A stretch of DNA of 49,318 nucleotides, taken from Bacillus sp. ISL-55. Lineage in GTDB: Bacteria > Bacillota > Bacilli > Bacillales > Cytobacillaceae. A model generated the notes under the pieces. It was not told the DNA's origin and ran no database searches. It saw only the letters and a program-made list of their open reading frames with translations. Position 1 is the first letter of the stretch, and each line of letters opens with the position of its first letter. The translations under genes and the position numbers were made by a program. The stretch covers positions 1 to 49,318 of the forward strand of contig NZ_JAGGQU010000040.1 of the NCBI RefSeq assembly GCF_018613155.1, written 5' to 3'. Positions 1 to 49,318 of this stretch are shown here, one piece after another.

Positions 1-29
1 TTTCTGGGCAGTCGGCTATACATTTCAAT

Positions 30-173
30 TTCGGTCCGCCCAATGAAGTCAAAGAACGACTTCATCGGTCGGCCCTCCGAGGCACAGGACGTGCTAGACC
101 CGCCAGCCACACGAAGTGGCGTTTCAGGCGGGCAGCGCTTGTCGGGGCTGAACGAGGCGCTTGCGCTTTTTGT
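30..173 (+). repeat. Dispersed structured repeat, copy A (long form, 5'-truncated)
   Basis: This stretch lies just beyond the 3' end of comER and is one of seven related copies in the window (others near 19.67, 21.94, 22.08, 30.12, 30.17 and 30.38 kb). It holds the hairpin TGAAGTC-aaagaac-GACTTCA, then the long-form arms CCCGCC...GGCGGG enclosing GCCAC...GTGGC, and ends with the GGCGCTTGCGCTTTTT mini-hairpin and T-tract. The front segment AGCTCCAGCGCCTAGCCCC found in other copies is missing. The rest of the first 227 bases holds no credible gene. Confidence 0.85.
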
Positions 174-227
174 TCTAAATTTGTCACATTTATATAGAAG
201 GATTATAAAGGCCAATAGCGAAATCTT

Positions 228-1049
228 TTAGGGACCGAATTGTTCCTTCGTTTTTTCCAGTTCTTCTGCAAATTTTTTATGTGTAGCCTGAAATATCTTT
301 TCAAACATATCTCCCGTTTCACTTTCAAGCACCTTGATTCCTTCTCCTGTTATGCCGCCTTTAACGCAAACCTTTTCCTGTAAAGTCTGTAAAGTATAAT
401 GATTTTGACTCAACAATTCTCCTAAACCAATTAGCATCTCACTTGATAGTTTGGTGGCAGTTTCCTGATCAATTTCCGTTTCCTTGACCGCTCCATTGAT
501 AAAACTCTGGACAAGATGACTGAAGAAAGCTGGACCGCAGCTGACAATATCTGATGCAACTCTTGTGATATTCTCCTCGATTTCCAGTGGAACAGATACC
601 TTTTTAAAAAGGCTAAATAATGCTTCCCTCCATTCCGTCGTGCATCGAGTTCCAAACGAGAAAAGTGAAATACCAGCAAGCGCTCTGTTTGTAATGCTTG
701 GAATGATTCTCATGACAGAACAATCTACTTTGCTTTCTATTTGCCCTACACTAATAGGGCTTGTTATCGAAATTACACATTTATCCTTTGTGAGCACAGG
801 ATTAATGGTCTCAAGGACTCCTAAAACATGATGGGGCTTAACGCATACGAAAATAGCATCAGCGTTTTCAGCAACTTCTATCGCGTTCTTGCCAACTGAT
901 AAGCCAGGATATATTTTTTGAATCTCTAAAGCTTTTGATAATGTCCTATTTGTGATCATCATTGAAGAAGGGGAAACGGCATTCCCATCAATGAGAGCTT
1001 CGGCGAGAATTCTCCCCATATTCCCTGTGCCTATAATCCCTATTTTCAT
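228..1049 (-). CDS. comER: ComER, pyrroline-5-carboxylate reductase-like late competence protein
   Basis: The 273-residue product is a ProC-family (pyrroline-5-carboxylate reductase) protein. Residues 3-12 form the dinucleotide-binding loop GIIGTGNMGR of an N-terminal Rossmann fold, and the C-terminal half is the helical dimerisation domain with a family-typical GGITGEG motif. In B. subtilis comER is transcribed divergently from the comE operon, exactly as here, and it is not required for transformation; a role in sporulation or biofilm regulation has been proposed. The start is an ATG preceded by a strong GGAGGG about 10 bases upstream. A proline biosynthetic role is possible, but position and the comER-like length favour ComER. 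Its 3' end abuts repeat copy A. Confidence 0.9.
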   Translation of the reverse strand: MKIGIIGTGNMGRILAEALIDGNAVSPSSMMITNRTLSKALEIQKIYPGLSVGKNAIEVAENADAIFVCVKPHHVLGVLETINPVLTKDKCVISITSPISVGQIESKVDCSVMRIIPSITNRALAGISLFSFGTRCTTEWREALFSLFKKVSVPLEIEENITRVASDIVSCGPAFFSHLVQSFINGAVKETEIDQETATKLSSEMLIGLGELLSQNHYTLQTLQEKVCVKGGITGEGIKVLESETGDMFEKIFQATHKKFAEELEKTKEQFGP

Positions 1050-1137
1050 AACCCTTCCCTCCTTCGTACATTTATTCTCCTATATCCATATGATTTCAAG
1101 TTTTAGTTTATGACATATAGAAAGGTGTTGAACGTTT

Positions 1138-1755
1138 GTGGACTGGATCAAAGAAAACAAAATCTATGTTATTGCAGGAATAGCGGCTGTATTATTTTTA
1201 TTTTATTCATCCTTTGATAAAGAAGATGAACTGACTGAAATGAATGAAGCAACTTTAGCAATGGTTGCAGATGTCGAAGCTAACAGTGATGAAAAAGATG
1301 AATCAAATGCCGATGAAAAAATAATGGTCATGATGGCTGACATCAAAGGCGCAGTCGTAAACCCTGGCGTTTACGAAATCAATGAGGGAGGAAGGGTGGT
1401 TGACCTAATTGAACTGGCAGGAGGGCTTGCTGAGGACGCCGATCCGGCTGCCATCAATTTCGCGTTATATGTAGAGGATGAAATGGCCATATATGTGCCG
1501 CGAATCGGCGAGAATGTTAATGCTGTCGTACCTGTACAAGTGGGAGAGACTGAAACAAATGGGACAGTGAACTTGAACTCTGCCGGGTCCAGTGAGCTCC
1601 AGACTTTGCCGGGGATAGGGCCTGCCAAAGCAGAGGCAATTATTGAATACCGCGAAACGAACGGTCCGTACAAATCAATCGAGGATTTAAAAGAAATCAG
1701 CGGAATTGGTGATAAAACGTTCGAAAAATTGAAGGACTTGATTTCGGTGAAATAG
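1138..1755 (+). CDS. comEA: ComEA, membrane DNA receptor for transformation
   Basis: 205 residues. ComEA binds incoming double-stranded DNA outside the membrane and passes it to the ComEC channel. One N-terminal membrane segment (about residues 9-25) is followed by an acidic linker, an SLBB-type domain (about 65-130) and a C-terminal tandem helix-hairpin-helix DNA-binding domain (about 143-205) with the motifs LPGIGPAKAEAI and ISGIGDKTFEKL. The start is GTG at 1138, with AAAGGTG about 10 bases upstream; no ATG lies nearby in frame. It heads a comEA-comEB-comEC order. Expression in B. subtilis depends on ComK; I did not identify a convincing K-box pair in the 88-base divergent gap with comER. 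Confidence 0.95.
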   Translation: MDWIKENKIYVIAGIAAVLFLFYSSFDKEDELTEMNEATLAMVADVEANSDEKDESNADEKIMVMMADIKGAVVNPGVYEINEGGRVVDLIELAGGLAEDADPAAINFALYVEDEMAIYVPRIGENVNAVVPVQVGETETNGTVNLNSAGSSELQTLPGIGPAKAEAIIEYRETNGPYKSIEDLKEISGIGDKTFEKLKDLISVK

Positions 1756-1855
1756 CTGCATTGAAATTGACTCTTTGATGATAAGTATTAAAATTAGAGA
1801 TATGGAAATTAAAATACATGTACATTTTTTGAGCTTTTAAAAGGGGGATTACAGC

Positions 1856-2269
1856 ATGGAACGAAAGAGTTGGGATGAATACTTTTTGGATATCGCTGAA
1901 GAAGTTGGGACACGCTCTACCTGCCCCAGGCTGCATGTAGGCTGTGTCATTGTAAAGGACAAGCATATTGTATCAACTGGTTACAACGGCTCCATACATG
2001 GCCATGACCACTGTGAGGATGTCGGATGCCTGATTAACGAACAGGGAAGATGCATAAGGACCCTTCATGCTGAAGAGAATGCCGTCCTCCATGCCGACAG
2101 AGGGCTTTTAAAGGGAGCGACAGCCTTTGTTACCCACGAGCCTTGCGAAAAATGTTCAAAGACACTCGCACAGTCAGGGATTACCAGAATCGTATACCGC
2201 AGCGCCTACCCTAACAAGTATAATGAACTGTTCCTAAGGGATGTCGAGGTTGTCCACTTATCAAAATAA
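1856..2269 (+). CDS. comEB: ComEB, dCMP deaminase family protein
   Basis: 137 residues of the zinc-dependent cytidine/deoxycytidylate deaminase fold. The zinc and proton-shuttle motif HAEEN is at 71-75 and the second zinc motif PCEKC at 96-100; a family-typical NGSIHG segment precedes them. The family deaminates dCMP to dUMP for thymidylate synthesis; the B. subtilis protein is also linked to localising competence proteins at the pole. As I recall the B. subtilis protein is about 190 residues, so this version has a shortened C-terminus, though the catalytic core is complete. A good AAAAGGGGG ribosome site precedes the ATG. It lies 100 bases after comEA and 21 bases before comEC. Confidence 0.93.
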   Translation: MERKSWDEYFLDIAEEVGTRSTCPRLHVGCVIVKDKHIVSTGYNGSIHGHDHCEDVGCLINEQGRCIRTLHAEENAVLHADRGLLKGATAFVTHEPCEKCSKTLAQSGITRIVYRSAYPNKYNELFLRDVEVVHLSK

Positions 2270-2290
2270 CTTAATAAAGGAAAATAGAAT

Positions 2291-4636
2291 ATGTTGCCAA
2301 ATCGATTTTGGCCTATTAAAGGGCAGCTGTTTTACCTTGCAGCTGTCTCCTTGCTGGGTCTTCTGACCATTACCGAAAACAAGTTCATATACGGGGGACT
2401 GTTCCTGCTTACCATGATTCTGTTAAAAAAGCTGAAAAAACTCCCTGCTTCCACACTTGTGCTTATGGCGGGCTGCTACCTCATTTTTATGGCCGCGGGA
2501 TATTCGGAGTCACATTCTGCAACAATTTTAACTGGCACTGAAAAAAACTTCCTGATCTTATTTGACGATGAAATCAAACTGGACGGTGACTTGCTTTTTG
2601 CATACGGGAAAGCATTGCCTGCTAATGAAAAACTGGTTGTCACATACAGGATCAAGTCAAATACCGAACAACAAATTATTCAAACACTTCTTACTCCTGA
2701 AATGGCATGTGCTGCGTCCGGAATCCTCAATCGTCCATCTCCTGCCCGAAATCCCAATGCATTCGATTACAAAGATTATCTTCAGCTGAACGATATCTTC
2801 TGGATCTTTGAGGCCGACAAACTGTCTCTGGAAACTTGTTATCAACAATCCGATGGAATTTTAACCGCATTAAAAGCAACAAGGCACAACGAAATTGCCA
2901 GGATAAAAGACACTTTGCCAGAAGAAACCTCCGCCCTTGCTGCAGCGCTGGTTTTTGGGGAAAGAAGTCTCTTCAATCCCGAAACAGAACGTTCTTACCA
3001 GAAAATAGGCATTGTTCATTTGCTGGCTATTTCAGGCCTGCATGTTGGGTTGCTTACAGGTATGATTTACTTTATTTGTATCAGGATAGGGATGACTAAG
3101 GAAAAAACTGAAATATTGTTAATGGTCTTCCTGCCTGTTTACGCAGTTATGACCGGGCTGGCTCCTCCGGTTGTCAGGGCAGCGGCGATGCTGGTCATAT
3201 TGATTGGCTCGCGGCGAATATCGCTCCGCATGACGCCCATTGACGCAGTTTCAGCAGCCTTTATGCTCATGGCACTTATCCAGCCGAGTATCATCTTTGA
3301 TATAGGGTTCCAACTCTCTTTCACCGTCAGCTTCTCCCTGGTCATTTCAGCACCGGTTATTCTTAAAAGTCTTACTTCGTTTGTAAAGCAGACAGCTGCA
3401 GTCTCTTTTATAGCTCAGCTCTCAAGCCTTCCTGTCATCCTTGCTGCATTCTATGAAGTCTCTGCCATATCGATTTTCGCCAATCTCCTCTTCGTGCCGC
3501 TTTTCTCTTTCTTATTGCTTCCGCTTTTGTTGGTATCCTATGTGATTTTGTTGTTTCTGGGAGCGTTGCCGTCCTTTTATTTGCACTTTCTCGAGAACCT
3601 TGTACACCATGTAAATCTTTTGGCCATGAAACTGTCTGAGCTCCCGATGTCAATGATCATTATTGGTAAACTTGAGCCATTTTTACTTATTGTGCAAATC
3701 ATTTTGATTCCACTATTTTTTTTCAGATGGGAAGGTTGTATTGTTAAAAAGTTAAATCCTCCTCTATGGCTTTTTACCTTGCCGTTACTTCCTCTATTAC
3801 TGCAAGTATTTTTGCCGTATCTGAATCCATATGGGCAGATTACCTTCCTGGATGTCGGGCAAGGTGACAGCATCTTCATCAGAATGCCGTATAATCAGGG
3901 CAATTATCTTATAGATACAGGCGGTGTCATGCCTTTTGAAAAAGAAAAATGGCAGCAGAGAGGCAGCACCTATGATCCCGGCAAGAAAATCGTCGTTCCA
4001 TATTTAAAAAGTGCAGGGGTCAGGACTATTGATAAATTAATTTTGACCCACGGAGACACGGATCATATAGGTGGAGCTGTTGCTTTGTTGGAGGAAATAC
4101 GCGTAAAACAGCTGCTAGTACCGCGTGCAGAAGAGAGGTCAGAATTGGAGTTGGACATCATGGAAATCGCCAATGACAAGGGAGCAGATATTTATGTAGC
4201 TGGTTTAGGCACTGGATGGACAACGGCTGAGGGAGATTTTAGGATACTCAATCCAAGCGAAACTGTTGGGGAGCGAAACGACCAGTCAATTGTGCTGCAT
4301 GCCGCTATTGGCGGAAAAAAGTGGCTTTTTACAGGGGATCTGGGGATTGAAGGAGAAAATTTAATGGCGAGGAAAATGAAGGACATTGACATAGGTGTTT
4401 TAAAGATCGGACATCATGGCAGCAAAAACTCCAGTTCAGAACTTTTTCTGGAAAGAACGAATCCAGATTTTGCAGTCATTTCTGTAGGAGAGAATAACCG
4501 GTATGGCCATCCTGGCGAAGAAGTCATCAAAAGGTTAGAAGAACGTGGCACGCAGATTTTCAGGACCGATGAAAATGGTGCAATCATTTACAGGTTTAAA
4601 GACAATTCAGGAACGTTTATGACACAACTTCCATAG
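2291..4636 (+). CDS. comEC: ComEC, DNA-uptake channel with metallo-beta-lactamase domain
   Basis: 781 residues, the usual length for full ComEC/Rec2. It is the inner-membrane channel that takes in one strand of transforming DNA. Residues 1-60 contain two or three membrane segments; an extracytoplasmic region follows (about 80-200, OB-like in the family); the central competence domain (about 210-500) has many membrane helices and starts with the conserved HLLAISGLHVGL; the C-terminal part (about 515-770) is a metallo-beta-lactamase-like domain with FLDVGQGDS and the metal motif HGDTDH near residues 587-592. All expected domains are present with no frameshift. The ribosome site is an AAAGGAAAA stretch 21 bases after comEB. 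Confidence 0.96.
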   Translation: MLPNRFWPIKGQLFYLAAVSLLGLLTITENKFIYGGLFLLTMILLKKLKKLPASTLVLMAGCYLIFMAAGYSESHSATILTGTEKNFLILFDDEIKLDGDLLFAYGKALPANEKLVVTYRIKSNTEQQIIQTLLTPEMACAASGILNRPSPARNPNAFDYKDYLQLNDIFWIFEADKLSLETCYQQSDGILTALKATRHNEIARIKDTLPEETSALAAALVFGERSLFNPETERSYQKIGIVHLLAISGLHVGLLTGMIYFICIRIGMTKEKTEILLMVFLPVYAVMTGLAPPVVRAAAMLVILIGSRRISLRMTPIDAVSAAFMLMALIQPSIIFDIGFQLSFTVSFSLVISAPVILKSLTSFVKQTAAVSFIAQLSSLPVILAAFYEVSAISIFANLLFVPLFSFLLLPLLLVSYVILLFLGALPSFYLHFLENLVHHVNLLAMKLSELPMSMIIIGKLEPFLLIVQIILIPLFFFRWEGCIVKKLNPPLWLFTLPLLPLLLQVFLPYLNPYGQITFLDVGQGDSIFIRMPYNQGNYLIDTGGVMPFEKEKWQQRGSTYDPGKKIVVPYLKSAGVRTIDKLILTHGDTDHIGGAVALLEEIRVKQLLVPRAEERSELELDIMEIANDKGADIYVAGLGTGWTTAEGDFRILNPSETVGERNDQSIVLHAAIGGKKWLFTGDLGIEGENLMARKMKDIDIGVLKIGHHGSKNSSSELFLERTNPDFAVISVGENNRYGHPGEEVIKRLEERGTQIFRTDENGAIIYRFKDNSGTFMTQLP

Positions 4637-4689
4637 TATATAGCAAGAACAAATAGTTCTCTCCCCCAAAAATCACAAGAACATGATAA

Positions 4690-4717
4690 GAGACTGCATT
4701 TTGTTAAATGCAGTCTC
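4690..4717. terminator. Hairpin between convergent comEC and yqzM
   Basis: Perfect inverted repeat GAGACTGCATTT-tgtt-AAATGCAGTCTC. Only short A or T runs flank it, so as a rho-independent terminator it is moderate, but its place between two convergent genes fits a shared terminator. Confidence 0.6.
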
Positions 4718-4743
4718 CAAAAGTTTATCCTATGTAGCCGTGA

Positions 4744-4878
4744 TTAACTTCCGATTAACTGCACGACTGTCGCAATAATGAACATTGTTGCAAAGAATCC
4801 AAAAGAAACGATGAATCCAACACCTGAGTCAACAGCGTCATTGCGATTACTTTGGACATTTTCTTCGAATTGATTCAC
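4744..4878 (-). CDS. yqzM: YqzM, small membrane protein
   Basis: A 44-residue protein that is easy to miss. It starts at GTG with a very strong AGGGGGG site about 8 bases upstream and reads MNQFEENVQSNRNDAVDSGV, then a hydrophobic helix (about residues 21-42) ending at Gly-Ser. The size, the SNRNDAVDSGVGF stretch and the place between comEC and holA match B. subtilis YqzM as I recall it. The family has a single membrane helix and no assigned function that I know of. It is convergent with comEC and divergent from holA. Confidence 0.88.
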   Translation of the reverse strand: MNQFEENVQSNRNDAVDSGVGFIVSFGFFATMFIIATVVQLIGS

Positions 4879-5070
4879 AGTCAATCCCCCCTAATAATTC
4901 TATAATAGTATAAGCGATTCAAATTAAAAAATCCAGTGTTCTCTGCGCAGCATTGTATTTGAAAAATTAAACCGAAGTTTGCTGTCTTCCTTTATGTGTG
5001 TCAATGTACCAAGAGTTGTCACAAATACTTTTCCCGTCTGCGGCTAAAATAATCTTACCATGATGCACCG

Positions 5071-5100
5071 TTGATATATAAGTATCCTAGGCCTTATATT
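5071..5100 (+). promoter_or_regulatory. Probable SigA promoter of holA
   Basis: TTGATA (5071-5076), 18-base spacer, TATATT (5095-5100). This is the best -35/-10 pair in the 350-base gap between yqzM and holA and predicts a leader of about 120 bases that carries the hairpin at 5121-5151. Confidence 0.5.
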
Positions 5101-5120
5101 TCAGCGTTCAATATAAATAG

Positions 5121-5151
5121 GGGAATTGGTCCGGATAGGGGGCCAATTCCC
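5121..5151 (+). other. Strong hairpin in the predicted holA leader
   Basis: Twelve base pairs, nine of them perfect (GGGAATTGG with CCAATTCCC), closed over a 7-base loop. No T-tract follows on the plus strand, so it is not a typical terminator. Function unknown; it may stabilise the mRNA or bind a regulator. Confidence 0.6.
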
Positions 5152-5228
5152 TTAGAATGCTTGTCAAAATGTCCAAGCTTCTTTACGATAGATATATGGC
5201 AAAAATGGATTGAACGGAGCGGAAAAAA

Positions 5229-6251
5229 GTGGTATTGGACATTTGGAAAAAAATAAGCAAAAAACAGGTGGATCCTGTTTATTTAATGTATGGAACAGAA
5301 ACCTTTCTAATAAATGAAACAAAACAGCTTCTGGTGGATCATGTTTTGGATGACGAAGAGAAAGATTTCAATTATTCGGTTTATGACTTAGAAGAAGTGC
5401 CAATCGAAGCAGCGCTGGAAGATGCAGAAACTTTCCCGTTCATGGGAGAAAAACGATTGGTCATCCTCCAGAATCCCGTATTTTTGACATCGGAAAAGTC
5501 AAAAGGAAAGGTGGAGCATAATTTAGCGAAACTGGAGGAATATCTTTCACAGCCTGCGCCTTACTCAATCGTTGTCTTTTCTGCACCTTACGAGAAACTG
5601 GACGAACGGAAGAAAGTGACTAAGGAGTTAAAGCGGAAAGCTACGGTCATCGAAGCCAAGAAGCTGAGTGAACAAGAAACCAAAGTCTGGGTAAAAGAAC
5701 GCGCTCAGGTAAACGGAGCGATTATTGATAATGATGCAATCGAGCTTCTATTGACGCTTGCGGGTACGAATTTGTTCATGCTGACTTCAGAAATCGATAA
5801 ACTTGCGCTTTATGCGGGAGAAAACGAGCCAATCAGCAGGGAGATTGTCGACCGACTGACTGCAAGGTCGTTGGAACAGAATATTTTTTCTCTGGTCGAC
5901 AAGGTTGTCCATCGAAATGTTGAGTCAGCTTTAAGGATTTATTATGATTTATTAAAGCAGAACGAAGAACCGATTAAGATTCTTGCCGTGATTACAGGTC
6001 AATTTAGGCTGATATACCAGGTGAAGGAGCTTGCTCGAAAAGGGTATGGACAGCAGCAGATTGCTGGGACCTTGAAAGTCCATCCATTCAGGGTGAAATT
6101 GGCAGCGGGGCAGGCAGGAGCGTTTTCAGATGAGGAATTGACTAGGATCATGAAGCTTCTCGCGGATGCGGATTATCAAATGAAAACAGGCGGCATGAAA
6201 AAAGAAATGCTGATTGAAATGATCCTTTTTCAGATAAATGGAAGGAAATAA
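5229..6251 (+). CDS. holA: DNA polymerase III delta subunit (clamp loader)
   Basis: 340 residues, like B. subtilis YqeN. The delta subunit is the clamp-loader wrench that opens the sliding beta clamp. The N-terminus (VDPVYLMYGTETFLINET) is the family's AAA+-like domain without a functional Walker A, and the C-terminal collar domain includes the conserved region after ARSLEQNIFSLVDKV. The start was set at GTG 5229, nine bases after GGAG; it gives MVLDIW, in step with the family N-terminus, while a TTG six bases further on is less well spaced. It ends in a bidirectional terminator shared with rpsT. Confidence 0.92.
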   Translation: MVLDIWKKISKKQVDPVYLMYGTETFLINETKQLLVDHVLDDEEKDFNYSVYDLEEVPIEAALEDAETFPFMGEKRLVILQNPVFLTSEKSKGKVEHNLAKLEEYLSQPAPYSIVVFSAPYEKLDERKKVTKELKRKATVIEAKKLSEQETKVWVKERAQVNGAIIDNDAIELLLTLAGTNLFMLTSEIDKLALYAGENEPISREIVDRLTARSLEQNIFSLVDKVVHRNVESALRIYYDLLKQNEEPIKILAVITGQFRLIYQVKELARKGYGQQQIAGTLKVHPFRVKLAAGQAGAFSDEELTRIMKLLADADYQMKTGGMKKEMLIEMILFQINGRK

Positions 6252-6263
6252 ATAGAGAGCAAA

Positions 6264-6300
6264 ATAAAAAAACGACCTTCAGGAAGGTCGTTTTTTTATT
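6264..6300. terminator. Bidirectional terminator of holA and rpsT
   Basis: AACGACCTTC followed by GGAAGGTCG and TTTTTTT on the plus strand, with AAAAAAA on the other side, so it works in both directions between the convergent holA and rpsT. Confidence 0.9.
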
Positions 6301-6311
6301 TGCATTTAGCA

Positions 6312-6572
6312 TTAGCCATTAGCGTTTAATTTTTTCATTAAACGGGCTTTTTTGCGGGAAGCTGCGTTTTTGTGGATAAGACCTTTAGCTGCTGCTTTGT
6401 CAAGCTTGCTAGCTGCTTCAGCGAAAGAAACTTTTGCTTCAGTATCGTTGTTCACGATTGCTGCTTCTGCTTTTTTAACTGCTGTACGCATAGAAGATTT
6501 CACAGTAATGTTTTGAGCTTTGCTCGCTTCACTAGTTTTTACGCGTTTGATTGCAGATTTAATGTTTGGCAT
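6312..6572 (-). CDS. rpsT: 30S ribosomal protein S20
   Basis: 86 residues, very lysine and alanine rich, starting [15 protein letters not shown] and ending KKLNANG, typical of bacterial S20, which binds 16S rRNA early in small-subunit assembly. The ATG at 6570-6572 lies about 6 bases after a strong AGGAGGTG. A GTG three codons earlier overlaps that ribosome site and was rejected. It is convergent with holA and has its own promoter. Confidence 0.97.
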
Positions 6573-6656
6573 TCCGTTCACCTCCTAAAAAAGCATCGAG
6601 ATTTTATGGAACTCGACATTTCCAGTACATTTCTTATTTTATTAAGAACAAATGAT

Positions 6657-6685
6657 ATTTTATCAAACAGGGGTTAATAATGCAA
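6657..6685 (-). promoter_or_regulatory. Probable SigA promoter of rpsT
   Basis: Read on the minus strand: TTGCAT (6680-6685), 17-base spacer, TAAAAT (6657-6662). It predicts a leader of about 75 bases before rpsT. Confidence 0.6.
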
Positions 6686-6798
6686 TACTCTCCTTAAACT
6701 TAAGTCTAGTGTATCGTGAATGTTTTTTTATGTAAAAGGAAAAGATAGGCAATAGTATGCTGTAGTGCAGCCAAACTGTTATTGGGAGGAATGCGAAA

Positions 6799-7923
6799 AT
6801 GAAGGAACCAGTAGACTTGAGCATGTATTCAATCAGGACTGACCTGGCTGTGGAAGCGAGGGAGATGGTGCTGGCAGATCAGGCAGCAACTGTCCATACC
6901 CAGGAAAATCTCTCCCATATTGAAGGCGTCATTATAAAAGAAAAAGAAGAAAATGATATAAAGATTTCTCTAGTAGAGGTAACAGCGGAGGGTGAAAAGA
7001 GCATTGGCAAAAAACAGGGGCAATATTTGACAATCGAAGTGGTCGGTATTCGCCAGCAGGATACCGAGCTGCAGGGAAAAGTAGAAAAAGTATTTGCAAA
7101 TGAATTTGCCCATTTTATCAAACAATCCGGCATCCAGGAAAATGCATCCTGCCTTGTTGTTGGTCTGGGAAACTGGAATGTTACACCCGATGCTTTAGGG
7201 CCTCTCGTCTGTGAAAACCTGCTTGTTACCAAGCATCTTTTCGATCTCCAGCCTGAAAGTGTCGAAGAAGGGTATCGTTCTGTTAGCGCGCTTTCTCCGG
7301 GAGTCATGGGACTAACTGGGATAGAGACCTCTGATATTATTTTTGGCGTCGTCGAGAAAACGAAGCCAGATTTCGTCATTGCAATCGATGCACTTGCTTC
7401 GCGTTCTATTGAAAGAGTCAATTCGACGATTCAGATTTCGGACACAGGTATCCATCCTGGATCAGGCGTAGGTAATAAAAGGAAGGAAATAAGCAAAGAA
7501 ACATTAGGCATTCCAGTGATAGCGATTGGAGTTCCAACAGTGGTTGATGCGGTTTCGATTACAAGTGATACGATTGATTTCATTTTAAAACATTTTGGCA
7601 AGGAAATGAGAGAAGGGGATAAGCCTTCGAGGTCACTTGTCCCGGCCGGAATGAGTTTTGGCAAAAGAAAAAAGCTGACAGAAGAAGACCTGCCAGAAGC
7701 TGAACATCGTCAAACCTTCCTTGGAATGATCGGAACGCTTGAAGACGAAGAGAAGCGTAAGCTTATTTATGAGGTTTTATCACCTTTAGGCCATAACCTG
7801 ATGGTGACGCCAAAAGAAGTCGATGTATTCATAGATGATATGGCCAACCTGATTGCCAGCGGCCTTAATTCTGCTCTGCATACGAATGTTGACCAGGACA
7901 ATACAGGCATGTATACACATTAA
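6799..7923 (+). CDS. gpr: Germination protease GPR (spore SASP-specific protease)
   Basis: 374 residues, a peptidase family A25 member. GPR is made as a zymogen in the forespore, self-processes near its N-terminus late in sporulation, and degrades the small acid-soluble spore proteins during germination. The N-terminus contains [15 protein letters not shown], around the family's processing region, and the conserved core includes [15 protein letters not shown]. The ATG has GGAGGA 9-10 bases upstream. In the family, forespore sigma factors drive transcription; I found no clear SigG promoter here. It precedes spoIIP, as in B. subtilis. Confidence 0.96.
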
Positions 7924-8029
7924 GATATTCTATTGAATTTATTTCAAATTCGTTACGGAAGGATTCGGAGTTCTATCTTCTCTAGCAAAGTCATAACATT
8001 TACTAGACTTGCATTAGAGAGGTGGAACA

Positions 8030-9235
8030 ATGAGATTTAATAAACGATCTGGAATAATTGTAGCCGTCCAAGGGACTCAAGTAGTAAAAGCCGCATTAGC
8101 ATTTGTGTTCTTTCTCATTGGGATTTTTTCCATAAGTGGAGTGATGACTTCGCTAAAGCCAGAATACAGAATCACCTCGGATTCCGTTAATCAGGCCGCA
8201 AACAATCTGAATGGCCAGCTGCTTTTCAGTTTAATGGGTTGGGAAAACCATCAATTCCTTCAGGCGCTCCCAGAGGAATATGAGACACCGAAGCTAACGA
8301 ATGTCATGTTCAAGCTTTCTACCAATATCAATCTGGATGATCCTCGGAGCTTACTAGGCAGGGAGCTTCCGGGTTTCTCGCTTTTTGACGGGAAGATACT
8401 TGTTGCTGGTGAAGGAACGAATTATACGAACATGCCAATGGAATCAGCTCCCCCTGTCGATGTATTGAAAGCAGAGCAGGAGGCGGCGCTCCAAAACACA
8501 GAAGGTTTAGATACGGGTAATTCTGAAGATACGGCAGCACCTCCGCTATCCACTGGAGACCGTAAAGCCGTCTATATTTATTTTACACACACAAGGGAAT
8601 CCTATCTCCCTTATCTCAAGGGTGTGACCGATCCGAATAAGGCCTATCACTCACAAGTGAATGTCACGAAGATAGGTGACCAGCTGAAAAAGAGTCTTGA
8701 ACAGCGTGGCGTGGGAACAACGGTAGATAAAACCGACGTAATGGCCAATCTCAGCAAGAAAGGGCTTGGGTTTGGTAAAGCCTATCAGGAATCACGGCCA
8801 GTTGTAGAAGCCGCGATGGCTGGGGACCGGAACCTACAATACTTTATTGATATCCATCGAGACGGATATCGCAAAGATAAAACGACGATCCAGATAAATG
8901 GCAAGCCTTATGCCAAACTCGCATTTGTCATTGGAGGGGAAAATGCCAATTATGAAAAAAACCTTGCTCTCGCACGAGAACTGCATAACCTCCTCGATAA
9001 AAAATACGGCAAGGGATTAAGCAGGGGCATCATCGAGAAAAAGGGCGCCTCAACAAATGGCAAATTCAATCAGGACTTGTCCGGAAACGCACTGCTAATA
9101 GAGTTTGGCGGCGTTGACAACACATTTGAAGAACTAAACAGGTCTGCCGATGCACTTGCAGATGTTTTCAGCGAATTCTACTGGCAGGCAGAAAAAGTAG
9201 GAGCGCCAGCTCAGCAGCCTCCTGACAAACAATAA
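8030..9235 (+). CDS. spoIIP: SpoIIP, cell-wall hydrolase for spore engulfment
   Basis: 401 residues. SpoIIP is an amidase and endopeptidase that works with SpoIID and SpoIIM to thin septal peptidoglycan so that the mother cell engulfs the forespore. An N-terminal membrane anchor lies at about residues 20-42. The catalytic domain (about 180-390) shows YFTHTRESYLP and FIDIHRD, supplying conserved histidines, and later LLIEFGGVDNT with the conserved glutamate. A linker at about 140-175 is acidic and low in complexity. The ATG is preceded by AGAGGTGG. The 106-base gap after gpr leaves room for its own promoter, although no convincing SigE site was seen. Confidence 0.95.
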   Translation: MRFNKRSGIIVAVQGTQVVKAALAFVFFLIGIFSISGVMTSLKPEYRITSDSVNQAANNLNGQLLFSLMGWENHQFLQALPEEYETPKLTNVMFKLSTNINLDDPRSLLGRELPGFSLFDGKILVAGEGTNYTNMPMESAPPVDVLKAEQEAALQNTEGLDTGNSEDTAAPPLSTGDRKAVYIYFTHTRESYLPYLKGVTDPNKAYHSQVNVTKIGDQLKKSLEQRGVGTTVDKTDVMANLSKKGLGFGKAYQESRPVVEAAMAGDRNLQYFIDIHRDGYRKDKTTIQINGKPYAKLAFVIGGENANYEKNLALARELHNLLDKKYGKGLSRGIIEKKGASTNGKFNQDLSGNALLIEFGGVDNTFEELNRSADALADVFSEFYWQAEKVGAPAQQPPDKQ

Positions 9236-9256
9236 AAATTCGGTTAGGTGATTGAA

Positions 9257-9589
9257 ATGAAAATGTTCATGCTTAAAAGCTTTATGCTAGCTTCTTTAAT
9301 GTTCATATCCGTATTGTTCGGCATGCAACAGGCAAATGAAGGCATCCTTAAAATGAAAGGCTATGAAGACCCTGAATTCAAAAGTGCGTTCAACATTGAA
9401 GAAAAGGAAAACGGGACCTTCGAAACAGCCATATTAGGAAATGACGTCTCCAGCCATGACTTGGAACAAAAGCGGAAAAAACTAGAAGAAATGAAAGCAT
9501 ATAACCTCTTTTCATCTATAGGAAAAAACCTGGCCGATGGAGTCTCCACGATCGTCGAGAAAACTGTTGAATTAATAACTGGGAAGTAA
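9257..9589 (+). CDS. yqxA: YqxA family protein (DUF3679), single membrane segment
   Basis: 110 residues. It begins with a hydrophobic segment (about residues 4-25, signal anchor) and continues as a charged region with a heptad-like stretch LEQKRKKLEEMK. The place directly after spoIIP and the pattern GMQQANEGILKMKGYEDP match B. subtilis YqxA, whose function is unknown to me. The start was set at ATG 9257 because TAGGTGATTG just before it is a good ribosome site; a GTG inside that site would give three more residues. A strong terminator follows. A co-transcribed sporulation role with spoIIP is inferred from position only. Confidence 0.8.
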   Translation: MKMFMLKSFMLASLMFISVLFGMQQANEGILKMKGYEDPEFKSAFNIEEKENGTFETAILGNDVSSHDLEQKRKKLEEMKAYNLFSSIGKNLADGVSTIVEKTVELITGK

Positions 9590-9596
9590 GTAGAGC

Positions 9597-9620
9597 AGCG
9601 GGCTTAGGCCCGCTGTTTTT
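9597..9620 (+). terminator. Terminator of gpr/spoIIP/yqxA region
   Basis: CAGCGGGC-ttag-GCCCGCTG followed by TTTTT; a compact rho-independent terminator eight bases after the yqxA stop. Confidence 0.92.
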
Positions 9621-9672
9621 AGCTTAAAGATTTATTTGCATTGCAATTATGAGATTGATTTAGCAGCAGAAA

Positions 9673-10245
9673 GAGACCCTTATGGGGAAAGAAACCCACT
9701 CATAAGGGTCTCTTTAACCATGAAAGGTGCCCTTATGCGGTAAGAACCCCACTCATAAGGGTCTCTTTATCCCTGAAAGGTGCCCTTATGCGAAAAGCCC
9801 CCACCCATAAGGGCCTCTTTACCGAAGAAAGGAGCCCTTATACGTAAAGAACCACGCTCATAAGGGTCTCTTTATCCCTGAAAGAAGCCCTTATGCGGCA
9901 AGAACCCCACTCATAAGGGTGTCTATAATCATGAAAGGAGCCCTTATGCGGTAAGAACCCCACTCATAAGGGTCTCTTTAACCATGAAAGGAGCCCTTAT
10001 GCGGTAAGAACCCCACTCATAAGGGTCTCTTTATCCCTGAAAGGAGCCCTTATGCGGCAAGAACCCCACTCATAAGGGTGTCTATAACCATGAAAGGAGC
10101 CCTTATGCGGTAAGAACCCCACTCATAAGGGTCTCTTTAACCATGAAAGGAGCCCTTATGCGAAAGGAATCCCCCTCATAAGGGTCTCTTTACCGAAGAA
10201 AGGAGCCCTTATGAGGTAAGAAATCCACCTATAAGGGTACCTTTA
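9673..10245. repeat. Array of eleven 53-bp palindromic tandem units
   Basis: The motif CCCTTATG (or CCCTTATA) starts at 9677, 9730, 9783, 9835, 9888, 9941, 9994, 10047, 10100, 10153 and 10206, a period of 53 with a single 52. Each unit carries CCCTTATG then, about 17 bases on, CATAAGGG, followed by a spacer ending AAAGGAG. Units 5-7 are nearly repeated by units 8-9, with identical variants 159 bases apart. The array sits between the yqxA terminator and the lepA promoter, so neither gene's mRNA should contain it. No ORF of real length crosses it and no CRISPR-like variable spacers are present. Confidence 0.95.
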
Positions 10246-10290
10246 TGCTTGGCAGACACCCCTCCAATGCCAATCTTCCACTATTATTTA

Positions 10291-10319
10291 TTGAATCTTG
10301 ATATTCCTGCTGATATAAT
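10291..10319 (+). promoter_or_regulatory. Probable SigA promoter of lepA
   Basis: TTGAAT (10291-10296), 17-base spacer, TATAAT (10314-10319). It lies 46 bases after the tandem array and 43 bases before the lepA start. Confidence 0.75.
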
Positions 10320-10361
10320 CAACAATAGTGTACATGCGCGAGTATAGTAGGAGTGAACGCA

Positions 10362-12197
10362 ATGAGCAGAGAAGAAAGACTGAATAGACAAAGCAAAATA
10401 CGAAATTTTTCGATTATCGCCCATATTGACCATGGTAAGTCGACGCTGGCTGACCGTATCCTTGAAAAGACGAATGCGTTGACTGCACGTGAGATGAAGG
10501 ATCAGCTTTTGGATTCGATGGACCTTGAACGTGAGCGTGGAATCACGATAAAACTGAACTCAGTACAATTGAAGTACAAGGCGAAAGATGGAGAAATCTA
10601 TACTTTCCACCTTATCGATACTCCAGGACACGTAGACTTCACCTATGAAGTTTCCCGAAGCCTGGCAGCATGTGAAGGTGCCGTCCTTGTTGTCGATGCG
10701 GCACAGGGAATCGAGGCACAGACCTTGGCGAACGTTTACCTCGCAATCGATAATGACCTGGAAATCGTGCCGGTCATCAATAAAATCGATTTGCCAAGTG
10801 CGGATCCTGAACGTGTCAGAAATGAAATTGAAGAAGTGATCGGTCTGGATGCTTCTGAAGCTGTTCTTGCTTCTGCTAAAGCGGGAATCGGAATTGAAGA
10901 TATCCTGGAACAAATCGTCGAGAAAGTTCCTGCTCCACAAGGGGACCCTGAAGCTCCTTTGAAAGCATTGATCTTCGACTCCTTGTACGACGCATACCGC
11001 GGCGTAGTCGCTTATATCCGTGTCGTCGATGGCACCGTAAAAGTTGGCGACAAGGTCAAGATGATGGCAACAGGCAAAGAATTTGAAGTAACGGAAGTTG
11101 GAGTATTCACTCCAAAAGCTACTCCTGCAGGTGAATTGACAGTCGGGGATGTAGGTTTCCTTACTGCGGCAATCAAAAACGTTGGCGACACACGTGTAGG
11201 TGATACAATTACCAATGCGAAAAACGGCGCATCCGAACCGCTTCCAGGTTATCGCCGCCTAAACCCAATGGTATATTGCGGACTATATCCAATTGACTCA
11301 GCTAAGTTCAACGACCTGAGGGAAGCTCTTGAAAAATTGGAGCTGAACGATTCAGCTCTGCAATTCGAGCCTGAAACTTCGCAGGCACTTGGCTTCGGTT
11401 TCCGCTGTGGATTCCTTGGACTTCTTCATATGGAAATCATCCAGGAGCGAATTGAACGTGAATTCAAGATTGATTTGATTACGACAGCGCCAAGTGTAAT
11501 CTATGATGTTATCATGACTGATGGTACTGAATTGAAGGTAGACAATCCTTCTAACATGCCTGATCCTCAAAAAATTGACCGTGTTGAAGAGCCTTATGTA
11601 AAAGCAACGATGATGGCGCCGAATGACTATGTTGGGGCAATCATGGAGCTTTGTCAGGAAAAGCGCGGCATCTTCATTGATATGCAATATATGGACGAAA
11701 CTCGTGTCAGCATCGTGTATGAAATTCCGCTGTCGGAAATCGTTTATGATTTCTTCGATCAGCTAAAATCAAGCACGAAAGGCTATGCGTCCTTCGATTA
11801 TGAACTGATCGGGTACAAGACTTCCAAGCTTGTGAAGATGGATATCTTGCTGAACGCTGAAAAAGTGGATGCTTTGAGCTTCATCGTTCATAATGATTTT
11901 GCCTATGAAAGAGGAAAGGTCATCGTTGAAAAATTGAAGGACCTAATCCCTCGTCAGCAATTCGAGGTGCCAATCCAGGCAGCCATCGGCCAGAAAATTG
12001 TTGCGCGCTCGACAATCAAGGCGATGCGCAAAAACGTATTGGCGAAGTGTTACGGTGGGGATATCTCCCGTAAACGTAAGCTCCTTGAGAAGCAAAAAGA
12101 AGGTAAAAAGCGCATGAAGCAAGTCGGATCTGTAGAAGTTCCGCAGGAAGCCTTCATGGCAGTCCTGAAAATGGACGACAACAATACGAAGAAATAA
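10362..12197 (+). CDS. lepA: Elongation factor 4 (LepA), ribosome-associated GTPase
   Basis: 611 residues, full length. LepA is a translational GTPase related to EF-G that acts on ribosomes in initiation and back-translocation models. The G1 motif AHIDHGKS is at residues 20-27, with DTPGH and NKID further on; domains II, III and V resemble EF-G, and the LepA-specific C-terminal domain follows. The start was placed at ATG 10362, after TAGGAG with good spacing, giving [17 protein letters not shown]; an in-frame GTG three codons earlier overlaps the ribosome site. It has its own promoter just after the tandem array, and a terminator-like hairpin follows. Confidence 0.97.
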
Positions 12198-12207
12198 AAT
12201 AGCAGGG

Positions 12208-12256
12208 GAGGCTGGATGTGCTTGTTAAAGCAAGCGATTCTGGCCTCTTTTTTCAA
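12208..12256 (+). terminator. Terminator-like hairpin after lepA
   Basis: GAGGC...GTGCTTG pairs with CAAGC...GCCTC, with internal mismatches, followed by TTTTTT. An imperfect stem, but the T-tract and position support a (possibly partial) terminator between lepA and hemW. Confidence 0.7.
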
Positions 12257-12315
12257 TAAATTCATGAAAATGGATCTAAATTCTGGCCTGAAAAACCACT
12301 TTAGGAAGTGAAAAA

Positions 12316-13449
12316 ATGAAAGCAGCATACATCCATATTCCTTTCTGCCACCATATTTGCCATTACTGTGATTTCAATAAGGTATTTATGAAGGGTCAGC
12401 CGGTTGATGAATACCTGGAGGCACTTGAAAAGGAAATGAGCTTGCCGGTAAACAAAGAAGTAATGCAAACGGTATTTGTCGGTGGCGGCACACCTACGGC
12501 CTTAAATGAAAAACAATTGGATAAGCTTGTTTCAGCGATCAACAGACAGCTAAATATAGACAACAATACGGAATATACCTTTGAAGCGAACCCTGGCGAC
12601 CTTTCGAAAGAAAAACTTGCGATCCTCAAGAATGCTGGTGTCAATCGTCTAAGTTTTGGAGTGCAGACTTTCAATGATGAACTTTTGAAAAAAATCGGGC
12701 GCAGCCATCGGGCAAAGGATGTATTTGAATCAATTGAAAATGCGAAAACAGCTGGTTTCGATAATATCAGCATCGACTTGATATACAGCCTTCCTGGCCA
12801 GACGAAGCAGGATTTCATACAATCAATCCAAACAGCCCTCGGATTAGGACTCGTCCATTATTCAGGGTATTCGTTAATCATTGAACCGAAAACAGTGTTC
12901 TACAACTTACTGCAAAAGGGCAAGCTCCCACTCCCAGGTGAGGATGCAGAAGCAGAAATGTATGAAACCCTAATGGAGCAAATCGAAAACGGTGGTCTTA
13001 GGCAATATGAGATCAGCAATTTCGCTGTCCCGGGATTCGAAAGCAGACACAATCTTACCTATTGGAACAACGAAGAGTATTACGGGTTTGGTGCCGGGGC
13101 TCATGGGTATGTCGATGGCATCAGGCAGTCCAATTTCGGACCGCTAAAAAAATATATGGAACCTCTATCCAAAGGGGAACTTCCGATCATGGATGCGCAT
13201 AGAGTGACCCTTGAGGAAAAAATGGAAGAGGAAATGTTCCTCGGACTGCGAAAAACTGAAGGTGTCTCAATTCGACACTTTGAGGAAAAATTTGGCCGGA
13301 ATCCGCTCGAATTATTTGCGGGTCAAATCAAGGAGTGGTCTGCGAAAGGCCTTCTGAAAAGTGATGGAGATAAAATCTCACTAACAAGACACGGCCGCCT
13401 TCTCGGCAATGAAGTTTTTCAATCATTCATCGGGGTATCAAATCATTGA
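12316..13449 (+). CDS. hemW: HemW, radical SAM heme chaperone
   Basis: 377 residues. The radical SAM cluster motif C-x3-C-x2-C is at Cys11, Cys15 and Cys18 (FCHHICHYCDF). The length and the absence of the N-terminal extension of oxygen-independent coproporphyrinogen oxidase HemN favour HemW, the heme-trafficking protein often misannotated as HemN. Further motifs are GGGTPT near residue 56 and the C-terminal HemN_C-like domain (about 300-370) with EEKMEEEMFLGLRKTEGV. It precedes hrcA as in B. subtilis, and its stop codon overlaps the -35 of the heat-shock promoter. Confidence 0.93.
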   Translation: MKAAYIHIPFCHHICHYCDFNKVFMKGQPVDEYLEALEKEMSLPVNKEVMQTVFVGGGTPTALNEKQLDKLVSAINRQLNIDNNTEYTFEANPGDLSKEKLAILKNAGVNRLSFGVQTFNDELLKKIGRSHRAKDVFESIENAKTAGFDNISIDLIYSLPGQTKQDFIQSIQTALGLGLVHYSGYSLIIEPKTVFYNLLQKGKLPLPGEDAEAEMYETLMEQIENGGLRQYEISNFAVPGFESRHNLTYWNNEEYYGFGAGAHGYVDGIRQSNFGPLKKYMEPLSKGELPIMDAHRVTLEEKMEEEMFLGLRKTEGVSIRHFEEKFGRNPLELFAGQIKEWSAKGLLKSDGDKISLTRHGRLLGNEVFQSFIGVSNH

Positions 13450-13474
13450 CATCCTCAACGATTATTGATAAATT
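13446..13474 (+). promoter_or_regulatory. Promoter of the hrcA-grpE-dnaK operon
   Basis: TTGACA (13446-13451), 17-base spacer, TAAATT (13469-13474). The -35 overlaps the hemW stop codon. The CIRCE operator starts 11 bases after the -10, over the expected transcription start. Confidence 0.8.
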
Positions 13475-13484
13475 ATTTTTAGAA

Positions 13485-13511
13485 TTAGCACTCGTTCTTA
13501 TAGAGTGCTAA
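13485..13511 (+). promoter_or_regulatory. CIRCE operator for HrcA
   Basis: TTAGCACTC, nine bases, GAGTGCTAA: a perfect match to the CIRCE consensus. HrcA binds it and represses the operon until heat shock removes active HrcA from the GroE chaperonin cycle (established for Bacillus). Confidence 0.98.
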
Positions 13512-13522
13512 CAGAGGTGATG

Positions 13523-14557
13523 ATGTTGTTAACAGATCGTCAGGTGCTCATTTTGCAGGTGATTGTTGATGACTTTATTCGTTCAGCTCAGCCGATAGGT
13601 TCGAGGAGCTTGTCGAAAAAGGAAGAAATTAATTTCAGTTCGGCTACAATCCGAAATGAAATGGCGGATTTGGAGGATATGGGATTCATTGAAAAAACCC
13701 ATACATCCTCTGGAAGGATTCCGTCCGAAAAGGGATATCGGTTTTATGTGGATAACCTTCTGCTGCCTCAAAAAGTGAATCATTCAGATATGGCGGCGGT
13801 GAAATCGATTTTCGCCGAACGGATATACGAGCTGGAAAAAATCGTGCAGAAATCAGCGAAAATCCTGTCTGAAATGACGAATTATACTTCGATTGTGCTA
13901 GGTCCGGCTGTTAAGGACAACAGATTGAAGAAGCTTCAGATCGTTCCGTTGACAAAGGACACTGCGATTGCCATTATCGTGACGGACACTGGGCATGTAG
14001 AAAACAGGATGTTCAATTTCCCTACAAGTGTCGATCCTTCTGATGTTGAGAAAATGGTCAATATCCTGAACGAACGCTTGGCAGGAGTCCCGCTTACAAG
14101 CCTTAACTCTAAGATTTACAAGGAGATAGCCATGCTGTTGCGCCAGCATATAAGCAGTTATGATACTCTCCTGCACTCGATTGCGGACACGCTCAATCTG
14201 CCTTCGCATGAAAAAGTATTTTTTGGCGGCAAGACCAATATCCTTAGCCAGCCAGAATTCAACGATGTTGAGAAAATCCGCAGCCTTATGAACATGATTG
14301 AGCATGAGGACGGTCTATATCAACTGCTCAAACAAAATCCGGCAGGGATTAACGTAAGGATCGGCACGGAGAATGATAATTCAGCGATGGAAAATTGCAG
14401 TCTGATCACTGCAACCTATGCAATTGGCGAAGAGAAATTGGGAACAATTGCGGTTTTAGGTCCAACCCGTATGGAGTATTCACGTGTCATCAGCTTGCTG
14501 CAATTGATCAGCACAGATTTGTCCAAGGTGCTGACTGACCTGTATCAAAATAAATAG
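13523..14557 (+). CDS. hrcA: HrcA, heat-inducible transcription repressor
   Basis: 344 residues from ATG 13523. HrcA represses CIRCE-bearing heat-shock genes (this operon and groE). The N-terminal winged-helix domain (about 1-100) has [20 protein letters not shown] and [15 protein letters not shown]; the central GAF-like and inserted dimerisation domains follow. The start is uncertain: ATG 13523 and TTG 13526 both follow the AGAGGTGA site. TTG would give 343 residues starting MLTDRQ, like the B. subtilis protein as I recall it. The gene is autoregulated through the CIRCE 12 bases upstream. Confidence 0.96.
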
Positions 14558-14570
14558 GCATGGAAATATT

Positions 14571-14605
14571 GATTAAGGGTGGAGCAGCCTGTTCCATCCT
14601 CAATC
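14571..14605 (+). other. Stem-loop between hrcA and grpE
   Basis: GATTAAGGGTGGA pairs with TCCATCCTCAATC (one mismatch, one G-T) across a short loop. No T-run follows. In B. subtilis the operon mRNA is processed between hrcA and grpE, separating low-level hrcA from abundant chaperone mRNA; this stem is a good candidate for a comparable stabilising or processing element. Confidence 0.6.
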
Positions 14606-14718
14606 GTTATGTGTTTTCTACTGAAGCATGTTTGCTTCGTTGAAATATAAAACCAATCCAGGAATTTTGGAACATTGTGGCATTAGTTGCCGCGTTACTT
14701 TGAGGGAGGTGAGTTAAC

Positions 14719-15294
14719 GTGACAGAAGAGAGAAATACTGAGCAAGAATTAAACAGCCAGACGGAAGAAGAAACGGTTGAGGAAGTTTTTGCTGAAAATG
14801 AAGCTTCTGAAAATACTGAAGAGATGCCAGCTCAAGATCCAATGGAGCAAAAGGTGGCTGAACTAGAAGGGAAGCTTGAGGAAGCCGACAACCGTTACTT
14901 GCGCCTTCAGGCTGATTTTGACAACTTCCGCCGCCGTTCAAGAATTGAACTTGAGGCGAGCGCTAAATATAGAGCCCAAAGCATTATTTCCGATTTGCTA
15001 CCAGCAATCGATAACTTCGAGCGTGCTTTGAAGATGGATGTGGATAATGAACAGGCTAATTCCCTTAAACAGGGAGTGGAAATGGTGTACCGCAGCTTGC
15101 TTGACGCCCTTAAAAATGAAGGCGTTGAAGTGATTGAAGCTGTTGGCAAGGAATTTGACCCACATCTTCACCAGGCCGTAATGCAGGCTGAAGATGAAAA
15201 TTTCGGTCCCAACATTGTTGTTGAAGAGTTCCAAAAAGGCTATATGCTGAAAGACCGCATCATTCGTCCAGCAATGGTGAAAGTGAACCAGTAA
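14719..15294 (+). CDS. grpE: GrpE, nucleotide exchange factor of DnaK
   Basis: 191 residues. GrpE releases ADP from DnaK and acts as a thermosensor. The first 45 residues are acidic and low in complexity, then comes a long coiled coil (about 48-100) and the C-terminal beta-wing domain with the family ending [12 protein letters not shown]. The start is GTG 14719, about 9 bases after GGAGGTG; no ATG is near. It lies between hrcA and dnaK in the CIRCE operon. Confidence 0.97.
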
Positions 15295-15393
15295 TAATGG
15301 AATCAGGACTCTTTTCAAGGAGACTATTGAATAAAGATTTAGATGTGCTTTGAGCAAGCAGCAAAGTTTACGGAAAAGAGCCTACATAATTGA

Positions 15394-17244
<1,851 letters not shown>

Positions 17245-17258
17245 ACAATCATAACACC

Positions 17259-17297
17259 AAAAAGTCAAAGTCAGGTCATACTTGGCTTTGGCTTTTT
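17259..17297 (+). terminator. Hairpin after dnaK
   Basis: AAAAGTCAAAGTCAGG pairs with CTTGGCTTTGGCTTTT using G-T pairs and ends in a T-rich run. Probably an attenuating terminator that lowers dnaJ and downstream expression relative to dnaK. Confidence 0.7.
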
Positions 17298-17444
17298 GTC
17301 TGTATGACCCAAACGCCCATCGACAGCCTGGCTGTTCAGAGGGTGTAGTTTTAGAAGTTATTTCAAAACAATAGTTATATATAATTATTTTACAAATGAA
17401 TTAAAAAGAGAGACAAAATAACGCATATCCAGATATTTTAAATA

Positions 17445-17474
17445 TTGCGTATGAATGTACGGGAATGTTAGAAT
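17445..17474 (+). promoter_or_regulatory. Possible internal promoter of dnaJ
   Basis: TTGCGT (17445-17450), 18-base spacer, TAGAAT (17469-17474), 34 bases before the dnaJ start. With the terminator after dnaK and a 264-base gap, it suggests that dnaJ and the distal genes also have heat-independent transcription. Confidence 0.5.
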
Positions 17475-17508
17475 TATCTTTATGTGAAAAGATTCGGGAG
17501 TGGTAATC

Positions 17509-18636
17509 ATGAGTAAACGGGATTACTATGAAGTCCTCGGAGTCAGTAAATCGGCTACGAAGGATGAATTAAAGAAGGCTTACCGCAAGCTTTCTAAACA
17601 ATTCCATCCGGACATCAACAAAGAGCCGGGAGCAGATGAAAAGTTCAAAGAAGTAAAAGAAGCGTATGAGGTATTGAGTGACGATCAAAAACGCTCTCAT
17701 TACGACCAGTTCGGCCATGTCGATCCTAATCAGGGATTTGGCGGCGGAGGCGATTTCGGCGGCGGTTTTGGCGGTTTTGAAGATATTTTCAATTCCTTCT
17801 TCGGCGGCGGAGGCGGCAGACGCCGTGATCCAAACGCACCAAGACAGGGTGCAGACCTTCAGTACACAATGACCTTGAAGTTCGAGGAAGCTGTATTCGG
17901 AAAGGAAACAGATATCGAGATTCCTCGAGAAGAAGAATGCGATACTTGTGACGGAACCGGTGCAAAACCAGGTACTAAAGTGGATACATGTAAACATTGT
18001 CACGGCAGCGGCCAGATAAGTGTAGAACAAAATACACCTTTTGGACGTATTGTGAACCGCCGTGTGTGTCATTACTGTAATGGGACTGGTAAGGAAATCA
18101 AGGAAAGATGTAAAACATGCTCAGGTTCTGGGAAGGTTACCAGAAGGAACAAGATTCATGTTAAAATCCCGGCTGGTGTCGATGATGGCCAGCAGCTGAG
18201 AGTAGCAGGTAAAGGGGAAGCCGGTACCAATGGCGGCCCTGCAGGTGACCTTTATATTGTCTTCCATATCAGGTCGCATGAATTCTTTGAGCGTGACGGC
18301 GATGATATTTATTGTGAAATGCCAATCACATTTGTTCAGGCAGCGATTGGTGATGAAGTGGAAGTCCCTACACTGCATGGCAAAGTAAAATTAAAAGTTC
18401 CTGCTGGAACACAGACAGGTACAAAATTCCGACTTAAGGGCAAAGGTGTACCAAATGTCCGCGGATATGGTACCGGAGACCAGCATGTTCTGGTTCGAAT
18501 CGTTACTCCGACAAAGCTTTCTGAAAAGCAAAAGCAGCTATTGCGCGAGTTTGCCGAAGTAAGCGGACAGTCTCCTATTGGAGAACAGGAGGAAAGCTTT
18601 TTTTCAAAAGTAAAACGTGCCTTTAAAGGTGATTAA
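17509..18636 (+). CDS. dnaJ: DnaJ, Hsp40 co-chaperone
   Basis: 375 residues, class I DnaJ. The J domain (about 1-70) has HPD at 33-35, needed to stimulate DnaK ATPase. A Gly/Phe-rich region follows (about 75-115), then four CxxCxGxG zinc motifs ([32 protein letters not shown]; about 144-210) and the C-terminal substrate domains. ATG 17509 follows GGGAGTGG; the GTG three codons earlier overlaps that site and was rejected. prmA starts 19 bases after it. Confidence 0.97.
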
Positions 18637-18655
18637 TCGAATGGAGTTGGTATAA

Positions 18656-19594
18656 ATGAAATGGTCTGAAATCAGCATTTTAACTACAAATGAAGCGGTT
18701 GAGCCGATTTCCAATATTCTGCACGAAGCAGGCGCGAGCGGAGTTGTTATCGAAGATCCGCTGGAGCTTGAAAAGGAGAGAGAGGACCAGTTCGGAGAGA
18801 TATACCAGCTTAATCCAGACGATTATCCGGAAGAAGGAGTCATTGTAAAAGCTTATCTGCCGGTAAATAGCTTCCTTGGAGAGACGGTAGATGAAATAAA
18901 AGAAGCGATCAATAACCTGATGATCTACAATATTGATATCGGGTTGAATAAAGTATCGATCAGTGAAGTGAATGAGGAAGAGTGGGCAACTGCCTGGAAA
19001 AAGTACTATAATCCTGTTAAAATTTCCGAGAAATTCACGATCGTGCCAACCTGGGAGGATTACACTCCAGTCAACACGGATGAATTGATCATTGAGCTTG
19101 ACCCTGGTATGGCATTCGGTACAGGAACTCACCCAACAACGGTAATGTGTATCCAGGCGCTGGAAAGAACAGTCAAGCCGGGCGATCGCGTCGTGGATGT
19201 TGGAACAGGTTCAGGTGTACTCAGTATTGCAGCGGCTAAGCTGGGTGCCGGAAAAGTGGAAGCGATGGATCTGGATGATGTAGCAGTTCAGGTTGCAAAA
19301 CTAAACCTCAAACTGAACAAAGTCCACGATGTTGCAACCATTTCACAAAACAACCTTCTGGATGGTGTTGCAGAAGGAGCGGATATTGTGGTTGCGAATA
19401 TCCTGGCAGAAGTTATCTTGCGTTTTGCTGACGATGCAGGCAAGGTCGTGAAAAATGGCGGGTATTTCATTACATCTGGAATCATTCAGCAGAAGAAAGA
19501 AGTCGTCAAGGATGCAATGATCAATGCAGGTTTTGAAATAGAAGAGATTATTTCTATGGAAGACTGGGTTGCAATCATCAGTAAAAAGAAATAA
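18656..19594 (+). CDS. prmA: PrmA, ribosomal protein L11 methyltransferase
   Basis: 312 residues. PrmA trimethylates amino groups of ribosomal protein L11 using S-adenosylmethionine. An N-terminal substrate-binding domain (about 1-120) is followed by a Rossmann methyltransferase domain with [13 protein letters not shown] near 180 and NILAEV (an NPP-like catalytic motif position) near 250. It directly follows dnaJ, as in the B. subtilis heat-shock operon. A terminator and a repeat remnant separate it from rsmE. Confidence 0.95.
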
Positions 19595-19599
19595 TGTGG

Positions 19600-19630
19600 A
19601 AAAAAGGGGAAAAGCTTAACCCCTTTTTTC
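19600..19630 (+). terminator. Terminator between prmA and rsmE
   Basis: AAAAAAGGGG, about 11 bases, CCCCTTTTTT, six bases after the prmA stop. It should end or reduce the heat-shock operon transcript here. Confidence 0.85.
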
Positions 19631-19667
19631 TGTCTTTTTTTAATCATATGTCTTAAATCTGAGAAAC

Positions 19668-19711
19668 TAGCTCCAGCGCTTGTCAGGGATGACCAAGGGC
19701 TTGCGCTTTTC
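19668..19711 (+). repeat. Dispersed structured repeat, deleted mini-copy upstream of rsmE
   Basis: Front segment CTAGCTCCAGCGC joins directly to the end segment TTGTCAGGG...GGGCTTGCGCTTTT. Full copies have CTCCAGCGC at both places, so this looks like a deletion between those two direct repeats. The element ends about eight bases before the rsmE ribosome site. Confidence 0.85.
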
Positions 19712-19728
19712 AGAAAGCAGGTGCTGTG

Positions 19729-20478
19729 GTGCAGCGGTATTTTATTGATGAACAAGATAATATGGAACAATTCAATATCAGCGGCGATGATTATCATCAC
19801 ATTGTACGTGTTATGAGGATGAAGGCCGGGGACGAAATCATCTGTGTCACGCTCGCGGGCAAAAGTGCTGTTTGCCAGATTGAAGAAATTACCGATGAAA
19901 TCGTTGTGGCAAACGTTGTAAAATGGGAGGAAGGGACTACTGAGCTTCCGGTCCATGTCGTGATAGCGAGCGGTCTGCCCAAAGGGGATAAGCTCGAATT
20001 GATTATCCAGAAGGGTACTGAACTCGGTGCCTATGAATTTGTCCCTTTTACCGCATCCCGCTCAATCGTTAAATGGGACGGCAAAAAAGCTGCCAAAAAG
20101 GTTGAACGCTGGCAGAAGATTGCCAAGGAAGCTGCCGAGCAGTCCCATCGCAGCTATGTTCCAGAAGTGAAAGAACCTGTCAGTCTTAAAGAACTGATCA
20201 AGGCAAGCGATGAGTATACTTATAAGCTGGTTGCCTATGAGGAGGAAGCGAGGGAAGGCGAAGCTTCGGTCCTTTCTTCTACTCTCGCGAAATTGGGGAA
20301 AGGCGACAGCCTCCTGATTGTATTTGGTCCCGAGGGAGGACTTACCTCGGAGGAAGTTGACCTTTTTAATAAGAACGGATTTTTATCTTGTGGTCTCGGG
20401 CCGCGCATCTTGCGTACAGAAACAGCACCGCTATATGCTTTGTCTGCTGTTTCCTATCATTTTGAATTATTGGGGTGA
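19729..20478 (+). CDS. rsmE: RsmE, 16S rRNA m3U1498 methyltransferase
   Basis: 249 residues. RsmE methylates N3 of U1498 of 16S rRNA. An N-terminal PUA-like domain (about 1-70) is followed by a SPOUT knot domain with ASGLPKGDK, QKGTELGA, KEAAEQSHR, FGPEGGLT (near 200) and the cofactor-binding LGPRILRTETAP. The start was set at the second of two adjacent GTG codons (19729), giving MQRYF like the B. subtilis protein; the first GTG would add one valine. The ribosome site GCAGGTG is weak. mtaB starts five bases after the stop. Confidence 0.95.
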   Translation: MQRYFIDEQDNMEQFNISGDDYHHIVRVMRMKAGDEIICVTLAGKSAVCQIEEITDEIVVANVVKWEEGTTELPVHVVIASGLPKGDKLELIIQKGTELGAYEFVPFTASRSIVKWDGKKAAKKVERWQKIAKEAAEQSHRSYVPEVKEPVSLKELIKASDEYTYKLVAYEEEAREGEASVLSSTLAKLGKGDSLLIVFGPEGGLTSEEVDLFNKNGFLSCGLGPRILRTETAPLYALSAVSYHFELLG

Positions 20479-20483
20479 AGATA

Positions 20484-21836
20484 ATGCCTACAGTTGCTTT
20501 TCATACATTAGGTTGCAAGGTTAACCATTACGAAACAGAAGCCATTTGGCAGTTATTTAAGGAACAAGGATACGAGAGAGTAGAGTTTGAATCTACTTCA
20601 GATGTTTATGTCATCAACACATGTACAGTAACCAATACAGGGGACAAGAAGAGCCGCCAGGTCATCCGCCGGGCTGTCCGTAAGAATCCGGACGCTGTTA
20701 TTTGTGTTACAGGCTGCTACGCGCAAACTTCGCCAGCAGAAATCATGGCGATTCCTGGCGTTGATATTGTTGTCGGGACACAGGACCGCGTGAAAATGCT
20801 ACAGTATATCGAACAGTTCAAGCAAGAGCGGCAGCCAATCAATGCTGTTGGCAATATCATGAAGAACCGTGTCTATGAAGAGCTTGATGTACCTGCATTT
20901 ACAGACCGTACAAGGGCTTCATTGAAAATACAGGAAGGCTGCAATAATTTTTGCACTTTCTGTATCATCCCTTGGGCACGCGGTTTGATGAGATCCCGTG
21001 ACCCGCAGGAAGTCATCCGCCAGGCTCAGCAGCTTGTCGATGCAGGGTATAAGGAAATCGTTCTTACAGGCATCCATACCGGCGGCTACGGAGAAGATAT
21101 GAAAGACTACAACCTTGCTTCACTGCTTAGAGATCTAGAGGCACAAGTTAAGGGCATAAAGCGCCTGCGCATTTCTTCTATTGAAGCCAGCCAGATTACG
21201 GACGAAGTAATCGAGGTTATTGATCAATCCAATATTATCGTCCGCCACTTGCACATCCCGCTGCAATCTGGTTCTGACACAGTGTTGAAGCGCATGCGCC
21301 GCAAATATACGATGGAGTTTTTCGGAGAGCGCCTTGACAGACTGAAGGAAGTATTGCCAGGTCTTGCTGTTACATCTGATATCATTGTCGGTTTCCCTGG
21401 TGAAACGGAAGAAGAATTCATGGAAACTTTTAATTTCATCAAGAAACATCAATTCTCAGAGCTGCACGTCTTCCCTTATTCAAAACGGACAGGCACTCCT
21501 GCTGCGAGAATGGAAGACCAGGTGGACGAGGACGTGAAGAACGAACGCGTTCACAGATTGATTGAGCTTTCCAACCAGCTTGCAAAAGAATATGCTTCTC
21601 AGTTTGAAAATGAAGTGCTTGAAGTGATTCCTGAAGAAGTCTACAAGGAAGAGCCAGATAGCGGACTTTATGTAGGTTATACAGACAACTATTTGAAAGT
21701 TGTTTTCCCTGCTTCTGAAGAAATGATCGGTAAAATTGTGAAGGTCAAGATTGTAAAAGCAGGCTATCCTTACAATGAAGGGCAATTTGTCCGAGTGCTT
21801 GAGGATGAAATTGCAGCTGAACAAGCTGTTATGTAG
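20484..21836 (+). CDS. mtaB: MtaB, tRNA t6A37 methylthiotransferase
   Basis: 450 residues. MtaB converts t6A to ms2t6A at position 37 of ANN-decoding tRNAs. The N-terminal domain carries the auxiliary cluster cysteines Cys11 (LGCK), Cys47 (NTC) and Cys78 (TGCY). The radical SAM motif is Cys153, Cys157 and Cys160 (EGCNNFCTFC); a C-terminal TRAM domain follows. ATG 20484 follows GGGGTGAAG. The sequence FHTLGCKVNHYETEAIWQLF is very close to B. subtilis YqeV. It is the last gene of the rsmE-mtaB pair before a strong terminator. Confidence 0.96.
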   Translation: MPTVAFHTLGCKVNHYETEAIWQLFKEQGYERVEFESTSDVYVINTCTVTNTGDKKSRQVIRRAVRKNPDAVICVTGCYAQTSPAEIMAIPGVDIVVGTQDRVKMLQYIEQFKQERQPINAVGNIMKNRVYEELDVPAFTDRTRASLKIQEGCNNFCTFCIIPWARGLMRSRDPQEVIRQAQQLVDAGYKEIVLTGIHTGGYGEDMKDYNLASLLRDLEAQVKGIKRLRISSIEASQITDEVIEVIDQSNIIVRHLHIPLQSGSDTVLKRMRRKYTMEFFGERLDRLKEVLPGLAVTSDIIVGFPGETEEEFMETFNFIKKHQFSELHVFPYSKRTGTPAARMEDQVDEDVKNERVHRLIELSNQLAKEYASQFENEVLEVIPEEVYKEEPDSGLYVGYTDNYLKVVFPASEEMIGKIVKVKIVKAGYPYNEGQFVRVLEDEIAAEQAVM

Positions 21837-21847
21837 TTAAATGTGAA

Positions 21848-21877
21848 AGAGCTGGCATATTGCCAGCTCTCTTTTTA
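21848..21877 (+). terminator. Terminator after mtaB
   Basis: AGAGCTGGCA-tat-TGCCAGCTCT followed by a T-rich run; a perfect rho-independent terminator. Confidence 0.93.
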
Positions 21878-21936
21878 TAGTTAAGGAAATTATAAAATTA
21901 TTTAGGTGTGGATAACTGCATGTAGTTTTCTTAATC

Positions 21937-22053
21937 CAGCTCCAGCGCCTAGCCCCTCGAGTCGCTTCGATCCGTCCATTGAAGTCAAAGAACGACTTCA
22001 TTGGGCGGCCCTCCAGCGCTTGTCGGGGCTGAACGAGGCGCTTGCGCTTTTTG
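21937..22053 (+). repeat. Dispersed structured repeat, copy B (short form)
   Basis: Complete short form: front AGCGCCT (21944-21950) pairs with AGGCGCT (22036-22042); AGCCCC pairs with GGGGCT; an inner hairpin has TGAAGTC with GACTTCA, extended by CCGTCCA with TGGGCGG. It ends GCGCTTGCGCTTTTT. Confidence 0.93.
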
Positions 22054-22083
22054 TTCCTGTATAAGAAAGTATAAATTTTTCAC

Positions 22084-22220
22084 TTAGATTAGTGTCTAGC
22101 TCCAGCGCCTAGCCCCTCGAGACGTTTCGGCCCTGCCAATGAAGTCAAAGAGCGACTTCACTGTCAGGCCCTCCAAAGCTTGTCGGTGCTGAACAAGGCG
22201 CTTGCGCTTTTCTAATCTAA
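22084..22220 (+). repeat. Dispersed structured repeat, copy C (short form, with terminal inverted repeats)
   Basis: Second copy 30 bases after copy B, same orientation. Its ends are perfect 9-base inverted repeats, TTAGATTAG (22084-22092) and CTAATCTAA (22212-22220). The inner stem arms are CCTGCCA and TGTCAGG. With copy B it fills the 448-base gap between mtaB and yqeW, which holds no gene. Confidence 0.9.
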
Positions 22221-22284
22221 TGGTCGATTTAGTTAGATATCGACCACATTTCCTGTTTCTTCGTCCAAATGAGATTTTCAACCA

Positions 22285-23208
22285 CTAACTGCGCCCATGA
22301 ATGAGTTCAATCATTTTACCGAATTTCTCGGCAACTGGGAGAACGAGTATCGAAGCGATTACGTTGTAAACAACACTGACATGTGCCAGCTGGACTTCTG
22401 GTCTTATGGCTGTCATTGGAGCCAGTGCAGCTATTTGTTCAATGAAAGGATAGAAGATTGCCGCGCCTGTGATATTCAGCCATACGTGAGCAAACGCTGT
22501 GAGCCTGGCTTCTTTGCCGGCACCAATGGATGCTAGCATGGCGGTAATGCAAGTACCTATATTGGCACCAAGCATCGCAGCTATTGCTGAATCCATGCTT
22601 AAAGTTCCTTCTGATAGAAATCCCATGATGATCCCAGTCATCGCGGTACTTGATTGGATCATAGCGGTCACAACTGTGCCTGTGAAAATGCTGATTAAAT
22701 GGCTGTTGTTCAGGTTGGTAAGTGCTAGCTCCACAATTGGCAGGCTGGTCACAGGGTCGGCGAGGAAAGTGAAACCGCGCATGGCAGCAAAAACAGCAGC
22801 CATCCCAAAGGCAATCGCCCCGATGTTTTGCCATGTTCTGTTTCTTGATACCATTAAAATTGCACCTATAACAGCAAACGGAACGATAAAAGCATCGATG
22901 TTGAAAGTAATGATTTCAAGAGTGAAGGTTGTCCCTATATTTGATCCAAGAATGATTCCGATTGATTGCGAGAATTTCAGCAGGCCTGCTGAAATCAATC
23001 CAATCGTGATGACCATGACAGCGGAACTGCTGTGCAAGAGTGCGGTCACTACCATTCCTGCAATCAACCCTTTTAGTGGTGAATCGGTCATGACGGTCAG
23101 CCAGTTTTTCAATCTGGTGGCAGAAAGCTCGAACAAGCCTTTTCGAAGCAATGTCATGCCGCCGATGAAAACAGCGAGAAATAATAGGAAAAATAATAGA
23201 TAGACCAT
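22285..23208 (-). CDS. yqeW: YqeW, Na/phosphate cotransporter family membrane protein
   Basis: 307 residues, nine or so membrane segments. Two copies of the Na/Pi-cotransporter repeat are visible, each with a serine-rich motif: LLHSSSAVMVITIGLISAG (about 60-80) and MIQSSTAMTGIIMGFLSEG in the second half, each followed by GxNIGT (GSNIGTTFT, GANIGTCIT). The family (PF02690) moves phosphate with sodium; the substrate here is unproven. The ATG at 23206-23208 follows GGAGGGGGAG; upstream in-frame codons give a non-conserved extension and were rejected. The gene is on the opposite strand to its neighbours, as in B. subtilis. Confidence 0.9.
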   Translation of the reverse strand: MVYLLFFLLFLAVFIGGMTLLRKGLFELSATRLKNWLTVMTDSPLKGLIAGMVVTALLHSSSAVMVITIGLISAGLLKFSQSIGIILGSNIGTTFTLEIITFNIDAFIVPFAVIGAILMVSRNRTWQNIGAIAFGMAAVFAAMRGFTFLADPVTSLPIVELALTNLNNSHLISIFTGTVVTAMIQSSTAMTGIIMGFLSEGTLSMDSAIAAMLGANIGTCITAMLASIGAGKEARLTAFAHVWLNITGAAIFYPFIEQIAALAPMTAIRPEVQLAHVSVVYNVIASILVLPVAEKFGKMIELIHGRS

Positions 23209-23324
23209 TGGACTCCCCCTCCAATTTAAATGTATGAAAAGGAGGACAGGACATGCTAACAAAATTTGTTGCCTGTATGTTATCCTGCAAAAGTACATAA
23301 TGTAAAAACAAGGGCTAATTACAG

Positions 23325-23353
23325 TTGACCTCATGCCAGTGTTATATTATAAT
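23325..23353 (+). promoter_or_regulatory. SigA promoter of rpsU-yqeY
   Basis: TTGACC (23325-23330), 17-base spacer, TATAAT (23348-23353): near consensus, 66 bases before rpsU. Confidence 0.8.
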
Positions 23354-23418
23354 TGCAAGGTACATGGTTTCCATGTGTTTTGGTGTTAGTGTGTTGTGCT
23401 CGGAGGGAGGGAAAGAGA

Positions 23419-23592
23419 ATGTCTAAAACTGTCGTTCGTAAAAACGAATCGCTTGAAGATGCTCTTCGACGCTTCAAACGTACTGTATCTAAATCAGGTA
23501 CTATCCAAGAAGCTAGAAAGCGCGAATTCTACGAAAAACCTAGTGTAAAGCGTAAGAAAAAGTCTGAAGCTGCTAGAAAACGCAAGTTCTAA
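23419..23592 (+). CDS. rpsU: 30S ribosomal protein S21
   Basis: 57 residues, very basic, [20 protein letters not shown] to [12 protein letters not shown], the usual length of Bacillus S21, a small-subunit protein near the mRNA exit. ATG 23419 follows GGAGGGAGG. An in-frame ATG 22 codons upstream lies in the promoter region and was rejected. yqeY starts 17 bases after it. Confidence 0.98.
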
Positions 23593-23609
23593 GAGAGGGT
23601 GGAATCTAA

Positions 23610-24056
23610 TTGAGTCTACTCGAGCGTTTAAATAATGATATGAAACAAGCGATGAAGAACAAAGAAAAGGACAGACTCACGACGATTCGGATGGTCAAAG
23701 CATCTCTGCAGAACGAAGCAATCAAGTTCGGCAAGCAGGAATTATCCGAAGAAGAAGAGTTAACTGTACTTTCTCGTGAAGTGAAGCAACGCAAAGATTC
23801 CCTCCAGGAATTTGAAAAGGCAGGTCGACAAGACCTCGTTGAAAAGATACAAAATGAATTAAAGCATGTCGAAATTTACATGCCACAGCAGCTTAGCGAA
23901 GAAGAAGTGACTGAAATTGTCAAAGAAGCTATCGCGGAGACCGGTGCGGCATCGAAAGCCGATATGGGTAGAGTAATGGCTGTCCTTATGCCTAAAGTAA
24001 AAGGTAAAGCAGACGGATCTCTCGTTAATAAACTTGTACAACAACACCTTTCATAA
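23610..24056 (+). CDS. yqeY: YqeY, GatB/Yqey-domain protein
   Basis: 148 residues, the usual length. The start is TTG with GAGGGTGG about 10 bases upstream, giving [17 protein letters not shown], which I recognise as the B. subtilis YqeY N-terminus. The protein consists of an N-terminal helical domain and the C-terminal three-helix domain also found at the end of GatB (tRNA-dependent amidotransferase subunit), with a typical [19 protein letters not shown] segment. A tRNA-related role is inferred from that relation only. It is co-transcribed with rpsU and followed by a strong terminator. Confidence 0.95.
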
Positions 24057-24064
24057 AAAGCTCG

Positions 24065-24096
24065 AAGGCCGCGGGATATTCTTGCGGCCTTTTTAG
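24065..24096 (+). terminator. Terminator of rpsU-yqeY
   Basis: AGGCCGC, about 10 bases, GCGGCCT, then TTTT. Confidence 0.92.
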
Positions 24097-24202
24097 CGTA
24101 TAATAAGAAGTGTCTTCAAATAGTATTTTGTGTTTCATTGAACTTAAATACATAATCTTTACACTGCAGCTGGATTCTTTTTTTAAATCTGTTAAAAATC
24201 AA

Positions 24203-24229
24203 TGAAACCTTTTACTGTGCGAATGCGTA
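24203..24229 (+). promoter_or_regulatory. SigW-type (ECF) promoter of nfeD-floA-yqfB
   Basis: TGAAAC (24203-24208), 17-base spacer, CGTA (24226-24229), matching the SigW consensus exactly. In B. subtilis yqeZ-floA-yqfB is a SigW operon induced by envelope-active agents, so both sequence and context agree. Confidence 0.88.
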
Positions 24230-24269
24230 TTACCAATATGGCCTTATTTTATAGAATGGAGGTGCCGAA

Positions 24270-25589
24270 TTGAAAATCAAATCAGTGATTGCGAGCATCA
24301 TTATCCTCTTGTCACTGGCCAGTCTGATCAATCCATTCTCTGCAGCTGCGGATGAAAAGGTTGTCTACGTGGTGCCGATTGAAGAAACAGTCGAAAAGGG
24401 ATTGCTTGCTTTCCTGGAAAGAGCGGTGGAGGAGGCTGAAGAGGCTGGTGCTGAAGCAATCATTTTTGACGTGCATACACCCGGTGGAGTCGTTGATGCC
24501 GCTGATGGGATAGGGAAACTTTTGACAGGCACTGACTTGAAGACAGTTGCCTTTGTCAACAAAAAAGCGTTATCCGCGGGTGCATATATTTCACTGAATA
24601 CAGATGAGATTTATATGGTTCCCGGAGCTACGATGGGATCGGCTGCGATCATAGACCAACAGGGCAATACTGCTGGAAAGAAAGCGGAGTCATACTGGTT
24701 TGCTGCCATGAAAGCGGCTGCCGTTGAGAGTGGAAGAGATCCGATTTATGCCCAGGCGATGGCTGATGACAGCATAGATCTTCCGGAATTAGGGGCAGGC
24801 AAGGGTAAGCTGCTGACTCTTACGGCAAATCAGGCCCTTGAAGTGGGCTATTCAGAAGGAACGGTAAAAAACCTCAATGAGGTATTGGAAAAAATCGGTT
24901 TAGAGAATGCGGAGATCAGGAATGTGAATGAAACTTTCGCTGAAAAGCTGGCGAGATTCATAACGCATCCAGTTGTGATTCCGATTCTGATGACAGTCGG
25001 AAGCCTTGGTTTGGTGCTGGAACTTTATTCTCCTGGGTTTGGACTGCCGGGTATAGCGGGATTATCGGCACTGCTATTATTCTTCTACGGACATATGGTA
25101 GCTGGACTCGCTGGCTTTGAAACGCTGATCTTGTTCGCGCTTGGCGTTGGACTTATATTGCTTGAGTTATTCATTCCAGGAGGAATAGCTGGAGTTATTG
25201 GTTTATTAGCTATCTTTGCAAGCTTTTTTATGGCATCTGATAATGTGGTGCATATGGGTATTTCGTTACTGATCGCCTTGACTGCGTCCATCGTATTATC
25301 TATTTTAATGATAAGGGTGTTTGGAAAAAAGATGAAATTTTTCAGAAGAATCATACTGACAGATTCAACAAGCACTGAAAAGGGATATGTATCCAATAAA
25401 AACCGCCTTGAACTGATTGGCGTAGAAGGAATCACATTGACTCCCCTCAGACCATCAGGAACAATCGTTGTTGACGATGAACGCATTGATGCTGTCAGTG
25501 AGGGTGGATTTATTGCAAAGAATAAGAAAGTTAGGATTGTAAAAACGGAAGGCTCGAGAATTGTGGTTAGAGAGGTTCCAGAGATCTAA
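24270..25589 (+). CDS. yqeZ: NfeD-family membrane serine protease-like protein (YqeZ)
   Basis: 439 residues, long-form NfeD. A signal peptide (about 1-27, ending FSAAADE) is followed by a ClpP/SppA-like domain (about 30-210) with FDVHTPGGVVDAA and the presumed catalytic serine in ALSAGAY (near 101); then four or five membrane segments (about 230-350) and a C-terminal OB-fold (about 370-439). The family acts with flotillin-like proteins, and floA follows 154 bases later. The start is TTG with GGAGGTG upstream. The SigW-type promoter points to envelope-stress control. Confidence 0.92.
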   Translation: MKIKSVIASIIILLSLASLINPFSAAADEKVVYVVPIEETVEKGLLAFLERAVEEAEEAGAEAIIFDVHTPGGVVDAADGIGKLLTGTDLKTVAFVNKKALSAGAYISLNTDEIYMVPGATMGSAAIIDQQGNTAGKKAESYWFAAMKAAAVESGRDPIYAQAMADDSIDLPELGAGKGKLLTLTANQALEVGYSEGTVKNLNEVLEKIGLENAEIRNVNETFAEKLARFITHPVVIPILMTVGSLGLVLELYSPGFGLPGIAGLSALLLFFYGHMVAGLAGFETLILFALGVGLILLELFIPGGIAGVIGLLAIFASFFMASDNVVHMGISLLIALTASIVLSILMIRVFGKKMKFFRRIILTDSTSTEKGYVSNKNRLELIGVEGITLTPLRPSGTIVVDDERIDAVSEGGFIAKNKKVRIVKTEGSRIVVREVPEI

Positions 25590-25743
25590 TTTGTTCTTTC
25601 ATTGTATTGTTCGTTGAGGTATTCTTGCCCGACGAGTCGATGAAGTAACAAGTAGAGATAAATACCAATGGTCTTTGAGCTTATTTGGTAAAATAAAGAA
25701 GATTCAAAGAACATGGAATAATATTTTTTAGGAGGCAGTTCAT

Positions 25744-26739
25744 ATGGACGCAAGTACAGCTTTTGTTTTAGTAGCGATTGCACTTGGGATTATTTTCCTT
25801 GGTGTTTTGCTGACATTTGTGCCGGTAATGCTATGGATTTCAGCATTAGCAGCAGGTGTCAGGGTCAGTATTTTCACGCTGATTGGGATGAGGTTAAGAA
25901 GGGTTATCCCAAGCAGGGTCATCAATCCGATGATCAAGGCTCATAAAGCAGGGTTAAATGTTACAACAAACCAGCTTGAAAGCCATTATCTTGCTGGAGG
26001 TAATGTAGATAGGGTTGTAAATGCCCTGATTGCAGCACACCGTGCGAATATTGAACTTTCATTCGAAAGAGCGGCAGCGATTGACCTTGCCGGCCGTGAT
26101 GTATTAGAAGCGGTACAAATGAGTGTAAATCCAAAGGTAATTGAAACACCATTCATCGCTGGTGTGGCTATGGATGGGATTGAAGTAAAAGCTAAAGCAA
26201 GGATTACCGTAAGAGCAAACATCGACAGACTTGTCGGGGGTGCTGGTGAAGAAACGATCGTTGCCCGTGTTGGTGAAGGGATTGTATCGACAATTGGTTC
26301 TTCCGGTAATCATAAAAAAGTGTTAGAGAATCCGGATATGATTTCACAAACGGTTCTTTCAAAAGGACTGGATGCAGGTACAGCTTTTGAAATTCTATCG
26401 ATTGATATTGCGGACGTTGATATCGGCAAGAATATCGGTGCAGAGCTTCAGACAGAGCAGGCGGAAGCGGACAAGAAGATTGCCCAGGCAAAAGCCGAGG
26501 AGCGTCGCGCTATGGCCGTAGCTCAGGAACAGGAAATGAAAGCGCGCGTCGAGGAAATGAGAGCGAAGGTCGTCGAGGCCGAAGCAACTGTACCATTGGC
26601 AATGGCGGAAGCGCTGCGTGAAGGCAATATTGGTGTGATGGATTATATGAATATCCAGAATATCGAAGCGGACACAGATATGAGAGGGTCGATTGGCAAC
26701 CTTTCAAACAATAAAAAAGATGATAAAAATAATAACTGA
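25744..26739 (+). CDS. floA: FloA, flotillin-like membrane microdomain scaffold
   Basis: 331 residues, the exact B. subtilis FloA length as I recall it. FloA organises functional membrane microdomains and affects membrane fluidity, signalling and biofilm. Residues 5-45 are hydrophobic (membrane hairpin), the PHB/SPFH domain is about 60-220, and the C-terminal part is rich in Glu-Ala repeats ([20 protein letters not shown]) for oligomerisation. The ribosome site AGGAGG is strong. It belongs to the nfeD-floA-yqfB unit. Confidence 0.97.
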
Positions 26740-26773
26740 TGCGAGAACCCGTTAAAAGAAAGGGGGGCTACTC

Positions 26774-27328
26774 ATGGAAATTTTATTTGAATTGTTCAGT
26801 AACCCTATAGCCCTGTTTATTCTGATCGGGGTCATCTCAAGTCTTTTCAATAAAAAGAAGCAGGACGGCCAGCAGCCGCAGCGCCGTCCGGTCAGGCCCC
26901 CAGGACCGATACAACAGCCTGGACCAGCAAGGCAGCCTCGTCCTGCGCCTGCCAGGAGACAGCCGGCGGAGGCAAGGGTTGAGCCTCAATCTGAAATTGA
27001 AAAAGGTAATCGCAGAGAATCAGAGAGAACCCGGAATTCAGAAAAGAAGTTCTCTGGTGATACTGGTGTGGAAATCATTAATGATCTCCAGAAGGTTTAT
27101 CTGGAAAGAAAGCTTCAGTCTGAAGAGCAGATGAACAAACAGAGCTCAAGTAAAGGTCGCATGTCTGCTGGTGAATCATCAGGACGATTAATGCAAAAAA
27201 GGGAACAAAAAGAACCAGAAGTTGTCTTCCAGCCAGACAGGGACACCCTAATAGAGGGGTTGATTTGGGCTGAAGTCCTTGGTAAACCGAGGGCTAAAAG
27301 GCCATACAACCCGCTCAGAAGATATTAG
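26774..27328 (+). CDS. yqfB: YqfB-like protein with a proline/arginine-rich linker
   Basis: 184 residues. An N-terminal hydrophobic helix (about 1-22) is followed by a low-complexity segment rich in Pro, Arg and Gln (about 30-70), a charged middle, and a compact end LIEGLIWAEVLGKPRAKRPY. The symbol rests on position after floA in a SigW-type unit; as I recall B. subtilis YqfB is shorter, and the extra length is mostly linker. No catalytic motif is visible. It may be a membrane-tethered partner of FloA (inference). AAGGGGGG precedes the ATG. Confidence 0.7.
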   Translation: MEILFELFSNPIALFILIGVISSLFNKKKQDGQQPQRRPVRPPGPIQQPGPARQPRPAPARRQPAEARVEPQSEIEKGNRRESERTRNSEKKFSGDTGVEIINDLQKVYLERKLQSEEQMNKQSSSKGRMSAGESSGRLMQKREQKEPEVVFQPDRDTLIEGLIWAEVLGKPRAKRPYNPLRRY

Positions 27329-27387
27329 GTATAATAATTCGCCCTCGTTTTGGAAGAATGCGTATCCATAAAGTTAAAAATGGTGCT

Positions 27388-27438
27388 AGAACCTCCTTTT
27401 TTCTCATACATATGAGATGAAAGGGGGTTCTTTTTTTT
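27388..27438 (+). terminator. Terminator fused to the yqfC ribosome site
   Basis: A 20-position stem (27388-27407 with 27412-27431; one mismatch, two G-T pairs) is closed by a 4-base loop and followed by eight T, after which the yqfC ATG starts at once. The 3' arm contains AAGGGGG, the yqfC Shine-Dalgarno. It should end the nfeD-floA-yqfB transcript and hide the yqfC ribosome site in any read-through RNA. Confidence 0.93.
27405..27413 (+). promoter_or_regulatory. Possible SigE -10 element for yqfC-yqfD in the terminator loop
   Basis: CATACATAT resembles the SigE -10 consensus (CATACA-T). No good SigE -35 was found at the right distance, so this is tentative. A start about 7 bases downstream would omit the 5' arm of the hairpin. 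Confidence 0.35.
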
Positions 27439-27723
27439 ATGGCAAAAAAATGGGGCCAGTATGTACGTAAATGGATGACGCAAAAAATGGATCTTCCTCA
27501 AGATGTCATGATGGATCTCCCTAGAATCACGATGATTGGGCATGTCCATATTTATATAGAGAATCACAGAGGTCTGCTTGCTTTTTCCGATGGAGAAGTG
27601 CGATTGATGATTAAAGGGGGGCAGCTTCTTGTTAAGGGAAAAGCATTTGTGATCAAGACAATATTGCCTGAAGAAATCTTGCTCGAAGGAAAAATAGATC
27701 AGGTTATTTATATAAATGATTGA
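27439..27723 (+). CDS. yqfC: Sporulation protein YqfC
   Basis: 94 residues, YabP/YqfC family. The body contains LPRITMIGHVHIYIENHRGL and GQLLVKGKAFVIKTI, the compact beta-rich pattern of this family of sporulation proteins. Its biochemical role is unknown; in B. subtilis yqfC-yqfD is expressed in the mother cell under SigE. The ATG directly abuts the T-tract of an upstream terminator and uses a Shine-Dalgarno inside that hairpin. yqfD starts 15 bases after the stop. Confidence 0.92.
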   Translation: MAKKWGQYVRKWMTQKMDLPQDVMMDLPRITMIGHVHIYIENHRGLLAFSDGEVRLMIKGGQLLVKGKAFVIKTILPEEILLEGKIDQVIYIND

Positions 27724-27738
27724 TTGAGGGGGAGACGA

Positions 27739-28977
27739 ATGAAAAACCAATGGATTCACACTTTTTCTGGCACAGTAAAAGTGAAATTGACTGGAAAGGG
27801 TATAGAAAGATTTTTAAATCAGTTGACACGCAGTGGTGTTTCAATATGGAACGTGAGAAAACATGGATCCGAAGCCGTCACCTTTTATGTTAATCCTCAG
27901 AATGTAAAAAAGCTGAGAATTCCAGCAAGGGAGAGCAACTGCAAAATCAGGTTTTTAGAGAGGGCAGGCGGCCCTTTCTTTTTAAGGAAATTATGGACAA
28001 ACAGTGGATTTTTGGCGGGTGCATTTTTATTTTTCGCATTAATGATGCTTCTTTCAAACATGGTTTGGGGTATTGAAATAAAAGGGGCGAGCCCGGCGAC
28101 CGAACACCAGATTCGCAAGGAACTGGACAGGATGGGGATTGGCGTCGGGAAATTGCAATTTTCTATAGATAGTGTGGAGAGTATCCAAAAGGAACTGACA
28201 GATAAAGTTGGAGCCCTGACCTGGATAGGTGTGGAGCTGAAAGGGACGACCTATCATTTTCAGGCTGTTGAAAAGAGTGAGCCGGAAAAAGCAGAAGTAA
28301 TTGGGCCGAGGAACCTGGTAGCAAAAAGGAAAGCAGCCATCGTCAAGATCTTTGTGGAAAAAGGGGAACCGGTTGTTGAGGTGAATGACTATGTTATGCC
28401 AGGGCAGCTTCTAGTGTCCGGTCTGTACGGAAAAGAAGATGATCTGAAGGTTGTGGCGGCTGAAGGTGAAGTCCTTGGCGAGACTTGGTATTCAACAAAT
28501 GTGGAGTTGCCTTTAAAGAGTACGTTCCAGGTCTTCAATGGCAATGAGAAAAAGAAATATTCTCTCATGTTGGCCGGTAAAGCTTTAACCGTCTGGGGAT
28601 TCGGAAAGTCTGATTTCAGTGAATATGAAATCGAAGTGACCGAACAGCCTGTGAGATTTTTCAAATGGGAACTTCCTGTTAAAGTTGAAAAGAAGACCAT
28701 CAGGGAGCGGGAACAGGTGACGCGGATCTATTCAAGGAAGGAAGCAATAGAAAGTGCAAAAGAATTAGCAAGAAAGGATATAAAAAACTACCTTCCTGAA
28801 AATGCTATCATTAAAGGGGAAAAAATTTTACATCAGTCAATTGAGAATGATAAAGTAAAGCTAACCACACATTTTACAATCATTGAAGATATAGCAGAAG
28901 GACAACCAATTATCAAGGAGACTGAGAATGACAGAAGACTTAAAAACGATGGAAATACAACTAGCGAACCCAACTGA
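27739..28977 (+). CDS. yqfD: Sporulation stage IV-type membrane protein YqfD
   Basis: 412 residues. A cytoplasmic N-terminal domain (about 1-90), one membrane segment (about 91-113, FLAGAFLFFALMMLLSNMVW) and a large extracytoplasmic part (about 114-400) match YqfD, a mother-cell sporulation protein of unknown activity. ATG 27739 follows GAGGGGGAG. Its last 50 bases overlap the start of phoH in another frame. Confidence 0.92.
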   Translation: MKNQWIHTFSGTVKVKLTGKGIERFLNQLTRSGVSIWNVRKHGSEAVTFYVNPQNVKKLRIPARESNCKIRFLERAGGPFFLRKLWTNSGFLAGAFLFFALMMLLSNMVWGIEIKGASPATEHQIRKELDRMGIGVGKLQFSIDSVESIQKELTDKVGALTWIGVELKGTTYHFQAVEKSEPEKAEVIGPRNLVAKRKAAIVKIFVEKGEPVVEVNDYVMPGQLLVSGLYGKEDDLKVVAAEGEVLGETWYSTNVELPLKSTFQVFNGNEKKKYSLMLAGKALTVWGFGKSDFSEYEIEVTEQPVRFFKWELPVKVEKKTIREREQVTRIYSRKEAIESAKELARKDIKNYLPENAIIKGEKILHQSIENDKVKLTTHFTIIEDIAEGQPIIKETENDRRLKNDGNTTSEPN

Positions 28978-29887
28978 AGCCATTTCATTATTCGGCAATG
29001 CAGATATGAACCTTAAGCTGATTGAACAGGAGCTGGGTGTCTCGATCGTGACCCGGGGAGAAGCAGTAGGAATCTCAGGACCTGAGGACAAGGTTGAGTT
29101 AGCCCAGGCTGTTTTGGACAATCTGCTTGCCGTTATCCGGAAAGGAATCAGCATAAGCCAGAGAGAAGCAGTTTACGCAATTCAAATGGCCCAAAAGGGT
29201 ACCTTGGAATATTTCAAGGATTTATATGATGAAGAAATCAGTAAAAACGTTAAGGGTAAATCAATCAGGGTCAAGACTCTTGGTCAAAGACACTATGTTA
29301 ATGCCATCAAAAACCGCGATCTTGTTTTTGGCATAGGACCTGCTGGTACTGGTAAAACGTATCTTGCGGTCGTTATGGCAGTCACGGCACTAAAGAATGG
29401 TGCTGTGTCCAAAATTATTTTAACCAGACCAGCAGTAGAGGCAGGAGAAAGCCTTGGCTTCCTTCCAGGGGACTTGAAGGAAAAGGTAGACCCTTATCTC
29501 CGTCCATTATATGATGCCCTGCACGATATCCTTGGTACTGAACATACTTTGCGCTTGATTGAGAGAGGGACAATTGAAATTGCGCCTCTTGCCTATATGA
29601 GGGGAAGGACACTCGATGATGCCTTTGTGATCCTGGATGAGGCGCAGAATACGACTCATGCACAGATGAAGATGTTTCTGACTCGCCTCGGATTTGGGTC
29701 TAAAATGATCATTACTGGGGATACATCACAGATTGATCTGCCAAAGGGAGCAAAATCAGGATTGGTTGAAGCAGAAAGAGTCATAAAGGATGTCTCCGGA
29801 GTCTCTTTCGTGCACCTTGAACAAGCTGATGTTGTTCGGCATCCGCTTGTCGGACGGATCATAGAAGCATATGGTAAAAATGAATAA
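28928..29887 (+). CDS. phoH: PhoH-like ATPase
   Basis: 319 residues. The ATP-binding core (about 120-319) has the P-loop GPAGTGKT (near 138-145), ILDEAQN (Walker B) and TGDTSQIDLP. The N-terminal about 100 residues form a KH-like domain seen in YbeZ-type PhoH, a partner of YbeY in RNA metabolism; pgpH and ybeY lie just downstream, as usual. The start was set at ATG 28928, after AAGGAG, which overlaps yqfD by 50 bases; an ATG seven codons later has no ribosome site. Confidence 0.95.
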   Translation: MTEDLKTMEIQLANPTEAISLFGNADMNLKLIEQELGVSIVTRGEAVGISGPEDKVELAQAVLDNLLAVIRKGISISQREAVYAIQMAQKGTLEYFKDLYDEEISKNVKGKSIRVKTLGQRHYVNAIKNRDLVFGIGPAGTGKTYLAVVMAVTALKNGAVSKIILTRPAVEAGESLGFLPGDLKEKVDPYLRPLYDALHDILGTEHTLRLIERGTIEIAPLAYMRGRTLDDAFVILDEAQNTTHAQMKMFLTRLGFGSKMIITGDTSQIDLPKGAKSGLVEAERVIKDVSGVSFVHLEQADVVRHPLVGRIIEAYGKNE

Positions 29888-29894
29888 ACATCTT

Positions 29895-29929
29895 AGTCCG
29901 CTCTTGGTAAACGAGAGCGGACTTTTGCT
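29895..29929 (+). terminator. Terminator after phoH
   Basis: AGTCCGCTCT, 9 bases, AGAGCGGACT, then TTTT. Confidence 0.9.
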
Positions 29930-30116
29930 TCCGAAGGGGTATGAAAGCAATAAAAGGAGGCTTAAAACCTTTGCTTCCTCCCTTGGCTTGCCCAGCAGGT
30001 GGGGCTAATATTAAATAGGGATGAAAGTTTAGAGAAAAACTGATATGATGGTACATAAAGTTAGGTATATTTCCCAGTTATTCTCAAACTGGCTCTATTT
30101 GTTTAATAAATATTTG

Positions 30117-30146
30117 TGTCAAAGCGCTTGCGCTTTTCATTCTAAA
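30117..30146 (+). repeat. Dispersed structured repeat, 3'-end remnant (copy D)
   Basis: Only the terminal AAAGCGCTTGCGCTTTTC and TTCTAAAT of the element remain, directly before copy E. The 190 bases between the phoH terminator and this remnant hold no recognisable feature. Confidence 0.75.
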
Positions 30147-30165
30147 TAAATATATTCTTTTGAAA

Positions 30166-30356
30166 TTAGATTAGTGTCTAGCTCCAGCGCCTAGCCCCTC
30201 GACCGTTTCGGTCCGCCCCATGAAGTCAAAGAGCGACTTCAATGGTCGGCCCTCTGAGGCACACGACGTGCCAACCCGCCAGCCACACGATGTGGCGTTA
30301 TAGGCGGGCAACGCTTGTCGGGGCTGCTCAAGGCGCTTGCGCTTTTCGTTCTAAAT
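30166..30356 (+). repeat. Dispersed structured repeat, copy E (long form)
   Basis: Begins TTAGATTAGTGTCTAGCTCC as copies C and F do. It has the complete front, the TGAAGTC/GACTTCA hairpin, then the long-form insert with GGCAC...GTGCC and CCCGCC...GGCGGG enclosing GCCAC...GTGGC, and the GCGCTTGCGCTTTTC end. Confidence 0.92.
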
Positions 30357-30374
30357 GAATATATTTTTTTGAAC

Positions 30375-30503
30375 TTAGATTAGTGTCTAGCTCCAGCGCC
30401 TAGCCCCTCGAGACGCTTCGGTCCTGCCAATGAAGTCAAAGAACGACTTCACTGTCAGGCCCTCCAGCGCTTGTCGGGGCTGGTCAAGGCGCTTGCGCTT
30501 TTC
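30375..30503 (+). repeat. Dispersed structured repeat, copy F (short form) before pgpH
   Basis: Short form with stem arms CCTGCCA and TGTCAGG like copy C. Its terminal AAGGCGCTTGCGCTTTTC ends four or five bases before AGGAGGG, the pgpH ribosome site, so it must be part of any upstream-initiated pgpH mRNA. Confidence 0.93.
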
Positions 30504-30520
30504 AAATAGGAGGGTTGTAA

Positions 30521-32704
30521 ATGGATAAGCTGCAGGTCCAATTAACTGCCATTTTGAACTTGTTGAATATAAAGATATTCCGGGTTTTATTATTTTTGCT
30601 GATAGGCGTTGTGATGTATTCAGCGATGTACAGCAATGTAAAACCTGAAAAGCTCAATTTGGAGTTACACTCTTTGGCGGAAAAAACCATCCGTTCCCCT
30701 GTTACAGTTGAGGATAAGGAGAGCACGGAAGCGAACCGCAGGGAAGCGCTCGAGCGTGTCAATGATGTATACAGGGTCAAGAGGGAATATGCACAGAACA
30801 GGGTTGATTTAGTCACTTCCATTTTTAGTTCGGTTTCAGAAGTGAATAATGAAGTGCAGAAAGAGATCGACCAGAAGAGAAAAACAGCAGAAGAGTCAGG
30901 TGTGGAGGATGCTCCTGATCCTGAAGGTCCTTCGAAGGAAGAAAAGCTGGCAATGTTAAAAACAAAGTTGACCGAGAGTGAAACGAAAAGCTTATCTGAC
31001 GAAGTGTTCATTGCTTTACTTCAAGCGCCGAATGAAGAGCTGCTGGTTGCCAAGGACCTAACGGTTACGGCTATTAATAATACGATGAAGCATAGTGTTC
31101 CCGCGGATGAAGTGGAGAATGCAAAGTTAAATGTAGAGGAAGAATTGAAGTATACGAGTTTAAGCAGCAGTTTAAAGAAAGCTGTTATTGAACTCGGCCG
31201 CTATGCAGTCGTCCAAAATGAGTTTTACGATCCAGAAGCAACGGAAGATCAGCGCCAGCAGGCCATGGACAGTGTTGAACCCGTAAGGATCCTTGAAGGG
31301 CAAATTCTTGTGGATGAAGGACAGCTTATCAGCCGGGATGTATATAAAAAGCTTCAGCTTGTAGGCCTGTTAGAGAGTGAAAACTCCTATAAGCCTTTTG
31401 TCGGGCTTGCTATGCTTGTGGCATTGATCCTTTTTTCCTTGTATGTCATTTTCAACGAAATGGAAAACGGTGATAAAAAGCAGAAGAACCTTTTGATATT
31501 CAGCATCATATTTATTACCTCCATATTGTTGATGAAGCTCGTTAGTTTATTCGAAGAATTCGAATACTCGGAGATTGGCTATCTTTTCCCTGCTGCAATG
31601 GGAGCAATGCTAATCAAGATGCTGATTAATGAAAGACTGGCATTGTTTCAGATGGCAATCCTGGCCGTTACAGGATCGATCATCTTTAATGAAGGTATTA
31701 CAGGAACCCTGAATGTTACGATAGGCTTATATATTTTAATCAGCGGTCTGGCGGCAATTTTGTTCCTTCAGAAACAGAATCGACGTTCGAAAATCCTCCA
31801 GGCGGGGATGTTTGTGTCGGTGGTTAACCTGGTTGTGATTCTTTCGATTTTGTTTTTAAGGAACAGCCAGTATTCAGGACTGGAATACGGTTTTTATTTT
31901 ATTGCAGCGTTCGTGTCAGGGATTGTTTCAGCAGTCTTGACGATTGGTTTGCTGCCATTTTTTGAAGCGGGATTTGGCATCCTTTCAACTTTAAGGTTGA
32001 TCGAACTGTCCAATCCAAATCACCCGCTTTTAAGGAAAATCCTTACAGAAGCTCCTGGAACATACCATCATAGTGTCATGGTAGCTAATCTATCAGAAGC
32101 GGCATGTGAGGCGATAGGTGCTAACGGGCTTCTTGCCAGGGTCGGGTGCTATTACCATGACATCGGAAAGACAAAACGTCCGCAGTTCTTTATTGAAAAT
32201 CAGATTAACATGGATAATCCGCATGATAAATTGCCGGCATTGACAAGTAAAAATATCATCATCGCCCATGCGACTGACGGAGCGGAGATGCTGCGCAAGC
32301 ATCGGATGCCAAAAGAAATCATTGATATTGCAGAACAGCACCATGGAACTACGTTGTTAAAATTCTTCTACCATAAAGAGAAGCAAAGCGGTCACGAGGT
32401 AAAAGAGGAGGATTTCCGCTATCCTGGACCGAAGCCGCAAACGAAAGAGTCTGCGGTCATTGGAATTGCGGATAGTGTTGAAGCTGCTGTGCGTTCGATG
32501 CAACATCCTACCCATGAACAAATTGAAAATTTGGTACACAATATAATCGGGGATCGGCTTCAGGATGGACAGCTAAGTGAGTGTGATATTACGCTGAAAG
32601 AGCTGGATACCGTCGCTGATACACTTTGTGAAACGTTAAAGGGAATCTTTCACTCAAGAATAGAATATCCAGAAATGAATAAGCAGAAGGTGAAGCAGGC
32701 ATGA
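30521..32704 (+). CDS. pgpH: PgpH, 7TM-HD cyclic di-AMP phosphodiesterase
   Basis: 727 residues. PgpH hydrolyses c-di-AMP, the second messenger for potassium and osmotic balance. One N-terminal membrane segment (about 21-38), an extracellular 7TMR-HDED domain (about 40-280), seven membrane helices (about 285-485) and a cytoplasmic HD domain (about 500-710) are visible, with [11 protein letters not shown] and the metal-binding HDIGK near 545. The ATG follows AGGAGGG, immediately downstream of repeat copy F. ybeY overlaps its stop by four bases. Confidence 0.95.
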
Positions 32705-33171
32705 GTATAGAGATCGATTTTTTGGATGAAATAAAAGAACTTAATCAGGAAGAGATAAGTGAAATAGAAAAACTGTTGAACTATACGGCAGAGAAAGAAA
32801 ATGTCCAGGAGGGGAGCGAACTATCCGTAACCTTCGTGTCGAATGAGAGGATCCAGGAGATAAACCGCGAATATCGAGACAAGGATCGTCCGACAGACGT
32901 CATTTCTTTCGCACTTGAAGAGATGGGCGAAGGGGAACTGGAAATAGTCGGGGAAGGGATACCGAGGATACTGGGCGATATCATCATTTCCATTCCAAAA
33001 GCAAGGGAGCAGGCTGAAGAATATAACCATTCTTTCATGCGGGAACTTGGTTTCCTTGCTGTACACGGTCTACTGCATTTATTAGGCTATGATCATATGA
33101 ATGAGCAGGATGAAAAACAAATGTTTGACAGACAAAAAGAAATTCTGGATGGATATGGGCTTGGCCGCTGA
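32701..33171 (+). CDS. ybeY: YbeY, endoribonuclease in rRNA maturation
   Basis: 156 residues. YbeY is a zinc-dependent RNase needed for 16S rRNA 3' maturation and ribosome quality control. The zinc motif [11 protein letters not shown] is near residues 121-131. The start overlaps the pgpH stop (ATGA), which implies translational coupling. The 3' end overlaps dgkA in another frame. Confidence 0.96.
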
Positions 33172-33541
33172 TAAACAGAGGAAGCATCCATTGGCTTCCT
33201 CCTTCAAATTTGGCTTCGAGGGAATTGCGGCAGCGGCAGCAAAGGAACGGAATGTACAAATCCATCTGGCTATATCCCTTATCGTCATTTTATCAGGATT
33301 TATTTTTTCGATTAATAAGTACGAGTGGATTGCAATCATCCTATCCATTGGAGGAATGATCTCGATGGAAATGATGAATACGGCAATTGAAAGAACAGTT
33401 GATATGTACACAAAAGAATATCACCCGCTTGCAAAACAGGCAAAAGATATTGCGGCCGGTGCCGTCCTGGTGTTTGCGATAGCCAGTGTCATGATAGGAA
33501 TAATCATTTTTCTGCCGAGAATATTAGCTTTGTTTAATTAG
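33149..33541 (+). CDS. dgkA: Undecaprenol kinase / diacylglycerol kinase family protein
   Basis: 130 residues with three membrane helices. The family motif for metal and ATP binding is [16 protein letters not shown], followed by [17 protein letters not shown]. In Gram-positives this enzyme phosphorylates undecaprenol, recycling the peptidoglycan lipid carrier. The exact start is uncertain: ATG 33149 overlaps ybeY by 23 bases and has a weak ribosome site; ATG 33155 and TTG 33161 are alternatives. In B. subtilis cdd (cytidine deaminase) follows; here it is absent and a terminator comes next. Confidence 0.92.
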
Positions 33542-33568
33542 TTGTCCGTTTCAGGGCAACTTTTTTGT
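33540..33568 (+). terminator. Terminator after dgkA
   Basis: AGTTGTCC, 6 bases, GGGCAACT, then TTTTT; overlaps the dgkA stop. The remaining bases to era contain no cdd remnant that I can see. Confidence 0.85.
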
Positions 33569-33797
33569 TATGATTAGTCCATCGAAACAGATTAATCTTT
33601 TAAGAAAATCCGCAGTTTTGTTCCTTATGTTTGCACCAATTTGAAAACAAGGGAAAACTTAAGTAAAATATCATCACAGTGTATAAACAGTGCTTGTATG
33701 TTTTTAGAAAATTTAAAATTTTATATTTCATTTTTGCTACAAACGGTGAAATCACACTGAAAATAAGTTAAAATATAGTGGAGAAGGGAAATACAGT

Positions 33798-34727
33798 ATG
33801 AACTTTAATAATCAAGGCAATAACAACGAATCTCACAAATCTGGATTCATCTCAATCATTGGAAGGCCTAATGTAGGAAAGTCAACCTTTCTTAACAGGG
33901 TAATCGGGCAAAAGATTGCGATTATGAGTGATAAGCCGCAAACGACCCGGAATAAGGTTCAGGGTGTCCTGACACTTGATGATTCGCAGCTAATTTTCAT
34001 AGACACTCCAGGGATCCATAAACCAAAGCACCGTCTTGGCGATTTCATGATGAAGGTTGCGCAAAATACATTAAAAGAAGTCGATCTGGTACTGTTTATG
34101 GTCAATGCTCAGGAAGGATATGGACGCGGGGAAGAATTTATCATTGAGAAACTTCAAAATGTAAAAACACCGGTCTTCCTTGTCATTAATAAAATCGATT
34201 TGATCCACCCAGATCAGTTGATGAAATTAATTCAGTCCTACAATGAAAAGTTCAATTTCGCTGAAATTGTGCCGATATCTGCTCTTGAAGGAAACAATAT
34301 CGAAAAGCTCCTGGAACAAATCAAGGAGAAAATGCCGGAAGGGCCACAGTTTTATCCCGCTGACCAGGTAACAGACCATCCAGAACGTTTTATTGTTTCC
34401 GAACTAATCAGAGAAAAAGCGCTTCATCTGACGAGGGAAGAAATTCCACATTCACTTGCTGTTGTAATTGAAAAAATGGAACGCCAGCCTGAAAAAGAAA
34501 TGGTGCATGTCATGGCTACCATCATTGTCGAGAGGGATTCGCAAAAGGGCATCATCATTGGCAAGCAGGGCGGTATGTTGAAGGAAATTGGCAAAAGGGC
34601 ACGTCATGATATCGAAAATTTGCTCGGTACAAAAGTGTTTCTGGAATTATGGGTAAAGGTTCAGAAGGATTGGAGAAACAAAGCCACACAGCTTCGTGAT
34701 TTTGGTTTCAGGGAAGATGAGTATTAA
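33798..34727 (+). CDS. era: Era, GTPase for 16S rRNA processing
   Basis: 309 residues. Era binds near the 16S rRNA 3' end and assists small-subunit maturation. The G1 loop GRPNVGKS is at 22-29, followed by DTPGIH and NKID; the C-terminal KH domain has [18 protein letters not shown]. The first 14 residues are an Asn-rich extension ([14 protein letters not shown]) longer than in most Era proteins; the ribosome site GAGAAGGG supports this start. It is followed by yqzL and recO, as in B. subtilis. Confidence 0.97.
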
Positions 34728-34897
34728 GCCTGTTTGGCAAATGCTCCCTCATTAACATATTAATGGGTTGCAAATATTATTCATAAGCAGGATTAACAAT
34801 TTTTATGTAACATGAAAATCTGATTGACAGGCTATGATATTCATAAGGATTTGGGATAAATAAATTGCTAGTGAAAAATTGAAAGGTGGGGTTTTCG

Positions 34898-35041
34898 ATG
34901 TTGGATTTTACCTGGAAGGTGTTTTCTCAGACAGGTAACATTGACACATATCTTCTCTTTAAGGAATTAGAGAAAGACGATCAAGAAATACCCGGTTATC
35001 AGGAGGAAGAACTAGCAGGAATTGATTTTCCAATCTCATAG
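34898..35041 (+). CDS. yqzL: YqzL, small conserved protein
   Basis: 47 residues starting MLDFTWKVFSQTGNIDTYLL and ending in acidic EEELAGIDFPIS. AAGGTGGGG precedes the ATG. The size, sequence and place between era and recO match the B. subtilis YqzL family, a small soluble protein of unknown function. recO starts 31 bases after it, so the two may be co-transcribed. Confidence 0.9.
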   Translation: MLDFTWKVFSQTGNIDTYLLFKELEKDDQEIPGYQEEELAGIDFPIS

Positions 35042-35072
35042 GTTTGTCTGTAGTAATGGATGGTGACAGAAG

Positions 35073-35825
35073 ATGCTGCAGAAATGCGAAGGCATTGTCA
35101 TTAGAACGACGAATTATGGCGAAAACAATAAAATTGTTACCTTATATACCAGGGAATTCGGAAAAGTTGGTGTGATGGCAAGAGGTGCTAAAAAGCCTAA
35201 TAGCAGGCTTGCTGCTGTCACCCAGCTTTTTACTTATGGACAGTTCCTTTTCCAGTCAAGTTCTGGGCTCGGCGGTCTTCAGCAGGGGGATATGATTTCA
35301 TCGATGAGGTCGATTCGTGAGGATATCTTCCTTACAGCACATGCCAGCTATATTGTTGATTTGACGGATAAGGTGACAGAGGACAAGAAGTCCAATCCAT
35401 TTTTGTTCGAATTGCTTCTCCAGACGCTAAAACTTTTGAATGAAGGCTACGATATGGAGATCCTTACGTTCATTTATGAAATGAAAATGCTGAATGTCCA
35501 AGGGTTGTACCCGGTTTTGGACAAGTGTGCAAACTGCGGAAGTACAGAGGGGGATTTCAACTTTTCGATCAGAGAGGGCGGGCTGCTCTGCCATCGATGC
35601 TTCGGAATGGATCCATACAGGATCAAAACCTCGCCAGGCACGGTCAGGCTGCTTCGATTATTTTATTTACTAGACCTAAGCCGACTTGGCAATATTTCAG
35701 TGAAGCCAGAGACAAAGCTTGAACTGAAAAAGGTGATTTCCGCTTATTATGATGAGTACTCAGGACTGTATTTAAAAACAAGAAAATTTCTTGATCAAAT
35801 GGATTCATTTAGGGATCAACTGTAA
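35073..35825 (+). CDS. recO: RecO, recombination mediator
   Basis: 250 residues. RecO anneals single strands and, with RecR, loads RecA onto SSB-coated DNA. An N-terminal OB fold (about 1-80, with [14 protein letters not shown] and [14 protein letters not shown]) is followed by a helical domain with a four-cysteine zinc site (C-x2-C and C-x2-C, about 152-178). The ATG has a modest ribosome site. The T-box promoter of glyQS lies immediately after its stop. Confidence 0.96.
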
Positions 35826-35828
35826 CTA

Positions 35829-35857
35829 TTGACATTGCTGCTTCTTTTCGCTATTAT
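35829..35857 (+). promoter_or_regulatory. SigA promoter of the glyQS T-box leader
   Basis: TTGACA (35829-35834), 17-base spacer, TATTAT (35852-35857), three bases after the recO stop. Confidence 0.88.
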
Positions 35858-35863
35858 TCAAAT

Positions 35864-36141
35864 CAAAAGCTTGTAGCTTTCAACCGATATGCGGAAAGCA
35901 TTCGCATCGCTGAAAAGGTTGATCAAAAATTACATATGTTGCGGTGAAGGAAAAGAGTACTTAAAACCCTCTGTATAAGCGAGTCCGGAAATGGTGTGAG
36001 CCGGATTGCAGAAATTAAGGAAGGCGTTCCGGAGCGACATCACTTTTAAAGTGGCTGCCATTTGCAGCAAATAGGGTGGAACCGCGGGTAATCTCTCGTC
36101 CCTATGCATGAAAAGATGCATAGGAGGCGGGAGTTTTTTTG
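35864..36141 (+). ncRNA. Glycine T-box riboswitch leader with terminator
   Basis: The canonical T-box AGGGTGGAACCGCGGG lies near 36073-36088. The upstream Stem I shows AGCGAG (35978-35983 region) and GGTGTGAGCC typical of its distal part, and the proposed specifier codon is GGC (glycine) at 36023-36025. The terminator (about 36094-36140) has CCTATGCAT paired with ATGCATAGG and seven T. Uncharged tRNA-Gly binds Stem I and the T-box antiterminator bulge and allows glyQS transcription. A further hairpin (CAACC...GGTTG, 35881-35921) precedes Stem I. The gap from 36142 to glyQ holds only its ribosome site. Confidence 0.93.
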
Positions 36142-36243
36142 TTTTTAAATTCAGGTTATCAGCGTTCTAATTAATGTTACTGTTTGAAAAGAAACAACAA
36201 ATGATCTTAGTAAAACTGATTCAAAATTTTCGGAGGTGTAATG

Positions 36244-37134
36244 ATGAATATCCAAAATATGATTTTAACACTGCAACAACACTGGTCTGAACAAGGATGT
36301 GTCCTTATGCAGGCTTATGACACCGAAAAAGGTGCAGGAACAATGAGTCCATACACATTCCTGCGGGCGATTGGCCCGGAACCATGGAATGTCGCTTATG
36401 TAGAGCCATCACGCCGCCCAGCTGACGGCCGCTACGGAGAGAATCCAAACAGGCTTTATCAGCATCATCAATTCCAGGTAATCATGAAGCCTTCTCCTGA
36501 CAATATCCAGGAACTCTATCTGGATTCTTTAAAAGCCTTAGGAATCGACCCACTTGAGCACGACATTCGCTTCGTGGAGGACAACTGGGAGAATCCATCC
36601 CTTGGCTGTGCAGGACTAGGGTGGGAAGTCTGGCTGGATGGCATGGAAATCACGCAATTTACCTATTTCCAACAGGTAGGCGGACTCGACTGCAAACCAG
36701 TTTCCGTTGAAATTACATACGGAATTGAACGACTGGCGTCCTATATTCAGGATAAAGAAAATGTCTTTGATCTTGAGTGGACAAATGGTTTTACCGTAAG
36801 GGACATTTTTGGGCAGCCAGAATACGAGCATTCAAAGTATACTTTCGAAACATCTGACAAAGACATGCTTTTCAACCTTTTCAATATTTATGAAAAAGAA
36901 GCAAATCGCCAGATGGATGAAGGGCTTGTACACCCTGCATATGACTACGTCCTGAAGTGTTCTCATACTTTTAACATTCTTGATGCACGAGGAGCTATTT
37001 CCGTTACTGAACGGACAGGTTATATTGCCCGTATCCGTAACCTCGCCAAGAAAGTTGCGAAAACGTTCTATGAAGAACGAGAAAAGTTAGGCTTTCCAAT
37101 CATTAAACGGAAGGAGCAGGTGGAAAATGACTAA
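36244..37134 (+). CDS. glyQ: Glycyl-tRNA synthetase alpha subunit
   Basis: 296 residues. The alpha subunit of the tetrameric class II glycyl-tRNA synthetase holds the catalytic core; it begins [19 protein letters not shown] and contains [16 protein letters not shown]. It is nearly full length relative to B. subtilis GlyQ. Two adjacent ATG codons follow GGAGGTG; the second (36244) has better spacing. The gene is controlled by the glycine T-box upstream and overlaps glyS by 8 bases. Confidence 0.98.
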
Positions 37135-39202
37135 ACGTAATTTATTGCTTGAAATCGGTTTGGAAGAAATGCCTGCAAGATTTATTACTGACTCCATGAA
37201 CCAGCTGGCTTCCAAGGTGGAGAATTGGCTGAAATCGAATAATATTGGTTTTGAAGCAATCCAGCTTTATTCCACTCCGCGCAGGCTTGCGCTACTAGTC
37301 CTGAATGTTGATGAGCGCCAGGAAGACAGCGAGGAAGAAGCGAAAGGTCCTGCTAAGAAAATTGCACTCTCCGAGGACGGAGAGTGGTCAAAAGCAGCTA
37401 TTGGCTTTACACGCGGCCAGGGACTGACGGTTGAGGATGTATATTTTAAAGAGATCAACGGTGTTGAATATGCTCACGTGAAGAAATTCATCAAAGGAAA
37501 GGATACCTTTGAGCTGCTTGTTGAACTGAAAGCAATCATTTCTGGGTTGACATTCCCGAAAAACATGCGCTGGGCTGACCTAGAGATTCGTTATGTCCGG
37601 CCAATCAAATGGCTTGTTGCCATGTTCGGAAATGATATCATTCCATTTGAGATTGCTGGTGTCCAAACTGGCAACATAACAAGAGGCCATCGATTCCTTG
37701 GAGAAAGTGAAATCCAGTTAACTCATCCTCAGGAATATGAAGAAGCGTTGTTAGGGCAATATGTTGTTGCTGACGCGCAAAAGCGTAAGGACGCCATTAC
37801 TTCTCAGCTTGAAAAAATCGAGGAGGAGAACGGCTGGGTAGTCCCTGTCGATGAAGACTTGCTTGAAGAAGTCAATAACCTTGTTGAATATCCAACTGCG
37901 TTATATGGCCGTTTCGAGGAAGAGTTTCTGGAAATTCCCAGTGAAGTCCTGATTACTTCGATGAAGGAGCACCAAAGGTACTTTCCTGTGAAATCCAGCA
38001 GCGGGGAATTGCTGCCCCATTTCATTACCGTAAGGAACGGTGATCACCTCCATATTGAGAAGGTTGCACGCGGTAATGAGAAAGTACTAAGAGCTCGACT
38101 GGCGGATGCAGCGTTTTTCTATAAGGAAGACCAAAAAACGACAATCGACGCAGCATTGGAAAAATTGACAAATGTTGTGTACCACGAAGATATCGGTACA
38201 ATTGCGGAAAAATCAGAACGAGTGCGCAAGCTTGTGGGCTTGGTTGCTGAAAGGTTAGAATTCGCCCCAGATGTTATAAAATTTGCGGATCGGGCGGCCC
38301 AAATCAGCAAATTCGATCTAGTTTCACAAATGGTATACGAGTTTCCGGAATTACAAGGAATAATGGGAGAAAAATACGCCTTGCAAAAGGGTGAAAGCCC
38401 AGAAGTGGCAGTGGCTATCAATGAGCATTATATGCCTCGTAATGCAGACGATTCAATTCCAGGTTCACCAGCGGGAGCGTTGGTTGCAATTGCCGATAAA
38501 CTCGATACAATCGTTGCGTTCTTCTCGCTCGGCATTATTCCTAGCGGTTCTCAGGATCCATATGCATTGAGGAGACAGGCGACTGGAATCGTGCAAACCC
38601 TGATTGAAAAGAAATGGAACATCTCACTTGAGAATCTAGTCGGCCTTTCACTTAATCTTGTTTCAGAAGCAGGAATTACAAAGCGCACTGACGAAGAAGT
38701 TTACCATGACCTTATCCAATTCTTTAAATTGAGAGTCAAGCATTTGTTGCAGGAGCGAGGAATCCGCTACGATTTAATTGATGCCGTACTCGGAGGAGAA
38801 ATTGGTATTGTATCGGGACTGGTTGAAAAAGCAGAAGCACTCCAGGCTGCCAGCAGTGAGGAAGGCTTTAAAGAAAGCATGGAAGCATTGAGCCGGGTTC
38901 TTAATATCGCTAGCAAGAAAGACGTGCAGGGCGATATTGACCCAGAACGATTCGAAAACGAGTATGAACAAAGTTTGTATGAAAAGTATCTTGATCTCGG
39001 AAGGAAGGCCGAGGACGGTATGGATGCTGCTTCATACTATCAGCTTTTAGTTGACATTAAACCTGAAATTAATGATTATTTCGAACATACAATGGTCATG
39101 TCTGACCAACAGGATGTACGAGAAAATCGCCTGAATCAGATGGCTGCACTGGCAGCTTTGATCATGAAGCTTGCAAAAGTAAATGATATCGTCGTAAAGT
39201 AA
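37127..39202 (+). CDS. glyS: Glycyl-tRNA synthetase beta subunit
   Basis: 691 residues. The beta subunit binds tRNA-Gly and is needed for charging. It starts [19 protein letters not shown], contains [15 protein letters not shown] and [10 protein letters not shown], and has a C-terminal anticodon-binding-like helical region. Overlap of 8 bases with glyQ implies coupling. A hairpin follows. Confidence 0.98.
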
Positions 39203-39230
39203 GCAACGTTATCAAGAAATGCCTTATCTG

Positions 39231-39256
39231 AGTGCCTTCCTCCACAGGAAGGCACT
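39231..39256 (+). terminator. Hairpin after glyS
   Basis: AGTGCCTTCC-tccaca-GGAAGGCACT, perfect 10-bp stem. The following bases are not T-rich, so termination may be inefficient. Confidence 0.6.
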
Positions 39257-39364
39257 TCAGCAAGTAAGGAAAGGCAGTACAGATGCCTGCTCGCATAAAT
39301 CTTCATGGACTTAAGTAAAGACTATTTATTCTTATTTATTACCTTGTGTAGTATATAATAAATT

Positions 39365-39552
39365 CTGTTGATTGTAGTGGAAGGCGCGAAGACTCCTGCG
39401 GGCTTAGCTGGTCAGATGAGACCCCGCAGGAGCGAAGCGACGAGGAGGCTCATCGCCAGCCCCGAGGAAGAATTGAACATGAAAAAGACGGTAGTTGGTC
39501 TTTTTCATATTCTTCCCGCGGAAAGCGAAGCGCCTGGAACGAAACTCAACAG
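39365..39552 (+). repeat. Bacillaceae-type 'CTCCTGCGGG' dispersed repeat with inserted hairpin
   Basis: Ends are inverted: CTGTTGA (39365-39371) and TCAACAG (39546-39552). Inside are CTCCTGCGGG paired with CCCGCAGGAG, the phrase GCGACGAGGAGGCTCA, and CGCGGAAAGCGAAGCGCCTGG, a repeat I recall from many Bacillaceae genomes. About 52 bases (39465-39516) that are not part of the usual element interrupt it between GCCCCG and CGGAAAGC. It occupies the glyS-ccpN gap, which has no gene. Confidence 0.88.
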
Positions 39553-39639
39553 TTTAGTTTAACAGAGCGAAACTTATAAATAGCCTATACTTAATATCCG
39601 ATGCGAGAACAGTTTATTATAAAAATCTCCCGATGGGTG

Positions 39640-40269
39640 GTGAGGACAATCGAACTGAATAAACGCCAGGAGCATATTCTGCAAATCGTGAAAGATAACG
39701 GACCGATCACTGGTGAGCATATTGCTGAAAAATTAAATCTGACAAGGGCTACCCTTAGGCCTGACCTTGCCATCCTGACGATGTCGGGTTATTTGGATGC
39801 CAGACCTCGTGTAGGTTATTTCTACACAGGCAAATCTGGAAATCAGCTGCTTTCTGAGAATCTTAAAAAAATCCTTGTCAGGGATTATCAGTCCATTCCT
39901 GTAGTTGTTCCAGAAAATGTATCTGTATACGATGCGATCGTTACAATGTTCCTTGAAGATGTAGGCACTTTATTTGTGGTCGATAAAGCTTCAAGGCTAG
40001 TAGGTGTCCTTTCTCGCAAAGATTTATTGAGAGCAAGCATTGGAAACCAGGAACTGACTGCCTTGCCAGTTAATATCATCATGACAAGGATGCCAAATAT
40101 AACCGTATGCCGTCGGGATGACCTGCTCATTGATGCTGCCAAGGAATTAATTGAAAAACAGATTGATGCCCTTCCAATCATCAGAGATGCAGATGATGGG
40201 TACGAGTTAGTGGGAAGATTGACAAAGACAAACATTACAAAGGCTTTTGTGGCCTTGGCAGAGGAATAA
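39640..40269 (+). CDS. ccpN: CcpN, repressor of gluconeogenic genes
   Basis: 209 residues. An N-terminal helix-turn-helix (about 5-60, LNLTRATLRPDLAILTMSGYLDARPRVGYFYTG) is followed by two CBS domains (about 75-205) that sense nucleotides. CcpN represses gapB and pckA under glycolytic conditions in B. subtilis, and it is linked with yqfL, which follows. The start is a GTG at 39640, giving MRTIELNKRQ in register with the B. subtilis protein; a GTG one codon before is the alternative. The ribosome site is weak; an upstream ATG would give a non-conserved extension. Confidence 0.93.
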   Translation: MRTIELNKRQEHILQIVKDNGPITGEHIAEKLNLTRATLRPDLAILTMSGYLDARPRVGYFYTGKSGNQLLSENLKKILVRDYQSIPVVVPENVSVYDAIVTMFLEDVGTLFVVDKASRLVGVLSRKDLLRASIGNQELTALPVNIIMTRMPNITVCRRDDLLIDAAKELIEKQIDALPIIRDADDGYELVGRLTKTNITKAFVALAEE

Positions 40270-40299
40270 GAAGCAAATAGAGAAGGGGTTGGTTAAAAG

Positions 40300-41118
40300 A
40301 TGATTAAAACACCTATTATTTATGTGGTTTCTGACTCTGTCGGCGAGACAGCAGAGCTCGTTACGAAGGCTGCTATCAGCCAATTCGAAAATTTGGATGT
40401 TTCACTTAAAAGGTTTCCTTACGTAGAAGATAAGGTACATATTGATGAAGTCATTTCACTTGCTAAGCATGATGGCGGAATGATTGCCTACACATTGGTC
40501 AAGCCAGATATAAGCAGCTATCTTCAAGAGTCTGCTTCCAATGAGGGGATCTATGCTTGTGACATCATCGGGCCGCTCATGCAGCTGGTTCAACAACTAA
40601 GTGGTGAAACACCTTTATACGAACCCGGACTTGTCCGTAAACTGGATGAAGATTACTTCAAAAAAGTTGAAGCAATCGAATTCGCAGTAAAATATGATGA
40701 TGGCCGCGATCCAAGAGGCATACTGAAAGCGGATATCGTCCTGGTGGGGGTCTCAAGAACATCCAAGACACCTTTATCACAATACCTCGCCCACAAGCGA
40801 TATAAAGTTGCGAATGTACCGCTAGTTCCTGAAGTAGATCCGCCAGAAGAATTATTCCTTGTTCCCAAGGAAAAATGCTTTGGACTCAGGATAACTCCGG
40901 ACAAGTTGAATCAAATCCGCCGTGAGAGGTTGATCTCACTTGGATTGAACGATCAGGCGATCTATGCCAATATCGAGAGAATCAAGGAAGAGATAGAATA
41001 TTTTGATGGGATTGTAGAAAAAATAGGATGTCCAGTCATCGATGTAACCAACAAAGCGGTGGAAGAAACAGCAAATGTCATTCTGAATATGGTCCGAAAT
41101 AAGAAAATGGACGATTAG
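40300..41118 (+). CDS. yqfL: YqfL, PPDK/PEPS regulatory kinase-pyrophosphorylase (DUF299)
   Basis: 272 residues. The family is bifunctional, phosphorylating with ADP and dephosphorylating with phosphate a threonine of pyruvate,phosphate dikinase or PEP synthetase. The nucleotide-binding loop GVSRTSKTP is near residue 149. In B. subtilis it modulates CcpN activity, in keeping with the ccpN-yqfL pair 30 bases apart. The actual target here is unknown. GAAGGGG precedes the ATG. Confidence 0.93.
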
Positions 41119-41142
41119 CACATATTTTGTATGTGCTTTTCT
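41117..41142 (+). terminator. Terminator of ccpN-yqfL
   Basis: AGCACATA-ttttg-TATGTGCT, then TTTCTTTTT; overlaps the yqfL stop codon. Confidence 0.88.
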
Positions 41143-41377
41143 TTTTGACAGTTCTTTAACTAATTAATGCAATCGCAGAGAAAAAATAATGGAAAAATAG
41201 GCTTTCTTATACTATAATAAAAAATTGTGATAAAAATGTATCTGTTTAGGTTTAGACTGGACAGATTACGAATAAACTATTTACTATCAGTTGTCAAGAT
41301 GTTGACCACGAAAAAATTCGACAAAATTCCCTTGAAAAAATACAATCCTTAAGAAGGAATATGCGGAGTGATGTAGA

Positions 41378-41839
41378 ATTAATACTAGTAAAATCAACAG
41401 TCAGACCCTTTTTGTTGATGCAGACTCTTGCCCGGTCATTAAGGAAATTGTCGAAATTGCTTCGAAGTTTTCCATCGAAGCTGTTTTTGTGGCTTCTTAT
41501 GCCCATATGAAGAACGATCTTCAAGGGCAGAACTGGGTATTTGTCGATTCTCATAAGGAGGCTGTAGACCTTTATTTAATGAATCACGTTAAGAAAGGTG
41601 ATTTTGCGGTGACGCAGGACATCGGTCTTGCATCTACCCTCATTGCGAAAGGGGTTTATGCCATCTCTCCTAGGGGAAATTTATTTGAAGAAAAGGACAT
41701 TCAGACTGCCCTTGACTTAAGGTATCTTTCTGCCAGGGCTAGAAGGCAGGGATCCTATGGAAAGGGACCAAAACCCTTTACAGAAAAAGACAGGGAAAAG
41801 TTTATAAAGGAATTGAACATGCTTTTGTCGAATTTTTAG
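41378..41839 (+). CDS. yqxD: YaiI/YqxD family protein (UPF0178), apparent ATT start
   Basis: 153 residues if read from ATT 41378. The conserved family N-terminus TLFVDADSCPVIKEIVEIAS lies at about residues 10-29, upstream of the first standard start codon (GTG 41489), so translation must begin earlier. The frame is open back to a TGA just before ATT, and no ATG, GTG or TTG occurs in between. GGAGTGAT lies nine bases before the ATT. The rest, with DFAVTQDIGLA, SPRGNLF and ARRQGSYGKGPKPF, is a complete YqxD. The fold resembles NYN/PIN nucleases; function unproven. It precedes dnaG as in B. subtilis. Confidence 0.85.
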   Translation: MNTSKINSQTLFVDADSCPVIKEIVEIASKFSIEAVFVASYAHMKNDLQGQNWVFVDSHKEAVDLYLMNHVKKGDFAVTQDIGLASTLIAKGVYAISPRGNLFEEKDIQTALDLRYLSARARRQGSYGKGPKPFTEKDREKFIKELNMLLSNF

Positions 41840-41878
41840 AAATGTTCAAGTAATCACAACTAATTAGAGGTCATGCTT

Positions 41879-43687
41879 ATGGCAGAGAGGATTGCCGAGG
41901 AAAAAGTAAATGAAATCCGGCAGGCGGTTGAAATAGTCGATGTCATTGGTGATTACGTCCAATTGAAAAAACAGGGCCGGAATTATTTTGGGCTTTGTCC
42001 ATTTCATGGGGAAAACTCTCCATCATTTTCAGTTTCACCTGATAAGCAGATTTATCACTGCTTTGGTTGTGGTGCCGGCGGGAATGTTTTTTCATTCCTG
42101 ATGGATATTGATGGCCTGTCGTTTCAAGAAGCAGCAGTGAAGCTCGCGGAAAGTGCGAACATCGAACTGAAGCTGGAAGGACCGGCTTCGGGCAAAAACC
42201 CACAACTGCCTGAAGGCTCGAAGCAAATGATCGAAGCGCATGAACTATTGCGTAAATTTTATCATCATTTGCTTGTAAACACAAAAGAAGGTCAAGAGGC
42301 ACTGGAATATCTGCTGAACAGGGGATTTACACAGGAGTCCATTGACACATTCCAAATAGGCTATTCACTGCCTTCATGGGACTTTGCAGTGAAACTGCTT
42401 GAAAAGCGGGGATTTCCCCTGGATTTAATCTCGAAAGCGGGACTTGTCATTCAGCGGGAAAACGATGGGACATACTTTGACAGGTTCAGGAACAGGATTA
42501 TGTTTCCGATCCTCGACCATCAGGGAAATACGATTGCGTTTTCTGGGCGGGCACTAGGGGGCGAAGAACCCAAATATCTAAACAGTCCCGAAACGCAAAT
42601 CTTCAACAAAAGTAAAATTCTATATAATTTCCACCTTGCTCGCGGCGTGATACGTAAGCAGCAGCAAGCTGTACTTTTCGAAGGATTTGCCGATGTAATT
42701 TCGGCTAACCGGGCAGGGGTAGAAAACGGTGTCGCCACGATGGGGACATCGTTGACTGAAGAACATATCTCCTTGCTGAAAAGAAATGTGCAAGCTGTAA
42801 CGATTTGCTACGACTCGGACAAAGCCGGTATTGAAGCGGCTTTCAGGGCATCTAACATGCTGTCAAAAGCGGGATTCGCAGTCAGGGTTGCCACAATGCC
42901 AGATGGCATGGATCCTGATGATTTCATAAAGGTGCATGGCGAGGAGAAATTCAGGAACGATATTATTGGCTCCAGCGCCACCTTGATGGCTTTTAAATTA
43001 ATATATTATCGTCGAGGGAAAAACCTTCAGAATGAAGGAGATCGCCTTCAATATATCGAAGAAGTACTTAAAGAAATCAGTACGCTCGATAAAGCAGTAG
43101 AAAAAGACCTTTACTTGAGGCAGCTTGCGAATGAGTTTTCGCTTTCACTAGACGCATTAGCCCAACAGCTCAATCAGCTGGTTCAGGCTTCGGGCCAAAA
43201 GAGGGGGCAAAATCAACCGCGAGCGGAATCAAAACCTGTAAGCTACGCCAGAAAATCAGAACTGAAGCCGGCATACCACACTGCGGAAAGGCGAATGATC
43301 TTTCATATGATGAAAGACGCCGATGTCGCATATAAGGTACAGGAAATGCTTGCAGGAAGTACATTGAACATTGATGAACATCAGGCTATTATTACTTATT
43401 TATTTGCATACTATGAAAAAGGACATGATCCTGACCCAAGCGCGTTCTTAAATTATCTCCAGGATAATAAGCTAAAAAGGGTCGTTGCAGATATAGAAAT
43501 GATGCCTCTTAACGAGGAAATCAGTGACCAGGAATTATCTGATTATATCAAGCAGGTCTTGAATTATCAAAAAATGTTAAAAATAAAGGAAAAAATGGCA
43601 GAACAAAAACAGGCAGAACGACAAAACGATTTCTTGCGCGCAGCGACTATCGCAACGGAAATTATCCAACTGCGCAAGACCTTATAA
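41879..43687 (+). CDS. dnaG: DnaG, DNA primase
   Basis: 602 residues. The CHC2 zinc finger uses Cys40, His43, Cys61 and Cys64 (CPFH, CFGC); the TOPRIM catalytic domain (about 260-345) has LFEGFADVIS and YDSDKAG; the C-terminal helicase-binding domain is about 450-600. Two ATG codons are available; 41879 has 8-base spacing from AGAGGT and was chosen over 41873. It forms the dnaG-sigA macromolecular synthesis unit. Confidence 0.97.
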   Translation: MAERIAEEKVNEIRQAVEIVDVIGDYVQLKKQGRNYFGLCPFHGENSPSFSVSPDKQIYHCFGCGAGGNVFSFLMDIDGLSFQEAAVKLAESANIELKLEGPASGKNPQLPEGSKQMIEAHELLRKFYHHLLVNTKEGQEALEYLLNRGFTQESIDTFQIGYSLPSWDFAVKLLEKRGFPLDLISKAGLVIQRENDGTYFDRFRNRIMFPILDHQGNTIAFSGRALGGEEPKYLNSPETQIFNKSKILYNFHLARGVIRKQQQAVLFEGFADVISANRAGVENGVATMGTSLTEEHISLLKRNVQAVTICYDSDKAGIEAAFRASNMLSKAGFAVRVATMPDGMDPDDFIKVHGEEKFRNDIIGSSATLMAFKLIYYRRGKNLQNEGDRLQYIEEVLKEISTLDKAVEKDLYLRQLANEFSLSLDALAQQLNQLVQASGQKRGQNQPRAESKPVSYARKSELKPAYHTAERRMIFHMMKDADVAYKVQEMLAGSTLNIDEHQAIITYLFAYYEKGHDPDPSAFLNYLQDNKLKRVVADIEMMPLNEEISDQELSDYIKQVLNYQKMLKIKEKMAEQKQAERQNDFLRAATIATEIIQLRKTL

Positions 43688-43730
43688 AGCTAATGCTGAT
43701 TGTTTTTGATTTTTGGAAGGAGGGGGACAT

Positions 43731-44861
43731 ATGGCTGAAAAGTCAGCCCGTTCTAAAGAAGTCACTGAAAATGAAGTGACAGTGGAACAAGTGAAAGACC
43801 AGTTAACGGCAATTGGCAAGAAAACAGGTGTCCTTGCCTATGATGATATCGCGGAAAGGCTATCAAGCTTCGATCTTGATTCCGACCAGATGGATGAATT
43901 CTATGAGTTCCTCGGTGAACAAGGGATTGAACTCGTAGGTGAAAGTGATGAAGCTGAAGACCCAGATATCAAACAGCTTGCAAAAGACGATGAAGAATTT
44001 GACTTGAATGACTTAAGTGTCCCGCCGGGAGTCAAAATCAACGACCCTGTAAGGATGTACTTAAAAGAGATTGGCCGAGTTGACTTGCTCTCAGCTGAAG
44101 AAGAGATCAACCTGGCAGAAAGAATCGAGCAAGGCGATGAAGAAGCGAAAAGACGTCTTGCCGAAGCAAACCTACGACTCGTAGTAAGTATTGCGAAACG
44201 CTATGTTGGCCGTGGTATGTTATTCCTTGACCTCATTCAGGAAGGGAATATGGGTTTGATCAAGGCGGTTGAAAAGTTCGATTACCGCAAAGGTTTTAAA
44301 TTCAGTACCTATGCTACCTGGTGGATCCGTCAGGCGATCACTCGTGCTATCGCTGACCAGGCAAGGACGATCAGAATCCCTGTCCATATGGTGGAAACCA
44401 TCAATAAATTGATCCGTGTACAGAGACAGCTCCTTCAAGACTTAGGACGCGAACCTACACCTGAAGAAATCGGTGAAGATATGGATCTGTCCCCTGAAAA
44501 AGTGCGTGAGATCCTGAAGATTGCCCAAGAGCCAGTATCCCTTGAAACACCAATCGGTGAAGAAGATGATTCCCACCTTGGTGATTTCATTGAGGACCAG
44601 GATGCTACCTCTCCTTCTGAACATGCTGCATATGAGCTTTTGAAGGAACAGCTGGAGGACGTCCTTGATACACTTACTGACCGTGAAGAGAACGTCCTTC
44701 GACTCCGTTTCGGTCTTGATGATGGCCGCACTCGCACATTGGAAGAAGTGGGCAAGGTATTTGGCGTTACGCGCGAACGTATACGACAAATAGAAGCTAA
44801 GGCACTTCGCAAGCTGAGACACCCAAGTCGCAGCAAACGATTGAAAGACTTTTTAGAATAG
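43731..44861 (+). CDS. sigA: SigA, primary sigma factor
   Basis: 376 residues. Region 1.1 is short and acidic (about 1-100), region 1.2 has [11 protein letters not shown], regions 2.3-2.4 have [17 protein letters not shown], and region 4.2 has [20 protein letters not shown]. This is the housekeeping sigma factor. ATG 43731 follows GGAGGGGG; a TTG six codons earlier overlaps that site and was rejected. A strong terminator follows. Confidence 0.98.
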
Positions 44862-44869
44862 GATTGCCA

Positions 44870-44915
44870 AGGAATAGTTTACTTTTTAAAATAAAAGTAA
44901 ATTATTCCTTTTTTT
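44870..44915 (+). terminator. Terminator of dnaG-sigA
   Basis: AGGAATAGTTTACTTTT pairs with AAAAGTAAATTATTCCT (one mismatch) and is followed by TTTTTTT. Confidence 0.93.
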
Positions 44916-44973
44916 ACTTACTTTCCGGCTGACTTCGAGCTCGGATAACCATTAAGACAGGATGTGCCTACAT

Positions 44974-45504
44974 ATGGATGACCATCGCAGGAAAATCATC
45001 ACCAATGAGATTAAGTACTGGAAACAAAACAGGATGCTTCCTGAGCACTATTGCGATTTCCTCTTGAACCTGTATACAGAGGGTAGCTTGGAAGCTGACT
45101 CGGCCCGAAGAAAAATGCCGAACAGGACTAAGGGATTTTTAGGTTTAATACTAATTGGATTGTTATCGCTTTCAGTATTTTTATTTTATTTTACTGAATT
45201 GTCGCTCTTTTTGCAAACTGCCCTTATCATTTTTTTTGGCATGACTACTCTTTCAGCAGCCTTTTATATGTTTAGAAAATCTTTTTTTGATTTGATCCCA
45301 TTACTTACTGCTGCACTTCTTTTACTAATCACATCTGTTCAGGCAGCTGAAATAATATTCCCAGACCATCCAGTCATTCTTTACATCGTAGCCGGCCTGA
45401 ACTGCTTGTTATGGATAACAGTTGGGATGAAGTGGAAGTTGGTGAGCTTTAAACTATCAGGAGTCATAGGGGTAATCGTTTTGTTAATTACTATATTTAT
45501 ATAA
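44974..45504 (+). CDS. Unrecognised membrane protein, five or six helices
   Basis: 176 residues from ATG 44974 (ribosome site AGGATG; an ATG four codons earlier is also possible). The first about 50 residues are soluble and basic (DHRRKIITNEIKYWKQNRML), and the rest is five or six membrane segments without obvious charged catalytic residues. The short helical N-terminus followed by a membrane bundle recalls DUF2157-type proteins, but I cannot assign it. It stands alone between the sigA terminator and the acdA promoter, and is not part of the B. subtilis sigA-cccA interval as I recall it. Confidence 0.8.
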   Translation: MDDHRRKIITNEIKYWKQNRMLPEHYCDFLLNLYTEGSLEADSARRKMPNRTKGFLGLILIGLLSLSVFLFYFTELSLFLQTALIIFFGMTTLSAAFYMFRKSFFDLIPLLTAALLLLITSVQAAEIIFPDHPVILYIVAGLNCLLWITVGMKWKLVSFKLSGVIGVIVLLITIFI

Positions 45505-45532
45505 TTTTTAACAATTTAAAAGTTTTTAAATG

Positions 45533-45562
45533 TTGAGAAAATTGTTTCTTCCCCTTTATAAT
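45533..45562 (+). promoter_or_regulatory. SigA promoter of the acyl-CoA dehydrogenase gene
   Basis: TTGAGA (45533-45538), 18-base spacer, TATAAT (45557-45562). Confidence 0.75.
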
Positions 45563-45568
45563 GAAGAA

Positions 45569-45582
45569 TGTAAACGCATTCA
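45569..45582 (+). promoter_or_regulatory. Near-consensus cre site (CcpA) over the acdA start
   Basis: TGTAAACGCATTCA matches the consensus TGWAANCGNTNWCA at every position but one (T to A at position 10). It begins seven bases after the -10, covering the expected +1, the usual place for CcpA repression. Confidence 0.7.
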
Positions 45583-45602
45583 ATGTTTTAAGGGGGATGG
45601 AA

Positions 45603-46742
45603 ATGAATTTTGATTTAACATCAGAACAGGCAATGATTAAAAGGACAATTAGAGAGTTTGCGGAGGAAGAAGTTGCTCCAGGAGCGATTGAAAGAGATAA
45701 AACAAAACAATTCCCGACTGAAATCTTCAAAAAACTAGGAGAATTAGGAATGCTGGGCTTGCCGTTCCCCGAGGAATATGGCGGAGCAGGAGCTGATACA
45801 GTTAGTTTTGCGATTGTCACCGAGGAATTGAGCAGGGCTTGCGCCTCAACTGGGATCACATATTCTGCCCACATATCTCTTGGTGGCGCTCCTATCAATC
45901 TATTTGGTACAGAGGAACAGAAACAAAAATACCTTGCTCCAATCTGTACAGGCGAATCGCTGGGAGCTTTCGGACTGACCGAACCTAATGCAGGCTCGGA
46001 TGCTGGAGGTACTCAGACGACGGCCAAAGAGGTTGATGGGGAATATATTATCAACGGCAGCAAGAACTTTATCACGAATGCAAGCTATGCCAAACATCTT
46101 GCAATGACGGCAATCACAGGTAATGTGGATGGAAAAAAGGAAATCAGCGCCATTATCGTTCCAACTGATGCCCCAGGGTTCTCTGTCATTGATAATTATG
46201 AAAAGATGGGATTAAATGCATCGAATACTACTCAGCTAGTGATGGAGGATGTCCATGTTCCGGTTGAAAACCTGCTTGGCAAGAAAGGGGAAGGGTTCAA
46301 GCAATTCCTTGTGACGCTGGATGGCGGCAGGATCGGTATAGGCGCTATGGCTGTCGGAGTGGCTCAGGCTGCATATGAAAAAGCCTTGCAGTATGCTAAA
46401 GAAAGACAGCAGTTCGGCAGACCGATATCACAGTTTCAGGCTATTCAGTTCAAGCTTGCTGACATGGCAATGAAGATTGAACTTGCACGCAATATGGTCT
46501 ATAAGGCTGCCTGGCTGAAGGATCAAGGGCGCCCCTTCTCCAAAGAAGCTTCGATGTGCAAGCTTTATGCTTCAGAGATCGCGATGGAAGTGGCTGATCA
46601 GGCTGTTCAGATCCATGGCGGCTATGGCTATATGCGAGAGTACGAAGTAGAAAGATACATGAGGGATGCGAAGCTGCTGGAGATTGGTGAAGGCACTTCA
46701 GAAGTACAAAGAATGGTGATTGCCAGATTAATTGGCTGCTAA
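45603..46742 (+). CDS. acdA: Short-chain acyl-CoA dehydrogenase
   Basis: 379 residues, full length. The FAD-dependent enzyme oxidises acyl-CoA to enoyl-CoA. The motifs FGLTEPNAGSDAGG, DGGRIGIGAMAVG, QFGRPISQFQAIQFKLADMA and IHGGYGYMREYEVERYMRDA are all present, and the catalytic glutamate is Glu363 in GEGTSE, as in short- and medium-chain members. ATG 45603 follows AAGGGGGA; an ATG two codons earlier is too close to it. Butyryl-CoA is the likeliest substrate class, but chain length is not proven. The cre site suggests catabolite repression by CcpA. The symbol is by family resemblance. Confidence 0.88.
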   Translation: MNFDLTSEQAMIKRTIREFAEEEVAPGAIERDKTKQFPTEIFKKLGELGMLGLPFPEEYGGAGADTVSFAIVTEELSRACASTGITYSAHISLGGAPINLFGTEEQKQKYLAPICTGESLGAFGLTEPNAGSDAGGTQTTAKEVDGEYIINGSKNFITNASYAKHLAMTAITGNVDGKKEISAIIVPTDAPGFSVIDNYEKMGLNASNTTQLVMEDVHVPVENLLGKKGEGFKQFLVTLDGGRIGIGAMAVGVAQAAYEKALQYAKERQQFGRPISQFQAIQFKLADMAMKIELARNMVYKAAWLKDQGRPFSKEASMCKLYASEIAMEVADQAVQIHGGYGYMREYEVERYMRDAKLLEIGEGTSEVQRMVIARLIGC

Positions 46743-46768
46743 AAGGGTATCCTAAATATGCCTTGTAC

Positions 46769-46800
46769 AAAAAAACTTCATCTAACGATGGAGTTTTTTG
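46769..46800 (+). terminator. Terminator after acdA
   Basis: AAAAAACTTCATC-taac-GATGGAGTTTTTT (one G-T pair), 26 bases after the stop. Confidence 0.92.
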
Positions 46801-46806
46801 TCTAAA

Positions 46807-46825
46807 TTGTGAACAAGTGTGACAA
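46807..46825 (+). promoter_or_regulatory. Possible redox-type dyad upstream of cccA
   Basis: TTGTGA, seven bases, TGACAA. The half-sites agree at five of six positions and resemble Rex or Fnr half-sites, but spacing and symmetry are imperfect, so the regulator is not assigned. A near-cre TGTAAACGTTTTTC lies at 46847-46860. Confidence 0.3.
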
Positions 46826-46927
46826 AGTTTGCTTTTTTACTTTCCCTGTAAACGTTTTTCAAGTAAAATAATATCTGTGTGAAATCATTATTTAAGATTT
46901 GATGTTGTACATAAAGGAGGGTATATG

Positions 46928-47290
46928 ATGAATCGTAATCCAATTATCCCGTTCGTGTTGATCATGGTGATGGGGATCGGCTTGATGTTCCTGCTTTCTT
47001 TCAAGGGTGTAGGAGATTCCAAGGATCTTGCAAAGGAAAAAGAAGGCGGCGAAAAAACCGAAGAAACAGCTGAAGTAAACCCGGAGGATTTCTACCAGCA
47101 ATCATGCGCAGCTTGCCACGGCAACCAGTATGAAGGTGTATCTGGTCCAGCGTTAAAAGGTGTTGGCAGCAAGTATTCCAAAGAAGAAATTCAGGACATT
47201 TTAGTTAATGGTAAAGGCAACATGCCACCAGGAATGGCTGCTGGCAAGGAAGCAGAAATGGCAGAATGGATTGTCAATGAATTGAAGTAA
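46928..47290 (+). CDS. cccA: Cytochrome c550 (CccA), membrane-anchored
   Basis: 120 residues, like the B. subtilis protein. An N-terminal membrane anchor (about 6-25) is followed by a charged linker (about 29-50) and a class I cytochrome c domain with the heme motif CAACH at 60-64 and the distal ligand in GNMPPGM (Met99 likely). It faces the outside of the membrane and carries electrons toward a terminal oxidase. Of two adjacent ATG codons the second (46928) is better spaced from AAAGGAGGG. It is followed by an unusual terminator with a duplicated arm. Confidence 0.94.
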   Translation: MNRNPIIPFVLIMVMGIGLMFLLSFKGVGDSKDLAKEKEGGEKTEETAEVNPEDFYQQSCAACHGNQYEGVSGPALKGVGSKYSKEEIQDILVNGKGNMPPGMAAGKEAEMAEWIVNELK

Positions 47291-47295
47291 TCTTT

Positions 47296-47350
47296 AAAGG
47301 CTCTTTGCTTTTGCAAAGGGCCTTTACTTTTGCAAAGGGCCTTTACTTTT
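47296..47350 (+). terminator. Terminator of cccA with duplicated 3' arm
   Basis: The 5' arm AAAGGCTCTTTGC (47296-47308) can pair with either of two identical 3' arms GCAAAGGGCCTTT (47313-47325 and 47332-47344), each followed by ACTTT-type T-rich sequence. Confidence 0.85.
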
Positions 47351-47428
47351 TACCCTGCATAATTGGACAAGAGGCTCGCCGTTTTCATATACTTATAAAA
47401 GCAAAATAAGATTTAGTAGGTGACTTGT

Positions 47429-48139
47429 ATGAATGCAGAAAAACTATCAGACCGGCTTGAAGCCGTTGCAAATAATATTCCTGAAGGCGCAAGACTAGCC
47501 GATATTGGTTCTGACCATGCCTACCTTCCTTGTAATGTGGTAAAGAAGGGAACTGTTCCAATGGCAATTGCAGGCGAGGTCGCCGAAGGACCATTCCAAT
47601 CTGCCCTTGACCAGGTTCGGGAGGAAAGCCTCACAGATAAAATATCAGTCAGAAAAGGTGATGGACTTGAAGTGATTCAACCTGGAGAGGTTGATTGCAT
47701 TACCATCGCTGGTATGGGCGGTACATTGATTTCAACGATTCTGGAACAAGGGAAATCGAAACTTGAAGGAGTCAGCAGGCTTGTCCTTCAGCCGAATGTG
47801 GGCAGCTTTGCGGTACGAAAGTGGTTGATTGATAACGGCTGGGAATTGGTCAAAGAAGAAATTTTGGAAGAAGATCGTAAAATATACGAAATCCTTGTCG
47901 CTGAGAAGGGCGAACCAATGAAGCCGTATCAGCATATCAACTTTGAAATTGGGATACTATTTGGTCCATTTTTGCTGAAGGAAAAGTCAGAAGTGTTTAC
48001 AGAAAAGTGGAATGCTGAAAAACGAAATTGGGAGCGAATCTTAAAGCAGCTCGATGAGGCTGTGCAGAATGATGATACAGAAAGCAAGAGACAGGAACTG
48101 AAAACGAAACTAATGATGGCAGAGGAGGCGTTACGGTGA
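47429..48139 (+). CDS. trmK: TrmK, tRNA m1A22 methyltransferase
   Basis: 236 residues. TrmK methylates N1 of adenine 22 in bacterial tRNAs. The SAM-binding motif ADIGSDHAYLP is near residues 22-33, followed by ITIAGMGGTLI and LQPNVGS; a C-terminal coiled coil (about 190-236) is typical. ATG 47429 follows TAGGTGA; a GTG three codons earlier overlaps it. It overlaps yqfO by four bases (GTGA). Confidence 0.95.
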   Translation: MNAEKLSDRLEAVANNIPEGARLADIGSDHAYLPCNVVKKGTVPMAIAGEVAEGPFQSALDQVREESLTDKISVRKGDGLEVIQPGEVDCITIAGMGGTLISTILEQGKSKLEGVSRLVLQPNVGSFAVRKWLIDNGWELVKEEILEEDRKIYEILVAEKGEPMKPYQHINFEIGILFGPFLLKEKSEVFTEKWNAEKRNWERILKQLDEAVQNDDTESKRQELKTKLMMAEEALR

Positions 48140-49251
48140 AAAAAGTGAATGGACATGAAGTTGTTCAGCTTTTTGAACAATTTTCGCCTAAGGCGTTTGC
48201 GATGGAAGGCGATAAGGTTGGCTTGCAAATAGGTGCATTGAACCAATCAGTCGAAAACGTTCTGATTGCTCTTGATGTAACCGAAGAAGTGGTGGAGGAG
48301 GCAATCGCCAAGAATGTTCAATTAATCATTGCTCACCATCCGCCAATCTTCCGGCCATTGAAAAAGATCGCGACCGACACTCCTGCAGGACGTATGATTG
48401 CCAGGCTGATCAAACATGACATTGCTGTTTATGCAGCGCACACGAACCTGGATGTGGCAAAAGGAGGCGTAAATGATCTGCTGGCTGCTGCACTCGGTTT
48501 AAAGAACCCTCAAGTGCTGGTGCCAACTTATGAGGATCATTTGAAGAAACTCGTCGTTTTCGTACCGGAGGAGGCTGCTGAGACTCTCCGTGAGGCATTA
48601 GGCCGTGCAGGAGCAGGTGCAATCGGAAACTATAGCCATTGTTCGTTCTCCGGGGCGGGTGAAGGACGTTTCCTGCCGGGGGAAAATACGAATCCACATA
48701 TTGGCGAACAAGGAAAGCTTGAAGTGGTAAATGAAGTGCGTGTAGAAACTGTTTTTCCTCAAAGCATTGAAAAAAAGGTCATCCAGGCTATGATCAAAGC
48801 CCATCCTTATGAGGAGATCGCCTATGATATATATCGACTTGAAAATACCGGAGAACAACTTGGACTTGGAAGAATCGGGCAAGTCGAAGAAACGACCCTG
48901 TCTGCATTTGCCAAAGTAATAAAGGAAGCTTTGGGAGTGGATAAAATCCGTGTTGTCGGAGACTTGAATGCTAAGGTGAGAAAGGTAGCTGTCCTTGGCG
49001 GTGACGGAAATAAGTATTACTCGCAGGCGAAATTCCGTGGAGCAGATGTTTACGTTACCGGTGATATTTACTATCACACAGCACACGACGCGCTGATGGC
49101 CGGATTGAATATGATTGACCCGGGACATAATGTCGAGAAGGTCATGAAAAAGGGAGTCGCCACGGTGATGGAAGGACTATGCAAGGAAAAAGGGTATGAT
49201 GTAAAGTTCATTCCTTCTGAAATAGGGACAGATCCATTTACTTTTATCTAA
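48136..49251 (+). CDS. yqfO: YqfO, Nif3-like dinuclear metal protein
   Basis: 371 residues. The Nif3/GTP cyclohydrolase I type 2 family has a dimetal site; HHPPIFRP and HTNLDVAKGG in the N-terminal half and GDIYYHTAHDAL plus DPGH in the C-terminal half supply the ligands. An inserted PII/CutA-like domain (about 130-230) is present, as in B. subtilis YqfO. The start is GTG after AGAGGAGG, overlapping the trmK stop. The activity is not settled for the family. The last 67 bases of the window hold nothing recognisable. Confidence 0.95.
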   Translation: MKKVNGHEVVQLFEQFSPKAFAMEGDKVGLQIGALNQSVENVLIALDVTEEVVEEAIAKNVQLIIAHHPPIFRPLKKIATDTPAGRMIARLIKHDIAVYAAHTNLDVAKGGVNDLLAAALGLKNPQVLVPTYEDHLKKLVVFVPEEAAETLREALGRAGAGAIGNYSHCSFSGAGEGRFLPGENTNPHIGEQGKLEVVNEVRVETVFPQSIEKKVIQAMIKAHPYEEIAYDIYRLENTGEQLGLGRIGQVEETTLSAFAKVIKEALGVDKIRVVGDLNAKVRKVAVLGGDGNKYYSQAKFRGADVYVTGDIYYHTAHDALMAGLNMIDPGHNVEKVMKKGVATVMEGLCKEKGYDVKFIPSEIGTDPFTFI

Positions 49252-49318
49252 GCCTTTGTGCTTGATCAGAAGAAAATAAGAAAGCAGCCTGAATTAATGA
49301 ACTATACCCCGGATAGCG

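Follow-up and report, generated by a model that had tools for sequence, protein, structure and literature searches.

An 11-unit, 53-bp tandem array upstream of lepA in Bacillus sp. ISL-55 and its candidate NERD-domain partner

The 53-bp tandem array upstream of lepA is read here, with a probability of about 0.6, as a dispersed satellite whose trans-acting partner is a NERD-domain protein (X), the gene for which lies elsewhere in this genome; X would bind, process and maintain the arrays. The window, meaning the whole stretch of DNA analysed (49,318 nt), encodes no NERD protein and has an X-type array before lepA, therefore the copy at lepA is taken to be a dispersed satellite of X. The array belongs to the published class of 52-nt repeats of constant size and variable sequence. 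What appears to be new is the link to a NERD partner, the geometry of the arms and the match between the presence or absence of X and that of the arrays.

The array and its surroundings

Tandem Repeats Finder places the array at 9669-10245 with a period of 53, 10.9 copies, 85% matches and a score of 802; the second-ranked row in the window has a score of 89. The 11 units start at 9677, 9730, 9783, 9835, 9888, 9941, 9994, 10047, 10100, 10153 and 10206. Nine of the ten steps are 53 and one is 52, because the inner spacer of the third unit is 15 nt. The strict period with a single step of 52, claimed by an earlier sequence-only reading, is confirmed by both the program and the unit starts. The unit can be read as a palindrome in two ways. 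The first is CCCTTATG-N16-CATAAGGG, and the second runs across the unit borders with about 15 imperfect pairs round a 7-nt spacer. The features of the region are:

9257..9589, + strand, yqxA-like gene 5' of the array (ORF; name from the sequence-only reading)
9596..9620, + strand, terminator hairpin and T-run after the yqxA-like gene (read by eye)
9669..10245, no strand, 53-bp tandem array of 11 units with X-type arms CCCTTATG-N16-CATAAGGG (Tandem Repeats Finder and sequence)
9783..9813, no strand, core of the third unit, inner spacer of 15 instead of 16
10206..10237, no strand, core of the last unit, right arm TATAAGGG
10291..10319, + strand, lepA promoter-like site, TTGAAT-17-TATAAT, with TG preceding the second hexamer
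10362..12197, + strand, lepA (ORF)

The ORF at 10362..12197 is presumably lepA. A close match to its first 313 aa exists in each of the 21 genomes of the genus, here taken to be Mesobacillus. The distances of 53 bases from the yqxA terminator and 46 bases to the lepA promoter both hold. No ORF of at least 50 aa overlaps the array, which agrees with the view that it is not coding. The array is also not a CRISPR, as had been proposed, since unique spacers between identical repeats are absent. The family resembles CRISPR in that a regular array can stand beside a gene with a nuclease-like domain, but it differs in lacking unique spacers and in having units that are homogenised within an array.

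The Rfam search of the window lists only a T-box leader (35935-36106, + strand, RF00230, 95 bits, gathering score 93) and has no match at the array. A terminator-like CTTTACTTTTGCAAAGGGC motif with 2.5 repeats is located at 47303-47350, after a gene end.

Tandem repeats of 51-53 nt and 20-21 nt, constant in size and variable in sequence, have been described in Bacillus (Subirana and Messeguer, PMC8161180). In B. selenatarsenatis, 59.8% of the 82 tandem repeats have the 52-nt repeat, which is common to B. selenatarsenatis, B. boroniphilus and B. subterraneus. That paper calls the 52-nt repeats enigmatic, with an unknown function and an unnamed partner protein. Its authors propose a protein that polymerises, a role in the nucleoid or a small RNA, and report that evidence for a Cas-like protein is absent. 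The Mesobacillus arrays are like these repeats in their period of 51-53, in being non-coding, in having many families per genome and in having short signals, often with the reverse inside one repeat; the Mesobacillus motif and the partner protein are not given in that paper. The array upstream of lepA is non-coding, has 10.9 copies of 53 nt where the class has at least 4 copies of 51-53 nt, and contains short signals with their reverse in the CCCTTATG and CATAAGGG arms. Its genome has several arrays of the same length and different sequence.

A dispersed family with conserved arms

The genome of the window (G000; 4.52 Mb in 69 contigs) has 113 matches to CCCTTATG-N16-CATAAGGG with up to 2 mismatches, compared to 1 for a reversed control, so the array is not due to chance. 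The family occupies at least 19 places in this genome, including the one upstream of lepA; L039 and L040 at the contig ends C53 and C61 are judged by their flanks to be one place, which gives 19 and not 20. The array had been called isolated, which is not supported. The further loci that were to be looked for exist, and the array is neither confined to one strain nor freely variable.

Units that share a place are nearly always spaced 53 apart. In 64 arrays from G000 and G004-G009, 301 of 322 successive unit spacings are exactly 53. The 16 inner and 21 outer bases are alike within one place and differ between places. Pairwise differences in the inner 16 bases are 0.669 between arrays and 0.241 within, and those in the flanking 7+7 bases are 0.427 and 0.138. 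The arms differ by 0.068 per site between arrays and 0.060 within, although the units were picked by their arms (up to 3 mismatches), which somewhat inflates arm conservation. The consensus at positions 26-31 is ATAAGG in 63 of 63 arrays (382 units). Units holding N were left out, which keeps 382 of 386 recognised units, and the differences within arrays come from 45 arrays with at least 4 units.

A neutral variable-number repeat without a partner, spread by slippage, would account for the homogenisation within arrays and for the copy number, which ranges from 1 to 27 recognised units among the 64 arrays. It is already contradicted by the conserved arms, and the same arms and period at places where the other bases are unrelated rule out independent slippage. 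This explanation is hardly credible. The longest of the 64 X-type arrays (L173:9322-10783, G004) has 27 recognised units, and the genes on either side of its 2.4-kb gap are divergent.

When 1 mismatch at most is allowed, 16 of the 21 genomes of the genus match the arm pattern (4-167 matches each). No matches are seen in G002, G010, G012, G018 and G019, and G003 has four. There are therefore 15 array-rich genomes with 23-167 matches each and 6 array-poor genomes with 0-4. The other 24 genera of the family have at most 3 arm matches per genome. Loci L042, L049, L074 and L107, labelled as Chryseobacterium sp. ISL-80 or Cytobacillus oceanisediminis 2691 DE0166, also carry these arrays, and the names look wrong. 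At least six stretches of Anaerotignum lactatifermentans (L044, L077, L078, L093, L108 and L137) have a single match to the arm pattern; some are close to contig ends, and they are perhaps an unrelated repeat.

Pairing, gene orientation and terminators

The sequence-only reading suggested selection on DNA or RNA structure. The part concerning DNA stands, as the arms are kept while the inner bases drift; the part concerning RNA is not supported, as pairing equals that of shuffled partners. The outer stem pairs at 67.1% within arrays, compared to 66.0 +/- 1.7% after partners are shuffled between arrays, and no covariation of the outer stem was found between arrays. Pairing in the inner 16 bases (31.0%) falls below that of the between-array shuffles (44.5%). 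This lower value is due to composition, since permutation within arrays gives 159.8 of 504 and 156 are observed. The RNA hairpin reading was therefore rejected, because the partner bases do not covary.

The arrays could still be transcribed and act as small RNAs or hairpins. PMC8625621 places 52-nt repeats of B. coagulans in RNA-seq, and where an array is co-directional, its purine-rich strand is that of the flanking genes (0.625 in 19 arrays vs 0.406 in 12 arrays, p = 0.006). The pairing results and the lack of an Rfam match at the array upstream of lepA argue against a non-coding RNA, making it very unlikely. A mini-ORF in each unit, with a Shine-Dalgarno-like AAAGGAG before CTTATG, was dropped by eye because the stops differ between arrays.

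The arrays have a bias in location. By gap type, 25 of the 64 are convergent, 31 co-directional and 5 divergent, and 3 at contig or locus edges were left out of the test. The baseline, array-free intergenic gaps of at least 60 bp in the same loci with genes from our own ORF caller, has 75 convergent, 294 co-directional and 127 divergent gaps. The difference between convergent and divergent gaps has a Fisher p of 2e-6, in which the same place in different genomes is counted apart so that the 64 cases are not independent. The median distance of an array is 96 bp to gene 3' ends and 194 to starts.

A role as a terminator or roadblock for neighbouring genes would fit the penicillin-binding protein (PBP) locus described below, where the array and X part a gene from its ancestral terminator. 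Ordinary terminators are predicted equally often at 3' ends that face an array, ahead of the array (47 of 84), and at other 3' ends (216 of 399), so substitution of terminators by arrays was rejected, and a role of this kind is highly improbable. The same counts bear on the claim that the array lies outside both transcripts: this fits the copy upstream of lepA and is not supported as a rule for the family.

The NERD gene X and its co-occurrence with the arrays

X is located at G000:C32:24075-25010 on the minus strand, directly beside another array of the same family. This array, which has the same arms, is directly 3' of X, a type I NERD gene, and starts 47 bp after its stop (Tandem Repeats Finder; L036, L262). 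X encodes 312 aa with a match to the NERD domain (PF08378) at 37-143 (E 1e-15), and also contains the four-cysteine motif. The NERD domain was reportedly described by Grynberg and Godzik in 2004. In 49 of 49 aligned type I NERD proteins, G41, E42, D46, Q72, D74, K88, Q115 and the four cysteines are invariant; the interrupted X of G015 and the truncated X of G017 were left out of the alignment and these counts. We take D74, K88, Q115 and the cysteines to fit a PD-(D/E)XK-like site with a zinc ribbon. Zinc-ribbon profile matches are weak, and no solved structure matches the NERD-clade profile at E 0.1.

An X orthologue with at least 79% identity is present in 14 genomes of the genus. In G017 the gene is truncated (82% identity over residues 1-172) and the genome still has 60 sites. 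The X gene of G015 is interrupted at codon 48 by an in-frame stop. X, whole or damaged, is thus found in 15 of 15 array-rich genomes, and no orthologue was found in the 6 of 6 array-poor genomes. The best relatives in the array-poor genomes have E values of 1.9e-89 to 1.3e-72, compared to 1.3e-164 or better for the 14. Identity is 47% in G003 and 45% in G019, while G002, G012 and G018 are placed by E value only. G010, which is 66% complete, has no relative of X. The number of NERD genes does not follow the arrays, with 9-14 copies in both array-rich and array-poor genomes, 5 in G012 and none in G010, which is incomplete; the X orthologue is the one NERD gene that tracks them.

The PBP locus (P0002, Peptidase_S13) has matches in 19 of 21 genomes, the exceptions being G012 and G017. 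In G002, G003, G010, G018 and G019 an ordinary terminator follows the PBP gene, with neither array nor X. The other 14 loci have CCCTTATG-type units behind the stop codon, and in G008 the contig ends after one unit. Wherever the contig continues, a convergent X follows beyond the array; it is on another contig in G001 and G008, and past an insert in G009. The array and X stand between the PBP gene and the terminator shared with a sleB-like gene, and this ancestral terminator stands beyond X in all 14 of the X loci examined. In G009 (L221), a further coding sequence that is transposase-like by eye lies between the array and X.

Midpoint-rooted trees were made from lepA (21 genomes) and from lepA and PBP (19 genomes, as G012 and G017 lack a PBP match). 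G010, G018 and G019, along with G012, are outside the array-bearing group, and G002 and G003 are inside. Support is 0.76 for the sister relation of G002, 0.51 for the closest relation of G003 and 1.0 for the larger clade round G003. The co-occurrence of X and the arrays rests on about three changes on these trees. G002 and G003 have the PBP-sleB junction in its ancestral form. A simple loss would not bring that form back, which makes recombination or separate gains possible.

An origin from a virus, plasmid or phage was rejected. Plasmids searched at E 1e-20, phages searched at E 1e-10 and viral contigs gave no relative of X, and the arms have no exact match in viral contigs. The terminal residues of X in L262-L275 are of a few types that seem, by eye, to follow the type of the neighbouring array over the species tree (G005 vs G009), and the X end residues and array types look as if exchanged together.

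NERD clades and arrays across genera

The pairing extends beyond the genus. A 51-53-nt array stands 3' of 63 of 65 unique type I NERD genes from 33 genomes of 7 genera, starting 5-310 bp after the stop (median 56). This count covers genes whose 3' sequence extends for 150 bp or more, which leaves out L159 and L269. The two exceptions are Y, the NERD gene at the lepA locus, in G020 and the truncated X of G017. The 14 best relatives outside Mesobacillus, one per genome in 6 genera, were chosen by score and not by array, and each of the 14 is directly followed on its 3' side by an array of 52 or 53 nt. Named records L051, L074, L076, L082 and L107 agree and are the same genomes as G015, G006, G014, G001 and G013. 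As a control, a 49-55-nt array is 3' of 72 of 740 sampled genes, taken from loci that had been chosen for X-type arrays, and of 18 of 740 when those locus-defining arrays are not counted.

The NERD tree has 47 genes, with one 119-aa fragment (L247) left out. In this sample, each of the 8 type I genes is followed by an array of 51-52 nt, and none of the 39 type II and III genes has a 51-53-nt array there. The type II genes have 20-21-nt repeats 5' in 22 of 27 cases, compared to 9 of 740 control genes at narrower settings. The 12 type III genes have neither repeat class, and one of them has 2.3 copies of a 22-mer 415 bp 3'. The type II loci with 5' repeats are L241-L246, L248, L249, L251, L255-L257, L261, L292-L294, L300, L302, L303 and L306-L308. 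The repeat 5' of the type II gene in L242 has about 50 copies.

NERD genes and arrays might merely insert or survive in the same 3' gaps. Arrays do favour such gaps, and at lepA an X-type array is found in three genomes where fifteen others have Y. However, arrays are rare 3' of the control genes, the type II and III NERD genes lack them, and X also tracks arrays at other places in the genome. An insertion hot spot is thus quite unlikely.

A different chromosomal protein could also polymerise on the arrays, organise the nucleoid or shield transcription units, with the NERD genes merely adjacent. A nucleoid role was proposed in PMC8161180, and the fixed spacing, the period of about five helical turns and the bias to 3' gaps (25 convergent vs 5 divergent) are consistent with it. 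This explanation is unlikely, as arrays are gained and lost freely (an X-type array is at 3 of 20 lepA loci), and it leaves both the 63 of 65 NERD genes with an array and the match with X unexplained. In the single contig of G009, 20 places are spread over 0.27-4.79 of 4.81 Mb, with no origin or terminus bias seen by eye (origin not located). An origin-proximal placement, suggested by a smaller set of places, was rejected on this spread.

Proposed role of X

Among the options offered by the sequence-only reading, a protein-binding array is kept, with X as the candidate protein. X, which combines a nuclease-like NERD domain with a four-cysteine motif, would recognise the inverted arms, and the unit length, about five helical turns, may keep the sites on one face of the DNA. 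X may nick or cut its own sites. Repair between neighbouring units would then alter copy number, even out the array and discard variants that are no longer recognised, so that under this proposal arrays would persist only where X is present. The arrays would survive in gaps between transcripts, away from promoters. The array upstream of lepA would thus serve the X-satellite pair, either selfish or bound for a chromosomal role, and not the neighbouring genes. A benefit of the arrays to the host is neither shown nor excluded.

REP/REPIN elements with RAYT (Y1 transposase) genes have a similar arrangement, in which an enzyme gene is flanked by its own palindromic repeat and the dispersed copies depend on it. 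The X family is like this in having a gene for a putative DNA-processing enzyme beside its own palindromic repeat, with dispersed copies that would depend on it. It differs in that the protein is a NERD protein and not a Y1 transposase, and in the strict 53-bp tandem period.

A link between the NERD domain and tandem repeats was not found in the literature searched, with most subscription papers outside its coverage. PMC9040797 (2022) states that, to its authors' knowledge, NERD function in bacteria had not been studied before that work. Gene position in 7 genera, and shared presence or absence within one genus, tie the candidate protein to the arrays and make simple binding and deletion tests possible. 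With such a partner, the widespread NERD domain would gain a role as well.

Putative target letters of the NERD subgroups

The array letters differ between subgroups of type I NERD. The neighbours of X have CCCTTATG or TCCTTATG arms, arrays of Y have mostly CCAAT-N7-ATTGG arms, and other groups have others. The lepA loci were read in 20 genomes (G012 left out). G000, G001 and G004 have an X-type array before lepA. Y is before lepA in fifteen, of which 13 have a 52-nt array, one is at a contig border and one, in G020, has no array. The lepA gap of G010 and G019 has neither an X-type array nor Y.

All 15 genomes that have Y contain sites with Y arms (9-85 matches each), and G001, G004, G010 and G012 have 0-4. 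The exceptions among the 6 genomes lacking Y are G000 with 38 sites and G019 with 47. No Y-type array stands beside the type I NERD genes of G000 (5) and G019 (3), and CCAAT-N6-8-ATTGG was not found in the examined stretches of these two genomes. The prediction for Y arms therefore held in 19 of 21 genomes, and this second specificity is not strictly one-to-one. Together with the damaged X of G017 and G015 and the Y gene of G020, G000 and G019 are the exceptions to the NERD-satellite pairing.

With roughly even odds, NERD proteins in general may be sequence-specific satellite nucleases. One clade would create and maintain 52-bp inverted-arm arrays 3' of its genes and across the chromosome, a second clade would do the same with 21-bp repeats 5', and each subgroup would evolve its own target letters within a constant helical geometry. 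If true, both constant-size classes would be one two-part system, either selfish or chromosome-organising. Target letters shared among distant NERD proteins were rejected, as proteins with less than 60% identity share means of 12.1-12.5 of 20 letters, compared to 12.1 when shuffled. In sampled loci, dispersed 52-nt arrays also resemble other families by eye, such as TATCGGACA with TGTCCG.
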